NCBI RefSeq assembly: GCF_014137855.1
Contig: NZ_JACGWT010000003.1
Location: forward strand, 372,001-436,000
Length of the DNA: 64,000 nucleotides
Source: Microlunatus kandeliicorticis
Lineage (GTDB): Bacteria; Actinomycetota; Actinomycetes; Propionibacteriales; Propionibacteriaceae
Direction: 5' to 3'
Numbering within the stretch: the first letter of the stretch is position 1; every line of letters begins with the position of its first letter. The notes beneath the pieces are model-generated. The model saw only the letters and a program-made list of their open reading frames with translations. It was not told where the DNA came from and searched no databases. Made by a program: the position numbers and the translations under genes. Positions 1 through 64,000 of the stretch are shown piece by piece.

Positions 1-29
1 GACGCTCGGGGTTGCCGACCCGCCGCGGC

Positions 30-392
30 TCAGCCACCGGGGGTCCAGAGCACGAGCAGGCGCAGGGTCATGGCCAGCACGCCGGCCTCGGCCACCGCGA
101 GCACGGCGGGCGCCCACCGCGAGCGGTCGGTGAGGGCCCAGACCGTGGCCAGCGGGAGCAGCACCAGGATGCCGATCAGGTAGCCGACCGTGGTCGCGTA
201 CTCGGCCGGGCGGAAGCCGCCGGCCAGCCGGACGAACCCGATCACCGACTGGACCAGGGTGACCAGCTCGGACAGCGCGACCCAGCCGAGCAGCGCCCAG
301 CTGGTGGTCCGGTTCCGTGCGGTGCTGATCACCGCCCAGACCACCCCGACCGCGGCGACGGCGATCACCGCGTAGGCCAACCCGTCGATCAA
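30..392 (-). CDS. four-helix hypothetical membrane protein
   Basis: A 120-residue protein made almost entirely of four hydrophobic segments (about residues 2-21, 33-58, 66-88 and 94-117) joined by short charged loops, so it should be an integral membrane protein. I chose the TTG start because a GGGGA motif lies about six bases upstream and the first helix follows at once. The frame stays open further upstream, but that part is arginine- and serine-rich and reads like an antisense shadow. I do not recognise the family and assign no function. The gene runs towards the left edge of the window, so its operon partners cannot be judged. Confidence 0.55.
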   Translation of the reverse strand: MIDGLAYAVIAVAAVGVVWAVISTARNRTTSWALLGWVALSELVTLVQSVIGFVRLAGGFRPAEYATTVGYLIGILVLLPLATVWALTDRSRWAPAVLAVAEAGVLAMTLRLLVLWTPGG

Positions 393-567
393 CGCACTCC
401 CCTTCTGCCCACCGTCCCGAGCCGGACGCCGCGGTGTCCCGCGTGCGGTCGAGCCGAGCGTAGTCACCGGGGCCAGATCCACCCGCCCGCCGGTACGACC
501 GCGGGATGAGGCGGACGTACGCCGCGGGCCGATGCGGCGGCCCGCGGACCGCGCCAGGGTGGAGCCC

Positions 568-918
568 GTGACCAGCGCGCTCCTCGACCGCCACCCCGCC
601 GACCGCACGCCCTCCGCGATGACTGCCGCAATGACCCCCGCGATGAACACCGACAGCGGACGGCGTCGGGTCCCGCACCGCGGCCGGCGCTGGGCCGCGC
701 CGCTCGGTGCGCTGCTGGCCGTCGCGCTGCTGATCGGCTTCGTGGCGGCCGGGGCCTCGCGGATGGTCGAGGTGACCGCCCCGGACCGCGCGCCCGCCGC
801 CGCCCTCGCGACTGCGACCCACCACCACCGGCCGGCCGGGTACGGCGCTTCGCTGTGGCCGCTCGGCTTCACCGTGCACTGGAACGACGGCACCGACGAG
901 ACCCACCTCTGGTGGTGA
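568..918 (+). CDS. hypothetical single-pass membrane protein
   Basis: A 116-residue protein with a basic N-terminal half, one hydrophobic segment (WAAPLGALLAVALLIGFVAA, about residues 46-65) and a short outer domain with a His cluster (THHHRP) and the C-terminal end ETHLWW. The GTG start has GGTGGAG four bases upstream. The layout suggests a membrane-anchored protein with a small extracytoplasmic tail. No family is recognised. It lies between a divergent membrane-protein gene and a NUDIX gene 33 bases downstream, which might share its transcript. Confidence 0.45.
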   Translation: MTSALLDRHPADRTPSAMTAAMTPAMNTDSGRRRVPHRGRRWAAPLGALLAVALLIGFVAAGASRMVEVTAPDRAPAAALATATHHHRPAGYGASLWPLGFTVHWNDGTDETHLWW

Positions 919-951
919 ACGACCCCGCGGCCGCTCCGGCATGATGACGGG

Positions 952-1638
952 GTGCGGGTGCTCGGACAGGACGGCGACGGGACGACGGTGGCCGACTTCC
1001 GGCTCGAGCACGGGGACGACCCGGTCCGCGCGCTGGCCCGGCTCGGCTGGGCGACCGACCACCCCGAGCGCGCCACCCGCGACGCCGACGACCTCGTCCT
1101 CGCGCTGCGGGTCCGTCCCGCCGCCCCGACGCCGCCCGAACGGGCCCGGGCGCACGTCCGGCGCGACCGCGACGTCCCCGCCGACGCCGTCCCGGTGGTC
1201 CACCAGCGCGCCGCCGCCTACGCGGTGGTGATCTCGGACCGCGGTCTGCTGGCCACCACCTTCTCCGCACTCACCGCCGCCGGCGGCCGCTGGGGCCTGC
1301 CCGGCGGCGGGATCGACCCCGGCGAGCAGCCGGCCGACGCGGCCGTCCGCGAGGTCCACGAGGAGACCAGCCAGGACGTCGAGGCCGAGGGCCTCGCCTA
1401 CGTCGACACCGACCACTGGATCGGTCGCAGCCCGCGCGGCGTGATCGAGGACTACCACGCGGTCCGGCTGGTCTACCGGGCGCGCTGCCCCGCGCCGACC
1501 GACCCGGTGGTGCTGGACGTCGGCGGGACCACCGAGACCGCCCGCTGGATCCCCCTCGACGGCTGGGCGGACCTCGACTGGGCCTGGGGTTCGCGACGGG
1601 TCCTGCAGGTGCTGCTCGACCCGTCCGCCCGGCGCTGA
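952..1638 (+). CDS. NUDIX hydrolase
   Basis: A 228-residue protein with a NUDIX box near residues 119-141 (GGIDPGEQPADAAVREVHEE). NUDIX enzymes hydrolyse nucleoside diphosphates linked to another group, using Mg2+ held by the REVxEE helix. All acidic residues of the box are present, but the glycine that normally follows the box (REUXEEXGU) is a serine here (EETSQD). About 85 residues precede the domain and carry no motif I recognise. The substrate cannot be predicted. The gene runs tail-to-tail with the cystathionine beta-synthase gene, only six bases away. Confidence 0.85.
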   Translation: MRVLGQDGDGTTVADFRLEHGDDPVRALARLGWATDHPERATRDADDLVLALRVRPAAPTPPERARAHVRRDRDVPADAVPVVHQRAAAYAVVISDRGLLATTFSALTAAGGRWGLPGGGIDPGEQPADAAVREVHEETSQDVEAEGLAYVDTDHWIGRSPRGVIEDYHAVRLVYRARCPAPTDPVVLDVGGTTETARWIPLDGWADLDWAWGSRRVLQVLLDPSARR

Positions 1639-1644
1639 GCCGGC

Positions 1645-3012
1645 CTAGCGGACGTCGCCGAGCAGGTCCTGCCGGGTGAGCACCCCGGCGGGCTTGCCGT
1701 CGTCGAGCACCAGCAGTGCGTCCTGCTCGGCCAGCGCGCCGACCGCGGCGTCCACCGGCTCGCTGGCCCCCAGGGTGGGCAGGGGCGGCTCCATCACCGA
1801 CTCGACCGCGTCGGCCGGCCGCGCGGTCCGCCCGAACAGCGCTCCCAGCAGCCCGCGCTCGCTCACCGAGCCGACCACCTCGGCCGCCATCACCGGCGGC
1901 TCGGCCCGCACCACCGGCATCTGCGAGACGCCGTACTCGCGCAGGATCTCCACCGCCTCGGCGATGGTCTCGTTGGGGTGGGTGTGCACCAGCGCGGGCA
2001 GGTCGCCGCGCTTCTCCCGCAGCACGTCGCCGATCACCCGGACCGCCCCCTCGGGGCGGGCGGAGAAGCCGTAGCGGGCCAGCCAGCCGTCGTTGAAGAT
2101 CTTGGTCAGGTAGCCCCGCCCGGAGTCCGGCAGCAGCACCACCACCACGTCGTCGGGGCCGAGCTCCCCGGCCAGCCGGAGCGCGGCCACGGTGGCCATC
2201 CCGCACGAGCCGCCGACCAGCAGCGCCTCCTCGCGGGCCAGCCGCCGGGTCATCGCGAAGCTGTCGGCGTCGCTGACCTCGATCACCCGATCGCAGACGC
2301 CGCGGTCGTAGGCAGTGGGCCAGAAGTCCTCGCCGACGCCCTCGACCAGATAGGGCCGCCCGCTGCCGCCGGAGTAGACCGACCCCGACGGGTCCGCGCC
2401 GATCACCTGGACCCGGCCGCCCGACACCTCCTTGAGGTAGCGGCCGGTGCCGCTGATCGTCCCCCCGGTGCCGATCCCGGCGACGAAGTGGGTGATCCGG
2501 CCCTCGGTCTGCTCCCAGATCTCGGGCCCGGTGGTCTCGTAGTGGCTCAGTGGGTTGTTCGGGTTGCTGTACTGGTCCGGCTTCCAGGCGCCCTCGATCT
2601 CGCGGACCAGCCGGTCCGAGGTCGAGTAGTAGGAGTCCGGGTGGTCAGGGTCCACCGCGGTCGGGCAGACCACCACCTCCGCTCCGTAGGCGGCCAGCAC
2701 GTTCCGCTTGTCCTCGCTGACCTTGTCGGGGCAGACGAACACGCAGTGGTAGCCCTTGGCCTGGGCCACGATGGCCAGCCCCACCCCGGTGTTGCCGCTG
2801 GTCGGTTCGACGATCGTGCCGCCCGGGCGCAGCGACCCGTCGCGCTCGGCCGCCTCGATCATCCGGACCGCGATCCGGTCCTTCACCGAACCACCCGGGT
2901 TGAGGTACTCGACCTTGGCCAGCACCAACGGGGCCAGCCCGTCGGTGACCCGGGAGAGCCGGACCAGCGGGGTGTTGCCGACCAACTCGATCAGCGACTC
3001 GACGTAACGCAC
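1645..3012 (-). CDS. cbs: cystathionine beta-synthase with C-terminal CBS pair
   Basis: A 455-residue PLP enzyme of fold type II. Lys44 in NPGGSVKDR is the expected Schiff-base lysine, the substrate loop EPTSGNTG is present, and GTGGTISGTG binds the PLP phosphate. The last 120 residues or so form two CBS motifs (around VHTHPNETIAEAVEIL and EPVDAAVGALAEQDAL). Such enzymes condense serine or O-acetylserine with homocysteine in reverse transsulfuration; the CBS pair usually senses an adenosyl ligand. The start is GTG with no strong ribosome binding site. A simple cysteine synthase is less likely because of the C-terminal CBS domains. Confidence 0.9.
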   Translation of the reverse strand: MRYVESLIELVGNTPLVRLSRVTDGLAPLVLAKVEYLNPGGSVKDRIAVRMIEAAERDGSLRPGGTIVEPTSGNTGVGLAIVAQAKGYHCVFVCPDKVSEDKRNVLAAYGAEVVVCPTAVDPDHPDSYYSTSDRLVREIEGAWKPDQYSNPNNPLSHYETTGPEIWEQTEGRITHFVAGIGTGGTISGTGRYLKEVSGGRVQVIGADPSGSVYSGGSGRPYLVEGVGEDFWPTAYDRGVCDRVIEVSDADSFAMTRRLAREEALLVGGSCGMATVAALRLAGELGPDDVVVVLLPDSGRGYLTKIFNDGWLARYGFSARPEGAVRVIGDVLREKRGDLPALVHTHPNETIAEAVEILREYGVSQMPVVRAEPPVMAAEVVGSVSERGLLGALFGRTARPADAVESVMEPPLPTLGASEPVDAAVGALAEQDALLVLDDGKPAGVLTRQDLLGDVR

Positions 3013-3087
3013 GGGCCGAGCCTAGAGGGCGGTCCCGCTCCCCGGGATCACGAAGTCCCTGGAACGACGACAGCCCGGGAACGACGA

Positions 3088-3116
3088 AGGCCGCCACCCC
3101 CGAGGGGCGGCGGCCT
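3088..3116 (-). terminator. hairpin downstream of the Bax-inhibitor-1 gene
   Basis: AGGCCGCC and GGCGGCCT form an 8-bp perfect stem, with a further CCCC/GGGG pairing around a CGA loop inside it. It starts 22 bases after the stop codon of the minus-strand gene. There is no T-tract, which is usual for actinobacterial terminators. Confidence 0.65.
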
Positions 3117-3137
3117 CCGGCCGTCAGGACGACGCGC

Positions 3138-4016
3138 TCAGCGGCGGATGTAGGACAGCAGCCGCAGGATCTCGACGTAGAGCCAGACCATGGTCACGGT
3201 CAGGCCGAACGCCCCGCGCCAGGACTCGCTGGCCGGCGCACCCATGGCGACCCCGCGCTCGATGTAGTCGAAGTCGAGCACCAGGTTGAGCACGGCGAGC
3301 ACCACGCCGACCGCCGAGACCAGGATCATCAGCGGGCTGATCGCACCGGTCACGCCGCCGACCAGCCCGAGCCGGGCGCCGAACAGCGAGAACACGAAGT
3401 TGATCAGCATGGCCACCGCGAAACCGATGGTGGACAGGAAGACGATCTTGCGGAACTTCGGGGTGACCCGGATGTTGAAGATCTTGTACGCGGCCAGGGT
3501 GACGCCGGCGGCCGCGAAGGTGCCGATCACCGCCTGGACGACGATCCCGTCGTAGAAGGACTCGAAGACCTTGCTCAGCATGCCGATGAAGACGCCCTCG
3601 ATGATCGCGTAGGCGAACACCAGCGGCGGGCTGACCCGGCGACGGAACGAGACGATCATGACCGCGACGAAACCGACCAGCGCCGACAGCACCAGGGCGG
3701 GCAGCATCAGGCTGACCGGGATCAGCAGCCACGACACGGCCGCGGACAGCATCAGCAGGCCCAGCACGATCGCGGTCTTGGTGATCACGTCGTCGAAGGT
3801 CATCCGGGCGCCGGAGTCGACCGGGCCCGAGCCGTAGGGCGTGCCCAGCTGCTGGCCGTAGGGGTCGTACTGCTGGCCGTAGCCCGGCTGGCCGTAGCCC
3901 TGCGGGGCGAACTGCTGGCCGTATCCCTGGCCATATCCCTGGCCGTACTGCTGGCCCGGGGCTGCCGGCGTGAACGCGTCCTTCTTGGAGAGGATCGGGT
4001 TCGAACTGCGCAACAT
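3138..4016 (-). CDS. Bax inhibitor-1/YccA-family membrane protein
   Basis: A 292-residue protein with two parts. Residues 1 to about 65 are a low-complexity cytoplasmic tail of repeated YGQ/GYGQ units. The rest holds about seven hydrophobic helices ending in a short basic tail, matching the actinobacterial Bax1-I/YccA-like (DUF4870-free) family. Members are integral membrane proteins linked to Ca2+ leak and stress tolerance; the bacterial role is not settled. The ATG at 4016 is preferred over an in-frame TTG one codon upstream because AGGAGG stands six bases before it. A strong hairpin follows the stop, so the gene is probably monocistronic. Confidence 0.85.
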   Translation of the reverse strand: MLRSSNPILSKKDAFTPAAPGQQYGQGYGQGYGQQFAPQGYGQPGYGQQYDPYGQQLGTPYGSGPVDSGARMTFDDVITKTAIVLGLLMLSAAVSWLLIPVSLMLPALVLSALVGFVAVMIVSFRRRVSPPLVFAYAIIEGVFIGMLSKVFESFYDGIVVQAVIGTFAAAGVTLAAYKIFNIRVTPKFRKIVFLSTIGFAVAMLINFVFSLFGARLGLVGGVTGAISPLMILVSAVGVVLAVLNLVLDFDYIERGVAMGAPASESWRGAFGLTVTMVWLYVEILRLLSYIRR

Positions 4017-4116
4017 CAAGGTCCTCCTGGTCGCTGAGCTGGATTGCTCGCTCCTCCAGTGTAGGTGCGGGAGCCGGTCCGGCCGCCGCCTCCGAACCTG
4101 TCGGTTCGCTGTGAGA

Positions 4117-4824
4117 TCAGCCCACCGGGTGCGGTCCGGCCGCCCCGGCCGCCGTCACCACCGCCTGGTGACCGGGCAGCAACGAGCGCAGCCCGTGGAC
4201 CAGGTCGGCGACCGACGCGTCGAGATCGAGCTCGGGTCGGCGGCCGGGCTCGACGCCCTCCGCGCCCCAGCCGCCCGGCTCGGCGGTGCGCCCGAGCACG
4301 CGGTGGAAGGTGACCACGCCGTGGATCATCGCCAGCAACGGCACGGCCAGCAGGTCGCCGCGCTCGATGCCGGCGTCGAGCAGCAGCTGGGCGAGCTGGT
4401 CCTGCATCCCCGCGACGCTGGCCGCCGCCGCGGCCGCCAGCTCCGGACGGTGCGCGGCCTGCAGACAGATCTCCCAGAACGTGAAGGGTTCGGTGCCGTA
4501 GAGCCAGATCAGCCCGCGGGCGACGTCGTCGACGGAGGCCATCCAGTCCGCCACGCTGGACCCCACCGGCGGCAGGGTGGCGAGCATCTCGCCGACCCGC
4601 TCGTGCCGGCGCACGCGCAGCTCCTCGATCGCCTCACCCAGCAGGTTGTCGAAGCCGCCGAAGAGGAAGCGCACCGACTCGTGGCTGACCCCGCACCGCA
4701 GCACCACGAGGTCGAGCGTGGTGTCGTGGAGACCCTGGGTGGTGAGCAACTGGACCGTGGTGTCGAGCAGCCGGTCGCGGCGCTCGGAGACCACACCCAC
4801 CAGCCGCGGGTCTCCGGGTTCCAT
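4117..4824 (-). CDS. TetR-type transcriptional regulator
   Basis: A 235-residue protein. Residues about 10-60 fit a TetR helix-turn-helix (RDRLLDTTVQLLTTQGLHDT, then GVSHESVRFLFGG), followed by an all-helical ligand domain. The HTH departs from the common pattern (VSHESVRFLFGGFDNLL in place of the usual VSxxxxYxHFxxKxxL), so it is a divergent member. The ATG start has TAAGG six bases upstream and ends a frame that is otherwise open back into the tRNA gene. The palindrome just upstream suggests autoregulation. Its target is unknown; the adjacent divergent gene beyond the tRNA encodes a secreted esterase-like protein. Confidence 0.75.
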   Translation of the reverse strand: MEPGDPRLVGVVSERRDRLLDTTVQLLTTQGLHDTTLDLVVLRCGVSHESVRFLFGGFDNLLGEAIEELRVRRHERVGEMLATLPPVGSSVADWMASVDDVARGLIWLYGTEPFTFWEICLQAAHRPELAAAAAASVAGMQDQLAQLLLDAGIERGDLLAVPLLAMIHGVVTFHRVLGRTAEPGGWGAEGVEPGRRPELDLDASVADLVHGLRSLLPGHQAVVTAAGAAGPHPVG

Positions 4825-4832
4825 GGCCTTAG

Positions 4833-4845
4833 TTTGGCATCCAAA
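4833..4845. promoter_or_regulatory. inverted repeat TTTGG-CAT-CCAAA, candidate TetR operator
   Basis: A perfect 5-bp inverted repeat with a 3-bp spacer in an unusually AT-rich stretch, centred about 15 bases upstream of the TetR ATG. Position and symmetry fit an operator that overlaps the promoter and allows self-repression. This is an inference; no second copy was noticed nearby. Confidence 0.4.
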
Positions 4846-4973
4846 ACGATCAATCGCGCATGCCGGATGCGCGGACGGGACGCCGGGCGAAGCACTTTCA
4901 GCGCTTGCGCGCCGCGCCGGGCCCTGCACCCTGGTCAGCGCGCGATACGGCCTCGACCGAGGCGCTCGCACCG

Positions 4974-5046
4974 TGCCCCCGATGGGATTCGAACCCATAC
5001 TGGAGCGGGTTTAAGCCACCTGCCTCTGCCGTTGGGCTACGGGGGC
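4974..5046 (-). tRNA. tRNA with anticodon UAA (nominal tRNA-Leu), short variable arm
   Basis: A 73-nt cloverleaf can be folded by hand: acceptor GCCCCCG/CGGGGGC, discriminator A, anticodon stem GGTGG/CCGCT around loop CTTAAAC, five-base variable loop CCAGT, and T arm ATGGG-TTCGAAT-CCCAT. The anticodon is UAA, which reads the leucine codon UUA. The D stem has only three good pairs (GCC/GGC). Normal bacterial tRNA-Leu is class II with a long variable arm, which is absent here, so the charging identity is uncertain although A73 suits leucine. CCA is not encoded. Confidence 0.8.
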
Positions 5047-5140
5047 CCGCTCGGGTCGGGCAGCACGATCGTAGGACGTGCGGTCGGCGTTCGCCTCCCG
5101 GTCACCGGCCGTTCACCGCGGTCTCGTTGGCTCTGCAGCC

Positions 5141-6514
5141 GTGACCGACTCCTCGAAGCGGCGGATCGCCGCCGGCGCGCTCGCCCTCGGGCTGGCCGCC
5201 TCCCTCGCCACGACGACGGCTCCGGCCGCCCCTGCCACGCCGGCCCGGATGACCTCGATGGCGCAGCGCCCGCCGGGCACCGTGTCGCTCCGGGTCTTCA
5301 CCGAGCAGGTGCCGCGGCTGGCGACCTTCGGCGGCGTGGCCGTCGACGGCGACGGCTTCGGCTCGGCGGTCGCCCCCGTCCCCGGGCACCGCGACGAGGT
5401 CTACGGGCTGACCGACCGCGGGCCGAACGTCGACGGCCCCGACGGCAGCAAGATCGAGCCGCTGCCCGACTTCACCCCGGCGATCGGCCGCTTCCGGCTC
5501 CGCGACGGCAGGGCCGAGCTGCTCCAGCGGATCCCGCTGCGGGCCGCCGACGGCACCCCGTACAACGGCCGCGTCAACAGCCAGGCGAGCACCGGCGAGA
5601 CCATCACCGACCTCGACGGACACGTGCTGACCCCCAGCCCCTACGGCTACGACTCCGAGGGCCTGGTCGCGCTCCGCGACGGGACCTTCTGGGTCTCCGA
5701 CGAGTACGGCCCCTTCATCACCCACCTCGACCGGCGCGGGCGGGCCATCGCCCGGCTCTCCCCCTACGACGGGTCGCTGCCCGCCGAGCTGGCCCGCCGC
5801 ACGCCCAACCGCGGGATGGAGGGGCTGACCATCACCCCCGACGGCCGCACCCTGGTGGGGATCATGCAGTCGGCGCTCACCCAGCCCGACGCGGGCAAGC
5901 CCAAGAAGGTCGCGGTGACCCGGATCGTCACCGTCGACCTGCGCAGCCACCGGACCCACGAGTACGCCTTCGTGCTCGACGACCCGAGCGCGAACGACAC
6001 CGCGGTCAGCGAGATCACCGCGCTCTCGGCCACCCGGTTCCTGGTCGACGAGCGGGACGGCGCGTTCGGGCCCGGCGCGTACAAGAAGCTGTGGGAGGTC
6101 GACCTGCGCGGGGCCACCGACATCGGTCCGCGCAGCACCGTCGGTCACTACGACGCGACGAACGGTGGTCTGCTCGTCGACGGCCGCACGGTCGAGGCGA
6201 TCGCGGGCACCGGTGACGTCGCCACCACCACGGCCGCGCTGCGAGCGGCCGGGATCACCCCGGTCAGCCAGAAGCTCCGGCTCGACCTCGGCGCGCTCAC
6301 CGACGCCGTCGACCCCGACGGCGGCTTCTTCGACCACGACAAGATCGAGGGCGTGGCCGTGCTCGACCACGGGCGGACGCTCATCGTCAGCAACGACAGC
6401 GACTTCGGGCTGGGCGGCAGCACCGGCACCACCGCACCGTTCGGGCTGGTGCCCAAGACCACCCCGCAGGGCGGCGTCGACCGCGGTCAGTTCCTGGAGA
6501 TCCGCTTCTCCTGA
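5141..6514 (+). CDS. secreted esterase-like/phytase-like beta-propeller protein
   Basis: A 457-residue exported protein. Residues about 5-40 form a signal peptide (basic SSKRR, hydrophobic AAGALALGLAASLA, then an AP-rich cleavage region). The mature part matches the 'esterase-like activity of phytase' domain family (Pfam PF13449): recurrent blade signatures such as YGLTDRGPNVDG, YDSEGLVAL, SDEYGPFITHLD, RGMEGLTITPDG and DKIEGVAVLDHG. Family members bind Ca2+ and are thought to be secreted phosphoesterases, but the substrate is rarely known. I chose the GTG at 5141 because the signal peptide then starts at the right distance; the frame is open further upstream without a better start. Confidence 0.8.
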   Translation: MTDSSKRRIAAGALALGLAASLATTTAPAAPATPARMTSMAQRPPGTVSLRVFTEQVPRLATFGGVAVDGDGFGSAVAPVPGHRDEVYGLTDRGPNVDGPDGSKIEPLPDFTPAIGRFRLRDGRAELLQRIPLRAADGTPYNGRVNSQASTGETITDLDGHVLTPSPYGYDSEGLVALRDGTFWVSDEYGPFITHLDRRGRAIARLSPYDGSLPAELARRTPNRGMEGLTITPDGRTLVGIMQSALTQPDAGKPKKVAVTRIVTVDLRSHRTHEYAFVLDDPSANDTAVSEITALSATRFLVDERDGAFGPGAYKKLWEVDLRGATDIGPRSTVGHYDATNGGLLVDGRTVEAIAGTGDVATTTAALRAAGITPVSQKLRLDLGALTDAVDPDGGFFDHDKIEGVAVLDHGRTLIVSNDSDFGLGGSTGTTAPFGLVPKTTPQGGVDRGQFLEIRFS

Positions 6515-6551
6515 GCCGCCGGCCCGGGGCGGGTGGCGGGCCGGGGGCCCG

Positions 6552-8366
6552 TCAGCCGCCCTCGGGCTCGCCCTCGTTGCCGGGGGTGGTCGCCGACGGC
6601 AACGGGCTGGGCGGCGCGGTCTGCTCGTTCGACGCGCTGGCGCTCGCCGAGGCCCGGGCCGAGGAGGACACGCCGTCGTCCGGCGTCGCCGAGCCGCTCG
6701 GCGCCGCCTCGCCGGAGGCCTGTCCGCCGGCCTGCCCGGCCTGGCCCGACCCCTGTTGCTCCGCGCCGAGCCTGCGGCGGGTGGACTCGGGGAGTGCGGA
6801 GACGTCGCCGGTGGTGATGCGGCGGTCGACGATGCAGCTGCCGTCGGGCAGGAAGTGGACCGGCTGGACGCCGGTGATCAGGCCGGTGGCGTCGTCGCGG
6901 AAGTAGACGTAGACGTCGGCCTGCTTGCGGGGCGGGCTGAACGGCGTGCTGAACGAGGTGATGATCGGCTGGGCGATGCCGCCGGCGGTGCCCTGCTGCA
7001 GCGCGACCGTCCACGAGCCGTCGGTGTGCGGGATCACGGTGGGCCCGGCCTGGACGTGCATGTGGCCCCAGGCGACCAGCTTGGCCGGCGGGTTCGGCGC
7101 GGTGACGATCGGCTGGGCAGCCAGCGGCTGGTGCACCAGCATCATGTCGACGTCGCGCCCGGCCGCGGTGTTGAGCAGCCGCTGGCCCATCTGCTGCTCG
7201 GTCTCGTTGCGGACCTGGATCCGGGTCAGGCTGAACGGCAGGTTGTACTCCGGGTCGCCGTCGCCGAGGTAGCGGACGCCGCCGACGTCGGCCACCCGGC
7301 CGGTGAGCCCGATCGCGCCGACCCGGGCCATCTGCTCGGCGGTGGTCGGCGAGTCGTGGTTGCCGCGGATGTCGATGAAGGGCCGCTGCGCGGCGATCTC
7401 GCGCTCCTTGGCCACGCAGGCGCGCTCCACCGCGGTGCCGTTCATGGTGTCGTCGCCGGAGCTGAAGACCTGGACCGGGTCGGCGTAGCTGACCACCCGG
7501 CGGATCACCTCGGTCATCGCGATGCTGCAGTGCAGGTCGGAGAAGCCGACGATCCGGCTCTCGCCCGGCTGCGGCGTGGCCAGCCGACTGCTCTGCTTCG
7601 TGAACGAGGCCGAGGCGGTGACGATGTAGTCCTGGATCGCGGCCAGCTGGCGGTCGGCGAGCACCCGGATGCCGTGGATGCCGCGGTCGAGCAGGTCGGC
7701 GAGCAGCGGCGAGTCGACGGCCAGACCGGCGAAGCGGGTCCCGTCGGCCACCGAGACCGGATAGCGCACCTGCTCGGGGTCGGCCGGCACCGGCCGGAGC
7801 GTCGAGGCGACCACGACCAGCACGAGGGTCCCGTAGCCGATCCAGCTCCGCGGGCGCCGGGTGGCCTCGACCAGCCGCGGGCTGAGGTAGTAGCGACGCA
7901 GCCGCCAGACCAGCGCGAGCCCGACCAGCACCAGTTCGGCCCGGACGGCGTTGGTGACCAGTGCGTCGGACAACCGGTCCCGGACGCCGCGGATGGTCTG
8001 GTCGGGGTCGGTGTAGAGCAGCGTGTAGGAGTCGAGCGTCTCGGCGTTGAGCCCGGGCATCGCGGTGCCCGCGCCGCCGGTGCTGCCGCCCAGCCCGCCC
8101 TCGAGGCCGCCGACCTCGACCCGGACGCCGACCGGACCGAACGACTGCGGCAGGTAGGCGTTGCCCAGGGGTCCGAGGTCGAGGTCGACCTCACCGGAGA
8201 AGTTCGTCGAGAACTGCGAGCGCTGCGGGCCGAGGAAGTCGGTCACCGTGGTGTGCGAGACGGCCCAGACGGCGGCCAGCGGGGCGGAGAGCAGTCCGGC
8301 CAGCGCCAGCGCACCGAGGGTGCGCAGCACCCAGTCGGTCCACGGGTGTCGGATCAGACGTCGCAC
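6552..8366 (-). CDS. membrane-anchored metallophosphoesterase
   Basis: A 604-residue protein. An N-terminal helix (about 14-36) and two further hydrophobic segments (about 143-160 and 174-190) anchor it. A calcineurin-like phosphoesterase domain follows with its metal ligands in order: FSDLH (about 272), SGDD (about 303), GNHD (about 336), MLVHQP and GHMH (about 434). The last 65 residues are a Ser/Ala/Pro/Gly-rich tail. The segment between helices 1 and 2 carries a glycine-rich stretch. It should hydrolyse a phosphodiester or phosphomonoester at the membrane; the substrate is unknown. The start is GTG. Confidence 0.85.
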   Translation of the reverse strand: MRRLIRHPWTDWVLRTLGALALAGLLSAPLAAVWAVSHTTVTDFLGPQRSQFSTNFSGEVDLDLGPLGNAYLPQSFGPVGVRVEVGGLEGGLGGSTGGAGTAMPGLNAETLDSYTLLYTDPDQTIRGVRDRLSDALVTNAVRAELVLVGLALVWRLRRYYLSPRLVEATRRPRSWIGYGTLVLVVVASTLRPVPADPEQVRYPVSVADGTRFAGLAVDSPLLADLLDRGIHGIRVLADRQLAAIQDYIVTASASFTKQSSRLATPQPGESRIVGFSDLHCSIAMTEVIRRVVSYADPVQVFSSGDDTMNGTAVERACVAKEREIAAQRPFIDIRGNHDSPTTAEQMARVGAIGLTGRVADVGGVRYLGDGDPEYNLPFSLTRIQVRNETEQQMGQRLLNTAAGRDVDMMLVHQPLAAQPIVTAPNPPAKLVAWGHMHVQAGPTVIPHTDGSWTVALQQGTAGGIAQPIITSFSTPFSPPRKQADVYVYFRDDATGLITGVQPVHFLPDGSCIVDRRITTGDVSALPESTRRRLGAEQQGSGQAGQAGGQASGEAAPSGSATPDDGVSSSARASASASASNEQTAPPSPLPSATTPGNEGEPEGG

Positions 8367-8413
8367 CGGTCCAGGCTACGAAAGACCGGCTCACCGCTCC
8401 TGAGCACGGCGGG

Positions 8414-8600
8414 TCCGGAACGCGCGCTGAGCCGGTCGAGGCGCCCTTCGACAGGCTCGGGGAACGTCGACGGGCTCGGGGCACCGCAGGCCCGGAACGC
8501 GCGCTGAGCCCGTCGAAGCGCCCTTCGACAGGCTCAGGGAACGTCGACGGGCTCAGGGAACGTTCGACGGGCTCAGGGCTTGTGGGGCGGGCTCAGGGCA
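8414..8600. repeat. intergenic repeat cluster, CTTCGACAGGCTCAGGG family
   Basis: Two near-identical copies of about 67 bp (8415-8481 and 8492-8558, 77-bp period) start with CCGGAACGCGCGCTGAGCC and contain GCCCTTCGACAGGCTC and ACGTCGACGGGCTC. Decayed fragments of the final motif follow to 8600. The core is an imperfect palindrome (GAGCC.GTCGAA / TTCGACAGGCTC). The cluster lies between ppx and the metallophosphoesterase gene and has relatives at 28.6 and 52.1 kb. Confidence 0.85.
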
Positions 8601-8616
8601 CGGTGGGCGGCGTCGC

Positions 8617-9546
8617 TCAGCGGCCGAGGAGCTCGAGGGCGATGCCGTCGAGGATGTCGGACTCGCTGACCAGCAGGGCGTCGGCGTCGACCCGTGCGGC
8701 CACCCGGGTGGCGATCAGGGTGCCGGCGGTGATGACGTCGGCGCGGCCGGGATGCATCGAGGGCAGCGTCCGGATCTGGTCGGCGGTGGAGACCCGCAGC
8801 CGGTCGAACAGGCCGGTCAGCTGGTCCCGGCTGATCCGCGCCCCGTGGACGAGGCTGCGGTCGTAGGCGGGCAGCCCGAGCGCGACCCCGGCCAGCGTGG
8901 TGGCGGTCCCGGCCACCCCGATCCAGCTCCGGACCGGGTTGAGGTCGACCGGGCTGCGGTCGAGCAGGCCGTCGACGAACGCCGTCGCGCGGGCGAGATC
9001 GTCGGCGGTCGGCGGGTCGGCGGTCCAGAACCGCTCGGTCACCCGGACCGAGCCCATGTCGAGCGAGACCGCGGCGTGCACGCCGTGCTCGCGGTCGCCG
9101 ACGATCAGCTCGGTCGACCCGCCGCCGATGTCCATCACCAGCACCGGCTCGGCGTCGGACGGTGCCCCGGTCAGTGCCCCGCGGAACGACAACCGGGCCT
9201 CGGTGTCGCCGCTGATCACGTCGGGGCCGACCCCGAGCCGCCGGACGATGCCGGCGGCGAAGGCGTCGCGGTTGCGGACGTCGCGGGTCGCCGAGGTGGC
9301 GACGAACCGGATCCGCTCCGGCCCCACCCCGGCCGTGGTGATCGCCTCGGCGTAGCCGTCGACCGCGGCGAAGGTACGGGCCAGCGCGTCCGGGTGCAGC
9401 TCGCCGGTGGCGTCGACGCCCTGGCCGAGCCGGACGATCTCGGTCCGGCGGTCGAGCTCGTGCAGCCCGCCGTCGGGACCGGTCTCGGCGATCAGCAGCC
9501 GGATCGAGTTGGTGCCGCAGTCGATGGCGGCCACCCGGTCGGTCAT
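8617..9546 (-). CDS. ppx: exopolyphosphatase, Ppx/GppA family
   Basis: A 309-residue protein of the sugar kinase/actin ATPase fold. AIDCGTNSIRLLI near the N-terminus is the phosphate-1 loop, SATRD follows, and DIGGGSTEL (about 139-147) is the phosphate-2 loop that binds polyphosphate or pppGpp. It lacks the long C-terminal HD domain of E. coli Ppx, as is typical of the shorter actinobacterial forms. The ATG overlaps the stop codon of the DUF501 gene (ATGA), implying translational coupling. The same eno-ftsB-DUF501-ppx order is known from mycobacteria. Confidence 0.9.
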   Translation of the reverse strand: MTDRVAAIDCGTNSIRLLIAETGPDGGLHELDRRTEIVRLGQGVDATGELHPDALARTFAAVDGYAEAITTAGVGPERIRFVATSATRDVRNRDAFAAGIVRRLGVGPDVISGDTEARLSFRGALTGAPSDAEPVLVMDIGGGSTELIVGDREHGVHAAVSLDMGSVRVTERFWTADPPTADDLARATAFVDGLLDRSPVDLNPVRSWIGVAGTATTLAGVALGLPAYDRSLVHGARISRDQLTGLFDRLRVSTADQIRTLPSMHPGRADVITAGTLIATRVAARVDADALLVSESDILDGIALELLGR

Positions 9547-10109
9547 CGGTCTCCCCCGTCGGTCTGCTGGTCGGTGTGCTGGTCGGTGTGCTGGTCGGTC
9601 TGCTGGTCGGTGAGACACGGCGGCGACCAGAACGCACCGATCCGGTCGAGCGCCTCGTCGCCGACCGGGTTGACCCCGCGGCCGGCGGCCAGGGCGTGCC
9701 CGACCAGTGCGTGCAGGCACTTCACCCGGTCGGGCATCCCGCCCGCGCTGACGCCGTCGATCTCGGGCACCGGGTCGCCGTCCAGCGCACGGCCGAGCGC
9801 CGCCCGGTCGTCGAGGTAGGCCCGGTGCGCGGCGCGGTAACCCCCGGCCAGCTCGGGGTCGGTGCGGAGCCGCTCGGTGAGCTCGGTCATCAGACCGGAC
9901 GCCTCCAGCCGCGAGCACCCGGCGACCGCGTGCGGGCAGGTCAGGTAGTAGGTGGTCGGGAACGGGGTGCCGTCGGGCAGCCGAGGGGCGGTGGCCACCA
10001 CCCCGGGCCGGCCGCAGGGGCACCGCCAGGCGACGCCAGCCGTGCCGCGGGCCGGTCGGCGCAGCTGCCGGCCGAGGGTCTCGAGGTCGGCGGGGGTCAC
10101 GGGTTCCAC
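9543..10109 (-). CDS. DUF501 domain protein
   Basis: A 188-residue cytoplasmic protein matching the DUF501 family: paired Cys motifs CPCGRPGV and YYLTCPHAV, and DRVKCLHALVGHALA near residue 130, with Cys/His residues that could bind a metal. The function is unknown, but the family nearly always sits between ftsB/divIC and ppx. The C-terminal tail TDQQTDQHTDQHTDQQTDGG comes from a 12-bp tandem repeat and is probably unstructured. A second in-frame GTG at 10100 is an equally possible start. Confidence 0.85.
   Translation of the reverse strand: MEPVTPADLETLGRQLRRPARGTAGVAWRCPCGRPGVVATAPRLPDGTPFPTTYYLTCPHAVAGCSRLEASGLMTELTERLRTDPELAGGYRAAHRAYLDDRAALGRALDGDPVPEIDGVSAGGMPDRVKCLHALVGHALAAGRGVNPVGDEALDRIGAFWSPPCLTDQQTDQHTDQHTDQQTDGGDR
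9563..9610. repeat. four tandem 12-bp repeats inside the DUF501 gene
   Basis: Four consecutive 12-mers (T[CG]TGCTGGTCGG) encode the TDQQ/TDQH tail of the DUF501 protein. The unit length is a multiple of three, so copy-number changes would keep the frame and shift only the tail length before the coupled ppx start. Confidence 0.85.
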
Positions 10110-10134
10110 GGGGCGGCAGTCTTCCAGAGCCGCC

Positions 10135-10827
10135 TCAGCGCTTGGGCGTGCTCTTCTCGGTGATCGTCGGTGCCGCGGTCGGCTTGGCCGGCGGGGCGTC
10201 GGCGGTCTTCACCGAGCCCCACAGGTCGTCCCACCAGGGCTTCGGTGCCGGCGGCGGCTGGTCGGCCCCGCTCGGGGCGGTGTTCGCGCCGACCGGGACG
10301 CCGTCCGGGCCGATCACGTGATAGCCGGTCTCCCCCGGCACGACCCACCCGAGCCGCGCCCGTGCCTGGGTCTTGACGTAGTCGGGGTCGTTCCACCGGG
10401 TCAGCTGCGACTGGAGCTGGCCGATCTGCTGCTCTCGCTGGGCGATCTCCACCTGGGTGGCCGCGATCTCGTGGCGCTGGGAGAGGTAGATCCGCAGCGA
10501 CGACGCGTACGAGATCACCAGCACCAGCAGCACCACGGTGAGCGCGATGGCCCGGGTGGTCAGGCTCGACCGGCGTCGCAGCGCGTCGAGCATCCGGGTC
10601 TCGGCGACCGTGGCCGGCTGCCCCGGCCGCGACCCGGCCGCGGAGGCGACCGTCGGCGTCGGCTCGGTCCTGGTCGCCGCCGGGCTCGTGCCGGTCGGCT
10701 CGGACGCCGGTCCGGACGTCCGGGGCCCCCGGCCGCCCGCCCGGGGGCGTCGGGTGCCGGTGGCCGCGCCGCGTCCGCCGCGACCCGGCCCGGACCCGGG
10801 GCGGGAGGGAGATCGTCGGGTCGGCAT
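10135..10827 (-). CDS. septum formation initiator, FtsB/DivIC family
   Basis: A 230-residue bitopic protein. About 115 cytoplasmic residues rich in Arg, Gly, Pro and Thr are followed by one transmembrane helix (IALTVVLLVLVISYASSL), a coiled coil (about 140-170, EIAATQVEIAQREQQIGQLQ) and the conserved FtsB end DPDYVKTQARARLGWVVPGE. FtsB-like proteins bridge FtsL and FtsQ in the divisome. The ATG has CAGGAG eight bases upstream. The 35-residue C-terminus beyond the domain is Pro/Ala-rich. It lies between eno and DUF501 and is transcribed with them. Confidence 0.88.
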   Translation of the reverse strand: MPTRRSPSRPGSGPGRGGRGAATGTRRPRAGGRGPRTSGPASEPTGTSPAATRTEPTPTVASAAGSRPGQPATVAETRMLDALRRRSSLTTRAIALTVVLLVLVISYASSLRIYLSQRHEIAATQVEIAQREQQIGQLQSQLTRWNDPDYVKTQARARLGWVVPGETGYHVIGPDGVPVGANTAPSGADQPPPAPKPWWDDLWGSVKTADAPPAKPTAAPTITEKSTPKR

Positions 10828-10915
10828 CGGCGGCTCCTGCTCTCGGATCGGGCGGGTCGGGACGGTCGGGGCTGGGGCGGTCGGGAGGGGCGGTCGGGGC
10901 TGGTGCCTCAGCCGG

Positions 10916-12714
<1,799 letters not shown>

Positions 12715-13758
12715 ATGACCTGGAGCACCAGATCCACCCGCCAGCTCGGTCTCGCCAGCCTCGGCCTGGCGACCGCCGGCCTCGCCGCCGCGAGCTGGGC
12801 GGTGGCGCCGACCGCGAGCAGTGCGGCCACCACTCCGAACCGGACGGCCTCGTCCGCCGCGACCGCCTGCACGGTCGACAGCGGTGCCCGGAAGGTCCCC
12901 GGCGCGCACGCCAAGGACCCGAACACCCTGAGCGCGGCCGCCACCGCGGCGGTGGAGGCCAAGGCCCGCGACCGGGCCGCGGCCCGGGGTCTGACGCCGA
13001 ACGCGTCCGGCGCGCTGGCCCGGACCCCGCGCTCGGCGCCGACCTTCGAGCGGGCCACCGCGAAGCGGGCCTTCACCAGCACCACCATCTCGGTCTACTG
13101 GCACGTCATCACCAACGGCAGCGCGGGCAAGCTGAGCAGCACCGCGATCAGCAAGCAGATCACCGTGCTCAACAACGCCTACGCGCCGGCCGGGTTCAGC
13201 TTCAAGCTGGTCCGCACCGACACCACCACCAACGCCGACTGGTTCGACACCACCGGTCCCACCGGGGGCACCGATGGCGACGCCGCGGACGCCAAGGCGA
13301 TGAAGACCAAGCTGCACGTCGGGACGAAGTCGGACCTCAACATCTACTCGGTGGCCTTCTCCGACGGCACCCTCGGCTACTCGAGCTTCCCGTTCGCCGG
13401 GTCGCTGGCCCTCGACGGCGACGTGATCGACTACCGGAGCCTGCCGGGCGGCAGCTACACCGACTACAACCAGGGCGACACCGCGACCCACGAGATCGGG
13501 CACTGGATGGGGCTCTACCACACCTTCCAGGGCGGGTGCAGCGACACGAAGGGCGACTACGTCTCCGACACCGCCGCCGAGGCGAGCCCCGCCTACGAGT
13601 GCGACACCAGCCGCAACACCTGCGCGAAGCTGCCCGGCAACGACCCGGTGACCAACTTCATGGACTACACCCCGGACGCCTGCATGAACCACTTCACCGC
13701 GGGCCAGAACACCCGGATGCAGAACATGTGGCTGACCTACCGCAAGAGCCAGGCCTGA
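12715..13758 (+). CDS. secreted zinc metalloprotease, pappalysin (M43)-like
   Basis: A 347-residue secreted protein. The signal peptide (STRQLGLASLGLATAGLAAA) ends near AVAPTASSAA; a propeptide-like segment follows up to about residue 110. The catalytic motif HEIGHWMGLYH at about residue 259 gives the HExxHxxGxxH zinc site, and NFMDYTPDAC supplies the met-turn typical of M43 cytophagalysin/pappalysin peptidases. Several Cys residues near the site (GGCSDT, YECDTSRNTCA, DACMNHF) probably form disulfides. The ATG at 12715 has AAGGAA just upstream. A strong hairpin follows the gene, so it is likely a single transcript. Confidence 0.9.
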   Translation: MTWSTRSTRQLGLASLGLATAGLAAASWAVAPTASSAATTPNRTASSAATACTVDSGARKVPGAHAKDPNTLSAAATAAVEAKARDRAAARGLTPNASGALARTPRSAPTFERATAKRAFTSTTISVYWHVITNGSAGKLSSTAISKQITVLNNAYAPAGFSFKLVRTDTTTNADWFDTTGPTGGTDGDAADAKAMKTKLHVGTKSDLNIYSVAFSDGTLGYSSFPFAGSLALDGDVIDYRSLPGGSYTDYNQGDTATHEIGHWMGLYHTFQGGCSDTKGDYVSDTAAEASPAYECDTSRNTCAKLPGNDPVTNFMDYTPDACMNHFTAGQNTRMQNMWLTYRKSQA

Positions 13759-13778
13759 GCGACCCGGCACGACCGACG

Positions 13779-13827
13779 GCGCCCCGCCCCGCACCGCGTC
13801 CACCGGACCGGTGCGGGAGCGGGGCGC
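13779..13827 (+). terminator. hairpin downstream of the zinc protease gene
   Basis: GCGCCCCG (13779-13786) pairs with CGGGGCGC (13820-13827), and GCACCG (13791-13796) pairs with CGGTGC (13809-13814), giving a long interrupted stem 20 bases past the stop codon. There is no U-tract. Confidence 0.65.
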
Positions 13828-14016
13828 TCGCCGTTCCGGCCGGTTGCCGGGGCGGGAACAATAGGGCCCGGCTCGTCCGACTCGTCCTCGGGCCCGCGCC
13901 CCGCGCGGTGCCCGCCTGCTCGTCCCTGGGGGTCCGCCATCAGCACGCCCGCACCCACGTCCGCTCCTGATACTGCCATCGACGCCGGGGCGCCGTCCGC
14001 CCGCGAACGGCAGCCG

Positions 14017-15663
14017 GTGCTGCTCACCGTCGACGACGACCCGTCGGTCTCCCGGGCCGTCGCCCGTGACCTGCGCCGGCGGTACGGCTCCGAGTACCGG
14101 GTGGTGCGCGCGGACTCCGGTCCCGACGCCCTCGACGCGCTCCGCGAGATCGGCCGGCGCGGGGGCCGGGTCGCGGTGATCCTGGCCGACTACCGGATGC
14201 CGGTGATGAACGGCATCGACTTCCTGGAGCAGGCGATGGACCTGTTCCCCCGGGCCCGCCGGGTGCTGCTGACCGCCTACGCCGACACCGAGGCCGCGAT
14301 CGACGCGATCAACCTGGTCGACGTCGACCACTACCTGCTCAAGCCGTGGCAGCCACCGGAGGAGAAGCTCTACCCGGTCATCGACGAGCTGATCGCCGGC
14401 TGGCTGGCCAGCCCCGACCCGGCGGCCGGCGAGACCCGGGTGGTCGGGCACCACTGGTCGAGCCGCTCCTACGAGGTGCGCGACTTCCTGGCCCGCAACC
14501 AGGTCCCCTACCGCTGGTTCGCCGCCGACGAACCGGACGGCGCCCGGCTGCTCGCGGTGGCCGAGGCCGATCCGGCCGCGATCCCGGTGGTGCTCACCCC
14601 GGACGGCCGGGTGTTCACCGACCCCGACCTCACCGAGCTCGCCGCCGCCGTGGGGCTGCAGACCACCCCGACGGCCGAGCTGTACGACGTGGTCATCGTC
14701 GGCGCCGGCCCGGCCGGGCTGGGAGCAGCGGTGTACGGCGCCTCGGAGGGTCTGCGGACCATGCTGGTCGAGCGCCGGGCGACCGGCGGCCAGGCCGGGC
14801 AGAGCTCGCGGATCGAGAACTACCTGGGCTTCCCCGACGGCATCTCCGGCGCCCAGCTGACCGACCGCGCCCGCCGGCAGGCGGTCCGCTTCGGGACCGA
14901 GATCGTCAGCGCGCAGCCGGTGACCGGGCTCGAGGTGACCGGCCCGACCAAGACCCTCACCCTCGGCGACGGCAGCCAGGTCCAGGCCCGTGCGGTGGTG
15001 CTGGCCACCGGTGTCGCCTACCGCCAGCACGAGGCCACCGGGCTCGCCGGTCTGGTCGGCCGCGGCGTCTACTACGGCTCGGCCGCGACCGAGGCCGAGG
15101 CCTGCGCCGGCCAGCACGTGGTGGTGGTCGGCGGGGCCAACTCGGCCGGCCAGGCCGCGGTGTTCTTCTCCCGGCACGCCAGCCGGGTCACCCTGGCCGT
15201 CCGCGGGCCCGACCTGGCCGCGTCGATGTCGAGCTACCTGATCGACCAGATCGCCGCGATCGACACCATCGAGGTGCGCACCTGCACCACCGTGGTCGAG
15301 TGCTGCGGCGACGAGCACCTCGACTCGGTCACACTGCTCGACGCCAACACCGGCGAGAGCACCGAGGTGCCGGCCAGCCACGTGTTCGTGTTCATCGGCG
15401 CCGTCCCCTCGACCGAGTGGCTGCCCGAGCGGGTCGTCCGCGACCCCCGCGGGTTCGTGCTCACCGGTCCGGACCTGGTCCACGACGGTCGGCGACCGGC
15501 CGGCTGGGCGCTCGACCGTGACCCGTACGTGCTCGAGTCGAGCGTGCCGGGGCTGTTCGTGGCCGGCGACGTCCGGGCCGCCTCGGTCAAGCGGGTGGCC
15601 TCGGCGGTCGGTGAGGGCGCGCTGGCCATCACGCTCGTCCACGAGTACCTGGCCCGGCACTGA
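14017..15663 (+). CDS. response-regulator receiver fused to thioredoxin-reductase-like flavoprotein
   Basis: A 548-residue two-part protein. Residues 1-130 are a receiver domain (acidic LLTVDDDPS, phosphoacceptor Asp58 in ILADYRMPVMNG, then LLTAYAD and LKPW). After a thioredoxin-fold-like linker (VVGHHWSSRSYEVRDFL), a two-dinucleotide-domain oxidoreductase starts at DVVIVGAGPAGLGAAV (about 224) with an NAD(P)H site VVVVGGANSAGQAAVF. I see no CxxC redox motif, so it is not a standard thioredoxin reductase. GTG at 14017 is the first ordinary start, but it leaves almost nothing before the receiver; the reading frame continues upstream to an ATC at 13939 in ideal context (see findings). It precedes the histidine kinase. 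Confidence 0.85.
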   Translation: MLLTVDDDPSVSRAVARDLRRRYGSEYRVVRADSGPDALDALREIGRRGGRVAVILADYRMPVMNGIDFLEQAMDLFPRARRVLLTAYADTEAAIDAINLVDVDHYLLKPWQPPEEKLYPVIDELIAGWLASPDPAAGETRVVGHHWSSRSYEVRDFLARNQVPYRWFAADEPDGARLLAVAEADPAAIPVVLTPDGRVFTDPDLTELAAAVGLQTTPTAELYDVVIVGAGPAGLGAAVYGASEGLRTMLVERRATGGQAGQSSRIENYLGFPDGISGAQLTDRARRQAVRFGTEIVSAQPVTGLEVTGPTKTLTLGDGSQVQARAVVLATGVAYRQHEATGLAGLVGRGVYYGSAATEAEACAGQHVVVVGGANSAGQAAVFFSRHASRVTLAVRGPDLAASMSSYLIDQIAAIDTIEVRTCTTVVECCGDEHLDSVTLLDANTGESTEVPASHVFVFIGAVPSTEWLPERVVRDPRGFVLTGPDLVHDGRRPAGWALDRDPYVLESSVPGLFVAGDVRAASVKRVASAVGEGALAITLVHEYLARH

Positions 15664-15763
15664 CATCCCGCCGGCCCCCTCGCCGGCCTCATGGTCGAGC
15701 GCGGCGGCGGTCGGCCGGGAAGAGCACCCCTCCCGCGGGTGTTGAATGGAGTGAGGAGATCTG

Positions 15764-17290
15764 ATGACCGACACCACCAGCACCGACACCACGAGCACCG
15801 ACACCACGAGCACCCCGCACGACGGCGAGGGCGGCGACCGCCTCACCCCGGAGCAGCTGCGCGAGCTGTTCCTGTTCGAGTCGCTCGACCCCGGGAAGCT
15901 CGACTGGATCGCCGCGAACGGTCACGTGGTGCACCGCGAGGCGGGCACCCGGATCTACTCCGAGGGCGAGCCGGCGACCTGCTTCTTCGTGCTCCTCGAG
16001 GGCACCCTGACCATGGCCCGTACGGTCGGCGGCAGCGAGCTCGAGCTGGTCCGGAGCAACCAGCGCGGCGTCTACCTCGGCGCGACCACGGCGTTCGTCC
16101 AGTCCGAGACGGTCCCGCCCTACCAGGGGTCGGCCAACGCCATCACCGACGTGACGCTGCTCGAGATCGACGCCCGCGCGTTCGGCGGCAAGATCCGCAC
16201 CTGGTTCCCGATGGCCATGCACCTGATGGAGGGCCTGCTGCTCGGGATGCGGCGGAGCAACGAGCGCGTCGCCGAGCGCGAGCGGCTGCTGGCCCTCGGC
16301 CGGCTGTCGGCCGGTCTGACCCACGAGCTCAACAACCCGGCGGCGGCCGCGGTCCGGGCCACCGCCAGCCTGCGCGAGCGGGTGGCCAAGATGCGCCGCA
16401 AGCTGGCGCACCTGGCCGGCGGACGGCTCTCGGCCGAGAGCCTGCGCAACCTGACCGACCTGCAGGAGCGGGCGGTCGAGAAGCTGGCCAAGGCCCCCAA
16501 GCTGACCCCGATGCAGGCCTCCGACGCCGAGGACGAGCTGACCGACTGGCTGGAGGACCACGGCCAGGACACCGGCTGGGAGCTGGCGCCGACGCTGGTC
16601 GCCTCGGGCATCACCCCGGACTGGCTGGAGGAGAACCTGATCGGCGCGCTGCCCGGGGAGAACCTCGGCGACGGCGTCCACTGGCTCGCCTACTCCCTCG
16701 AGACCGAGCTGCTGATGAACGAGATCGAGGACGCCACCGACCGGATCAGCTCGCTGGTCGACGCGGCCAAGCAGTACAGCCAGATGGACCGTGCTCCGCA
16801 CCAGGACATCGACGTCCACGACGGGCTCGACTCGACCCTGGTCATGCTCAGCGCGAAGCTGAAGAAGTTCGACATCATCGTGGCCAAGGAGTACGACCGG
16901 ACGCTGCCGTCGGTCCCCGCCTACCCGGGCGAGCTCAACCAGGTCTGGACGAACCTGATCGACAACGCCGTGCACGCGATCAAGGCGGCCCAGCAGGCCG
17001 GCGGCACCAAGGGCGGCACGCTGACCGTCCGGACCCGGCGCGACGAGGAGCACGAGTCGGTCGTGGTGGAGATCTGCGACACCGGTGTCGGGATCCCGGA
17101 CGAGGTGCGCGGCAAGATCTTCGAGCCGTTCTTCACCACCAAGCCGACCGGCGAGGGCACCGGGCTCGGGCTGGACATCAGCCACCGGATCGTCACCCAG
17201 CGGCACGGCGGCGAGCTCAGCGTCACCTCGGAGCCGGGCGACACCCGGTTCGCGGTCCGGCTGCCGCTCAAGGAGCCGGCCGAGATCTGA
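15764..17290 (+). CDS. histidine kinase with N-terminal cyclic-nucleotide-binding domain
   Basis: A 508-residue soluble protein. Residues 2-17 repeat TDTTS. About 30-150 form a Crp-like cNMP-binding barrel (LFLFESLDPGKLDWIA, GTRIYSEGEPATCFFVLLEG). The phospho-acceptor region is LGRLSAGLTHELNNPAAAA (His187), and the HATPase_c domain shows N (NLIDNAVHAIKAA), DTGVGIP, FEPFFTTK and GTGLGLDIS boxes. There are no membrane helices, so it senses a cytoplasmic signal. The ATG has GAGGAG upstream. The likely partner is the receiver-flavoprotein encoded 100 bases upstream; such kinase/receiver-reductase pairs recur in actinomycetes. Confidence 0.92.
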   Translation: MTDTTSTDTTSTDTTSTPHDGEGGDRLTPEQLRELFLFESLDPGKLDWIAANGHVVHREAGTRIYSEGEPATCFFVLLEGTLTMARTVGGSELELVRSNQRGVYLGATTAFVQSETVPPYQGSANAITDVTLLEIDARAFGGKIRTWFPMAMHLMEGLLLGMRRSNERVAERERLLALGRLSAGLTHELNNPAAAAVRATASLRERVAKMRRKLAHLAGGRLSAESLRNLTDLQERAVEKLAKAPKLTPMQASDAEDELTDWLEDHGQDTGWELAPTLVASGITPDWLEENLIGALPGENLGDGVHWLAYSLETELLMNEIEDATDRISSLVDAAKQYSQMDRAPHQDIDVHDGLDSTLVMLSAKLKKFDIIVAKEYDRTLPSVPAYPGELNQVWTNLIDNAVHAIKAAQQAGGTKGGTLTVRTRRDEEHESVVVEICDTGVGIPDEVRGKIFEPFFTTKPTGEGTGLGLDISHRIVTQRHGGELSVTSEPGDTRFAVRLPLKEPAEI

Positions 17291-17384
17291 GACCGGCGGC
17301 CAGGCGCGGCGCGCGTCGTCCGCCGTTTGTCGGGCGGGACGGCGGGTACCGGCCGGGTGACCATTCCATGACGGAAGGAGCACC

Positions 17385-17612
17385 ATGGCCACCGGAGAGA
17401 CCGGGTTCGAGGACGTCAGCTTTGATCTGATCAGCGTCCAGTACCACTCGCTCAAGGCCGGGCACGACTACGGGCAGTACGTCCGGGACGCCCGGAACGC
17501 CGGCCTCGAGGACGTCGCCTCGTTCTTCGAGGAGATGATGGCGCAGGACTCCGAGCGAGCCCGCCGCTGCCACGACTTCCTCACCCAGGTCGGCGGCACC
17601 CCGGGCAGCTGA
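17385..17612 (+). CDS. small conserved actinobacterial protein, function unknown
   Basis: A 75-residue acidic, mostly helical protein (FDLISVQYHSLKAGHDYGQY; FFEEMMAQDSERARRCHDFL). GGAAGGAG stands six bases before the ATG. I recall similar 65-75-residue proteins in other actinomycetes, often near redox-sensing kinases, but know no function. The His, Tyr and Cys residues in two helices would suit a small helical bundle, but that is speculative. It lies 94 bases after the histidine kinase gene and may share its transcript. Confidence 0.75.
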   Translation: MATGETGFEDVSFDLISVQYHSLKAGHDYGQYVRDARNAGLEDVASFFEEMMAQDSERARRCHDFLTQVGGTPGS

Positions 17613-17888
17613 GCCCGTTCAGCGTGGACGGCGGTGCAGCAGCGCGCCGACCGCCCCCGCGGACGACCGACGCAGCGTCCGACCGATTCGGCGCACGACC
17701 GACTAGCGCCGCCGGTTGCGCCGCGCCAAGCCAGGGTGACCGCGACATCCCTTCGGCCATGGGCTCACCCTGGGCCCGCCGGAGCTACCCGCCGTCGGGT
17801 TCGCCCCGGACCCGACCCGCACCGGCCGGCGCTGAACCCGGCCTGAGGTCGCCTCCCTCTCGCCGGCCGATCCCGGTTGGATGGGCCG

Positions 17889-19490
17889 ATGCCCACCCGT
17901 CGCCGCCTGCTCGCCGGAGCGGCCGCCGCGTCGATCGGTGCGGCAGCCGGGTGCTCGACCGACGAGCCCGGTCCGCGGCCCGACGGCTCCACCCCGCCAC
18001 CGACCGCGTCGGCGAGGTCCACACCGGCCCCGCCCGCTCCGGCCAGGCCCGCCACCGCCGACGCCGCGTTCGACGTGGTCGCCGAGAACGCCCGGCCGGG
18101 TGACCCGGACTGGGGGATCACCGGCGCGAGCCCGTCGAACCCATCCGTCGAGGGCTGGGCCGACCGCAGCAGCGTTCCGGTCGGGGGCGCGTTCGGTCTG
18201 CACGTGAGCAGCCGCGCGGGCGCCTTCCGCGTCCGTGCCTTCCGGATCGGGTGGTACGGCGGCGCGGGCGCCCGACTGGTGTGGACCTCGCCGACCGTCG
18301 CCGGCCGTCGGCAACCCGCCCCGCGGGTCGCCCCGGTCACCCGCACGGCCCGGGCCGACTGGTCCCGCACGCTGGAGGTCGACACCTCCGGCTGGCCGCC
18401 GGGCTGCTACCTGCTCCGGCTCGACGCCGAACGCGGCAGCGGCCGACGGTTCGTCCCGCTCACCGTCACCGCGCCCGACGTCCGCGGCCGGCTGGTGATC
18501 ATCAACGCGCCGGCCACCTGGCAGGCCTACAACACCTGGGGCGGTTACAGCCTCTACCAGGGTCCGGACGGCGCCCTGGCCAGCCGCTCGCTGGAGGTCA
18601 CCCTCGACCGGCCGTACAGCCAGCAGCACGGGGCCGGCCTGTTCGCCGTCTACGAGCAGCCGCTGGTCCAGTTCGCCGAGCGGCTCGGGCTCCCGGTCGG
18701 CTATCTGACCGGCCCGGACGTCGCCGGGGACCCGCACGCGCTCGACGGCGCGGTGGCGATGGTCTCGCCCGGCCACGACGAGTACTGGTCGCCCGAGCAG
18801 CGCCGGCACGTGACCGCGGCCCGCGACGCCGGCACCAACCTCGCCGTGCTCGGCGCCAACGCCTGCTACCGCCGGATCCGGCTCGCGCCGTCCGACCCGT
18901 CCTCGGGTGCCCGGCCCGCGCGGACCGTGGTCTGCTACAAGGGCGACTACGCCCTGGACCCCGGCTACCGCGCCGGCGACCCGGCCACCACCGACTACCG
19001 GCTGGCACCGGACCGCGACCCGGAGAGCCGACTGCTGGGCGTCCTCTACGAGGGCTTCCCGTGCGACGAGCCGTGGCGGGTCACCGACCCGGGCGCGTGG
19101 GTGTTCGCCGGCACCGGCGTCCGCGCCGGCGAGAGCTTCCCGCACCTGGTCGGCGTCGAGTTCGACCGGGTCAACCCGGCCTACCCCACTCCGCGTCCGA
19201 TCCAGGTGCTCGCCCACTCACCCGTGCTGATGGCCGACGGTCCCACCCACGCCGACGCGTCCTGGGCCACCCTGCCCGCCGGCGCCGGCGTGTTCGCCAG
19301 CGGCACCATGCGCTGGGTCGAGGCGCTCCGCGCCCGCGGCCCGGGGCGACCGGGCCACGACCACGGACTCGACGGTCGCACCGGCGCCTTCGTCCGCCGG
19401 GTGACCGCCACCGTGCTGCACACCTTCGCCGCCGGGCCGGCCGGCCGGATCCACCCCGCCACCGACGACCTCGACCGGGTCTACGGCTGA
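17889..19490 (+). CDS. Tat-exported lipoprotein with N,N-dimethylformamidase beta-subunit-like domain
   Basis: A 533-residue protein. The N-terminus PTRRRLLAGAAAASIGAAAGC has a twin-arginine motif and a lipobox ending in Cys, so it is probably exported folded and lipid-anchored. A Pro/Thr/Ser-rich linker follows to about residue 60. The rest matches the large C-terminal domain of N,N-dimethylformamidase beta subunit proteins: FRIGWYGGAGARLVW, WQAYNTWGGYSLY, VSPGHDEYWSPEQR and GANACYRRIR. Such domains are common in secreted actinobacterial proteins without proven amidase activity. The ATG at 17889 puts the twin arginines at residues 4-5; an upstream TTG adds only four residues. Confidence 0.85.
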   Translation: MPTRRRLLAGAAAASIGAAAGCSTDEPGPRPDGSTPPPTASARSTPAPPAPARPATADAAFDVVAENARPGDPDWGITGASPSNPSVEGWADRSSVPVGGAFGLHVSSRAGAFRVRAFRIGWYGGAGARLVWTSPTVAGRRQPAPRVAPVTRTARADWSRTLEVDTSGWPPGCYLLRLDAERGSGRRFVPLTVTAPDVRGRLVIINAPATWQAYNTWGGYSLYQGPDGALASRSLEVTLDRPYSQQHGAGLFAVYEQPLVQFAERLGLPVGYLTGPDVAGDPHALDGAVAMVSPGHDEYWSPEQRRHVTAARDAGTNLAVLGANACYRRIRLAPSDPSSGARPARTVVCYKGDYALDPGYRAGDPATTDYRLAPDRDPESRLLGVLYEGFPCDEPWRVTDPGAWVFAGTGVRAGESFPHLVGVEFDRVNPAYPTPRPIQVLAHSPVLMADGPTHADASWATLPAGAGVFASGTMRWVEALRARGPGRPGHDHGLDGRTGAFVRRVTATVLHTFAAGPAGRIHPATDDLDRVYG

Positions 19491-19509
19491 ACCGATCGAC
19501 CGCGGGGGG

Positions 19510-20139
19510 TCAGCCGCGCTCGGCGGCGACCACCCGCGCCTCGAGCGCGCGGAGGGCGTCCCGGGTGGCCTGTTCGGCGTCGATCCCGCTGGCCTGCGCG
19601 CGGGCGACCAGCGCCAGCAGCGCGGGGCCGAGCTCGTCCGCGCTGATCGGGGTGGCGTCCAGCTCGACGTCGACCCGGTGCGACCGCGCCCGGCCGACCA
19701 CCTTGGCCGCGCGGGAGAGCGCCGACATGTCGGGGATCCCGTCGAGGGCCGAGCTGCGCTGCTTCTCCACCGCCTTGCGCCGCTCCCAGAGGTCGAGGAG
19801 GTCATCCGGGACGTCCTCGCCGGCGAACACGTGCGGGTGCCGGCGGACCAGCTTGTCCGCGATCCCGGCGGCCACGTCGTCGAGGTCGAACGCGCCGCGC
19901 TCGGCGGCGATCTCGGCGTGGAAGTAGACCTGGAAGAGCAGGTCACCGAGCTCCTCCCGGAGCTGGACGTCCCCCGCCTCGGTGTCGCCGGCGACCGTCT
20001 CCAGCGCCTCGACGACCTCGAAGGTCTCCTCCACCAGATAGGGCACCAGCGAGCGGTGGGTCTGCTCGGCGTCCCACGGACAGTCGGCCCGCAGCCGGTG
20101 CATCACCTCGGCCAGCCGGAGAAGCTCGCCGCCGGTCAC
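19510..20139 (-). CDS. mazG: MazG-family nucleoside triphosphate pyrophosphohydrolase
   Basis: A 209-residue protein. The MazG core is visible: LRADCPWDAEQTHRSL, the metal-binding EETFEVVEAL and EELGDLLFQVYFHAEIA (ExxE...ExxD). It cleaves non-canonical or excess NTPs to NMP and pyrophosphate. Only the first half of the two-domain E. coli MazG is clearly conserved; the C-terminal part is shorter. The GTG start overlaps the stop of the surA-like gene by four bases (GTGA), so the pair is translationally coupled. The mfd-surA/lpqU-mazG order is conserved in actinomycetes. Confidence 0.92.
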   Translation of the reverse strand: MTGGELLRLAEVMHRLRADCPWDAEQTHRSLVPYLVEETFEVVEALETVAGDTEAGDVQLREELGDLLFQVYFHAEIAAERGAFDLDDVAAGIADKLVRRHPHVFAGEDVPDDLLDLWERRKAVEKQRSSALDGIPDMSALSRAAKVVGRARSHRVDVELDATPISADELGPALLALVARAQASGIDAEQATRDALRALEARVVAAERG

Positions 20140-20654
20140 GGGGTCTGCTGCAGCACCTGCGACAGCGAGCCGTTGCCGGCGATCACGGTCACGCTCTGCC
20201 CGGGCTGCCAGCTGCCGTAGCGCGGGTTGACCACCACGTCGGAGCCCGCGATCAGCTTGGCGAACTGCTGCTCGCCCAGCCGCTTGGTCATGATCGAGGT
20301 GTCGGCCACGTCGTAGACGAAGTCGCGGGCCGCCGGGACGGACAGCGCCTGCTCGCTGAGCTCGGCGTCCCGGTCGGCGTCGGTGATGGTGATCCCCTGC
20401 TGCTGCGCGACGTGCTCGGCGATCTCGCCCTGGATCAGCACGGTGAGCACCTGGTCGCGGCTGAGGGTGTTGCCGGATCCGGCCAGCACCTCCCCCGCCG
20501 CGGTGACCGACTGCTCGAGGGTGGACCGGCTGATCTTGCTGCCGTCCACCACCGCGGCGGCGTCGGGTGACTCGGTGCAGCCGCTGACCAGGACGCCGGC
20601 GACGAGCAGCGCCGAGACGACCGACCAACGACGGCGACCCGTGGTCCTATTCAC
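20136..20654 (-). CDS. SurA N-terminal-like lipoprotein
   Basis: A 172-residue lipoprotein: basic start, hydrophobic VVSALLVAGVLV, lipobox VSGC at about residue 26. The mature part resembles the SurA/PrsA N-terminal chaperone helices (AAVVDGSKISRSTLEQSV; TLSRDQVLTVLIQGEIAEHVAQ). No parvulin PPIase domain follows, so it should be a chaperone-like extracytoplasmic protein. The GTG start has GAGGAGG nine bases upstream. It is placed between mfd and mazG, where Mycobacterium has a lipoprotein gene. A perfect 18-bp palindrome lies in its leader. Confidence 0.85.
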   Translation of the reverse strand: MNRTTGRRRWSVVSALLVAGVLVSGCTESPDAAAVVDGSKISRSTLEQSVTAAGEVLAGSGNTLSRDQVLTVLIQGEIAEHVAQQQGITITDADRDAELSEQALSVPAARDFVYDVADTSIMTKRLGEQQFAKLIAGSDVVVNPRYGSWQPGQSVTVIAGNGSLSQVLQQTP

Positions 20655-20672
20655 TGCGGCATCCTCCTCGGT

Positions 20673-20690
20673 CGCGACGCCGGCGTCGCG
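20673..20690. promoter_or_regulatory. perfect 18-bp palindrome CGCGACGCCGGCGTCGCG
   Basis: Self-complementary sequence 19 bases upstream of the surA-like start and 83 bases past the mfd stop. It could be an operator, a processing hairpin between mfd and the next gene, or a weak terminator. Its exact symmetry is seen directly; the role is not known. Confidence 0.4.
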
Positions 20691-20772
20691 GAGTCCGGTG
20701 GGTGGGTCCGGGCTCGGATCCTACGGCACCCGCCCCGCGCGGGACGGCAGCCCGGGACCGGCGCCGCGACGC

Positions 20773-24387
<3,615 letters not shown>

Positions 24388-24797
24388 CGGACCAACCTAC
24401 CCGTCCGCACCGACACCCGGGACGGCCGGACGGAGCGCCGCCGAACCCCGGCTCCGCCGCCGGGCTGCGCTTCCTGAGCGGACGGTTCGTATCACTGCCA
24501 TTGCGAAGCTCAATAGCAAGGCTATCCGGCTGGTCTTCGCCCGGACCGCGGGTGATGATGGACCGGCCCGAACGTTCCTTCGCGTCCACGAAGCCGGTGT
24601 TCACCAGGTGATCCAGCCCTGATGTGCCGGGCCGCAGTGCGGCCCGACGGACCCACCTCGGGTCCCCTCGTCTCTCTTCCCCACTCCCCCACGTCTCGTC
24701 CGCACGCGCGCCCACGTCGCCGCGCGTCCCGGCCGGTCGCCGCGCGCCCGGCCCCTGCCTCACTGCTAATCGTCACCGCTCGTCTGGAGACCTTCTG
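24388..24797. other. 410-bp intergenic region between divergent mfd and ABC exporter genes
   Basis: No gene is supported here. The centre (about 24487-24537) is distinctly more AT-rich than its surroundings and contains TTGC-N11-GCAA (24504-24522). That makes it the best place for the two divergent promoters or a regulator site, but no convincing -10/-35 spacing was found. The exporter ATG at 24798 is preceded by GGAGAC. Confidence 0.45.
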
Positions 24798-27700
24798 ATG
24801 TCCGGCCCCACGGCCACCCTGCTGCCCTTCCGCAGACCCCGTCCGATCCCGTCCTCCGCACCGCCCGTCGATCCGGCCGGCTCGGTGCCCGACGCCCCGG
24901 GGTGGTGGCCGCGGATCCGGCCGCACCTCGCCCGGCACAAGCTGATCGTCGGCTCGGCGATGACCCTGGCCGCCCTGTACGCGGCGCTGACCGCCTTCGT
25001 CCCGCTGCTCACCCAGCGGATCGTGGACGACGCGATCGTCACCCACCGGCTGCCGGTGGTGCCGATGATCGGCCTGCTCGGCGCCGCCGGTGTGGTGATC
25101 TTCCTGCTCTCGGCGACCTGGCGCTACCTGTCGGCCAAGGCGGCGCTGCGCGTCCAGCACGACCTGCGCAACGGGATCTACGACACCCTGCAGCGACTCG
25201 ACTTCACCGGGCACGCGCAGCTGCAGTCGGGCCAGCTGGTCTCGCGGGCCAGCAGCGACCTGCGCTGGATCCAGGTCGGGATGGGATGGCTGCCCGAGGT
25301 CGCCTCGACGGTGATCGGGATCAGCGTCTCGATCGTCATCATGATCACGCTGTCCCCGCCGCTGGCCGCCGTGGTGGTGGTGATCATCGTCGTGGTCTTC
25401 GCGGTCACCCACCGGATGCGGACCCGGGTGCACGCGGCCGGTTGGGACGCCCAGCAGCGCGAGGCCGACATGACCACCGAGGTGGAGGAGTCGGTCACCG
25501 GCGTGCGGGTGGTCCGGGCCTTCGGCCAGGAGGACGCCGAGACCGCGCGGCTGCACCGCACCCTGCTGGCCATGTTCGCCGCCCGGGTCCGGGCGGTGCG
25601 GTTGCGCGCGCCGTTCTTCGCCTCGCTGATGGCCGGCCCGCAGGTCGGCCAGGTGATCATGCTCGCGCTCGGCGGCGGCCTGGTGCTGACCGGCCACCTG
25701 ACCATCGGCGTGTTCCTGGCCTTCTCGTCCTACCTGACCGGGCTCGCCGGCAAGACCCGGGTGGCCGGGATGATCCTCAGCAACTTCCCGCAGACCCAGG
25801 CGGCGATCGAGCGGGTCGGCGAGATCCTCGACCTGCGTCCCTCGATGGTCGAGCCGGCCGAGCCGGTCCGGGCCACCGGCGCCGGGGCGATCAGCTTCCG
25901 GGACGTGTCCTTCGGCTACGCCGACGGCGACGGGCACCTGGTGCTCGACGGCTTCGACCTCGACGTGGCCGCCGGCGAGTCGATCGCGCTGGTCGGGCCG
26001 TCCGGCTGCGGCAAGTCGACGGCGATGCAGCTGGTGCCGCGGTTCTTCGACGCGGTCGACGGCCAGGTGCTGGTCGACGGCGTCGACGTCCGCGACCAGT
26101 CCGCCGCCGAGCTCCGGCGCCGGGTCGGGGTGGTGTTCGAGAACAGCTTCCTGTTCTCCGACACCATCGCGGCCAACATCTCCTACGGCGTGCCCGACGC
26201 GACCCCGGAGCAGATCGAGCGCGCCGCCCGGGCCGCGATGGCGCACGACTTCATCACCGCCACCCCGGACGGCTACGACACCGTGGTCGGGGAGCAGGGC
26301 ATGACCCTGTCGGGTGGTCAGCGGCAGCGGGTCGCGCTGGCCCGCGCGATCCTCACCGACCCCGACGTGCTGCTGCTCGACGACGCCACCAGCAGCGTGG
26401 ACGTCGCGGTCGAGCGCGAGATCCACGCCAACCTCGGCCCGTTCCTCGAGGCACGGACGACGATCATGGTCGCCTACCGCGAGTCGACGGTCCGGATGGC
26501 CGACCGGGTGGTGCTGGTCGAGGGCGGCCGGGTGCTGGACACCGGCAGCCACGAGGAACTGTTCGCCCGCAGCCCGCTCTACCGCGACCTGTTCGGCGAC
26601 CTCGCCGAGGACGTCCCGGCCGGCACCGCCGGTGGCGAGCAGGCGGCGGCCGAGCTGCTGCCCGCGGCCCGGCGCGGCGAGTTCGAGCCGACCGCCTCGT
26701 CCTGGGAGTCGCGGGCCGACCAGACCGGCCGGCTGCCCGCCGCGCTGCGCTCGCTCTCCGAGCCCACCTCGCCGCGGATCGCGGCCCGGATCGCCGCGCT
26801 CCCCGACTTCGGGGACACCCCGGGTCTGGACCTCGAGGCCGAGGGCCGCACGCAGGAGCGGTTCACCCTGCTGCACTTCCTCAAGCCCTACCGGTTCGGG
26901 CTGCTCGCCGGCCTGCTGCTGGTAGCCGCCGAGGCGGTGCTCAACCTGATCAACCCGCTGCTGATCCGCGAGGGCGTCAACCTGGGCATGATCGGCAAGT
27001 CGACCACCGCGCTCGCGCTGGTGACGGCGGCCACCCTGGCGCTGGTCACCGGGCTGTTCTTCGTCCAGCGCGGCTCGCAGCTGCAGACCCAGCGGACCAC
27101 CGAGCGACTGCTGGTCGCGCTGCGGTCGCGGGTCTACGGCCAGCTGCAACGGCTGGGCATCGACTTCTACGACCGGACCCAGACCGGCCGGGTGATGACC
27201 CGGATGACCTCCGACATCGACGCGATCGCCGAGCTGCTCCAAGTCGGGTTGATCAACCTGATGATGGCGGTGCTGACCTTCTGCGGCATGTCGGTGGTGA
27301 TCGTCGGTCTGGACTGGCGGCTCGCGCTGATCGTGCTCTGCGTGATCCCGCCGGCCGCGCTGGGCACCTGGTGGTACCGCCGCCGGGCCTCGGTCGCCTA
27401 CGACGAGGCGCGCGAGCGGACCTCGCTGCTCAACGCCAACCTGCAGGAGTCGCTGGCCGGCATCCGGGTCACCCACGCCTACCTGCGCGAGCAGCGCAAC
27501 CTGACCGCGTTCTCCGGGCTGGGTGGGGACTTCATGCTGTGGTCGCGGCGGAGCGCGTTCGCGACCTCGACCTACGTCGGCATGATCGAGTTCCTGTCCA
27601 CCGCGGCCACCGCGGCCACCCTCGGGGTCGGCTCGGTGCTGATCGGCAACGGCTCGCTGGCCCTGGGCACGCTGCTCGCCTTCCTGCTCTACCTGGCCCA

Positions 27701-28592
27701 GGCGTTCGCGCCGGTGCAGCAGATGGCGACCGTGTTCGACGTCTACCAGCGCGCCCGCGCCGGCCTGGTGAGGATCCGTGAGCTGCTCGGGCTGCAGACC
27801 TCGACGCCGGTGCGCGCCGACGCTCTCGACCCGGGTGCGGTCCGCGGCGAGATCGAGCTCGAAGGCGTCCGGCTGCGGTACGCCGGCACCTCGACCGACG
27901 CGCTCAAGCGGGTCGACCTGCGGATCCCGGCCGGTCAGCGGGTCGCCTTCGTCGGCCGCACCGGGGCCGGGAAGTCGACCACGGTCAAGATGGTGTCGCG
28001 GTTCTACGACCCGACCGAGGGCCGGATCCTGATCGACGGCGAGGACCTCGAGCACCTCGACCTGGCGCGCTACCGCCGCCAGCTCGGCTACGTCCCGCAG
28101 GAGCCGTTCCTGTTCAGCCGGTCGGTGCGCGACAACATCGCGTACGCCCGGCCGGAGGCGACCGACGCCGAGATCGAGGCGGCGGCCCGGGCCGTCGGCG
28201 CGCACGAGTTCATCTCGCGGCTGCCCGACGGCTACCACCAGGTGATCACCGAGCGCGGCCGGTCGCTGTCGGCCGGGCAGCGCCAGCTGCTCTGTCTGGC
28301 CCGGGCGCTGATCAACGACCCGGCGATCCTGATCCTCGACGAGGCGACCAGCAACCTCGACCTGGCCAGCGAGCGCAAGGTCAACCAGGCGATGCGGGTG
28401 GCCTCGCGCGGCCGGACCACGCTGGTGGTCACCCACCGGCCGCAGTCGCTGCACTGGGTGCAGCGGGTGCTGGTGGTGGCCGACGGCGAGATCGTCGGGG
28501 ACCACGAGGCGCGTCGCTATCTGAGCGAGACCCTGGGCTCCGGCTCGGCCGACGACGTCACCGAGTCCGAGGACGTCGCTCTGGCCGGCTGA
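24798..28592 (+). CDS. fused heterodimer-type ABC exporter (TMD-NBD-TMD-NBD)
   Basis: A 1264-residue protein containing two complete ABC exporter halves in one chain. NBD1 has Walker A GPSGCGKST (about 399), signature LSGGQRQRV, but Walker B LLLDDATSSVD (Asp for the catalytic Glu) and AYREST in place of AHRxST (Tyr for the switch His). NBD2 has GRTGAGKST (about 1053), LSAGQRQLL, canonical LILDEATSNLD and THRPQS. Thus one ATP site is degenerate and one is canonical, as in heterodimeric exporters like BmrCD and TM287/288. The halves usually come as two genes; here they are fused through a linker near residues 605-690. Probably a drug or lipid exporter; substrate unknown. Confidence 0.93.
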   Translation: MSGPTATLLPFRRPRPIPSSAPPVDPAGSVPDAPGWWPRIRPHLARHKLIVGSAMTLAALYAALTAFVPLLTQRIVDDAIVTHRLPVVPMIGLLGAAGVVIFLLSATWRYLSAKAALRVQHDLRNGIYDTLQRLDFTGHAQLQSGQLVSRASSDLRWIQVGMGWLPEVASTVIGISVSIVIMITLSPPLAAVVVVIIVVVFAVTHRMRTRVHAAGWDAQQREADMTTEVEESVTGVRVVRAFGQEDAETARLHRTLLAMFAARVRAVRLRAPFFASLMAGPQVGQVIMLALGGGLVLTGHLTIGVFLAFSSYLTGLAGKTRVAGMILSNFPQTQAAIERVGEILDLRPSMVEPAEPVRATGAGAISFRDVSFGYADGDGHLVLDGFDLDVAAGESIALVGPSGCGKSTAMQLVPRFFDAVDGQVLVDGVDVRDQSAAELRRRVGVVFENSFLFSDTIAANISYGVPDATPEQIERAARAAMAHDFITATPDGYDTVVGEQGMTLSGGQRQRVALARAILTDPDVLLLDDATSSVDVAVEREIHANLGPFLEARTTIMVAYRESTVRMADRVVLVEGGRVLDTGSHEELFARSPLYRDLFGDLAEDVPAGTAGGEQAAAELLPAARRGEFEPTASSWESRADQTGRLPAALRSLSEPTSPRIAARIAALPDFGDTPGLDLEAEGRTQERFTLLHFLKPYRFGLLAGLLLVAAEAVLNLINPLLIREGVNLGMIGKSTTALALVTAATLALVTGLFFVQRGSQLQTQRTTERLLVALRSRVYGQLQRLGIDFYDRTQTGRVMTRMTSDIDAIAELLQVGLINLMMAVLTFCGMSVVIVGLDWRLALIVLCVIPPAALGTWWYRRRASVAYDEARERTSLLNANLQESLAGIRVTHAYLREQRNLTAFSGLGGDFMLWSRRSAFATSTYVGMIEFLSTAATAATLGVGSVLIGNGSLALGTLLAFLLYLAQAFAPVQQMATVFDVYQRARAGLVRIRELLGLQTSTPVRADALDPGAVRGEIELEGVRLRYAGTSTDALKRVDLRIPAGQRVAFVGRTGAGKSTTVKMVSRFYDPTEGRILIDGEDLEHLDLARYRRQLGYVPQEPFLFSRSVRDNIAYARPEATDAEIEAAARAVGAHEFISRLPDGYHQVITERGRSLSAGQRQLLCLARALINDPAILILDEATSNLDLASERKVNQAMRVASRGRTTLVVTHRPQSLHWVQRVLVVADGEIVGDHEARRYLSETLGSGSADDVTESEDVALAG

Positions 28593-28610
28593 GGCTCCGC
28601 GTGGCCTGGG

Positions 28611-28726
28611 CCTGTCGAGGGGCGGGGGCACCTGCGCTTCGACAGGCTCAGAGCGCGTTCCTCACCACGGTGCCCGGAGCCCGTCGAAGGGCGGGAGCAC
28701 CTGCGCTTCGACAGGCTCAGCGCGCA
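28611..28726. repeat. two copies of a palindromic intergenic repeat
   Basis: Copies at 28611-28657 and 28680-28726 share GCACCTGCGCTTCGACAGG and differ at a few bases. Each is an imperfect palindrome (CC[TC]GTCGA...TTCGACAGG) that can form a long hairpin. They lie between the convergent exporter and pth genes, so they could act as a bidirectional terminator. They are related to the repeats at 8.4 and 52.1 kb. Confidence 0.85.
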
Positions 28727-28745
28727 GACTGGGCGTGCGAGGGCG

Positions 28746-29333
28746 TCAGGAGTTGAAGGTGTTCTGGGTGCGCTCGAGGCCGACGGTGAGCAGCGACTCC
28801 ACGGCGTCGGCGGCCCGGCCGACCTCGATCTCGAGGTCGGTGCGCGCGCCCGCGGGGAAGTTGCTGAGCAGGAAGTCGGCGGGGTCCTGGCGGCCCGGTG
28901 GACGCCCCACGCCGAACCGGACCCGGTAGAAGTCGCCGGTGTCCAGGCTGCGGCGCATCGACTTGAGCCCGTTGTGGCCGTTGTCGCCACCGGCGAACTT
29001 GACCCGCAGCTGACCGAAGTCGATGTCGAGCTCGTCATGGACGGCGACGATCCGGTCGGGCGCGATCTTGTGGAAGGCGGCGAGCTTGACCACCGCCGCG
29101 CCGGAGTCGTTCATGAAGGTGCGTGGCTTGACCAGCACCAGCCGTGGGCTCTCGGCCCCGGGCGGGCCGAGCCGGGTCTCGGCGACCTCGGCGCGCATCC
29201 CCCGCGGCGCGGCGAACCGCACACTGCGGCGTCGCGCGAGCTCGTCGACCACCATGAAGCCGACGTTGTGGCGGTGACCGGCGTAGGTCGGGCCCGGGTT
29301 ACCGAGCCCGACCACCAGCCAGCTGTCTGCCAT
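28746..29333 (-). CDS. pth: peptidyl-tRNA hydrolase
   Basis: A 195-residue protein of normal Pth length. GLGNPGPTYAGHRHNVGF carries Asn12 and the catalytic His22, KPRTFMNDSG the peptide-binding Asn, and HDELDIDFGQLR the catalytic Asp. GGDNGHNGLKSM is the conserved tRNA-binding loop. It frees tRNA from dropped-off peptidyl-tRNA. The ATG start sits 49 bases after the rplY stop, and the glmU-prs-rplY-pth order is the usual actinobacterial one. Confidence 0.96.
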   Translation of the reverse strand: MADSWLVVGLGNPGPTYAGHRHNVGFMVVDELARRRSVRFAAPRGMRAEVAETRLGPPGAESPRLVLVKPRTFMNDSGAAVVKLAAFHKIAPDRIVAVHDELDIDFGQLRVKFAGGDNGHNGLKSMRRSLDTGDFYRVRFGVGRPPGRQDPADFLLSNFPAGARTDLEIEVGRAADAVESLLTVGLERTQNTFNS

Positions 29334-29382
29334 CGTGAGACGAACGACCTGCGCGCACCGGTCCGCACGGGACCGGCAGCGG

Positions 29383-30075
29383 TCAGGACTCGGAGTCGCC
29401 CTGGTCGGAGGACTCGGACCCGTCGGCGGACTCGCCGCCCTCGCCGTCCTCCGAGGACTCCTCGTCGGTCTCGGCCAGCGTCGGCTCGATGCCCACCTCG
29501 GCCTCGGCCTCGGCCAGGTCGGCCTCGATCTCCTCGGCGGTCGGCGCGTTGCTGACCCCGACGACCAACAGCTCGGGGTCGTCGACCAGGGTCGCGCCGT
29601 CGGGCAGCTTGAGGTCGCCGGCCAGGAACTGGGTGCCGGCGGTGGCGCCCTCCACCGAGACCGTGATCGCCTCGGGGATCCGGGTCGCCTCGGCCTCGAT
29701 CGAGACGGTGTTGCGGTCGGTCACCACCAGGGTGTCCGGAGCCGCCTCGCCCTCGACGTGGACGGCCACGTCGACGGTGACCTTCTCGCCGCGGCGGACG
29801 ATCAGCAGGTCGACGTGCTCGATGAAGCCCTTGATCGGGTCGCGCTGGACCTGCTTGGGCAGCGCCAGCTGGGACCGGCCGTCGACGTCGACGTCGAGCA
29901 ACGCGTTGCTCGCGCGCAGCGCCAGCTGGGTCTCGTGGCCCGGCAGGGTGATGTGGATCGGGTCGGTGCCGTGCCCGTACAGGACGGCGGGCACCTTGTG
30001 GGCGCGACGGATCCGGCGGGCGGCGCCCTTGCCGAACTCGGTGCGCATCTCGGCGGTCAGCTTGACCTCGGCCAC
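29383..30075 (-). CDS. rplY: 50S ribosomal protein L25/general stress protein Ctc
   Basis: A 230-residue protein. The N-terminal 95 residues are the L25 5S-rRNA-binding domain ([22 protein letters not shown]), followed by the TL5/Ctc C-terminal beta domain ([20 protein letters not shown]). The last 45 residues are a very acidic Glu/Asp/Ser tail ([16 protein letters not shown]). The GTG start has GAGGAGAT seven bases upstream. A 255-bp leader separates it from prs, so it may have its own promoter. Confidence 0.95.
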
Positions 30076-30291
30076 TTCGACTATCTCCTCGAACTTCGGA
30101 ACTCGGTTGTGATGTCAGCGTCGCGACGACGCGACTGCCCGGAGCGAACCGGACGAGGTCAGTTTGATGACAGGCCCAAGAACTGGGCGGAACGTAGCGT
30201 CCTTGTCGATCACGGTCTGACCTGCCGACCCTCGCCGAGGCAACCGGTACAGCTTAGCCGACCGCCCCCAGGCCGTCACATCGCGACCGGC

Positions 30292-30331
30292 ACCGTCGCC
30301 GGACGCTCAGGTCACCCCGACCGGCGACGGT
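30292..30331 (-). terminator. hairpin at the end of prs
   Basis: ACCGTCGCCGG (30292-30302) and CCGGCGACGGT (30321-30331) form a perfect 11-bp stem with an 18-nt loop. It begins at the last base of the prs stop codon, so it should end or attenuate the glmU-prs transcript before rplY. Confidence 0.6.
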
Positions 30332-31308
30332 CAGGACTGGCCGTTGAACAGGCTGGTGACCGACCCGTCCTCGAACACCTCGTGGATCGCGCGGGCGATC
30401 AACGGCCCGATCGAGAGCACGGTCAACCGGTCGAACCGCCGCTCGGGCGGGATCGGCAGCGTGTTGGTGACGATGACCTCCTCGAAGGCGGAGGCCGACA
30501 GCCGCTCGATCGCCGGCCCGGACAGCACCGGGTGGGTGGCCGCCGCGATCACCTTCTTGGCGCCGCGGGCGACCAGCGCCTCGGCGGCCTGGCAGATGGT
30601 GCCGGCGGTGTCGATCATGTCGTCGACCAGCAGGCAGACCCGGCCGCGGACGTCGCCGACGACCTCGTGCACCGCCACGGTGTTCGCGACGTTCGGGTCG
30701 CGGCGCTTGTGGATGATGGCCAGCCGGGTGTTCAGCCGGTCGCTCCACATGTCGGCCAGCCGCACGCGGCCGGCGTCCGGGCTGACCACGGTCATCTCGG
30801 AGGTGTCGTACTTGTCGACCACGTAGTCGGCCAGCACCGGCAGCGCCCAGAGGTGGTCGACCGGCCCGTCGAAGAAGCCCTGGATCTGCGCGGCGTGCAG
30901 GTCGACCGACATCAGCCGGTTGGCCCCGGCGGTCTTGAACAGGTCGGCGATCAACCGGGCCGAGATCGGCTCGCGGCCGGCGTGCTTCTTGTCCTGCCGG
31001 GCGTAGGGATAGAACGGCGCGACCACGGTGATCCGCTTGGCCGAGGCGCGCTTGAGCGCGTCGACCATGATCAGCTGCTCCATCACCCACTCGTTCACCG
31101 GAGCGGCGTGGCTCTGGATGACGAAGGCGTCCGAGCCGCGGACCGACTCCTCGAACCGGACGTAGATCTCGGAGTTGGCGTAGTTCAACGCCCGGGTGGG
31201 GACGATCTCGACCCCCATCAGCTCGGCCACCTCGCCGGCGAGCTCGGGATAGGCCCGGCCCGAGAACAGCATCAGGTGCTTGTCGTTGGGCCGCTTCACT
31301 CCGGTCAC
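30331..31308 (-). CDS. prs: ribose-phosphate pyrophosphokinase
   Basis: A 325-residue protein of normal PRPP synthetase length. ATP/ribose-5-phosphate site motifs FEESVRGSDAF and PYARQDKKHAGREPIS are present, and CLLVDDMIDTAGT is the PRPP-binding loop. It makes PRPP from ATP and ribose-5-phosphate for nucleotide, His and Trp synthesis, and in actinomycetes for decaprenyl-phosphoarabinose. The GTG start overlaps the glmU stop (GTGA) and GGGGGAG lies upstream, so glmU and prs are translationally coupled. Confidence 0.97.
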   Translation of the reverse strand: MTGVKRPNDKHLMLFSGRAYPELAGEVAELMGVEIVPTRALNYANSEIYVRFEESVRGSDAFVIQSHAAPVNEWVMEQLIMVDALKRASAKRITVVAPFYPYARQDKKHAGREPISARLIADLFKTAGANRLMSVDLHAAQIQGFFDGPVDHLWALPVLADYVVDKYDTSEMTVVSPDAGRVRLADMWSDRLNTRLAIIHKRRDPNVANTVAVHEVVGDVRGRVCLLVDDMIDTAGTICQAAEALVARGAKKVIAAATHPVLSGPAIERLSASAFEEVIVTNTLPIPPERRFDRLTVLSIGPLIARAIHEVFEDGSVTSLFNGQS

Positions 31309-32924
31309 GCCTGGTCTCCCCCGTCCTGCGGGGCGCCGTCCCGGCCCCGGGTCCGCTGCTGTTCCTGCTCGTGGTGCGCGTGATCGGCCGCGTCCGGCGG
31401 GCGCGCCCCGGCCCGGTCGGCGGCCGCCGCCGTCCGGGTGTCCGGCCGGCGCCGGAACACCCAGCCGTCGACATTGCGCTGCCGGCCGCGGGCGACCCCG
31501 AGCTGACCGGGGCGAACGCTCTCGGTGACCGCCGACCCGGCGGCCACGTAGGCGCCGTCGCCGACCTCCACCGGATGGATCAGCACCGACCCGCTGCCGA
31601 CGAACGAGTCCCGGCCGACGCTGCTCGGGTTCTTGGACACCCCGTCGTAGTTGGCGAAGATCGTGCCGGCGCCGATGTTGCTGCCCTCGCCGATCTCGGT
31701 GTCACCGGCGTAGGTCAGGTGCGGCACCTTGGCCCGCTCGCCGATCCGGGCGTTCTTGGTCTCGACGAAGGTGCCGATCTTGCCCTCGGCCCCCAGCACC
31801 GTGCCCGGCCGCAGGTAGGCGTACGGCCCGACGCTGGCGCCGGCCCCGATCACCGCCAGGCTGGCCTGGCAGCGGGTGACGGTGGCACCCTCCCCGACCT
31901 CGACGTCGACCAGGGTGACGTCCGGGCCGATGACCGCACCCTCGGCCACCGTGGTGGCGCCCTCGAGCGAGGTGTTGGGCAACAGGGTGACGTCGCTCGC
32001 CAGGTCGACGTCGGCGTGCACCCAGGTGCTGGCGGGGTCGACGACCGTCACGCCTGCGAGCATCCAGCGCTCGAGCAGCCGGCGGTTGATCTCCGCACCC
32101 ATCCGCTGCAGCTGGACGCGGTCGTTGACCCCCTCGACCTCCCAGCGGTCGGCGGTCAGGTGCGCCCGGACCGGGCGGTGCCGGCGACGCGCGATGCCCA
32201 GGACGTCGGTCAGGTAGAGCTCGCCGGTGACCGGGCTGGGCACCAGCTCGTCCAGCGCCCCGGTGAGCACGTCGGCGGCGAAGACGTAGATGCCCGAGTT
32301 GATCTCGCGGATGGCCCGCTCGGCCGGGCCGGCGTCCTTGTGCTCGACGATCCCGAGCACGTCCCCGGCCTCGCCGCGGACGATCCGGCCGTAACCGGTC
32401 GGGTCGTCGACCTCGGCGGTCAGCACGGTGATCGAGGCCCCGGCGTCGCGGTGGGCGCCGACCAGGGCGGTCAGCGTCGCCGAACCCAGCATCGGCACGT
32501 CGGCGTAGGTGACCAGCACCTCCCCGGACAGCGGGCCGGTCCGCTCGGTGAGCACGCGGAGGCCGCACCGGACCGCGTGCCCGGTGCCGTAGGCGTCGTC
32601 GGTCTGCACCGCCACCGTGACGTGCGGGGCGATCTCGGCCAGGTGCGCCTCGACCTGATCCCGCTGGTGCCCGACGACCACGACCACGTGCTCGGCGCCG
32701 GCCTCGACCGCCGCGTCGACGGCGTAGTTGAGCAGCGAGCGGCCGGCGATCTCGTGCAGCAGCTTCGACCGCCGGGACTTCATCCGGGTGCCGGCCCCCG
32801 CGGCCAGGATCACCGCGGCCGCGACGCCGTGGCTCGGTGTCGTCAGATCGGTGTCGGGGTCGGGTCCGACGGGGCCGGTGGGGGGCGTCGGGTCGTCCGG
32901 GTTCCCGGGAGAGGCGGTCGCCAC
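31305..32924 (-). CDS. glmU: bifunctional GlmU: GlcN-1-P acetyltransferase and UDP-GlcNAc pyrophosphorylase
   Basis: A 539-residue two-domain enzyme. The uridylyltransferase domain starts with LAAGAGTRMKSRRSKLLHEI (about residue 40) and includes GTGHAVRCGL and TYADVPML. The C-terminal left-handed beta helix has hexapeptide repeats and the acetyltransferase motifs FVETKNARIG, AGDTEIGEGSNIGAGTIFANYDG. It supplies UDP-GlcNAc for peptidoglycan. Compared with about 460-495 residues elsewhere, it has a 36-residue Pro-rich N-terminal extension and a 45-residue hydrophilic His/Asp/Arg-rich tail. The GTG has GAGGAG four bases upstream. Confidence 0.96.
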   Translation of the reverse strand: MATASPGNPDDPTPPTGPVGPDPDTDLTTPSHGVAAAVILAAGAGTRMKSRRSKLLHEIAGRSLLNYAVDAAVEAGAEHVVVVVGHQRDQVEAHLAEIAPHVTVAVQTDDAYGTGHAVRCGLRVLTERTGPLSGEVLVTYADVPMLGSATLTALVGAHRDAGASITVLTAEVDDPTGYGRIVRGEAGDVLGIVEHKDAGPAERAIREINSGIYVFAADVLTGALDELVPSPVTGELYLTDVLGIARRRHRPVRAHLTADRWEVEGVNDRVQLQRMGAEINRRLLERWMLAGVTVVDPASTWVHADVDLASDVTLLPNTSLEGATTVAEGAVIGPDVTLVDVEVGEGATVTRCQASLAVIGAGASVGPYAYLRPGTVLGAEGKIGTFVETKNARIGERAKVPHLTYAGDTEIGEGSNIGAGTIFANYDGVSKNPSSVGRDSFVGSGSVLIHPVEVGDGAYVAAGSAVTESVRPGQLGVARGRQRNVDGWVFRRRPDTRTAAAADRAGARPPDAADHAHHEQEQQRTRGRDGAPQDGGDQA

Positions 32925-32985
32925 GCTGCTCCTCGCTGTCGCGCTGTCGGTCGGCCGGCGGTGCGGTCGAGCTCGTCGGGCGGCG

Positions 32986-33064
32986 CTCCCCGGGTAGGAG
33001 TCGAACCTACGTCGCTGGTCCTGATTCAAAGTCAGGCGGGCCCTGCCGGCAGACCAACCGGGGA
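32986..33064 (-). tRNA. tRNA-Gln(UUG)
   Basis: A cloverleaf folds by hand: acceptor TCCCCGG/CCGGGGA, discriminator G, anticodon stem CCTGA/TCAGG with loop CTTTGAA (anticodon UUG), T arm GTAGG-TTCGACT-CCTAC. The D arm is GGTC/GGCC. The region between anticodon and T arms is nine bases, somewhat long, giving 79 nt without CCA. A tRNA-Gln next to glmU is a known actinobacterial arrangement. Confidence 0.9.
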
Positions 33065-33227
33065 TCGCACGGCCGGACCGCCCCCAGGTCGTCGACTTGG
33101 TCACTCCCGCGGATCGGCCGAGGCCAACCTTACGCAGGTGGCTGCTCGGTCCGCACATCCTCCACGGCCCCGGTCCAGCCGTCACCCAGAATGGGGTCTC
33201 CGACCCGGGGAGCCACGAGGAGCAGCG

Positions 33228-33875
33228 ATGACCGAGAGCAGGGAGCGGTCGCGGCGCGGCCGGGTGCGGATGAGCAGCGCCGAGCGTCGCGAGCAGCTGA
33301 TCGACGTGGCCCGGCGGCTGTTCGCCGAACGGGGCTACGACCAGGCCTCGGTCGAGGAGATCGCGGCCCGGGCCGAGGTCAGCAAGCCGGTGGTCTACGA
33401 ACACTTCGGCGGCAAGGAGGGGCTCTACGCGGTGATCGTCGACCGCGAGGTGCGGACCCTGCTCGACGTGATCCGCGGCTCGCTCAGCCGCGGCGAGGAC
33501 CGCGAGCTGATCGAGTCCGCCGCGCTGGCCCTGCTCGACTACATCGAGACCCACACCGACGGTTTCCGGATCCTGGCCCGCGACTCCTCGGTCGGCACCA
33601 CCGGCGGCTCGCTGGCCAGCGTCCTCGGCGACGTCGCCGACCGGGTCAGCGAGCTGCTCGCACCGGAGTTCCGGCGTCGCAAGCTCGACCCGAAGGCAGC
33701 GCCGATCTACGCCCAGATGCTGGTCGGGATGATCGCGCTGACCGGGCAGTGGTGGCTGGACAACCGCAAGCCGCGCAAGCAGGACGTCGCCGCCCACCTG
33801 GTCAACCTGGCCTGGAACGGGCTCCGCGGGCTTGAGGCCAAGCCGCGGCTCCAGGGCACCCACGACCTGTCCTGA
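33228..33875 (+). CDS. TetR-family regulator next to glmU/tRNA-Gln
   Basis: A 215-residue protein with a textbook TetR HTH: RREQLIDVARRLFAERGYDQ, then SVEEIAARAEVSKPVVYEHF and GGKEGLYAVIVDRE (about residues 18-70). An all-helical ligand/dimer domain follows. The ATG has CGAGGAG seven bases upstream. It is the likely equivalent of the TetR gene beside glmU in mycobacteria (Rv1019, from memory). Its regulon is unknown; the downstream MFS gene on the same strand is about 105 bases away. Confidence 0.92.
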   Translation: MTESRERSRRGRVRMSSAERREQLIDVARRLFAERGYDQASVEEIAARAEVSKPVVYEHFGGKEGLYAVIVDREVRTLLDVIRGSLSRGEDRELIESAALALLDYIETHTDGFRILARDSSVGTTGGSLASVLGDVADRVSELLAPEFRRRKLDPKAAPIYAQMLVGMIALTGQWWLDNRKPRKQDVAAHLVNLAWNGLRGLEAKPRLQGTHDLS

Positions 33876-33980
33876 GGTCGGCGCGCGAGCCCGGCCACCC
33901 TCCGCCGTCGCCGACTTGGTGGGTGATCGCCGAGCCCGTATCGTTGGCGGCGTCTAGATCGATTCAGAAAGAGCGCCTCG

Positions 33981-35219
33981 ATGACCGCCCTGCTCGCGCC
34001 CGCCGCGACCACCCGCACCCCGCCGCTCGGCAGCCCGCGCTCCGTGCTCGCCGTGACCCTGATGTTCGCCGCCAACGGCGTGATCCTGGGCAGCTACGGT
34101 GGCGCGCTGCCCTCGCTCCGCGACCGGCTCGACCTCAGCGCCGTCCAGATCGCCGTCATGCTCTTCTCGGCCGGCGCGGCCGGGCTGGTGGCCATGCAGC
34201 TCGGCGGTCGGCTGACCGACCGGATCGGCGCCCGGACGATCGCCCTGGCCGCGCTGCCGATCCTGGTGCTCGCCGCGGTGACCCTCGGGCTGGCCCCGGT
34301 CTATCCGGTGGCCGTGGCCGGGGCGGTGCTGGTCGGGTTCGGCAACGGCGCGATGGACGTGGCCATGAACGCCCTCGGCGTCCAGGTCGAGTCGGGACGG
34401 CGGGCCCGCGGCGGTGGCGCGGTGATGAGCCGCTTCCACGCGTTCTGGTCGCTCGGCCAGTTCACCGGGGCCGCGATGGTGCTGCTACTGGCGGGCGTGT
34501 TCACCCTGCGCGGGGCGGCCGTGGTCGCCCCGGTGCTGCTCGCCGCCGCGCTGGTCGCCACCGTCGCCTGGCTGGTGCTGCTGCGGATCGCCCCGGTCGC
34601 CGTCACCGTCGACCACACCGTCGACGGCCGCAGGACGAAGATCCCGCGGGCCGCCTGGGTGCTCGGCGCGATGGCGCTGGCCTTCGGGCTCTGCGAGGGC
34701 ACCGCGGTCGACTGGTCCTCGATCCACGTCACCGACGTGGCCCGGGTGGACTCGACCACCGGGTCGCTCGGGCTGATCGCGGTCAGCGGGTTCATGGTGC
34801 TGATCCGGCTGCTCGGCGACCGGCTGGTCGACCGGTTCGGGCACCGCGCGGTGGTCCGGTTCGGCGGCGCCTGCGCCGCGGTCGGCTACCTGGTCGTCAC
34901 CCTCACCCACCCGCTGCCGCTGCTGGTCGACGGTTGGGCCCTGGTCGGCTTCGGGGTCGGGATGATCGCCCCTCAGGTCTACGCCACCGCCGGGCACCTC
35001 GGCGGCGGCCGGGTGCTCGCCGTGGTGGTGACCTTCGGCTACGCGGCGTTCCTGGCCGGTCCGGGCCTGATCGGCTTCGCGGTCCGACACGTCGGCGTCC
35101 AGCACACGATGGCGCTGCCCGCGGTGCTCAGCATCGGCATCATCGTGCTCGCCGCGACCATGCCGTCGCACCACGCCCGCGGGACGGAGCCCGAACTCTC
35201 TCGACGTCAAGAGTCTTGA
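33981..35219 (+). CDS. MFS transporter
   Basis: A 412-residue membrane protein with about 12 helices. The MFS motif A between helices 2 and 3 is visible as GGRLTDRIGART, repeated between helices 8 and 9 as GDRLVDRFGHR. FGNGAMDVAMNALGV and SRFHAFWSLGQFTGA resemble sugar/fucose-permease-like (YfmO/ProP-unlike) exporters of the 'MFS_1, DinB-linked' type found beside MarR genes; substrate unknown. The ATG has AGAAAGAG upstream. The TGA stop forms part of the palindrome in front of the MarR gene, implying joint control. Confidence 0.88.
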   Translation: MTALLAPAATTRTPPLGSPRSVLAVTLMFAANGVILGSYGGALPSLRDRLDLSAVQIAVMLFSAGAAGLVAMQLGGRLTDRIGARTIALAALPILVLAAVTLGLAPVYPVAVAGAVLVGFGNGAMDVAMNALGVQVESGRRARGGGAVMSRFHAFWSLGQFTGAAMVLLLAGVFTLRGAAVVAPVLLAAALVATVAWLVLLRIAPVAVTVDHTVDGRRTKIPRAAWVLGAMALAFGLCEGTAVDWSSIHVTDVARVDSTTGSLGLIAVSGFMVLIRLLGDRLVDRFGHRAVVRFGGACAAVGYLVVTLTHPLPLLVDGWALVGFGVGMIAPQVYATAGHLGGGRVLAVVVTFGYAAFLAGPGLIGFAVRHVGVQHTMALPAVLSIGIIVLAATMPSHHARGTEPELSRRQES

Positions 35220-35227
35220 TCTAGAAT
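35201..35227 (+). promoter_or_regulatory. candidate MarR promoter with operator TCAAGA-G-TCTTGA
   Basis: A perfect 13-bp palindrome (35207-35219) lies between a possible -35 (TCGACG, 35201-35206) and a good -10 (TAGAAT, 35222-35227). The -10 is only seven bases before the MarR ATG, so the transcript would be leaderless or nearly so. An 8-mer GATCTAGA here (35218-35225) occurs inverted (TCTAGATC) about 25 bases before the MFS start, hinting at shared control. Confidence 0.5.
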
Positions 35228-35234
35228 CCCGGTC

Positions 35235-35816
35235 ATGGCCGGGTCCGCCGCACGCACGTCGACGAGCGCGTCGACGTCCGCGCCCGCGAGCAGCTCCCGG
35301 GCCACCGACGCCGAGCCCGGTGCGCAGGCGCGGGACGAGGTCGACAGCCTGGTCGACGCCTGGCAGCGCGAACGGCCGGAGCTGGACGTCTCGCCGATGC
35401 ACGTGCTGTCGCGGGTGACCCGGCTGGCCCGGCACCTCGACCGGGCCCGCCGGGACGCGTTCGCCGCCCACGAGCTCGAGTCGTGGGAGTTCGACGTCCT
35501 CGCCGCGCTCCGCCGCGCGGGGGCGCCCTACCGGCTCTCCCCCGGCCAGCTGCTCCGCGAGACGATGGTCACCTCGGGCACCATGACCAACCGGGTCGAC
35601 CGGCTCAGCGCCCGAGGGCTGGTCACCCGCACCGACCACCCCGAGGACCGTCGGGGCGTCCTGGTCGGGCTCACCCCGACCGGCCGCGCCGCCGTCGACG
35701 CCGCCATGGACGACCTGTTGGCCGCCGAGCACGCCATCCTCGACGACCTCGACCGCGCCGAGCTCGACGCGCTGGCCGGCACCCTGCGTCGGCTGACCGT
35801 CGCCTACGAGGGCTGA
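35235..35816 (+). CDS. MarR-family regulator
   Basis: A 193-residue protein. An Ala/Ser-rich 45-residue N-terminus precedes a winged helix: FDVLAALRRAGAPYRLSPGQ, LLRETMVTSGTMTNRVDRLS (recognition helix) and TRTDHPEDRRGVLVGLTPTG (wing, with the conserved DxRxxxxxLT pattern). MarR proteins usually repress a neighbouring transporter until a phenolic or toxic ligand binds. It lies 15 bases past the MFS gene and probably controls it and itself through the palindrome upstream. It runs tail-to-tail with ltrA. Confidence 0.92.
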   Translation: MAGSAARTSTSASTSAPASSSRATDAEPGAQARDEVDSLVDAWQRERPELDVSPMHVLSRVTRLARHLDRARRDAFAAHELESWEFDVLAALRRAGAPYRLSPGQLLRETMVTSGTMTNRVDRLSARGLVTRTDHPEDRRGVLVGLTPTGRAAVDAAMDDLLAAEHAILDDLDRAELDALAGTLRRLTVAYEG

Positions 35817-35838
35817 CCCGCCCGACGGTCCCGTCCGC

Positions 35839-37056
35839 TCAGTCGGCCTCGCCGTCCGGCGCCAGCCCGGCGACCACGATCTCCACCGCCAGCAGTCCGG
35901 CGCAGACCACCCCGGTCAGCACCTCGGGGAAGGGTGTGAACGCGGCGGCCAGCACGGCTAGGACGGCGACCCCGAACGGCACGGCGGTCCGCGGTCCCGG
36001 GTCGTGCCCGCGGACCTGGAAGAACCAGATCCCGGCCAGCAGCACCGCGACGGCCCCTGAGAGCAGCAGGGCCGATCCCAGACCCGAGTCGGGCGCGCCC
36101 TCGCCCTCGTGCAGCCCGACCGCGGTCCAGTGGTCGACCCGGGCGGCCAGCCCGGCGCCGACCGCCGCGGCCGAGGCGAAGATCAGGTAGTGGCCGAAGC
36201 CCCACAGGTAGTGCCAGCCACGGCCGGCGCCGCGACCGCGCTCGAGCACCGCGGCGGCGGGCCGGGAGAAGTACAGCCACCAGACGCTGAAGACGATCAG
36301 CACCCCGCCGACGATCACCGCGGCCAGGTGACCGCGCTCGGCGTCGTCGGCGCCCAGCGCCTCGGAGATCCCGTCCGCGCTGGAGAGGATCACCTCGCCC
36401 AGCACGATGATGAAGAACAGGCTGTAGCGCTCGGCGACGTGGTGCGCGTGCCAGCTGGTGGGGCCGGCCCGCTCGGCGATCACCGGCACCGCGAGGTCGG
36501 CAACGATCAGCAGCAGGAAGACCGGCAGTCGTTCGGCCAGCGGCACCAGCAGGGCGCCCACCCAGGCCGCCTGGACGATCAGGATGCCGACCGCGTAGCG
36601 CCGGCAGGTCCGGCGCCGGGCGGGGTCGTGCCGGGCGGCCCGCAGCCACTGGACGACCAGTGCGATCCGCATGATCAGGTAGCCGATGATCACCGTGGTC
36701 GGGTGCTCGAACAGGTGCGGGACGCCGGCGGCCAGCACCAGCGAGCCGAGGATCTGCAGGATGGTCAGCAGCCGGTAGACGACGTCGTCGTTGTCGTAGG
36801 CGGAGGCGAACCAGGTGAAGTTGAGCCAGGTCCACCAGATCGCGAAGAAGGCCAGCGCGTACTCGGGCAGCCCGGTCGCCAGGTGCTGCGCGGCGGCGTC
36901 GTGGTGCAGGGTGGCGGCGGCCCGCGAGACCGCGACCACGAAGCACAGGTCGGTGAGCAGCTCGAGCGGCGTGGCTACCCGGTGCGGCTCGGCCGGGTCG
37001 CGGGACCGCAGGACCCGGACGGCCGCGGGTCGGAGCGGGCCGGGCAGGACGGACAC
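35839..37056 (-). CDS. low temperature requirement protein A (LtrA) family
   Basis: A 405-residue protein with about ten hydrophobic helices. Family signatures: ELLTDLCFVVAVSRAAATLH at the start (VELFFDLVFVFAIT-like), WTWLNFTWFASAYDNDDVVY, and HHVAERYSLFFIIVLGEVIL. LtrA was named for a Listeria cold-growth mutant; the molecular role is unknown. The start is GTG. It is transcribed towards the MarR gene with only 22 bases between the stops. Confidence 0.9.
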   Translation of the reverse strand: MSVLPGPLRPAAVRVLRSRDPAEPHRVATPLELLTDLCFVVAVSRAAATLHHDAAAQHLATGLPEYALAFFAIWWTWLNFTWFASAYDNDDVVYRLLTILQILGSLVLAAGVPHLFEHPTTVIIGYLIMRIALVVQWLRAARHDPARRRTCRRYAVGILIVQAAWVGALLVPLAERLPVFLLLIVADLAVPVIAERAGPTSWHAHHVAERYSLFFIIVLGEVILSSADGISEALGADDAERGHLAAVIVGGVLIVFSVWWLYFSRPAAAVLERGRGAGRGWHYLWGFGHYLIFASAAAVGAGLAARVDHWTAVGLHEGEGAPDSGLGSALLLSGAVAVLLAGIWFFQVRGHDPGPRTAVPFGVAVLAVLAAAFTPFPEVLTGVVCAGLLAVEIVVAGLAPDGEAD

Positions 37057-37096
37057 GGCGGCAGCCTAGTGAGCCGGCCGCCGCCGGTCTGCGGCG

Positions 37097-38032
37097 TCAG
37101 CCGATGATCCGCGCCCCGGGCGCCGGGCCGGTGGCCCGGCGGACCGTGCGGCAGACACCGTCGGCGCTCAGCGCGACCCCGAGGTCGACCGCGGCGGTCT
37201 CGGAGCCGACCAGGAAGGCGACCGTCGGGCCGGAGCCGGAGACCAGCGCGCCCAGCGCGCCGTACTCGAGGCCGGCCTCGAGCGTCCGGGCCAGCTGCGG
37301 CTGCAGGTCGATCGCGGCGGGCTGCAGGTCGTTGGTCAGGGTGGCCCCTAGCCGGGCCGGGTCGGCGGCGAGCAGCGCGTTGAGCATCTCGTCGGGCACC
37401 TCGAAGTCGGCCGGGGCCGGCGGGTCGCCGATCTCGTCGAACCGGCGGTAGACGGCCGGCGTCGAGAGCCCGTGCTGGGCGAAGGCGACCACCCAGTGAA
37501 AGGTGCCGCGGGCCATCGCCGGCACCACCGACTCGCCGCGGCCGCTGCCGATCGCGGTCCCGCCGAGCAGCGCGAACGGCACGTCGGAGCCGAGCTCGGC
37601 GCCCAGCTCGCGGAGCGCCTCGGGGCTGACGTCGAGGTCCCAGACCACCGCGCAGGCCAGCAGTGCGGCGGCGGCGTCGGCCGAACCACCGGCCAGCCCG
37701 CCGGCCACCGGGATCGACTTGCGGACCGCGAGCTCGACGCCGACCGGCTCGTCGGCCGCGTACCGCTCGGCGAGCAGCCGGGCGGCGCGCAGCGCCAGGT
37801 GGTCGTCGCCGTCGGGGACCAGCTCGGCGCCCTCACCGGTGGTGGTCACCTCGAACACCCCGGGCTCCGCGAGCGTGGCCTGGACCTCGTCGAAGAGCGA
37901 GATCGCGTGGTAGACGGTGGCCAGCGGGTGGAACCCGTCCTTGCGCGGCGGACCGACGCGGAGCGCCAGGTTCAGCTTGGCCGGGGCCCGCACCCGGACG
38001 CTGCTCGGTCCAGGGGGGATCGGAGAGGCCAC
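37097..38032 (-). CDS. ispE: 4-diphosphocytidyl-2-C-methyl-D-erythritol kinase
   Basis: A 311-residue GHMP kinase. APAKLNLALRVGPPRKDGFH is the N-terminal CDP-ME site, PVAGGLAGGSADAAAALLA the ATP-binding GHMP motif, and GALVSGSGPTVAFLV the third motif. It phosphorylates CDP-methylerythritol in the non-mevalonate isoprenoid pathway. I chose the GTG at 38032 because it places the first motif near residue 15; no strong ribosome binding site precedes it. rsmA and ispE are conserved neighbours, here separated by two small genes. Confidence 0.94.
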   Translation of the reverse strand: MASPIPPGPSSVRVRAPAKLNLALRVGPPRKDGFHPLATVYHAISLFDEVQATLAEPGVFEVTTTGEGAELVPDGDDHLALRAARLLAERYAADEPVGVELAVRKSIPVAGGLAGGSADAAAALLACAVVWDLDVSPEALRELGAELGSDVPFALLGGTAIGSGRGESVVPAMARGTFHWVVAFAQHGLSTPAVYRRFDEIGDPPAPADFEVPDEMLNALLAADPARLGATLTNDLQPAAIDLQPQLARTLEAGLEYGALGALVSGSGPTVAFLVGSETAAVDLGVALSADGVCRTVRRATGPAPGARIIG

Positions 38033-38097
38033 CCGGTGAGCGTAGTGGCGGGTCGCGGGCGGGCCCGGCCCGGGTGATCCCGGCCGGTCGGGCGTCC

Positions 38098-38538
38098 TCA
38101 GTCCAGGCTGCGGTCGGGGTGGGCGGCGAGCCAGTCGGCCGCCCGCCGGGCCGAGGCCCGCGACAGCCACCCGTCGATGATCAGCTCGGCCAGCTGGCGC
38201 CGGGTCAGCTCCCCGAGCCGCGAGGCCCGGACCAGCACCGAGAGGTGGCCGTCGAAGTGCGGCGTGGTGAACGCCGGGTGGTCGGGGTCCTGCACCAGCG
38301 CCAGCTTGTCGGCCTCGTCAGGCACCCAGAAGACGATCACGTCGTCGTAGCGCTCATCGGTGTCCGGGTCGAACGCGTCGGGTCGCGGGTTGCGGAAGAA
38401 GACGAAGCTCTTGCCGCCGACCTGGTAGACCGCGTTGTCCCGGCTGCCGCCGACCTGCTGGACGTGCGGCATCGACGTGGCGATCGCGTGCACGTCGGCG
38501 ACCGTGGCCGGCCGGTCGGCACCGCGCCCCGCCACCAC
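38098..38538 (-). CDS. MmcQ/YjbR-family protein
   Basis: A 146-residue cytoplasmic protein with the YjbR fold pattern: TVADVHAIATSMPHVQQ, then GGKSFVFFRNPR, DDVIVFWVPDEADKLALVQ, HPAFTTPHFDGHLSVLVRAS and LAELIIDGWLSRA. Such proteins are called DNA-binding by fold (double-wing), but the biological role is unclear. The GTG start is ten bases after the Dabb gene, so the two form an operon. Confidence 0.88.
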   Translation of the reverse strand: MVAGRGADRPATVADVHAIATSMPHVQQVGGSRDNAVYQVGGKSFVFFRNPRPDAFDPDTDERYDDVIVFWVPDEADKLALVQDPDHPAFTTPHFDGHLSVLVRASRLGELTRRQLAELIIDGWLSRASARRAADWLAAHPDRSLD

Positions 38539-38548
38539 CGCCGCCCGC

Positions 38549-38854
38549 TCAGGCCGGGTCCGGCAGCTCGAGCTGCACCCGGGAGATCTGCTCGCTGGCC
38601 CCGCCGATCAGCGCCCGGTAGCGGTTGTGCTCCTCGTCGGCGTCGTAGGCCCGGTAGGACTCGACGTCGGTCCAGTCGTTGACGATGGCGAACGTCCACC
38701 CACCCGGACGGAGCCCGGCGTCGCGTCCGACGGTCATCGACAGCTGACCCGGGAGCCGGAGCCCGGCGACGCCGGCCAGCCCCTCGTCGAGCCGGCGCGA
38801 GGTCTCCTCGTCGGCGTCGTCGGCCAGCCGCCCGGTCACCACGTTCCTGATCAC
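38549..38854 (-). CDS. Dabb (stress-responsive A/B barrel) domain protein
   Basis: A 101-residue single-domain protein that fits the dimeric alpha/beta-barrel Dabb family: MIRNVVTGRLADDADEE at the start, SMTVGRDAGLRPGGWTFAIV in the middle and SYRAYDADEEHNRYRA near the end (the common HPxH is replaced by DEEH). These small barrels include cyclases and stress proteins; no reaction can be given. It lies 22 bases downstream of rsmA and ten upstream of the MmcQ gene on the same strand. Confidence 0.85.
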   Translation of the reverse strand: MIRNVVTGRLADDADEETSRRLDEGLAGVAGLRLPGQLSMTVGRDAGLRPGGWTFAIVNDWTDVESYRAYDADEEHNRYRALIGGASEQISRVQLELPDPA

Positions 38855-38876
38855 GGCGTCATCATGCTCCGGGACG

Positions 38877-39743
38877 TCAGGTCCGCGCCCGCGGCCCCGG
38901 GGTCACCGGCAGCCGCTCGGCGATCCGGGCGAACGCCGCCACGTCGAGCGTCTCGCCCCGTGCCGTCGGGTCGACCCCGGCGGCGGTCAGCGCCTCGCTG
39001 GCGGCGGCCGACGAGCCGGCCAGCCCGGCCAGCGCCGAGCGGAGCATCTTGCGGCGCTGGGCGAACGCGGCGTCGATCACCGCGAACACGTGGGCGCGGT
39101 CGGCGGTGGTCTCCGGCGGCGGTCGGCGGGTGATCCGGACCAGCCCGGACTCGACGTTGGGGACCGGCCAGAACACCGCGGCCGGGACCGACCCGACCCG
39201 GGCGGTCTCGGCCCACCAGGCCATCTTGGCCGAGGGCACGCCGTAGGTCCGCGACCCCGGGCCGGCGGCCAACCGGTCGGCCACCTCGGCCTGCACCATC
39301 ACCAGCCCGTGACGCCAGTCCGGGAAGGTCTCCAGCAGGTGCAGCAGCACCGGCACCGAGACGTTGTAGGGCAGGTTGGCCACCACCCGGGTCGGCGTCC
39401 GTGGCAGCGTCCGGACCGCCAGCGCGTCCGCGGTGACCACGGTCAGGGCGTCGGCGTGCTCGGGGCTCCGGTCGGCCACGGTGGCCGGGAGCGCGCCGGC
39501 CAGCAGCTCGTCGATCTCCACCGCGACCACCCCGGCCGCCGCGTCGAGCAGGGCCAGGGTCAGTGACCCCAGCCCGGGGCCGATCTCCAGCACCACGTCG
39601 TCGGCGGTCACCCCGGCCGTGGTCACGATCCGGCGGACCGTGTTGGCGTCGACGACGAAGTTCTGCCCGCGCTGCTTGGTCGGCCGCAGCCCGAGCCGGG
39701 TGGCGAGCTCGCGGACCGACCGCGGGTCGAGCAGACGCGTCAC
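38877..39743 (-). CDS. rsmA: 16S rRNA (adenine1518-N6/adenine1519-N6)-dimethyltransferase
   Basis: A 288-residue KsgA/RsmA protein. [20 protein letters not shown] is the N-terminal signature, [20 protein letters not shown] the SAM motif I, and [19 protein letters not shown] contains the NLPY catalytic motif. [17 protein letters not shown] is the conserved C-terminal linker. It dimethylates the two adjacent adenines of helix 45. The GTG at 39743 starts the protein at the expected place; upstream in-frame sequence is low-complexity. Confidence 0.95.
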
Positions 39744-39787
39744 GGACGCCAGTGGATCACACGGCGGACGGCGACCGGGAACGGCGA

Positions 39788-39822
39788 CGGGACACGCCCC
39801 GAGTGACTCGGTGCGTGTCCCG
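39788..39822 (-). terminator. hairpin between rpfB and rsmA
   Basis: CGGGACACGC and GCGTGTCCCG pair perfectly (10 bp), and CGAG-TGA-CTCG continues the stem inside, giving a 35-nt near-perfect hairpin. It starts 25 bases after the rpfB stop codon and should end the rpfB transcript. Confidence 0.75.
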
Positions 39823-39846
39823 CAGCGCGTGTTCGGGGCCGGAGGC

Positions 39847-41157
<1,311 letters not shown>

Positions 41158-41826
41158 TCACACCGGCCCCTTTCCACCGCTGCATTCATCGGACCAGTGC
41201 GCGTGGTGGATCACCTCCGAGCGCGGCCGCCGGCCGCGACGCGCGGCGGACCCGGCCGCGCCCGGGCTCGTCGCGGGGTGGCCGAGCGTGACCACACCGA
41301 CCAGCGCACGATCGTGCGGCACCCCGAAGTGGCCGGCCACCGGACCGACGGCCGCCTCGGGAACCCCGGCGAACGCCGCCCCGAGCCCGGCGTCGACGGC
41401 GGCGTAGAGCAGCGCCTGGACGCTCATCCCGGCGTCGACCCACCAGTAGGGCACCGACCACGGCAGCTGACCCGGCGCCCGGCCGTCACGGGCCGACGCC
41501 GGCCGCTTGTCGGGCTCGGCGTAGCGGGCCCGGTAGGCGGCCTCGGAGGTCCACACCAGCACCAGCACTGGCGCCGAGCTCATCCCGGCCAGCCAGCGGT
41601 CCGGCGGCCCGCCCGCGCCGGGTGCGCCTGCGACCCCCAGCCGCCAGAACGCCGCCCGGTCGGCGTCGGCGGTCAGCACCAGCAGCGCGACGCCCTGGCT
41701 GAACCCGGCCGACGGCGTCCGCCGGGCCGCCTCGAGCACCGTCTCCAGCACCGCCGGGTTCACCGTGCGGTCCGGGTCGTAGGCGCGCACCATCCGGCGG
41801 CGGCGGACGACATCGCCGAACTCCAT
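41158..41826 (-). CDS. nitroreductase-family flavoprotein
   Basis: A 222-residue protein. FGDVVRRRRMVRAYDPDRTV is the FMN phosphate-binding N-terminal motif of nitroreductases, ARRTPSAGFSQGVALLVL the second FMN motif, and WVDAGMSVQALLYAAVDAGL and LVGVVTLGHP complete the fold. It should reduce nitro, quinone or related substrates with NAD(P)H; the true substrate is unknown. The C-terminal 35 residues are basic and poorly conserved. The ATG lies 13 bases after the tatD stop, so the two are co-transcribed. Confidence 0.88.
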   Translation of the reverse strand: MEFGDVVRRRRMVRAYDPDRTVNPAVLETVLEAARRTPSAGFSQGVALLVLTADADRAAFWRLGVAGAPGAGGPPDRWLAGMSSAPVLVLVWTSEAAYRARYAEPDKRPASARDGRAPGQLPWSVPYWWVDAGMSVQALLYAAVDAGLGAAFAGVPEAAVGPVAGHFGVPHDRALVGVVTLGHPATSPGAAGSAARRGRRPRSEVIHHAHWSDECSGGKGPV

Positions 41827-41838
41827 CCCGGTCGCCGG

Positions 41839-42759
41839 TCAGCCGGCCGACGGCCAGGGGCCGCCGAAGGCCGCCGAGGTGTTGGCGTCGAGTGCCCGGC
41901 AGACCTCGGCCAGGTCGGTGCCGAGCGTCTCGGCGATCACCCGGGCGGTGTGCGGGATCAGATAGGAGGCGTTCGGCCGTCCGCGGTAGGGCTCGGGGGT
42001 CAGGTAGGGCGCGTCGGTCTCGGTCAGCACCCGGTCGAGCGGGGTGATCCGGAGCGCCTCGCGGAGCGCACCGGCGTTCTTGAAGGTCACCGTGCCGGCG
42101 AAGGACAGGTAGGCGCCGCGGTCGAGACAGGCCCGGGCCACGTCGGCGTCACCGGAGAAGCAGTGCATCACCCACCGCTCCGGCACCCCCTCGGCGTCGA
42201 CCACCGCGAGCACGTCGTCGTGGGCGTCGCGGTCGTGGACGACCACCGTCCGGCCGTGCGTCCGGGCGATGGCCAGGTGGCGGGCGAACGACTCCCGCTG
42301 GGTGCGCCGGCCGTCGTCCTCGCGGGTGCGGAAGTAGTCCAGCCCGGTCTCCCCCACCGCCCGCACCACGGGGTCACCGGCCAGCGCGTCGATCGCGGCC
42401 AGCGCCTCCTCCAGGGCGTCCGGGCCGTTCTCGGCCAGCCGGGCCGCGTCGTTGGGGTGCACGGCGACGGCGGCCACCACCGAGGGCCAGGTCCGGGCCG
42501 CCTCCACGGCCCACCGGGACCCGGCGACGTCGCAGCCGACCTGGACGATCCGGGTCACCCCGACCGACGCGGCGGCCGCGACCGCCGCGGCCGGATCGAG
42601 GTCGGTGCGTCCGTCGGCGACGTCGAGGTGACAGTGGCTGTCGGCCACCGGCGCGGGCAGCGGTTCGGGACGGGCCGGGCGCTCGAGGTTGCGGCGTCGG
42701 CCGGTCTCGTCGGTGCCGGCGCGGCGCTCACGCGGCGCCGGCGGCTGGGCGGTGCTCAC
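41839..42759 (-). CDS. tatD: TatD-family metal-dependent deoxyribonuclease
   Basis: A 306-residue TIM-barrel hydrolase. Metal ligands: VADSHCHLDVADG (HxH), GETGLDYFR (Glu), HCFSGDADVAR (His) and TETDAPYLTPEP (Asp). The usual VIHxR is VVHDRDAHDDVL. TatD acts as a 3'-5' DNase in repair; in actinomycetes it lies between rsmI and rpfB, as here. An Arg/Pro-rich N-terminal extension of about 38 residues precedes the first metal motif. The start is GTG. Confidence 0.94.
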   Translation of the reverse strand: MSTAQPPAPRERRAGTDETGRRRNLERPARPEPLPAPVADSHCHLDVADGRTDLDPAAAVAAAASVGVTRIVQVGCDVAGSRWAVEAARTWPSVVAAVAVHPNDAARLAENGPDALEEALAAIDALAGDPVVRAVGETGLDYFRTREDDGRRTQRESFARHLAIARTHGRTVVVHDRDAHDDVLAVVDAEGVPERWVMHCFSGDADVARACLDRGAYLSFAGTVTFKNAGALREALRITPLDRVLTETDAPYLTPEPYRGRPNASYLIPHTARVIAETLGTDLAEVCRALDANTSAAFGGPWPSAG

Positions 42760-42806
42760 CGGCCCAGCCTAGGAAGCTCCGCTCCGCGGGCTCGGGGGTG
42801 TGGCGA

Positions 42807-43034
42807 TCAGTGGGCGGCGAGCCCGCTCCACCGGAGCACGGTGGGGCGGCCGCCGACGTGCTCGACGGCCGGGGCCGCCGGTCGCTGCAGCTGGCGGACC
42901 CGCTCGCGGAGCCGGAGTCGCGCCGGCGAGGTCACCACCGACCCGGGGACGGCCGCGGGAACGGTCTCGGCGGTGCCGGTCTGGGTGGGCTTGGTCTGGA
43001 TGGGCTCGGCCTGGGTGGGCTGGGACTGGGTCAT
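42807..43034 (-). CDS. small hypothetical protein, Gln/Thr/Pro-rich N-terminus
   Basis: A 75-residue protein. The first 25 residues are low-complexity (TQSQPTQAEPIQTKPTQT) and the rest is basic (SPARLRLRERVRQLQRPA), ending VGGRPTVLRWSGLAAH. The ATG has CCGGAG six bases upstream, which is the main support. I do not recognise it. The codon pattern of the repeat region (tandem CAGACC/CAGCCC-like units) suggests slippage-prone DNA. It is between rsmI and tatD on the same strand and fills a gap that would otherwise be about 440 bases. Confidence 0.5.
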   Translation of the reverse strand: MTQSQPTQAEPIQTKPTQTGTAETVPAAVPGSVVTSPARLRLRERVRQLQRPAAPAVEHVGGRPTVLRWSGLAAH

Positions 43035-43198
43035 GGTCACTCCGGCGGTTCGGGCGGGCGGGTGGAGGGCCGGCGCCTCGGTGCGGTCCGGATCCCGACG
43101 CTCACAGCCTGCCCCCGCCGACCAAGCCTCCGCCCGGCGCGAGCTTCGGATTCGGCCAGCGTTAACGCAGGATTTCCCGGGCCGAAACACGCCGCCGG

Positions 43199-44071
43199 TC
43201 AGGCCCGGGCGCGACGGGCGGCGAGCACCGCCTCGTAGAGCTCGTTGCGGGCCACGCCGGTCCGCTCGGCCACCGCGGTCACCGCCGGTTTGAGCCGTTC
43301 GCCGCCGGCCACCGCGGTCTCGACCTCGGCCACGGCGGCGTCCGGATCGACCACCGCCGGTGGTGCTCCGCCGACCACCACGGTGATCTCGCCGCGCACG
43401 CCGTCGGCCGCCCAGGCGGCCAGCGCTGACAGCGGGCCGCGGCGGACCTCCTCCCAGGTCTTGGTCAGCTCCCGGCAGACCGCGGCCGGCCGGTCCGGCC
43501 CGAGCGTCTCGGCCATCGCGGTCAGGGTGGCGGCCAGCCGGTGCGGCGCCTCGAAGAGGATCAGCGTCCGTGGCTCGTCGGCCAGCGCCCGCAGGGCCCG
43601 GTCGCGCTCGCCCGCGCGGCGGGGCAGGAAGCCCTCGAAGCAGAACCGGTCGACCGGGAGACCCGAGACGGCCAGCGCGGTGAGCACGGCCGATGGCCCG
43701 GGCACCGCGGTGACCGGCAGCCCGGCCGCGACCGCCGCGGTGACCAGCCGGTAGCCGGGGTCGGAGACCGACGGCATCCCGGCGTCGGTGACCACCAGCA
43801 CCCGCGATCCGGACCCGACCGCGGACACCAGCTCGGCGGTCCGGGCCGCCTCGTTGCCCTCGAAGTAGGACACCAGCCGGGCCCCGGTGGAGACACCGAG
43901 CCGGTCCAGCAGCGCCCGGAACCGGCGGGTGTCCTCGGCGGCGATGACGTCGGCACCGGCCAGCTCGGCGAGCAGCCGCGGGCTGGCGTCCCCGGCGTCG
44001 CCGATCGGGGTCGCGGCCAGCACCACCGCCGCGTGCGGTCGCTCGGGCGGGGTGTCGTGGGCCACCCGCAC
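43199..44071 (-). CDS. rsmI: 16S rRNA (cytidine1402-2'-O)-methyltransferase
   Basis: A 290-residue tetrapyrrole-methylase-fold protein. [19 protein letters not shown] is the RsmI start motif (ATPIGN variant), [20 protein letters not shown] the second, [20 protein letters not shown] and [20 protein letters not shown] the SAM-binding core, and FEGFLPRR follows. It methylates C1402 in the ribosomal P site. The C-terminal region ([20 protein letters not shown]) is the usual HTH-like end. It is divergent from the mannosyltransferase gene, as in mycobacteria. Confidence 0.94.
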
Positions 44072-44175
44072 AGCCTGTCACCGCCCGGCCACCGGGCCCA
44101 CCGGCGCGCCCGGACACCCGCTCGCCGCGTTCCGCAGGACCGGGCCGGCTCAGGTCGGCTCCCTACTATGACCCG

Positions 44176-45816
44176 GTGACGCACGAGGCCCTGCTGGCCG
44201 AGCAGACCCGGCCGGCACCCCCCGAGCCCCGGGCGGACGTGCCGACCGCGGCGCCGCCTCCGCCCCGCACGGTCGACCGGCTCCGCGACCCGATGCCGTC
44301 CGACGCCCTGCTCAGCTGGGTGCTGACCGTGGCCGTCACCGCGCTGGCCTTCGCGATCCGGCTGGTCCACCTGGGCCGGCCGAGCCGGCTGGTCTTCGAC
44401 GAGACCTACTACGCCAAGGACGCCTACTCGCTGCTCAAGTACGGCTACGAGCGCAACTGGCCCCAGGACGCCAACGCCTCGATCGTCGCCGGCCACCCGG
44501 ACGTGATGCTCAAGACGGCCGAGTTCGTCGTGCACCCGCCGGTCGGGAAGTGGCTGATCGCCTCCGGCGAGGCGATCTTCGGGATGAACTCGTTCGGCTG
44601 GCGGTTCGCCTCGCTGGTCTTCGGCTGCCTGCTGATCGCCGTGCTGATCCGGCTGGTCCGGCGGATCAGCCGCAACACGGTGATCGGCTGCCTGGCCGGC
44701 GTGCTGCTCACCTTCGACGGGCTGCACTTCGTGATGTCCCGGACCGCGCTGCTCGACATCTTCCTGGCCTTCTTCCTGGTCGCCGCGGTGGCCTGCCTGG
44801 CGGTCGACCGCGACTGGTTCCGCGACCGGTTGGCCCGCGCGATCGAACGCTCCGGCGGCGCCGACCTCGCCCGCCGCTTCGGACCGGCACAGCTCTGGCG
44901 GCCCTGGCGGCTGGCCGCCGGCGTCTGCTTCGGGCTGGCGCTCGGGACGAAGTGGAACGCGCTCTACGTGCTCGCCGCGTTCGCGCTGCTCACGCTGGCC
45001 TGGGACGTCGGCGCCCGCCGGCTGGCCGGTGCCGGCCCCCGGGCCTGGTGGGCGGTGCTCCGCGACGGCGTGCCCGCCTTCGTCTACCTGGTCGTCGTCT
45101 CGGTGGTGGTCTACGTCGCCACCTGGACCGGCTGGCTGACCACCTCCGGCGGCTACGACCGCGACTGGGGCGCGCAGAACCCGCAGGCCACCACCACCCG
45201 GCTGCTCGGAGCGCCGCTGGCCTCGCTGCTGCACTTCACGAAGGACATCTACGCCTTCCACACCGGCAGCTACATCGACAGCCAGACCCACACCTACGCC
45301 GCCAACCCGTGGGGCTGGCTGATCCTGGCCCGGCCGATCGGCATCGACGCGGTCAACGGCATCAAGCCCGGCACCGACGGCTGCCTCGGGCCGGACAACT
45401 GCCTGCGGGTGATCAGCGGGATCGGCACCCCGGCGCTGTGGTGGGGCGCCGTCTTCGCGCTGATCGCGGCGGCGATCCTGTGGATCGGCGGCCGCGACTG
45501 GCGGTTCGGGATCCCGGTGGTCGGGGTGCTGAGCGCCTGGCTGCCCTGGTTCCAGTACACCGCCCGGCCGCTGTTCTTCTTCTACGCGATCGCGATCATC
45601 CCGTTCTCGGTGGCCGCGGTGGCGATGGCGCTCGGGCTGCTGGTCGGCCCGGCCCGGCCGGCCGACCCCCGCCGGCGGCTGTGGGGTGGCGTGGCCGCCG
45701 GGGTTTTCGTCGCGCTGGTGTTGGCGAATTTCGCCTACCTCTACCCCATCCTCACCGACCAGCTGCTGCCCTACCCGTCCTGGCTGTCCCGGATGTGGTT
45801 CCGCAGCTGGATCTGA
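44176..45816 (+). CDS. pmt: dolichyl-phosphate-mannose-protein mannosyltransferase
   Basis: A 546-residue membrane protein with about 11 helices. After a 40-residue Pro-rich N-terminus, the first outer loop shows the GT39 catalytic acid motif VFDETYYAKDAYSLLKYG. HPPVGKWLIASGEAIFGMN and WRFASLVFGCLLIAV follow, then SRTALLDIFLAFF. It transfers mannose from polyprenyl phosphate to Ser/Thr of secreted proteins (Rv1002c in M. tuberculosis, from memory). The start is GTG. It is divergent from rsmI with a 104-bp gap and is the last gene of the conserved block. Confidence 0.93.
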   Translation: MTHEALLAEQTRPAPPEPRADVPTAAPPPPRTVDRLRDPMPSDALLSWVLTVAVTALAFAIRLVHLGRPSRLVFDETYYAKDAYSLLKYGYERNWPQDANASIVAGHPDVMLKTAEFVVHPPVGKWLIASGEAIFGMNSFGWRFASLVFGCLLIAVLIRLVRRISRNTVIGCLAGVLLTFDGLHFVMSRTALLDIFLAFFLVAAVACLAVDRDWFRDRLARAIERSGGADLARRFGPAQLWRPWRLAAGVCFGLALGTKWNALYVLAAFALLTLAWDVGARRLAGAGPRAWWAVLRDGVPAFVYLVVVSVVVYVATWTGWLTTSGGYDRDWGAQNPQATTTRLLGAPLASLLHFTKDIYAFHTGSYIDSQTHTYAANPWGWLILARPIGIDAVNGIKPGTDGCLGPDNCLRVISGIGTPALWWGAVFALIAAAILWIGGRDWRFGIPVVGVLSAWLPWFQYTARPLFFFYAIAIIPFSVAAVAMALGLLVGPARPADPRRRLWGGVAAGVFVALVLANFAYLYPILTDQLLPYPSWLSRMWFRSWI

Positions 45817-45991
45817 GGCACAGAGCCGTCGGGGCCTGGGATTTTGCTGTGTTGCGACGAGGTGACAACCAGACCCTTGCTGGCTGAAGCTTTGTCGACC
45901 GCAGTTAGAGTCTGGCGGTGGTCGCCCGGCCCGGCACGCCGCCGCGCCCGGTCACGACGGCCACCCGCCTCGGGGAAAGGACACCGCGTCG

Positions 45992-46975
45992 ATGGGTAGA
46001 TACCTCGTCCGGCGACTGATCAACTACATCATCTTGTTGTTCGTCGCCATCTCGCTGGCCTACCTGCTGGCGGCGACCGCGCTGAACCCGCGGGCGCTCT
46101 ACGAGGTCCGCAACCCGCCGCTCCCGCCGGCGTCGATCGAGGCGTCGCTGCGGCAGTACAACCTGAGCGACAAGGTGCCGATCCTCGAGCGCTACTGGAT
46201 CTGGCTCAAGGGCGTCCTGTTCCACTGGAACTGGGGCTACAGCCCCACCGGCATCCCGGTCGGCCCGGAGGTGGCCCGGCGGATCGGGGTCAGCACCCGG
46301 CTGCTGGTGCTCGGCACCTTCATCGGCATCATCAGCGGTGTCGCCGCGGGTGCCTGGAGCGCGGTCCGGCAGTACGGCGTCCGGGACCGGGTGCTCACCG
46401 TGATCTCGCTGATCCTGCTCTCCACGCCGACCTTCGTCAGCGCGACGATCCTGATCATCCTGGCCACCGACTTCAACAACTCCACCGGGATCCCGTTCTT
46501 CGAGTTCACCGGCGAGACCGGGCAACAGGGCACCGAACCACTGGCCTGGCTGTGGGACCGGCTCCAGCACCTGTTGTTACCCACGCTGGTGCTGGTGATG
46601 GTCAACTTCCCGTTCTTCGTCCGGATCCAGCGCAACCTGATGCTCGACTCGCTGGGCGCCGACTACGTCCGGACCGCACGGGCCAAGGGCCTGCGCAAGG
46701 AGCGCGCGGTGATGAAGCACGCGCTGCGGACCTCGCTGATCCCCACCGGCACCTACTTCGCCTTCAGCGTGGCCACGCTGTTCACCGGCGCCGCGTTCAC
46801 CGAGACGATCTTCTCGTTCAACGGGTTGGGTCAGTACGGCGTCACCACGATCAGCGGCAACGACGTCAACGGCACCGTCGCGGTCACCGCGTTCAGCGGC
46901 GTCTGCGTGCTGGTCGGCGCGATGCTCTCCGACGTGATGGTGGCGATCCTCGACCCGCGGGTGAGGCTGAGCTGA
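45992..46975 (+). CDS. peptide ABC transporter permease, DppB-like
   Basis: A 327-residue permease. GRYLVRRLINYIILLFVAIS is the typical first helix; the EAA loop is DYVRTARAKGLRKERAVMKH (about residues 223-242), and about six helices are visible. It forms the channel with the next permease for import of oligo- or dipeptides. Codon 196 (46577-46579) is TTA, the only TTA codon I noticed in a predicted gene of this window. The gene heads a four-gene operon; GGGGAAAGGA lies upstream. TAGAGT at 45906-45911 is a possible -10. Confidence 0.93.
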   Translation: MGRYLVRRLINYIILLFVAISLAYLLAATALNPRALYEVRNPPLPPASIEASLRQYNLSDKVPILERYWIWLKGVLFHWNWGYSPTGIPVGPEVARRIGVSTRLLVLGTFIGIISGVAAGAWSAVRQYGVRDRVLTVISLILLSTPTFVSATILIILATDFNNSTGIPFFEFTGETGQQGTEPLAWLWDRLQHLLLPTLVLVMVNFPFFVRIQRNLMLDSLGADYVRTARAKGLRKERAVMKHALRTSLIPTGTYFAFSVATLFTGAAFTETIFSFNGLGQYGVTTISGNDVNGTVAVTAFSGVCVLVGAMLSDVMVAILDPRVRLS

Positions 46976-47024
46976 TGTCCCCGACGCGTTCCCAGACCGT
47001 GCCGACCCGAGGAGAGTGGGCCTC

Positions 47025-47984
47025 ATGAGCGAGCAACTGATCGGCGAGCAGGTCGTCGCCGCGGAGCTCTCGGGCGAGACCGACAACCCGACGCCGGAGG
47101 AGCAGCGCAGCGGCAAGCGGCTCAACCGCCGGCAGCTGATCGTCCGCCGGTTCCTGCGGAACAAGACCGCGGTGGTCGGCCTGGTCGTCTTCCTGCTGCT
47201 CGCGCTGCTGGCCATCGTCGGCCCCTACGTCACGCCATGGGGCTGGGACCAGATCGACGACAGCTCGTTCCTCTCGCCGCCGAGCGCGAGCCACTGGCTC
47301 GGCACCACCCAGGAGGGCCGCGACGTGCTCGCCCTCACCATCAAGGGTCTGAGCAAGTCGATGCTGGTCGGCGTGCTGGTGGCGCTGCTGTCCACCTCGA
47401 TGGCCGCGCTGGTCGGCTCGGTGGCCGCCTACTTCGGCATGATCGTCGAGAAGACGCTGCTGTGGATCATCGACCTGCTGCTGGTCATCCCCTCGTTCCT
47501 GATCATCGCGGTGATCAGCACCGGCGGTCCGCAGGGCGCCTACTCCTGGCTGCTGCTGGTCCTCCTGCTCGCCGCCTTCGGCTGGATGCTGACCGCCCGC
47601 GTGGTCCGCAGCCTGACCCTCGCCCTCAAGGACCTCGACTACGTCCAGGCAGCCCGGTTCATGAGCGTGCCGGCCCCGACGATCATCGTCCGGCACATCC
47701 TGCCCAACATCTCCTCGCTGCTGGTCGTCGACGCCACCCTGAACGTGGGCGGGGCGATCCTCGGCGAGACCGGACTGAGCTACTTCGGCTTCGGCATCCA
47801 GCCGCCGGACACCTCGCTCGGCACCCTGATCGCCGACGGCCAGAGCAGCGCCACGGTGTTCCCGTGGATCTTCCTGTCCCCGGCGATCCTGCTGGTGATC
47901 ATCGTGCTGAGCGTCAACGCCATCGGCGACGGCCTGCGCGACGCACTCGACCCCAACTCCGGCGCCAGTGGGAGGGCGATGTGA
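47025..47984 (+). CDS. peptide ABC transporter permease, DppC-like
   Basis: A 319-residue permease. A 45-residue cytoplasmic N-terminus leads to RRFLRNKTAVVGLVVFLLLA, typical of DppC/OppC; SHWLGTTQEGRDVLALTIKG is the family's GTDxxGRDV motif, and DYVQAARFMSVPAPTIIVRH is the EAA loop. I chose the ATG at 47025 over a GTG three codons upstream because GGAGAG lies about 12 bases before it. It pairs with the preceding permease, and its stop overlaps the ATPase gene start (GTGA). Confidence 0.93.
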   Translation: MSEQLIGEQVVAAELSGETDNPTPEEQRSGKRLNRRQLIVRRFLRNKTAVVGLVVFLLLALLAIVGPYVTPWGWDQIDDSSFLSPPSASHWLGTTQEGRDVLALTIKGLSKSMLVGVLVALLSTSMAALVGSVAAYFGMIVEKTLLWIIDLLLVIPSFLIIAVISTGGPQGAYSWLLLVLLLAAFGWMLTARVVRSLTLALKDLDYVQAARFMSVPAPTIIVRHILPNISSLLVVDATLNVGGAILGETGLSYFGFGIQPPDTSLGTLIADGQSSATVFPWIFLSPAILLVIIVLSVNAIGDGLRDALDPNSGASGRAM

Positions 47985-50116
47985 GCACCGACACCACCGA
48001 CCGGTCGACCGCGACCGCGGCCCCGCGGAAGCAGCGGCGCACCACCGAGGGCACGGTCCTCACGGTCCGCGACCTCAACGTCACGTTCCCGAGCGAGGCC
48101 GGTCCGGTCAAGGCCGTCCGCGGCCTCAACTTCGACCTCGCCGCCGGCGAGACGATGGCCATCGTCGGCGAGTCCGGCTCGGGCAAGTCGGTCAGCTCCT
48201 ACGCGATGATGGGGCTGCTGCCGCAGAACGCGCGGATCACCGGCTCGGTCAAGCTGCACGGCGACGAGATCCTCAACCTCGACGACGCCCGGATGTCGCG
48301 GATCCGCGGCCGCGAGCTGGCGATCATCTTCCAGGACCCGCTGTCGGCGCTGACCCCGGTCTACTCGATCGGCGACCAGATCGTCGAGGCGATCCGCACC
48401 CACGACAAGTCGGTGCCCAAGGCCAAGGCGATGAACCGCGCCGTCGAGCTGCTCGACCTGGTCGGCATTCCCAACCCGCAGGTCCGGGTGCGGTCCTTCC
48501 CGCACGAGTTCTCCGGCGGGATGCGGCAGCGCGCGATGATCGCGATGGCGATCGCCAACGACCCCGACGTGATCATCGCCGACGAGCCGACGACGGCCCT
48601 CGACGTGACCATCCAGGCGCAGGTGCTCGAGGTGCTCAAGACCGCGCAGCGGGAGACCGGTGCCGCGATGATCATGATCACCCACGACCTCGGCGTGGTG
48701 GCCGGGATCGCCGACCGGGTGACCGTCATGTACGCCGGTCGGCCGGTCGAGCAGGGCAGCGTCGACGAGATCTTCTACGCACCGCGGATGCCGTACACCA
48801 TCGGGCTGCTGGGCGCCGTCCCGCGGCTCGACGCCAGCGAGAAGCAGCCGCTGGCCAGCCTCGAGGGCAACCCGCCGTCGGTGGTCAACCTGCCGCCCGG
48901 GTGCCCGTTCGCCCCGCGCTGCCCGATGCACCAGCCGGACTGCCTGACCGCCGAGCCGCCGCTGGTCCCGACCGACCGTCCCGCGCACACCGCGGCCTGC
49001 ATCTACTCCGACACGATCGCCACCCGGGAGCTCGGCTACGCCGACATCTTCCCGGTGCCCGACCTGCGGCCGTCCAGCCTGGAGCAGGCCCCCCGCGAGA
49101 GCCGGCCGACCGTGCTCGAGCTGCAGGACCTGCACCGGCACTACCCGCTGATGAAGGGGGCGATCTTCCGCCGCCGGGTCGGCACCGTCTACGCCGTCGA
49201 CGGCATCGACCTGGAGATCCGCAAGGGCGAGACCCTCGGCCTGGTGGGCGAGTCCGGCTGCGGCAAGAGCACCACGCTGCTCGAGGTGCTGCAGCTGAAG
49301 CCGCCGACCGAGGGCAACGTCGTCGTGCTGGGCAAGGACGTCCGGGAGATCAGGAGCGGGGCGGAGCGGCGCGAGCTGCGTCGGGACCTGCAGGTCGTCT
49401 TCCAGGACCCGATGGCCTCGCTCGATCCCCGGCTGCCGGTCTTCGACATCATCGCCGAGCCGATGACCGTGCAGAAGATGGACAAGCAGGCGGTCGAGAA
49501 GCGGGTCCGTGAGCTGATGGCGCTCGTCGGTCTCGAGCCGAGCCACGCCGACCGCTATCCCCAGCACTTCTCCGGTGGACAGCGGCAGCGCATCGGCATC
49601 GCCCGGGCCCTCGCGCTCGAGCCGAAGCTGCTGGTGCTCGACGAGCCGGTCTCCGCGCTCGACGTGTCCATCCAGGCCGGCGTGATCAACCTGCTCGACG
49701 AGCTCAAGACCCGCCTCGGTCTCTCCTACCTGTTCGTCGCGCACGACCTTTCCGTGGTGCGGCACATCGCCGACCGGGTGGCCGTGATGTACCTCGGCAA
49801 GCTGGTGGAGGTGGGTGACGTGGACCGGGTGTTCGACCACCCGACCCACCCGTACACCCAGGCCCTGCTGTCGGCCATCCCGCTGCCGGACCCGGAGAAG
49901 GAGCGCAGCCGGCAACGGATCCTGCTCACCGGTGACCTGCCGAGCCCGGCGAACCCGCCGTCGGGGTGCAAGTTCCGCACCCGCTGCCCGAAGTTCCAGA
50001 CGCTGTCGGAGTCGCAGCAGCAGCTGTGCATCGACACGCCGCCGGACCTCTTCGACCTCGGGGTGCCCGATCACCGCTCGGCCTGCCACTACAACGCCGA
50101 GCTGCAGGTCATCTGA
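47981..50116 (+). CDS. fused double ATPase of the peptide ABC importer (DppD-DppF)
   Basis: A 711-residue protein with two oligopeptide-type ATPases in one chain. NBD1: GESGSGKS (about 64), FSGGMRQRAMIAMA, VIIADEPTTALD, and an Oligo_HPY end with PPGCPFAPRCPMHQPDC. NBD2: GESGCGKST (about 422), FSGGQRQRIGIARAL, LLVLDEPVSALD, ending PSGCKFRTRCPKFQ. Both sites keep all catalytic residues. The fusion replaces the usual dppD and dppF genes and fixes 1:1 pairing. The GTG start overlaps the permease stop by four bases. Confidence 0.95.
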   Translation: MSTDTTDRSTATAAPRKQRRTTEGTVLTVRDLNVTFPSEAGPVKAVRGLNFDLAAGETMAIVGESGSGKSVSSYAMMGLLPQNARITGSVKLHGDEILNLDDARMSRIRGRELAIIFQDPLSALTPVYSIGDQIVEAIRTHDKSVPKAKAMNRAVELLDLVGIPNPQVRVRSFPHEFSGGMRQRAMIAMAIANDPDVIIADEPTTALDVTIQAQVLEVLKTAQRETGAAMIMITHDLGVVAGIADRVTVMYAGRPVEQGSVDEIFYAPRMPYTIGLLGAVPRLDASEKQPLASLEGNPPSVVNLPPGCPFAPRCPMHQPDCLTAEPPLVPTDRPAHTAACIYSDTIATRELGYADIFPVPDLRPSSLEQAPRESRPTVLELQDLHRHYPLMKGAIFRRRVGTVYAVDGIDLEIRKGETLGLVGESGCGKSTTLLEVLQLKPPTEGNVVVLGKDVREIRSGAERRELRRDLQVVFQDPMASLDPRLPVFDIIAEPMTVQKMDKQAVEKRVRELMALVGLEPSHADRYPQHFSGGQRQRIGIARALALEPKLLVLDEPVSALDVSIQAGVINLLDELKTRLGLSYLFVAHDLSVVRHIADRVAVMYLGKLVEVGDVDRVFDHPTHPYTQALLSAIPLPDPEKERSRQRILLTGDLPSPANPPSGCKFRTRCPKFQTLSESQQQLCIDTPPDLFDLGVPDHRSACHYNAELQVI

Positions 50117-50283
50117 GTCCTGTCTGATGATCTGCGGGTCGCGAATACACGTAAACGGCCGCGATCGCGCAATTTGTTAGCAGGCTGTAACCGGCAGCGC
50201 TCGGTCGCGGCAGGGTGAAACCCGTAGAGTCACCACGTTATCCGGGTGGTCCGACCGCCCACGACAGGTTTCTTGGAGGACAT

Positions 50284-51984
50284 GTGAAGGCACGAAAGCT
50301 CTTGGTGCTTCCGGCCGCGGGGGCGCTGGTGATCCTGGCGGCCTGTGGCGGCGGTGGCGGCGGGACCGGCTCCGGAACGGGTTCCGGCTCGGGCAGCAAG
50401 ACCGCCGAGGCGCTCCCTGCCTCGGCGATCAACCCGCAGCCGCGGGACGCGATCGCCGACGGCGGCGAGCTGCGCCTGGCGGTCGAGGAGTTCGGCGGGC
50501 AGTGGAACACCCTGAACGTCAACGGCAACACCGGCGACAACAACACGATGATGGGGCCGATGCTCCCCACCCTGTTCGACTACAACGACAAGGGTGACTA
50601 CACGCCGGACCCGAACTTCCTGAGCTCGGTGAAGTCCAGCGACTCGAGCCCGGAGGTCGTGACCTACAACCTCAACCCGAAGGCGGTCTGGGGCAGCGGT
50701 CGCAAGATCGACTGGACCGACTTCGAGGCCACCTGGAAGGCCTGCAACGGCCAGAACACCCAGTTCCAGTGCGCCAGCACCCAGGGCTACGACCAGATCG
50801 CCAGCGTCAAGGAAGGCACCAACGCCCAGCAGGTCATCGTGACCTACAAGGCGGCCTACCCGGACTGGGCCGGCACCTTCGGTCTGTTCCCCAAGGAGGG
50901 CGTGTCCTCCTCCAGCGTGTTCAACAACGGCTGGAAGGACATCACCAAGATCAAGGACTGGCTGGCCGGTCCGTTCACGGTCGACAGCTTCGACCAGACC
51001 CAGAAGATCCTCACCCTGGTGCCGAGCCCGACCTGGTGGGGTGACAAGCCCAAGCTGAGCAAGATCACCTTCAAGGCGATCTCCACCCCGTCGCAGCCGG
51101 CGGCCTTCGCCAACAACGAGATCGACACCTTCGACGTGGGCGTCGACGCCAGCGCGTTCGCCAAGGCCAAGGCCGTCAGCGACGGCGAGGTCCGCGCCGC
51201 AGCCGGTCCGGACTTCCGGCACATCACGCTGAACAGCAAGGCGGGCGCCCTCAAGGACCTCAAGGTCCGGCAGGCGATCGCCCAGGGCCTGAACCGCAAG
51301 CTGATCGCGGAGTCCGACCTCGCCGGCCTCAACGAGCCGGTGGCGCCGATGAACAACCACATCTTCGTGAACACGCAGACCGGTTACCAGGACAACGCGA
51401 CCCCGGCCGGCGTGAACTACGACCAGGCCAAGGCGAAGCAGACGCTCGAGAGCGACGGCTACACCATGGGCTCGGACGGGTACTACCAGAAGAACGGTCA
51501 GGACCTGACCGTCAGCTTCGCCGCCCTCGACGGCATCAAGGTGAGCCAGAACGAGGCGCTGCAGGTGCAGAACCAGCTGAAGTCGGTGGGCATCAAGGTG
51601 ACCATCGCCAACACGCCGGTCTCGAAGTTCCAGGACGGCTCGCTGCTGACCCAGCACGAGTTCCAGATGGTGGCCTTCTCCTGGCTCGGCACCCCGTACC
51701 CGTTCTCGGGCATCGGCCAGATCTACGGCACCGGGAGCGAGAGCAACTTCACCCAGCTCTCCATCCCCGAGGTCGACAGCCTGGTCAAGCAGATCAACGT
51801 CGAGACCGACAAGACCAAGCGGATCGAGCTGGCCAACCAGGCCGACAAGCTGATCTGGGAGAACGTGCACAGCATCGTCCTCTACCAGCGTCCGCAGAAC
51901 ACCGCGGCCAAGAAGAAGCTGGCCAACTACGGCTCGTTCGGCCTGTCCAGCGTGATCTGGCAGAACGTCGGCTTCACCAAGTGA
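50284..51984 (+). CDS. peptide ABC transporter substrate-binding lipoprotein (family 5)
   Basis: A 566-residue extracytoplasmic solute-binding protein. Residues 1-21 are a lipoprotein signal (KARKLLVLPAAGALVILAAC) ending in LAAC, followed by a Gly-rich linker. The SBP_bac_5 pattern is clear: NPKAVWGSGRKIDWTDFEAT, AVSDGEVRAAAGPDFRHI, KDLKVRQAIAQGLNRKLIAE and the C-terminal LWENVHSIVLYQRP-like end. The GTG start has GGAGGA four bases upstream. The 167-bp leader contains AT-rich GCAATTTGTTAG and TAGAGT (50225-50230), so it may have an extra promoter. A strong terminator follows. Confidence 0.95.
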   Translation: MKARKLLVLPAAGALVILAACGGGGGGTGSGTGSGSGSKTAEALPASAINPQPRDAIADGGELRLAVEEFGGQWNTLNVNGNTGDNNTMMGPMLPTLFDYNDKGDYTPDPNFLSSVKSSDSSPEVVTYNLNPKAVWGSGRKIDWTDFEATWKACNGQNTQFQCASTQGYDQIASVKEGTNAQQVIVTYKAAYPDWAGTFGLFPKEGVSSSSVFNNGWKDITKIKDWLAGPFTVDSFDQTQKILTLVPSPTWWGDKPKLSKITFKAISTPSQPAAFANNEIDTFDVGVDASAFAKAKAVSDGEVRAAAGPDFRHITLNSKAGALKDLKVRQAIAQGLNRKLIAESDLAGLNEPVAPMNNHIFVNTQTGYQDNATPAGVNYDQAKAKQTLESDGYTMGSDGYYQKNGQDLTVSFAALDGIKVSQNEALQVQNQLKSVGIKVTIANTPVSKFQDGSLLTQHEFQMVAFSWLGTPYPFSGIGQIYGTGSESNFTQLSIPEVDSLVKQINVETDKTKRIELANQADKLIWENVHSIVLYQRPQNTAAKKKLANYGSFGLSSVIWQNVGFTK

Positions 51985-52030
51985 GCTGAGAGCCCGTGAC
52001 AGGTCCACCGACCTGATCACCGGCTGATCG

Positions 52031-52061
52031 AGGGCCCGGCACCGACACGGTGCCGGGCCCT
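52031..52061 (+). terminator. strong hairpin after the peptide transporter operon
   Basis: AGGGCCCGGCACCG and CGGTGCCGGGCCCT form a perfect 14-bp stem with the loop ACA, 46 bases after the binding-protein stop codon. It is the clearest intrinsic-terminator-like hairpin in the window. Confidence 0.85.
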
Positions 52062-52073
52062 CGTGCGTCCGCA

Positions 52074-52158
52074 CCCTGAGCCTGTCGAAGGGAACCACGC
52101 GCCCTGAGCCTGTCGAAGGGCCCTGAGCCTGTCGAAGGGCCCTGAGCCTGTCGAAGGG
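52074..52158. repeat. four copies of CCCTGAGCCTGTCGAAGGG
   Basis: Identical 19-mers at 52074-52092, 52102-52120, 52121-52139 and 52140-52158; the last three are directly tandem. The unit is an imperfect palindrome and is the reverse complement of the core of the 8.4-kb repeats. It follows the terminator of the peptide transporter operon. Confidence 0.95.
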
Positions 52159-52284
52159 CCGGTCCCGACACCTTCCCCGCGCTCCCCCGCTGGGCTAGAG
52201 TCGGCGCTCGAACCGGCCGGGGGTCGGGTCGCGGTCGTTCACCGAACACCGCCGGGGGACGTCGTCACCACCCTGGAGACCCCC

Positions 52285-52797
52285 GTGGACCACTTCCCCG
52301 CCGCACCGGCCCCGAGCCGGCCCCGCGCCGCCTTGCTGCTCGGCACCCCCGTGATCACCGCCCTGATCGGGCTGTCCGGTCCGCCGACGAGCGCCGACGC
52401 CGCCCAGGCCGCCACCAAACCCAGCGCCACCACGGCGTTCCGCCTCCAGGTGGTCAAGAGCACCGTGACGGAGCGGACCAGCCGGCACCGCAGCACGCTG
52501 GCCCGGCAGAAGTGCCTCGACACCCTGGCGCAGGCCCAGGCGTCACGGATGGCGAAGAAGCAGACGCTCTACCACCAGCCGCTCGGGCCGGTGCTCGACC
52601 GGTGCGGTCTCCGCGAGGTCGGCGAGAACGTCGCCTACGGCTTCCCGTCGGCCAAGGCCACGGTGGCCGGCTGGATGCGGTCGCCGGGCCACCGCGCGAA
52701 CATCCTGCACTCCTCGTACCGCCGGATCGGCGTCGGCGCGGTCAAGGACAGCCACGGCCGCTGGTGGGTCTGCGAGCTGTTCGGCCGCACCGCCTGA
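52285..52797 (+). CDS. secreted CAP-domain (SCP/PR1-like) protein
   Basis: A 170-residue protein with an N-terminal signal (AALLLGTPVITALIGLSGPP). The CAP fold is recognised from KCLDTLAQAQASRMAKKQ, REVGENVAYGF and VAGWMRSPGHRANILHSSYR, then GVGAVKDSHGRWWVCELFG. Two Cys pairs could form disulfides. Bacterial CAP proteins are secreted and of uncertain activity. The GTG start has GGAG nine bases upstream. It runs tail-to-tail with the beta-galactosidase gene, seven bases between the stops. Confidence 0.9.
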   Translation: MDHFPAAPAPSRPRAALLLGTPVITALIGLSGPPTSADAAQAATKPSATTAFRLQVVKSTVTERTSRHRSTLARQKCLDTLAQAQASRMAKKQTLYHQPLGPVLDRCGLREVGENVAYGFPSAKATVAGWMRSPGHRANILHSSYRRIGVGAVKDSHGRWWVCELFGRTA

Positions 52798-52804
52798 AGC
52801 GGGC

Positions 52805-57311
<4,507 letters not shown>

Positions 57312-57752
57312 TCAGCTGTTGCCGAGCTGCTCCGCCGCCTGGTCGAGGCCTCCGGCGATGACGTCGAGCAGCCGGGTGAGCTCGGCCCACTCCGAGCGCG
57401 GGACCGCGTCGAAGGCCGTGGCCATCCGCCGGCGCGAGTCGGCCAGGATCCGCCGCCCGCGGTCGTCGAGCTCGATCATCCAGCGTCGCCGGTCGGCCGG
57501 GTCCTCGGTCCGTCGGGCCAGTCCGGCGCTCTCCAGCCGGTCGACCACGCTGGTGGTGGCCGCCGGGGTCAGGCCGAGGTTGGCGGCCAGGGCGGTCTGC
57601 GACTGGCGGCCCAGCACCTGCAGCGTGGTCAGCGCATGGGTCTCGGTGACCCCGACCCCGGCCGCCGCGGCCAGCACCTGGCGGTAGTTCTGGCCCGCGC
57701 GGAGCAGGTTGCGCAGCGCATCGACCGGCTCGGCGTGCTCGCGGGTCACCAT
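57312..57752 (-). CDS. MarR-family regulator
   Basis: A 146-residue winged-helix protein: VGVTETHALTTLQVLGRQSQ, TALAANLGLTPAATTSVVDR (recognition helix) and ARRTEDPADRRRWMIELDDR (wing). The ATG has GAGGAG seven bases upstream. No transporter is next to it, so its target is unclear. The 189-bp region between it and the divergent receiver gene contains the shared regulatory space, including AT-rich GGTACTTATTGACC. Confidence 0.9.
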   Translation of the reverse strand: MVTREHAEPVDALRNLLRAGQNYRQVLAAAAGVGVTETHALTTLQVLGRQSQTALAANLGLTPAATTSVVDRLESAGLARRTEDPADRRRWMIELDDRGRRILADSRRRMATAFDAVPRSEWAELTRLLDVIAGGLDQAAEQLGNS

Positions 57753-57941
57753 CCGTCGCTCCTCACCGTCGTCGGGCGGCGGGGGCCCGCCGCCCCGCAA
57801 GGTAACCCATCGCGGTGTCCCCGGGCGTGGTCCCGTGGGAGGACCTCTCCCTCCGACGGGTCGGACCGGGTACTTATTGACCAGGCCGAGAACCGGGTGA
57901 TCGGTCGCCCGCGACGCATCCGCCGCCTACACTCCTCCGCC

Positions 57942-58340
57942 GTGGACACTGCGCCGACCTCCGCGAGCGCGCCGACCCCGGCCCGGGTGGTCGTCGCCGA
58001 CGACGAGGACGACCTGCTCGAGCTGGTCGAGCTCAAGCTGCGCCGAGCCGGCGTGGACGTCGTCGGCGTCTCCTCGGGCGCGGAGGCGCTCGAGGCCTAC
58101 CGGGCCGCGCGCCCGGCGGTGCTGGTGCTCGACGTGATGATGCCCGGGCTTTCCGGGCTCGACGTGCTCCGCGAGATCCGGGCCAGCGACCCCGAGCTGC
58201 CGGTGATCCTGCTCACCGCCAAGGCCCACGACGTCGACCGCCACGAGGGACTCGACGCGGGCTGCACGGAGTACATCACCAAGCCGTTCTCGCCCGCCGA
58301 CCTGCTGAGCCGGGTCCAGAGCTACCTCGCGGCTGCCTGA
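57942..58340 (+). CDS. stand-alone response-regulator receiver
   Basis: A 132-residue protein that is only a receiver domain: VVVADDEDDLLELVELKLRR (acidic pocket), phosphoacceptor Asp in VLVLDVMMPGLSGLDVLREI, VILLTAKAHD (Thr) and YITKPFSPADLL (Lys). There is no output domain, so it works like CheY/Spo0F by protein contact or in a phosphorelay. No kinase gene is adjacent. The GTG start is supported by the receiver beginning 14 residues later. Confidence 0.92.
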   Translation: MDTAPTSASAPTPARVVVADDEDDLLELVELKLRRAGVDVVGVSSGAEALEAYRAARPAVLVLDVMMPGLSGLDVLREIRASDPELPVILLTAKAHDVDRHEGLDAGCTEYITKPFSPADLLSRVQSYLAAA

Positions 58341-58365
58341 GGCCGGCCACCCGGCACGACCGCCC

Positions 58366-59130
58366 TCAGCGGACGTCGACGCAGTCGCTCGACCCGGAGA
58401 CCGGCGCGGTGCTGCCGTTGCCGGCGTAGGCGAACCGGTAGCAGCCGTCGGCCCCGGCCTTGGTGGTCGTCCGGATCACACCGCCGCTGCCGGCGGTCAC
58501 GGTCCTGAGCGTCTTGTAGGTGCTGCCCTTGGCCGTCGAACGCCACTGCAGTGCCACCTTCTGACCGGCGTAGCCACTGAACCGGCCCTGCTGCCAGTCG
58601 GCCCGCTGCAGGGTGCCCGTGACGGTGATCGTCCTGCCCTTGCGGATCGGCTCGGGGGCGGCGTCGGCGCCGAGCCTGGTCGCGCGCTTGAGCGTGAAGC
58701 TCGGGCCGCTCGCGGTCTGGGATCCCGCCGCGCTCTTCGCGGTCAGGCTCGTCCGCCAGGTGCCGGCGTCGTCGTTGCGGACGTCGTGCCGGGTGAAGGT
58801 GACCTGCACCGCCCAGTAGTTCTGACCCTTCTGCTCGCCCGCACCGACCTTCACCGCCTCGGTGAAGCCGTAGGAACCGGGGCTGCTCAGTCGGAACCGC
58901 ACGCTCGTCGTCGCGCAGCCGTTGTCCTGGACGAGCACCGCGAAGGTGACCGCCTGCTTGTCGGTCGTGCCGAGCGCGCGGGCATGGACGTCGGAGTCGG
59001 CGGCGAGCACCGTCGGGGCCTTGCAGGTGGCGGCCTGGGCGGTGCCGGGGAGCAGGACGGGCAGCACGGTGCTGCCGGCGACGGCCAGACCGGCGACGGC
59101 GGCGCGGGCGAAGGGACGGGACGGGGTCAT
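58366..59130 (-). CDS. secreted protein, Ig-like/carbohydrate-binding-like, unknown function
   Basis: A 254-residue protein with a signal peptide (ARAAVAGLAVAGSTVLPVLL, cleavage after AQA). The mature part is predicted all-beta, with Cys pairs (TCKAP, NGCATT, DGCYRF, SDCVDV) and a C-terminal module (TVTGTLQRADWQQGRFSGYA; VALQWRSTAKGSTYKTLRTV) of the type seen as 'calcium-binding/Ig-like' repeats in actinobacterial exoproteins. No enzyme motif is visible. It may be a surface or adhesion protein. It runs tail-to-tail with the receiver gene. Confidence 0.75.
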   Translation of the reverse strand: MTPSRPFARAAVAGLAVAGSTVLPVLLPGTAQAATCKAPTVLAADSDVHARALGTTDKQAVTFAVLVQDNGCATTSVRFRLSSPGSYGFTEAVKVGAGEQKGQNYWAVQVTFTRHDVRNDDAGTWRTSLTAKSAAGSQTASGPSFTLKRATRLGADAAPEPIRKGRTITVTGTLQRADWQQGRFSGYAGQKVALQWRSTAKGSTYKTLRTVTAGSGGVIRTTTKAGADGCYRFAYAGNGSTAPVSGSSDCVDVR

Positions 59131-59287
59131 GACGGGCTCACTCGGGTCGGTGGGGGCGGGACACGCCCGCGGCTGGGAGCCCGCTGAGACGCACGCGGAG
59201 CGTACGGCCCGGCAAGGGTCATTCCGGGGGCTGAGCCGGGGTCTCAGCAGATCCTTGGCCGGACCTCACTCCACCGGCATCGAGCAC

Positions 59288-59587
59288 ATGGTCGCCGGAC
59301 CCGGCGTCCTCATCTGCAACGAGTGCGTCGCGCTGTGCACCGAGCTGTTCGCGTCCCGACGGCCGCCGGGCACGCCGGAGGTGCCCTACTGGCAGCAGAT
59401 GGACGACGACCAGCTGCTCGCGCAGCTGCCGCGGATCGCCGCCGTGGCGACCCAGGTCGAGGACAACCTCGGGATCTGGATCCGACGCGCGCGCGACCGG
59501 GGCATCAGCTGGGCACGGATCGGGCAGGCCATCGGGATGACCCGGCAGTCGGCCTGGGAGCGGTTCGCCGACGGCGCCGGGCGATGA
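59288..59587 (+). CDS. ClpX-type zinc-finger remnant with C-terminal HTH-like helix pair
   Basis: A 99-residue product. VAGPGVLICNECVALCTELF is the second half of a ClpX C4 zinc finger, but the first CxxC that should lie about 15 residues earlier is absent and no Cys codon occurs upstream. The C-terminus RDRGISWARIGQAIGMTRQS looks like a sigma-like or MerR-like helix-turn-helix. Such ClpX_C4 plus HTH proteins are common in actinomycetes with an intact finger. The start is uncertain (ATG at 59288 or TTG at 59255). Its stop overlaps the next ATG (ATGA). It may be a decaying gene. Confidence 0.6.
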   Translation: MVAGPGVLICNECVALCTELFASRRPPGTPEVPYWQQMDDDQLLAQLPRIAAVATQVEDNLGIWIRRARDRGISWARIGQAIGMTRQSAWERFADGAGR

Positions 59588-60055
59588 TCAGCTCTCTGCT
59601 CGGCGCACCGGGCTCGGGCAAGTCCTCGCTGGTCGAACCGTTGCGCCGGCTGCTGCCCGGACCCCGTCGTGCTCGACTGGGACGCCCTGATGGACCCGGC
59701 GGGCGAGCTGGCCGGCGCACCGATCCGCCGGACGCCGTCGACCTGGCCCGCCTACAGCCGGTTGGTGCGCGCGGTGACCGAGATCGTCGGCCCGGGGGAC
59801 GTGATCTTGCTCGGAGTCTGCACCCCGGACGAGCTGCCGGACTGGCCCGACGGCCGCTGGATCCTGCTCGACTGCGACGACCAGGAGCGACGCAGACGGC
59901 TCGCGGACCGCGACGACGAGGGGCGAACCCAAGCAGCGCTGGAGGATGCGGCGGCCTACCGGGACCTCGGGATGGAGCGCATCGACACCCGTCGGCAGCC
60001 GCTCGCCGAGGTGGCCGAGCGGATCGCCTCCATGATCAACGGCCGGATGGATTGA
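59584..60055 (+). pseudogene. P-loop ATPase gene broken by a single-base frameshift
   Basis: The first frame encodes MISSLLGAPGSGKSSLVEPL with a perfect Walker A (GAPGSGKSS) and then turns into Arg-rich nonsense. From about 59660, the next frame encodes VVLDWDALMDPAGELAGAPI and continues to 60055 with WILLDCDDQERRRRLADRDD, a nucleotide-kinase-like lid. Removing one G in CCCGGACCCCG at about 59657-59660 restores a single frame of about 157 residues. It may be a real mutation or a sequencing error. It is coupled to the preceding zinc-finger gene. Confidence 0.75.
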
Positions 60056-60172
60056 ACCTTTCGCTCAACGGGGCGGATCAGCCGCGTCCTCGCGGTCGGA
60101 TCCGCCCCGCCGAACGCACTCCGGGACGAAAACGACTTGGCCCGACGTCACCGACCTGATGATCATGGCGGG

Positions 60173-61003
60173 ATGCCGAGCGACGCCGACCGAACCAGGC
60201 AGTACTACGACGCGCTCGGCGAGCGCGAGTGGACGCGGCTGACCGACAGCGTCGCCGGGCGGGTCGCCTTCGAGGTGCACCGCCGGTTCCTGGCCCGGTT
60301 CGTCCGTGCCGGTGATCGCGTTCTCGAGATCGGCGCGGGACCCGGCCGCTTCACCCTCGAGCTCGCGGCGCTCGGTGCGCGGATCGTGGTCACGGACCTC
60401 TCGCCGGTGCAGCTCGAGCTCAACCGGCGCCACGTCGGCCCGACCGACGCCGAGCGCCGGGTGGAGCAGCGGATCGAGTGCGACGTCCGCGACACCGCGG
60501 GCTTCGGCGACGGCGCCTTCGACGCGGTCGTGGCCTTCGGCGGACCCCTCTCCTACGCCTTCGAGGAGGCCGAGCAGGCTGTGCGCGGGCTGCTGCGAGT
60601 CGTCGGGCCGCGCGGCGTCGTGCTCGCCTCGGTGATGTCGACGCTCGGAACCTGGCGGCAGGCGCTTCCGTCGGTCACCGGGGTGGCCGAGCGGGTCGGC
60701 GACGAGGTCAACGACGCCGTACTGGCCGACGGTGATCTTCGACTGATCGACCGGACCGAGCACGCCTGCCGCATGTTCCGGTGGCGGCAGCTCCGCGACC
60801 TGGTCGAGCAAGCCGGGGGCAGGGTCGTCGCCGCGAGCGCGAGCAACTGGGCGTCCCTGGGTGATCCGAGCGTGCTGGAGCCGCTCGAGCGAGACCCCGA
60901 CCGTTGGCGCCACTTCCTCGACAACGAGGTGGGCGCCTGCGCGGAGCCGGGTGCGCTCGACGGCGGGACGCACCTGATCTTCGCCGCGACCTCCGCGGCC
61001 TGA
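60173..61003 (+). CDS. SAM-dependent class I methyltransferase
   Basis: A 276-residue protein. RVLEIGAGPGRFTLELAALG is motif I, RIVVTDLSPVQLELN motif II, and AFDAVVAFGGPLSYAFEEAE motif III/post III. The fold is Methyltransf_11/25-like; the substrate is unknown. DADRTRQYYDALGEREWTRL at the N-terminus resembles small-molecule methyltransferases. The ATG at 60173 is preceded by TGGCGGG. It runs tail-to-tail with the HAD phosphatase gene, four bases apart. Confidence 0.9.
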   Translation: MPSDADRTRQYYDALGEREWTRLTDSVAGRVAFEVHRRFLARFVRAGDRVLEIGAGPGRFTLELAALGARIVVTDLSPVQLELNRRHVGPTDAERRVEQRIECDVRDTAGFGDGAFDAVVAFGGPLSYAFEEAEQAVRGLLRVVGPRGVVLASVMSTLGTWRQALPSVTGVAERVGDEVNDAVLADGDLRLIDRTEHACRMFRWRQLRDLVEQAGGRVVAASASNWASLGDPSVLEPLERDPDRWRHFLDNEVGACAEPGALDGGTHLIFAATSAA

Positions 61004-61007
61004 GCGT

Positions 61008-61694
61008 TCAGCCCGCCGGGCGCAGCGAGCGCAGTGCGCCGGGCACCTCGGCCGGGCTGGCGCAGATCACCGCAGCACCCGCCGCCTCGAGCTCGCCCGG
61101 ATCACCGGCCCCCCATCCCGCGCCGACGCAGGGCAGGCCGTGCCGGCGGGCGCCGAGGACGTCCTGGGCGCGGTCGCCGACCAACACCGGATCGCGGGTG
61201 CCGGGGTGCGCCTCGAGGCCGAGCCGGACCACCTGCTCCTTGTGCCGGACCGCCCCGTCCAGGGTCGCGCCGTGCACGCTCGCGAACGCGTCGAACAGCC
61301 CGACCGCGGCGAGGATGTCGCGAGCGAACACCTCCGGCTTGCTCGTCGTCACCGCGAGCACGGCACCGGCGGCGCCGAGCGCAGCCAACAGGTCGGGGAT
61401 CCCCGCGAAGACGGTGACGTCGAACATCGCGCCCGCCCGGTAGTGCGTGCGGTAGGCGTCGACGGCCGCGTCGAGCCGGGCGGCCGGCACGCCGAGGACG
61501 TCGACGAAGCCCTCCTGCAGCGGTGGGCCGACCATCGCGTTCAGCTGCGTCGGAGTCGGAGCCGGCAGACCGAGCGCCGCGGCCGCGAACCGCACGCTGG
61601 CGTGGATCCCGGGGGCCGAGTCCACCAGCGTCCCGTCGAGGTCGAAGAGCACCATCCGCCCCGCCACCGAGAGCCCGGGAACTGGATCACCCAT
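61008..61694 (-). CDS. HAD-family phosphatase, phosphoglycolate-phosphatase-like
   Basis: A 228-residue HAD hydrolase. MVLFDLDGTLVDSAPGIHAS holds the nucleophile Asp, VLAVTTSKPEVFARDILAAV the second motif, KEQVVRLGLEAHPG the Lys, and PVLVGDRAQDVLGARRHGLP the acidic motif (the usual GD(T/S)xxD is GDRAQD). The four-helix cap of Gph/PpaX proteins is present. It should dephosphorylate a small phosphoester. The ATG overlaps the end of the monooxygenase gene by eight bases, so the two are coupled. Confidence 0.9.
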   Translation of the reverse strand: MGDPVPGLSVAGRMVLFDLDGTLVDSAPGIHASVRFAAAALGLPAPTPTQLNAMVGPPLQEGFVDVLGVPAARLDAAVDAYRTHYRAGAMFDVTVFAGIPDLLAALGAAGAVLAVTTSKPEVFARDILAAVGLFDAFASVHGATLDGAVRHKEQVVRLGLEAHPGTRDPVLVGDRAQDVLGARRHGLPCVGAGWGAGDPGELEAAGAAVICASPAEVPGALRSLRPAG

Positions 61695-61968
61695 CGAGCC
61701 CGCTGACCTCGTAGTCGCGGGCGATCCCGGCGGTCTCCCGACCCCAGACGCTGCCGGCGATCCGCTGTTGGTGGGCGCGGAACGCCGCGGCGTCGGCGAA
61801 CGTCTCCTCGACCCGCCAGACCCGCGGGTTGTCGGTCGGGTCGACGGCGAAGGCGAGGCAGCCGGGTTCGGCGCGGGTCAGGGCCACGTGCTCAGCGAGG
61901 AGCCGGCGGACGAGCGCCGTCTGGTGCTCGTCCGCACAGATCAGCCGGCCGGTGAGGTGGACGGTCAC
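61687..61968 (-). CDS. antibiotic biosynthesis monooxygenase (ABM)-domain protein
   Basis: A 93-residue dimeric alpha/beta-barrel protein: VTVHLTGRLICADEHQTALV, LAEHVALTRAEPGCLAFAVD and VEETFADAAAFRAHQQRIAG follow the ABM/YgiN pattern. Such proteins are cofactor-less quinol or heme-degrading monooxygenases. The GTG at 61968 has GAGGA six bases upstream. It starts 70 bases after the reverse transcriptase stop and overlaps the HAD gene, so the three could share a transcript. Confidence 0.85.
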   Translation of the reverse strand: MTVHLTGRLICADEHQTALVRRLLAEHVALTRAEPGCLAFAVDPTDNPRVWRVEETFADAAAFRAHQQRIAGSVWGRETAGIARDYEVSGLDG

Positions 61969-62038
61969 GCTCGATCCTCGCGCACCGGCGAATCCGTCAC
62001 GGCGCACGGGAGCAGCCCGCGAGCGGACGACAGCCTCC

Positions 62039-63445
62039 TCACCTCTCGGGCCAGACGATCGCCTCGTACTGCGCGCGCAGCCGCCGGCCCTGGACGGGGC
62101 TGACCGACTCCACCCAGGTGATTCGGCCGTGCAGGTGCTCGCGAAAGTGCGGGTGGCGCTCGCGGTTGGCCGCCTCCGGGCCGTGCCGGCGAGCGTCGTG
62201 GAGCACGGCCCGCAGCCGGTCCCGGTCCGAGCGGGCGATCCCGGGCCGCCGGTTGGTGACGATGCCGGTGACGGTCTGCCGCTCCCCGGTGCGCCGGACG
62301 CGGCTCTTGCCCGGGTGCACCACGAAGCCCTCCGCGACGATGATCGTGGACACCGTGGCCAGCAGCGCCGCCGGTCGCGCGACCGGACCGGAGAAGGTCA
62401 GGTCGTCGGCGTAGCGGCTGTAGACCAGACCGGCCGTCTCGGCGTACCGCTGGAGGCGGTGGTCGAGGCTGAAGCAGGCCAGGTTGGCCAGCGCCGGCGA
62501 GGTCGGTGACCCCTGCGGCAGGTGCCGGCTGCGGAGGGTCGCACGCAGCCGGTGGCGCTCGCTCGGGTCGCCACCCGCCGGCATCCCGCTCAGCACCCAG
62601 CCCGGGGTGGCGTGCGTCGACAGTCCGGTCAGGACCCGGACGACCGCTTCGGGGAGACCCATCGTCCGGTAGAGCCCGCCGACTCGGGCCGCGGTGATCG
62701 TGGAGAAGAACGACCGCAGGTCGAGCGCGACCACCGTCGGGGCGCCAACGTGCCGGGCCGCGTTGGTGATCGCGCTCCGCCCGCCGACGAAGCCGTGGGC
62801 CGCGGGGTGCACCGGCACCCAGGCCAGGATCCGGTCGAGGATCCGCCGCTGCACCGCCCGGAGCAGCGGTCCCGGCGCCTCGAGCAGCCGGGGCGCCGCG
62901 TGCGGACGGGACCGCCAGCGGTGCTCGAACGCCTGGTAGGGACCGGGCGGGCTGCGGCGCTGCAGCCTCGCCGTGTCCGCGAGCCAGTCGAGCTGGTCGA
63001 GCGGCACCTCGAGCAGCCTGGCCAGCGCGACGAGGTCCGGCAGGTCGGGCACCGGCCACCGCCGCCGTCCCATCCGGCCCGGTACCGGCGCCAGCACCCG
63101 GACGCGCAGCGGCTCGTGCTCCTGCCGCACGGCGTGGGCGATCTCGGTCAACGGCGTCGCCAGCAGCAGGAAGCGGGCGAGCTCGTCCGGCCGGTCGGTC
63201 GGTGGTTCGCGGTAGGCGGCGAGGACCGGCCCGACGACCCGTCCGGCCCACTCGCACGGACGGCCGAGGGTGCGGGTCACCGCCGCCTGCAGGGCGTCCG
63301 CAGTCCAGTCCTCGGCCGCGAGCAGGCCCCAGGCGATGCCCCGGGCCAGCCCGTCGTCGGGCGCGAGGGTCACGGGGACGCCCCGGGGACGGTGCGACTC
63401 CCGCCGGGTGCCGTCGTCGCCGTCACGGCGGGTGTGAACGGGCAT
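62039..63445 (-). CDS. retron-type reverse transcriptase
   Basis: A 468-residue protein (from the ATG at 63445). About 160 N-terminal residues of unknown fold precede the RT domain. Motifs in order: APRLLEAPGPLLRAVQRRIL, HPAAHGFVGGRSAITNAARH (retron NAxxH at 228-232), VVALDLRSFFSTI (motif A), LPQGSPTSPALANLACF, YSRYADDLTFSG (catalytic YADD at 345-348) and RQTVTGIVTNRR (retron VTG at 392-394). NAxxH and VTG separate retron RTs from group II intron or DGR enzymes. It resembles, from memory, the long myxobacterial RTs such as Mx162. A GTG at 63373 (444 residues) is an alternative start; neither has a strong ribosome binding site. The ncRNA candidate lies 13 bases upstream. Confidence 0.93.
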   Translation of the reverse strand: MPVHTRRDGDDGTRRESHRPRGVPVTLAPDDGLARGIAWGLLAAEDWTADALQAAVTRTLGRPCEWAGRVVGPVLAAYREPPTDRPDELARFLLLATPLTEIAHAVRQEHEPLRVRVLAPVPGRMGRRRWPVPDLPDLVALARLLEVPLDQLDWLADTARLQRRSPPGPYQAFEHRWRSRPHAAPRLLEAPGPLLRAVQRRILDRILAWVPVHPAAHGFVGGRSAITNAARHVGAPTVVALDLRSFFSTITAARVGGLYRTMGLPEAVVRVLTGLSTHATPGWVLSGMPAGGDPSERHRLRATLRSRHLPQGSPTSPALANLACFSLDHRLQRYAETAGLVYSRYADDLTFSGPVARPAALLATVSTIIVAEGFVVHPGKSRVRRTGERQTVTGIVTNRRPGIARSDRDRLRAVLHDARRHGPEAANRERHPHFREHLHGRITWVESVSPVQGRRLRAQYEAIVWPER

Positions 63446-63457
63446 CTGGTGCCGGAT

Positions 63458-63621
63458 GTGGTGGTGACGCCCGGCGACCTGTCGTGCCTCCGCGGGTGCG
63501 CTGCTGCGCGAAGCGCAGGGCGACACCCGCCGGCCTGCGGCAAGGTGACACTGCGTGCGCCGGAGGGAACCTCGGGCGTCGACCGCCGGAGCGGGCGAGA
63601 TCTCGCGGACGTCACCACCAC
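63458..63621 (-). ncRNA. candidate retron msr-msd RNA flanked by a1/a2 inverted repeats
   Basis: GTGGTGGTGACGTCCG (63621-63606) can pair with CGGGCGTCACCACCAC (63473-63458) over 16 bp with one G.U, enclosing 132 nt. Inside are CTCCGGCG-GTCGA-CGCCCGAG (63591-63571, seven pairs and one mismatch; msr-like) and a long hairpin 63530-63492 (outer GCGGGTG/CACCCGC, inner CTGCGC-TTC-GCGCAG; msd-like). The distal repeat ends 13 bases before the RT ATG. This is the retron order a1, msr, msd, a2, RT. The branching G was not identified with certainty. Confidence 0.65.
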
Positions 63622-63758
63622 CGAGCCATCGTCGCACCCTGCGTCCTCGGCCGAGCCGGACAGCAGGTTCGCCCAGCCACCTCGATCACGCGGCACCCCG
63701 CGCCGAGCGCGGAGGCCGCGCCGCTCGGCACGGCTGCCCGGGCCGGCGGCGGACGCGA

Positions 63759-64000
63759 TCAGGTCCAGTCGCCGTCGGCGGTCCCCAGCCGCCCCCGGCC
63801 GAGCGGCGTCACCGGGACGGCGGCCAGGCTGGTGATGCCGATGTCGAGGAGGGTGGCGCGGGAGAGGCCGACCGCCCCGAGGGTCTCCATCCCCTCGATC
63901 AGCGCGCAGAAGAACGCGCCGAGCGAGTCGGCGTCCGCGCTCTCGTCGATCTCCCCGGCCTGCTGGGCCTCGGCGATGCAGGCGGCGTAATGCGTCCGCA
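63759..64000 (-). CDS. TetR-family regulator, C-terminal part (cut by window end)
   Basis: Only the last 79 codons or so lie in the window: YAACIAEAQQAGEIDESADA, then SLGAFFCALIEGMETLGAVG and a Gly/Pro-rich tail ending LGTADGDWT. The pattern CIAEAQQAGEI...LGAFFCALIEGM is typical of the TetR_C ligand domain of TetR/AcrR proteins. The DNA-binding part is beyond the window. It is on the same strand as the retron RT, and its stop is 138 bases before the candidate ncRNA. Confidence 0.65.
   Translation of the reverse strand, partial: RTHYAACIAEAQQAGEIDESADADSLGAFFCALIEGMETLGAVGLSRATLLDIGITSLAAVPVTPLGRGRLGTADGDWT

Follow-up and report, generated by a model that had tools for sequence, protein, structure and literature searches.

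Near one end of the 64,000-nt stretch of Microlunatus kandeliicorticis DNA analysed here (the window, whose numbering is used throughout), a gene for a reverse transcriptase (RT) and, directly 5' of it, a structured RNA element lie on the same, complementary strand (Table 1). The RT open reading frame ends at 62039, and its in-frame ATG at 63445 is 12 nt past the a2 arm of the RNA; the longest ORF of the same frame, starting at 63637 (532 aa), would cross the RNA. Downstream of the RT, at 61008-62007, are genes for an ABM-domain protein and a HAD phosphatase, which look like housekeeping functions; the gene on the upstream side (63760-64000) reads by eye like a TetR-type regulator.

Table 1. 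The RT gene and the parts of the RNA element, in window coordinates
Feature	Position	Strand	Basis and remarks
Retron-type RT	62039..63445	-	start ATG 63445 or GTG 63373; models, motifs, tree
msr-msd RNA element (whole), putative	63456..63625	-	R1 116 bits, E 1.7e-19, window being a training row; R2 70.8 bits
a1 arm	63606..63621	-	pairs with 63458-63473; compensatory changes in relatives
a2 arm	63458..63473	-	16-nt inverted repeat with a1
CGA extending the a1 helix	63603..63605	-	pairs with UCG 63475-63477; 97.7% and 97.1% of cells paired (two alignments)
Predicted branching (priming) guanosine	63602	-	conserved G; priming predicted
Conserved msr hairpin CCCGAGG...CCTCCGG	63557..63579	-	helix 3 of the 17-row alignment
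msd stem-loop	63492..63530	-	helices 4 and 5; double changes in 11 of 13 pairs
Predicted first template base	63478	-	adjoins UCG of the a1/a2 helix
Possible -10 element GACGAT, degenerate	63628..63633	-	place equivalent to TAnnnT of relatives

The RT is recognizable by its motifs and by its kin. The NAARH (62750-62764), YADD (62402-62413) and VTG (62264-62272) motifs that an earlier note, made from the letters alone, had picked out are all located on the complementary strand. Pfam recognizes RVT_1 only, at residues 162-361, and the N-terminal stretch preceding it has no Pfam match; in 12 relatives whose match began late, 86-124 codons separate the first start after a2 from the RT core, and the N-terminal stretch therefore looks general. 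Among PADLOC models, which cover the RT only, the two best are RT_other (521.8 bits) and RT_outgroup (500.3 bits), with RT_XIII third (300.6 bits); all 59 family rows scanned match both RT_other and RT_outgroup, and RT_other is the best model in 8/8 further relatives. The RT of retron Ec86 is the best sequence match among solved structures (E 1.4e-30), and three NCBIfam retron models match at 135-155 bits, all below their curated cut-offs. The scores against other RT classes are low: 35.9 bits for the NCBIfam group II model (cut-off 300) and 39.5 bits for Drt2 (cut-off 390), the best 25 of 49 PADLOC matches include no DRT model, and neither DGR nor Abi models appear in the matches listed for PADLOC, Pfam and NCBIfam.

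In a tree of 37 RTs, drawn from this family and from RT_XIII, RT_III-A, RT_VII and group II enzymes, the 25 family rows occupy one side of a branch with support 99/97. Nearest to them is a group of five myxobacterial RTs (support 76/73) whose best-scoring model is RT_XIII. The window RT stands outside these five rows, and its scores are 522 bits for RT_other against 301 for RT_XIII; RT_XIII is the nearest group and the third-best model but a separate clade. Five RTs scoring best to RT_III-A or RT_VII models lie further out, and two RTs above the cut-off of the group II model (409 and 396 bits) are set apart. The tree program warned of long branches, the window's not being among them. The sets designated A3 and A5 are without L007, in which the RT is split over contig ends, and without L026 and L033, each with one TGA inside the RT match (the upstream DNA of these two is kept in the RNA alignment A2, below); A5 is also without L094, which has a stop codon. 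The earlier note would have given up its reading had the RT clustered with group II introns, DGRs or Abi systems: tree and scores separate it from the first of these, and for DGR and Abi RTs the comparison is one of model scores, with no such model among the matches listed.

Other retron-type RTs occur in the genus and family: L018 scores best to RT_III-A (471 bits), L020, L011 and L014 to RT_VII-A2 (186-236 bits), and L013 to RT-DUF3800_VII-A1 (211 bits). The myxobacterial genomes of L071 and L064 each hold one member of the present family together with three and two further RTs, respectively, that score best to RT_XIII.

The RNA element announces itself through its inverted repeat, which lies where the earlier note had placed it: two 16-nt arms, 94% Watson-Crick with one G.U, enclosing 132 nt. 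The note's rough guess that such a repeat would seldom arise by chance is borne out by shuffling. With mismatches barred, a single G.U allowed and the span set at 80-220 nt, the longest helix in the 300 nt 5' of the GTG at 63373 is 16 bp; none of 300 dinucleotide shuffles reaches this length (maximum 14, mean 9.2). The RNA of 63458-63621 folds more stably than its shuffles (z -4.9; 0/200 as low), and addition of flanking sequence (63440-63640) weakens the effect (z -2.5; 4/200 as low). Between the arms, where the note had described stem-loops, lie the conserved msr hairpin and msd stem-loop of Table 1. Rfam 15 recognizes two tRNAs only in the whole window at gathering threshold, and nothing in 63380-63700 up to E 1.

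Within the genus, the window element aligns with six of the eight other loci (74-82% identity over 156-192 nt) and, at E 0.01, not with L008 or L009. The alignment A2 brings together 17 elements: the window's, the eight from the genus and eight from the wider class. Of its 30 predicted pairs, 21 have changes on both sides, with 95.3% of cells paired; the covariation score is 0.495, as against 0.195 in shuffled alignments (0/500) and at most 0.134 when the rows are slid. Aligning the upstream regions of RT homologs, the very comparison that the earlier note had proposed as a check, thus reveals a conserved and covarying structure rather than the featureless DNA that would have told against it.

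Two covariance models carry the comparison further. R1 was built from the 17 A2 rows, window included. Of 20 genomes of the genus, nine give a match, each the source of a training row; the remaining 11 give none. The relatives of the RT number at least 579; of the best 80 of these (the named loci), 72 have an R1 match at E<=0.01 that is 5' of the RT and shares its strand, or 71 of 79 once L083, a duplicate of training row L029, is set aside, and five more of the 72 are >90% identical to a training row. At E<=1 (74 loci) the matches start 153-552 nt before the RT match. The eight named loci lacking such a match at E<=0.01 are L092 (E 0.012), L096 (E 0.57), L062 (E 2.6e-5, on the other strand), and L081, L116, L117, L124 and L125, in which R1 matches nothing, L081 being cut near a contig end. 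R1 also matches five loci outside its rows (G043, L031, L034, L035 and L036; 47-135 bits); seven loci of other RTs give no match up to E 1. When 81 matches, weak and misplaced ones included, are aligned to R1 (alignment A4), double changes appear in 29 of the 30 pairs and 95.0% of cells pair, figures that lean towards structure because the alignment is fitted to the model.

R2 was made from the 81 A4 matches, leaving out the window and its eight genus relatives; it is not fully independent of them, because it inherits the alignment and structure of its rows from R1, for which the window element was a training row. The sole R2 match in the window up to E 1 is the element, at 63456-63622 (70.8 bits, E 1.5e-9), and all eight genus relatives are matched as well. 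R2 also recovers four of the loci missed by R1: L116 (E 1.1e-4), L125 (0.006), L124 (0.034) and L117 (0.066). There is no R2 match in 12 loci with other kinds of RT, nor in L012 or L081, and neither model matches the five RT_XIII loci on which both were tried. In a sample of the order searched under stricter filters, the RNA is present in seven of 57 genomes; for 40 of these the RT protein was also used as query, and the seven with the RNA are the seven with an RT at E<=1e-40. The other 33 have neither RNA nor this RT, three of them giving weaker RT matches only.

Conservation also marks the base directly after the a1/a2 helix. It is G in 72 of the 72 lettered rows among the best 73 of the 81 A4 matches, which include the duplicate L083 and the opposite-strand L062 and of which L082 has no letter at this column; in A2 it is G in 16 of 17 rows, the exception, L009, having A followed by G. 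The extension of the helix just before it is CGA/UCG in the window and CAA/UUG in many relatives, and the base at which the template would start (window 63478) is G in 69 of 71 lettered rows. Known retrons prime from the G in TAGC, CAGA, CAGC, GAGC or ACGC (Simon 2019, PMC6868368), and the family's motif, (G/A)AG(C/G/A), resembles these contexts. A conserved G after the a1/a2 helix is what one expects of a branching guanosine; on the strength of that conservation and of the likeness in motif, priming is predicted at 63602 and template start at 63478. The single-stranded DNA that the earlier note had projected, 63530-63474, comes close to this template start together with the msd stem.

Upstream of the element, TAnnnT begins 6-15 nt from its 5' end in 57 of 70 loci, against 5/70 and 1/70 in two control stretches lying farther upstream, an excess that points to transcription from a1. 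(The 70 are the 17 A2 rows and 53 named loci, the latter being the 56 with R1 E<=1e-5 less L083, L055 and L056.) The motif is less regular in the genus, where 3 of 9 loci have it, and the window has only GACGAT at the expected place.

The RNA-RT pair occurs in isolates of Actinomycetota, Myxococcota and Pseudomonadota and in metagenome-assembled genomes (MAGs) labelled Acidobacteria and Planctomycetota. (The first contig scan, with a single RT protein as query, returned no relative.) Eight of the 20 genus genomes, the window's included, hold a full-length RT relative, and in a ninth it is split over contig ends. Nine genus loci, counting a decayed one, occupy six sites, two of which are common to more than one species; the decayed copy (L012/L134, in the congener G006: an RT remnant with two TGA codons; R1 18.3 bits, E 0.068) shares its chromosomal site with the intact copies L132 and L133. 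Six plasmid records contain a relative at E<=1e-40 (41-42% identity); these are plasmids or secondary replicons of Tsukamurella, Dietzia, Methylobacterium and, in three cases, Burkholderia. Phage records yield only four distant RTs, 26-32% identical. In a Solirubrobacterales MAG (L062:5751-5930, complementary strand) the RNA lies directly upstream of the RT on the opposite strand, an inverted msr-msd that R1 matches with 44 bits and R2, for which it is a training row, with 84.5 bits. Two labels call for caution: L056, recorded as Vibrio cholerae strain 35D, has its RNA (93% identical with that of L026) and its neighbours in common with L052 and L055, loci of Arthrobacter agilis; in the Acidobacteria MAG locus L049, the neighbours are those of the Arthrobacter loci L051 and L053. 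Because of these shared features, both records are probably mislabelled or contaminated.

What travels with the pair is, as far as the neighbours tell, nothing in particular. Within 6 kb, crude ORF calls find no gene common to the genus sites except the RT (in this analysis, which left out the short G004 contigs, the RT cluster itself held 7 of 9 loci). Within 3.5 kb on each side in the best 80 of at least 579 relatives, the RT cluster holds 77 loci, an ABC-transporter ATPase 13, one other cluster 4 and the remaining ones at most 3 each: no broad companion. A homologue of the ABM gene that follows the window RT is present in two of 20 genus genomes, of which the second, G005, has only a group II RT. 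Since no neighbour is shared between the genus sites or broadly among the relatives, the unit is taken to be RT plus RNA, with no linked effector; nor is there a fused one to be seen by Pfam, which recognizes RVT_1 only. Most retrons studied so far have a toxin-like partner gene next to them; that tripartite layout of RT, RNA and linked or fused effector is not what these loci display.

Other readings of the conserved stretch have to be weighed. That it might be protein-coding, as the 5' part of a longer RT gene (the 532-aa ORF), is suggested by the openness of the RT frame through the window element, by the absence of a stop between priming site and RT in 14 of 17 rows (a common circumstance at 70-80% G+C) and by the single frame common to 12 of 17 rows at the 3' end of the element. 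At the priming site, however, the frame is spread over three phases (10, 5 and 2 of 17), L004, L007 and L032 have stops between priming site and RT, and the helices have compensatory changes. On frames and stops we reject the coding interpretation and accord it next to no credence. Lying directly 5' of the RT, the element could be co-transcribed with it and might be a structured leader that regulates RT expression and never serves as a template. Against this stand the long a1/a2 closure followed by a conserved unpaired G, as in retrons, the promoter-like motif that 57 of 70 loci have at a1, and the retron kinship of the RT; in L062, moreover, the RNA cannot be a leader of the RT because it is on the strand opposite to it. 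A purely regulatory leader is accordingly very improbable.

Just as improbable is a system of the DRT kind, with the RNA a template for other products (a gene, a repeat or a homopolymer). An RT and a noncoding RNA lacking a linked effector are the layout of some DRT systems too, but the RT scores 522 bits with a retron-type model as against 39.5 bits with Drt2, far from its cut-off of 390, and arms and priming G are retron-like. Somewhat less remote, though still unlikely, is a retron that has lost its function in this strain: the window's element is without TAnnnT and a congener has the decayed copy already described, yet the RT is open and retains YADD, and in the alignment of the window to R1, of which it is a training row, no pair is marked as broken.

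An RNA element of conserved structure closed by a1/a2 inverted repeats, with a conserved G and linkage to an RT of retron kinship bearing YADD and VTG, is in all likelihood a retron, consisting of the RT and its msr-msd RNA. That is how the earlier note had read the locus, and the covariation, the linkage of R1 and R2 matches to the RT, the conserved G and the RT's clade and model scores uphold it. Such an element would work as follows. Transcription beginning at about a1 would yield a short RNA that the a1/a2 helix closes; the RT would bind the msr part of this RNA and start synthesis from the 2'-OH of G63602; the msd would be copied from 63478 to beyond 63530; and the product would be a branched RNA-DNA whose DNA part measures roughly 55-75 nt.

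The order of elements in retron Ec86 (Eco1) is a1-G-msr-msd-a2-RT, and Ec86 has a linked effector gene. The window locus has the same order with a different RNA, and the linked effector gene is absent. The myxobacterial retrons Mx162, Mx65, Sa163 and Ne144 are described as having an extended RT N-terminus and a priming G set in CAGC or GAGC (Simon 2019, PMC6868368); to go by that description, the window locus resembles them in both respects. Putative retrons in Actinobacteria are already in print (Simon 2019, PMC6868368, section 9), and PADLOC already covers the RT lineage. The RNA, which Rfam 15 does not match, and the absence of a linked effector may be new; a screen of titles and abstract openings, the main retron surveys lying outside it, recognized no published description of this RNA.

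What the retron does is a matter of kinship and of what surrounds it. Phage defence is the best guess by analogy with other retrons, and we would put it at about an even chance. With no linked effector gene, the likeliest modes of action are the complex on its own, the N-terminal stretch of the RT, or a partnership with an unlinked host protein. A more specific proposal, which we hold tentatively and with slightly less assurance than the defensive role, is that this is an effector-free retron lineage spread over several phyla, in which the msDNA complex acts alone or through the ~100-residue N-terminus of the RT. If that were true, the tripartite rule would not hold for all retrons. For a high-GC actinobacterial retron there is now a covariation-backed msr-msd, whose arms, priming base and template start are predicted and can be tested at the bench; and because the RNA-RT pair recurs across phyla with no recurrent companion gene, what a retron does when no effector is linked to it becomes a directly testable question.
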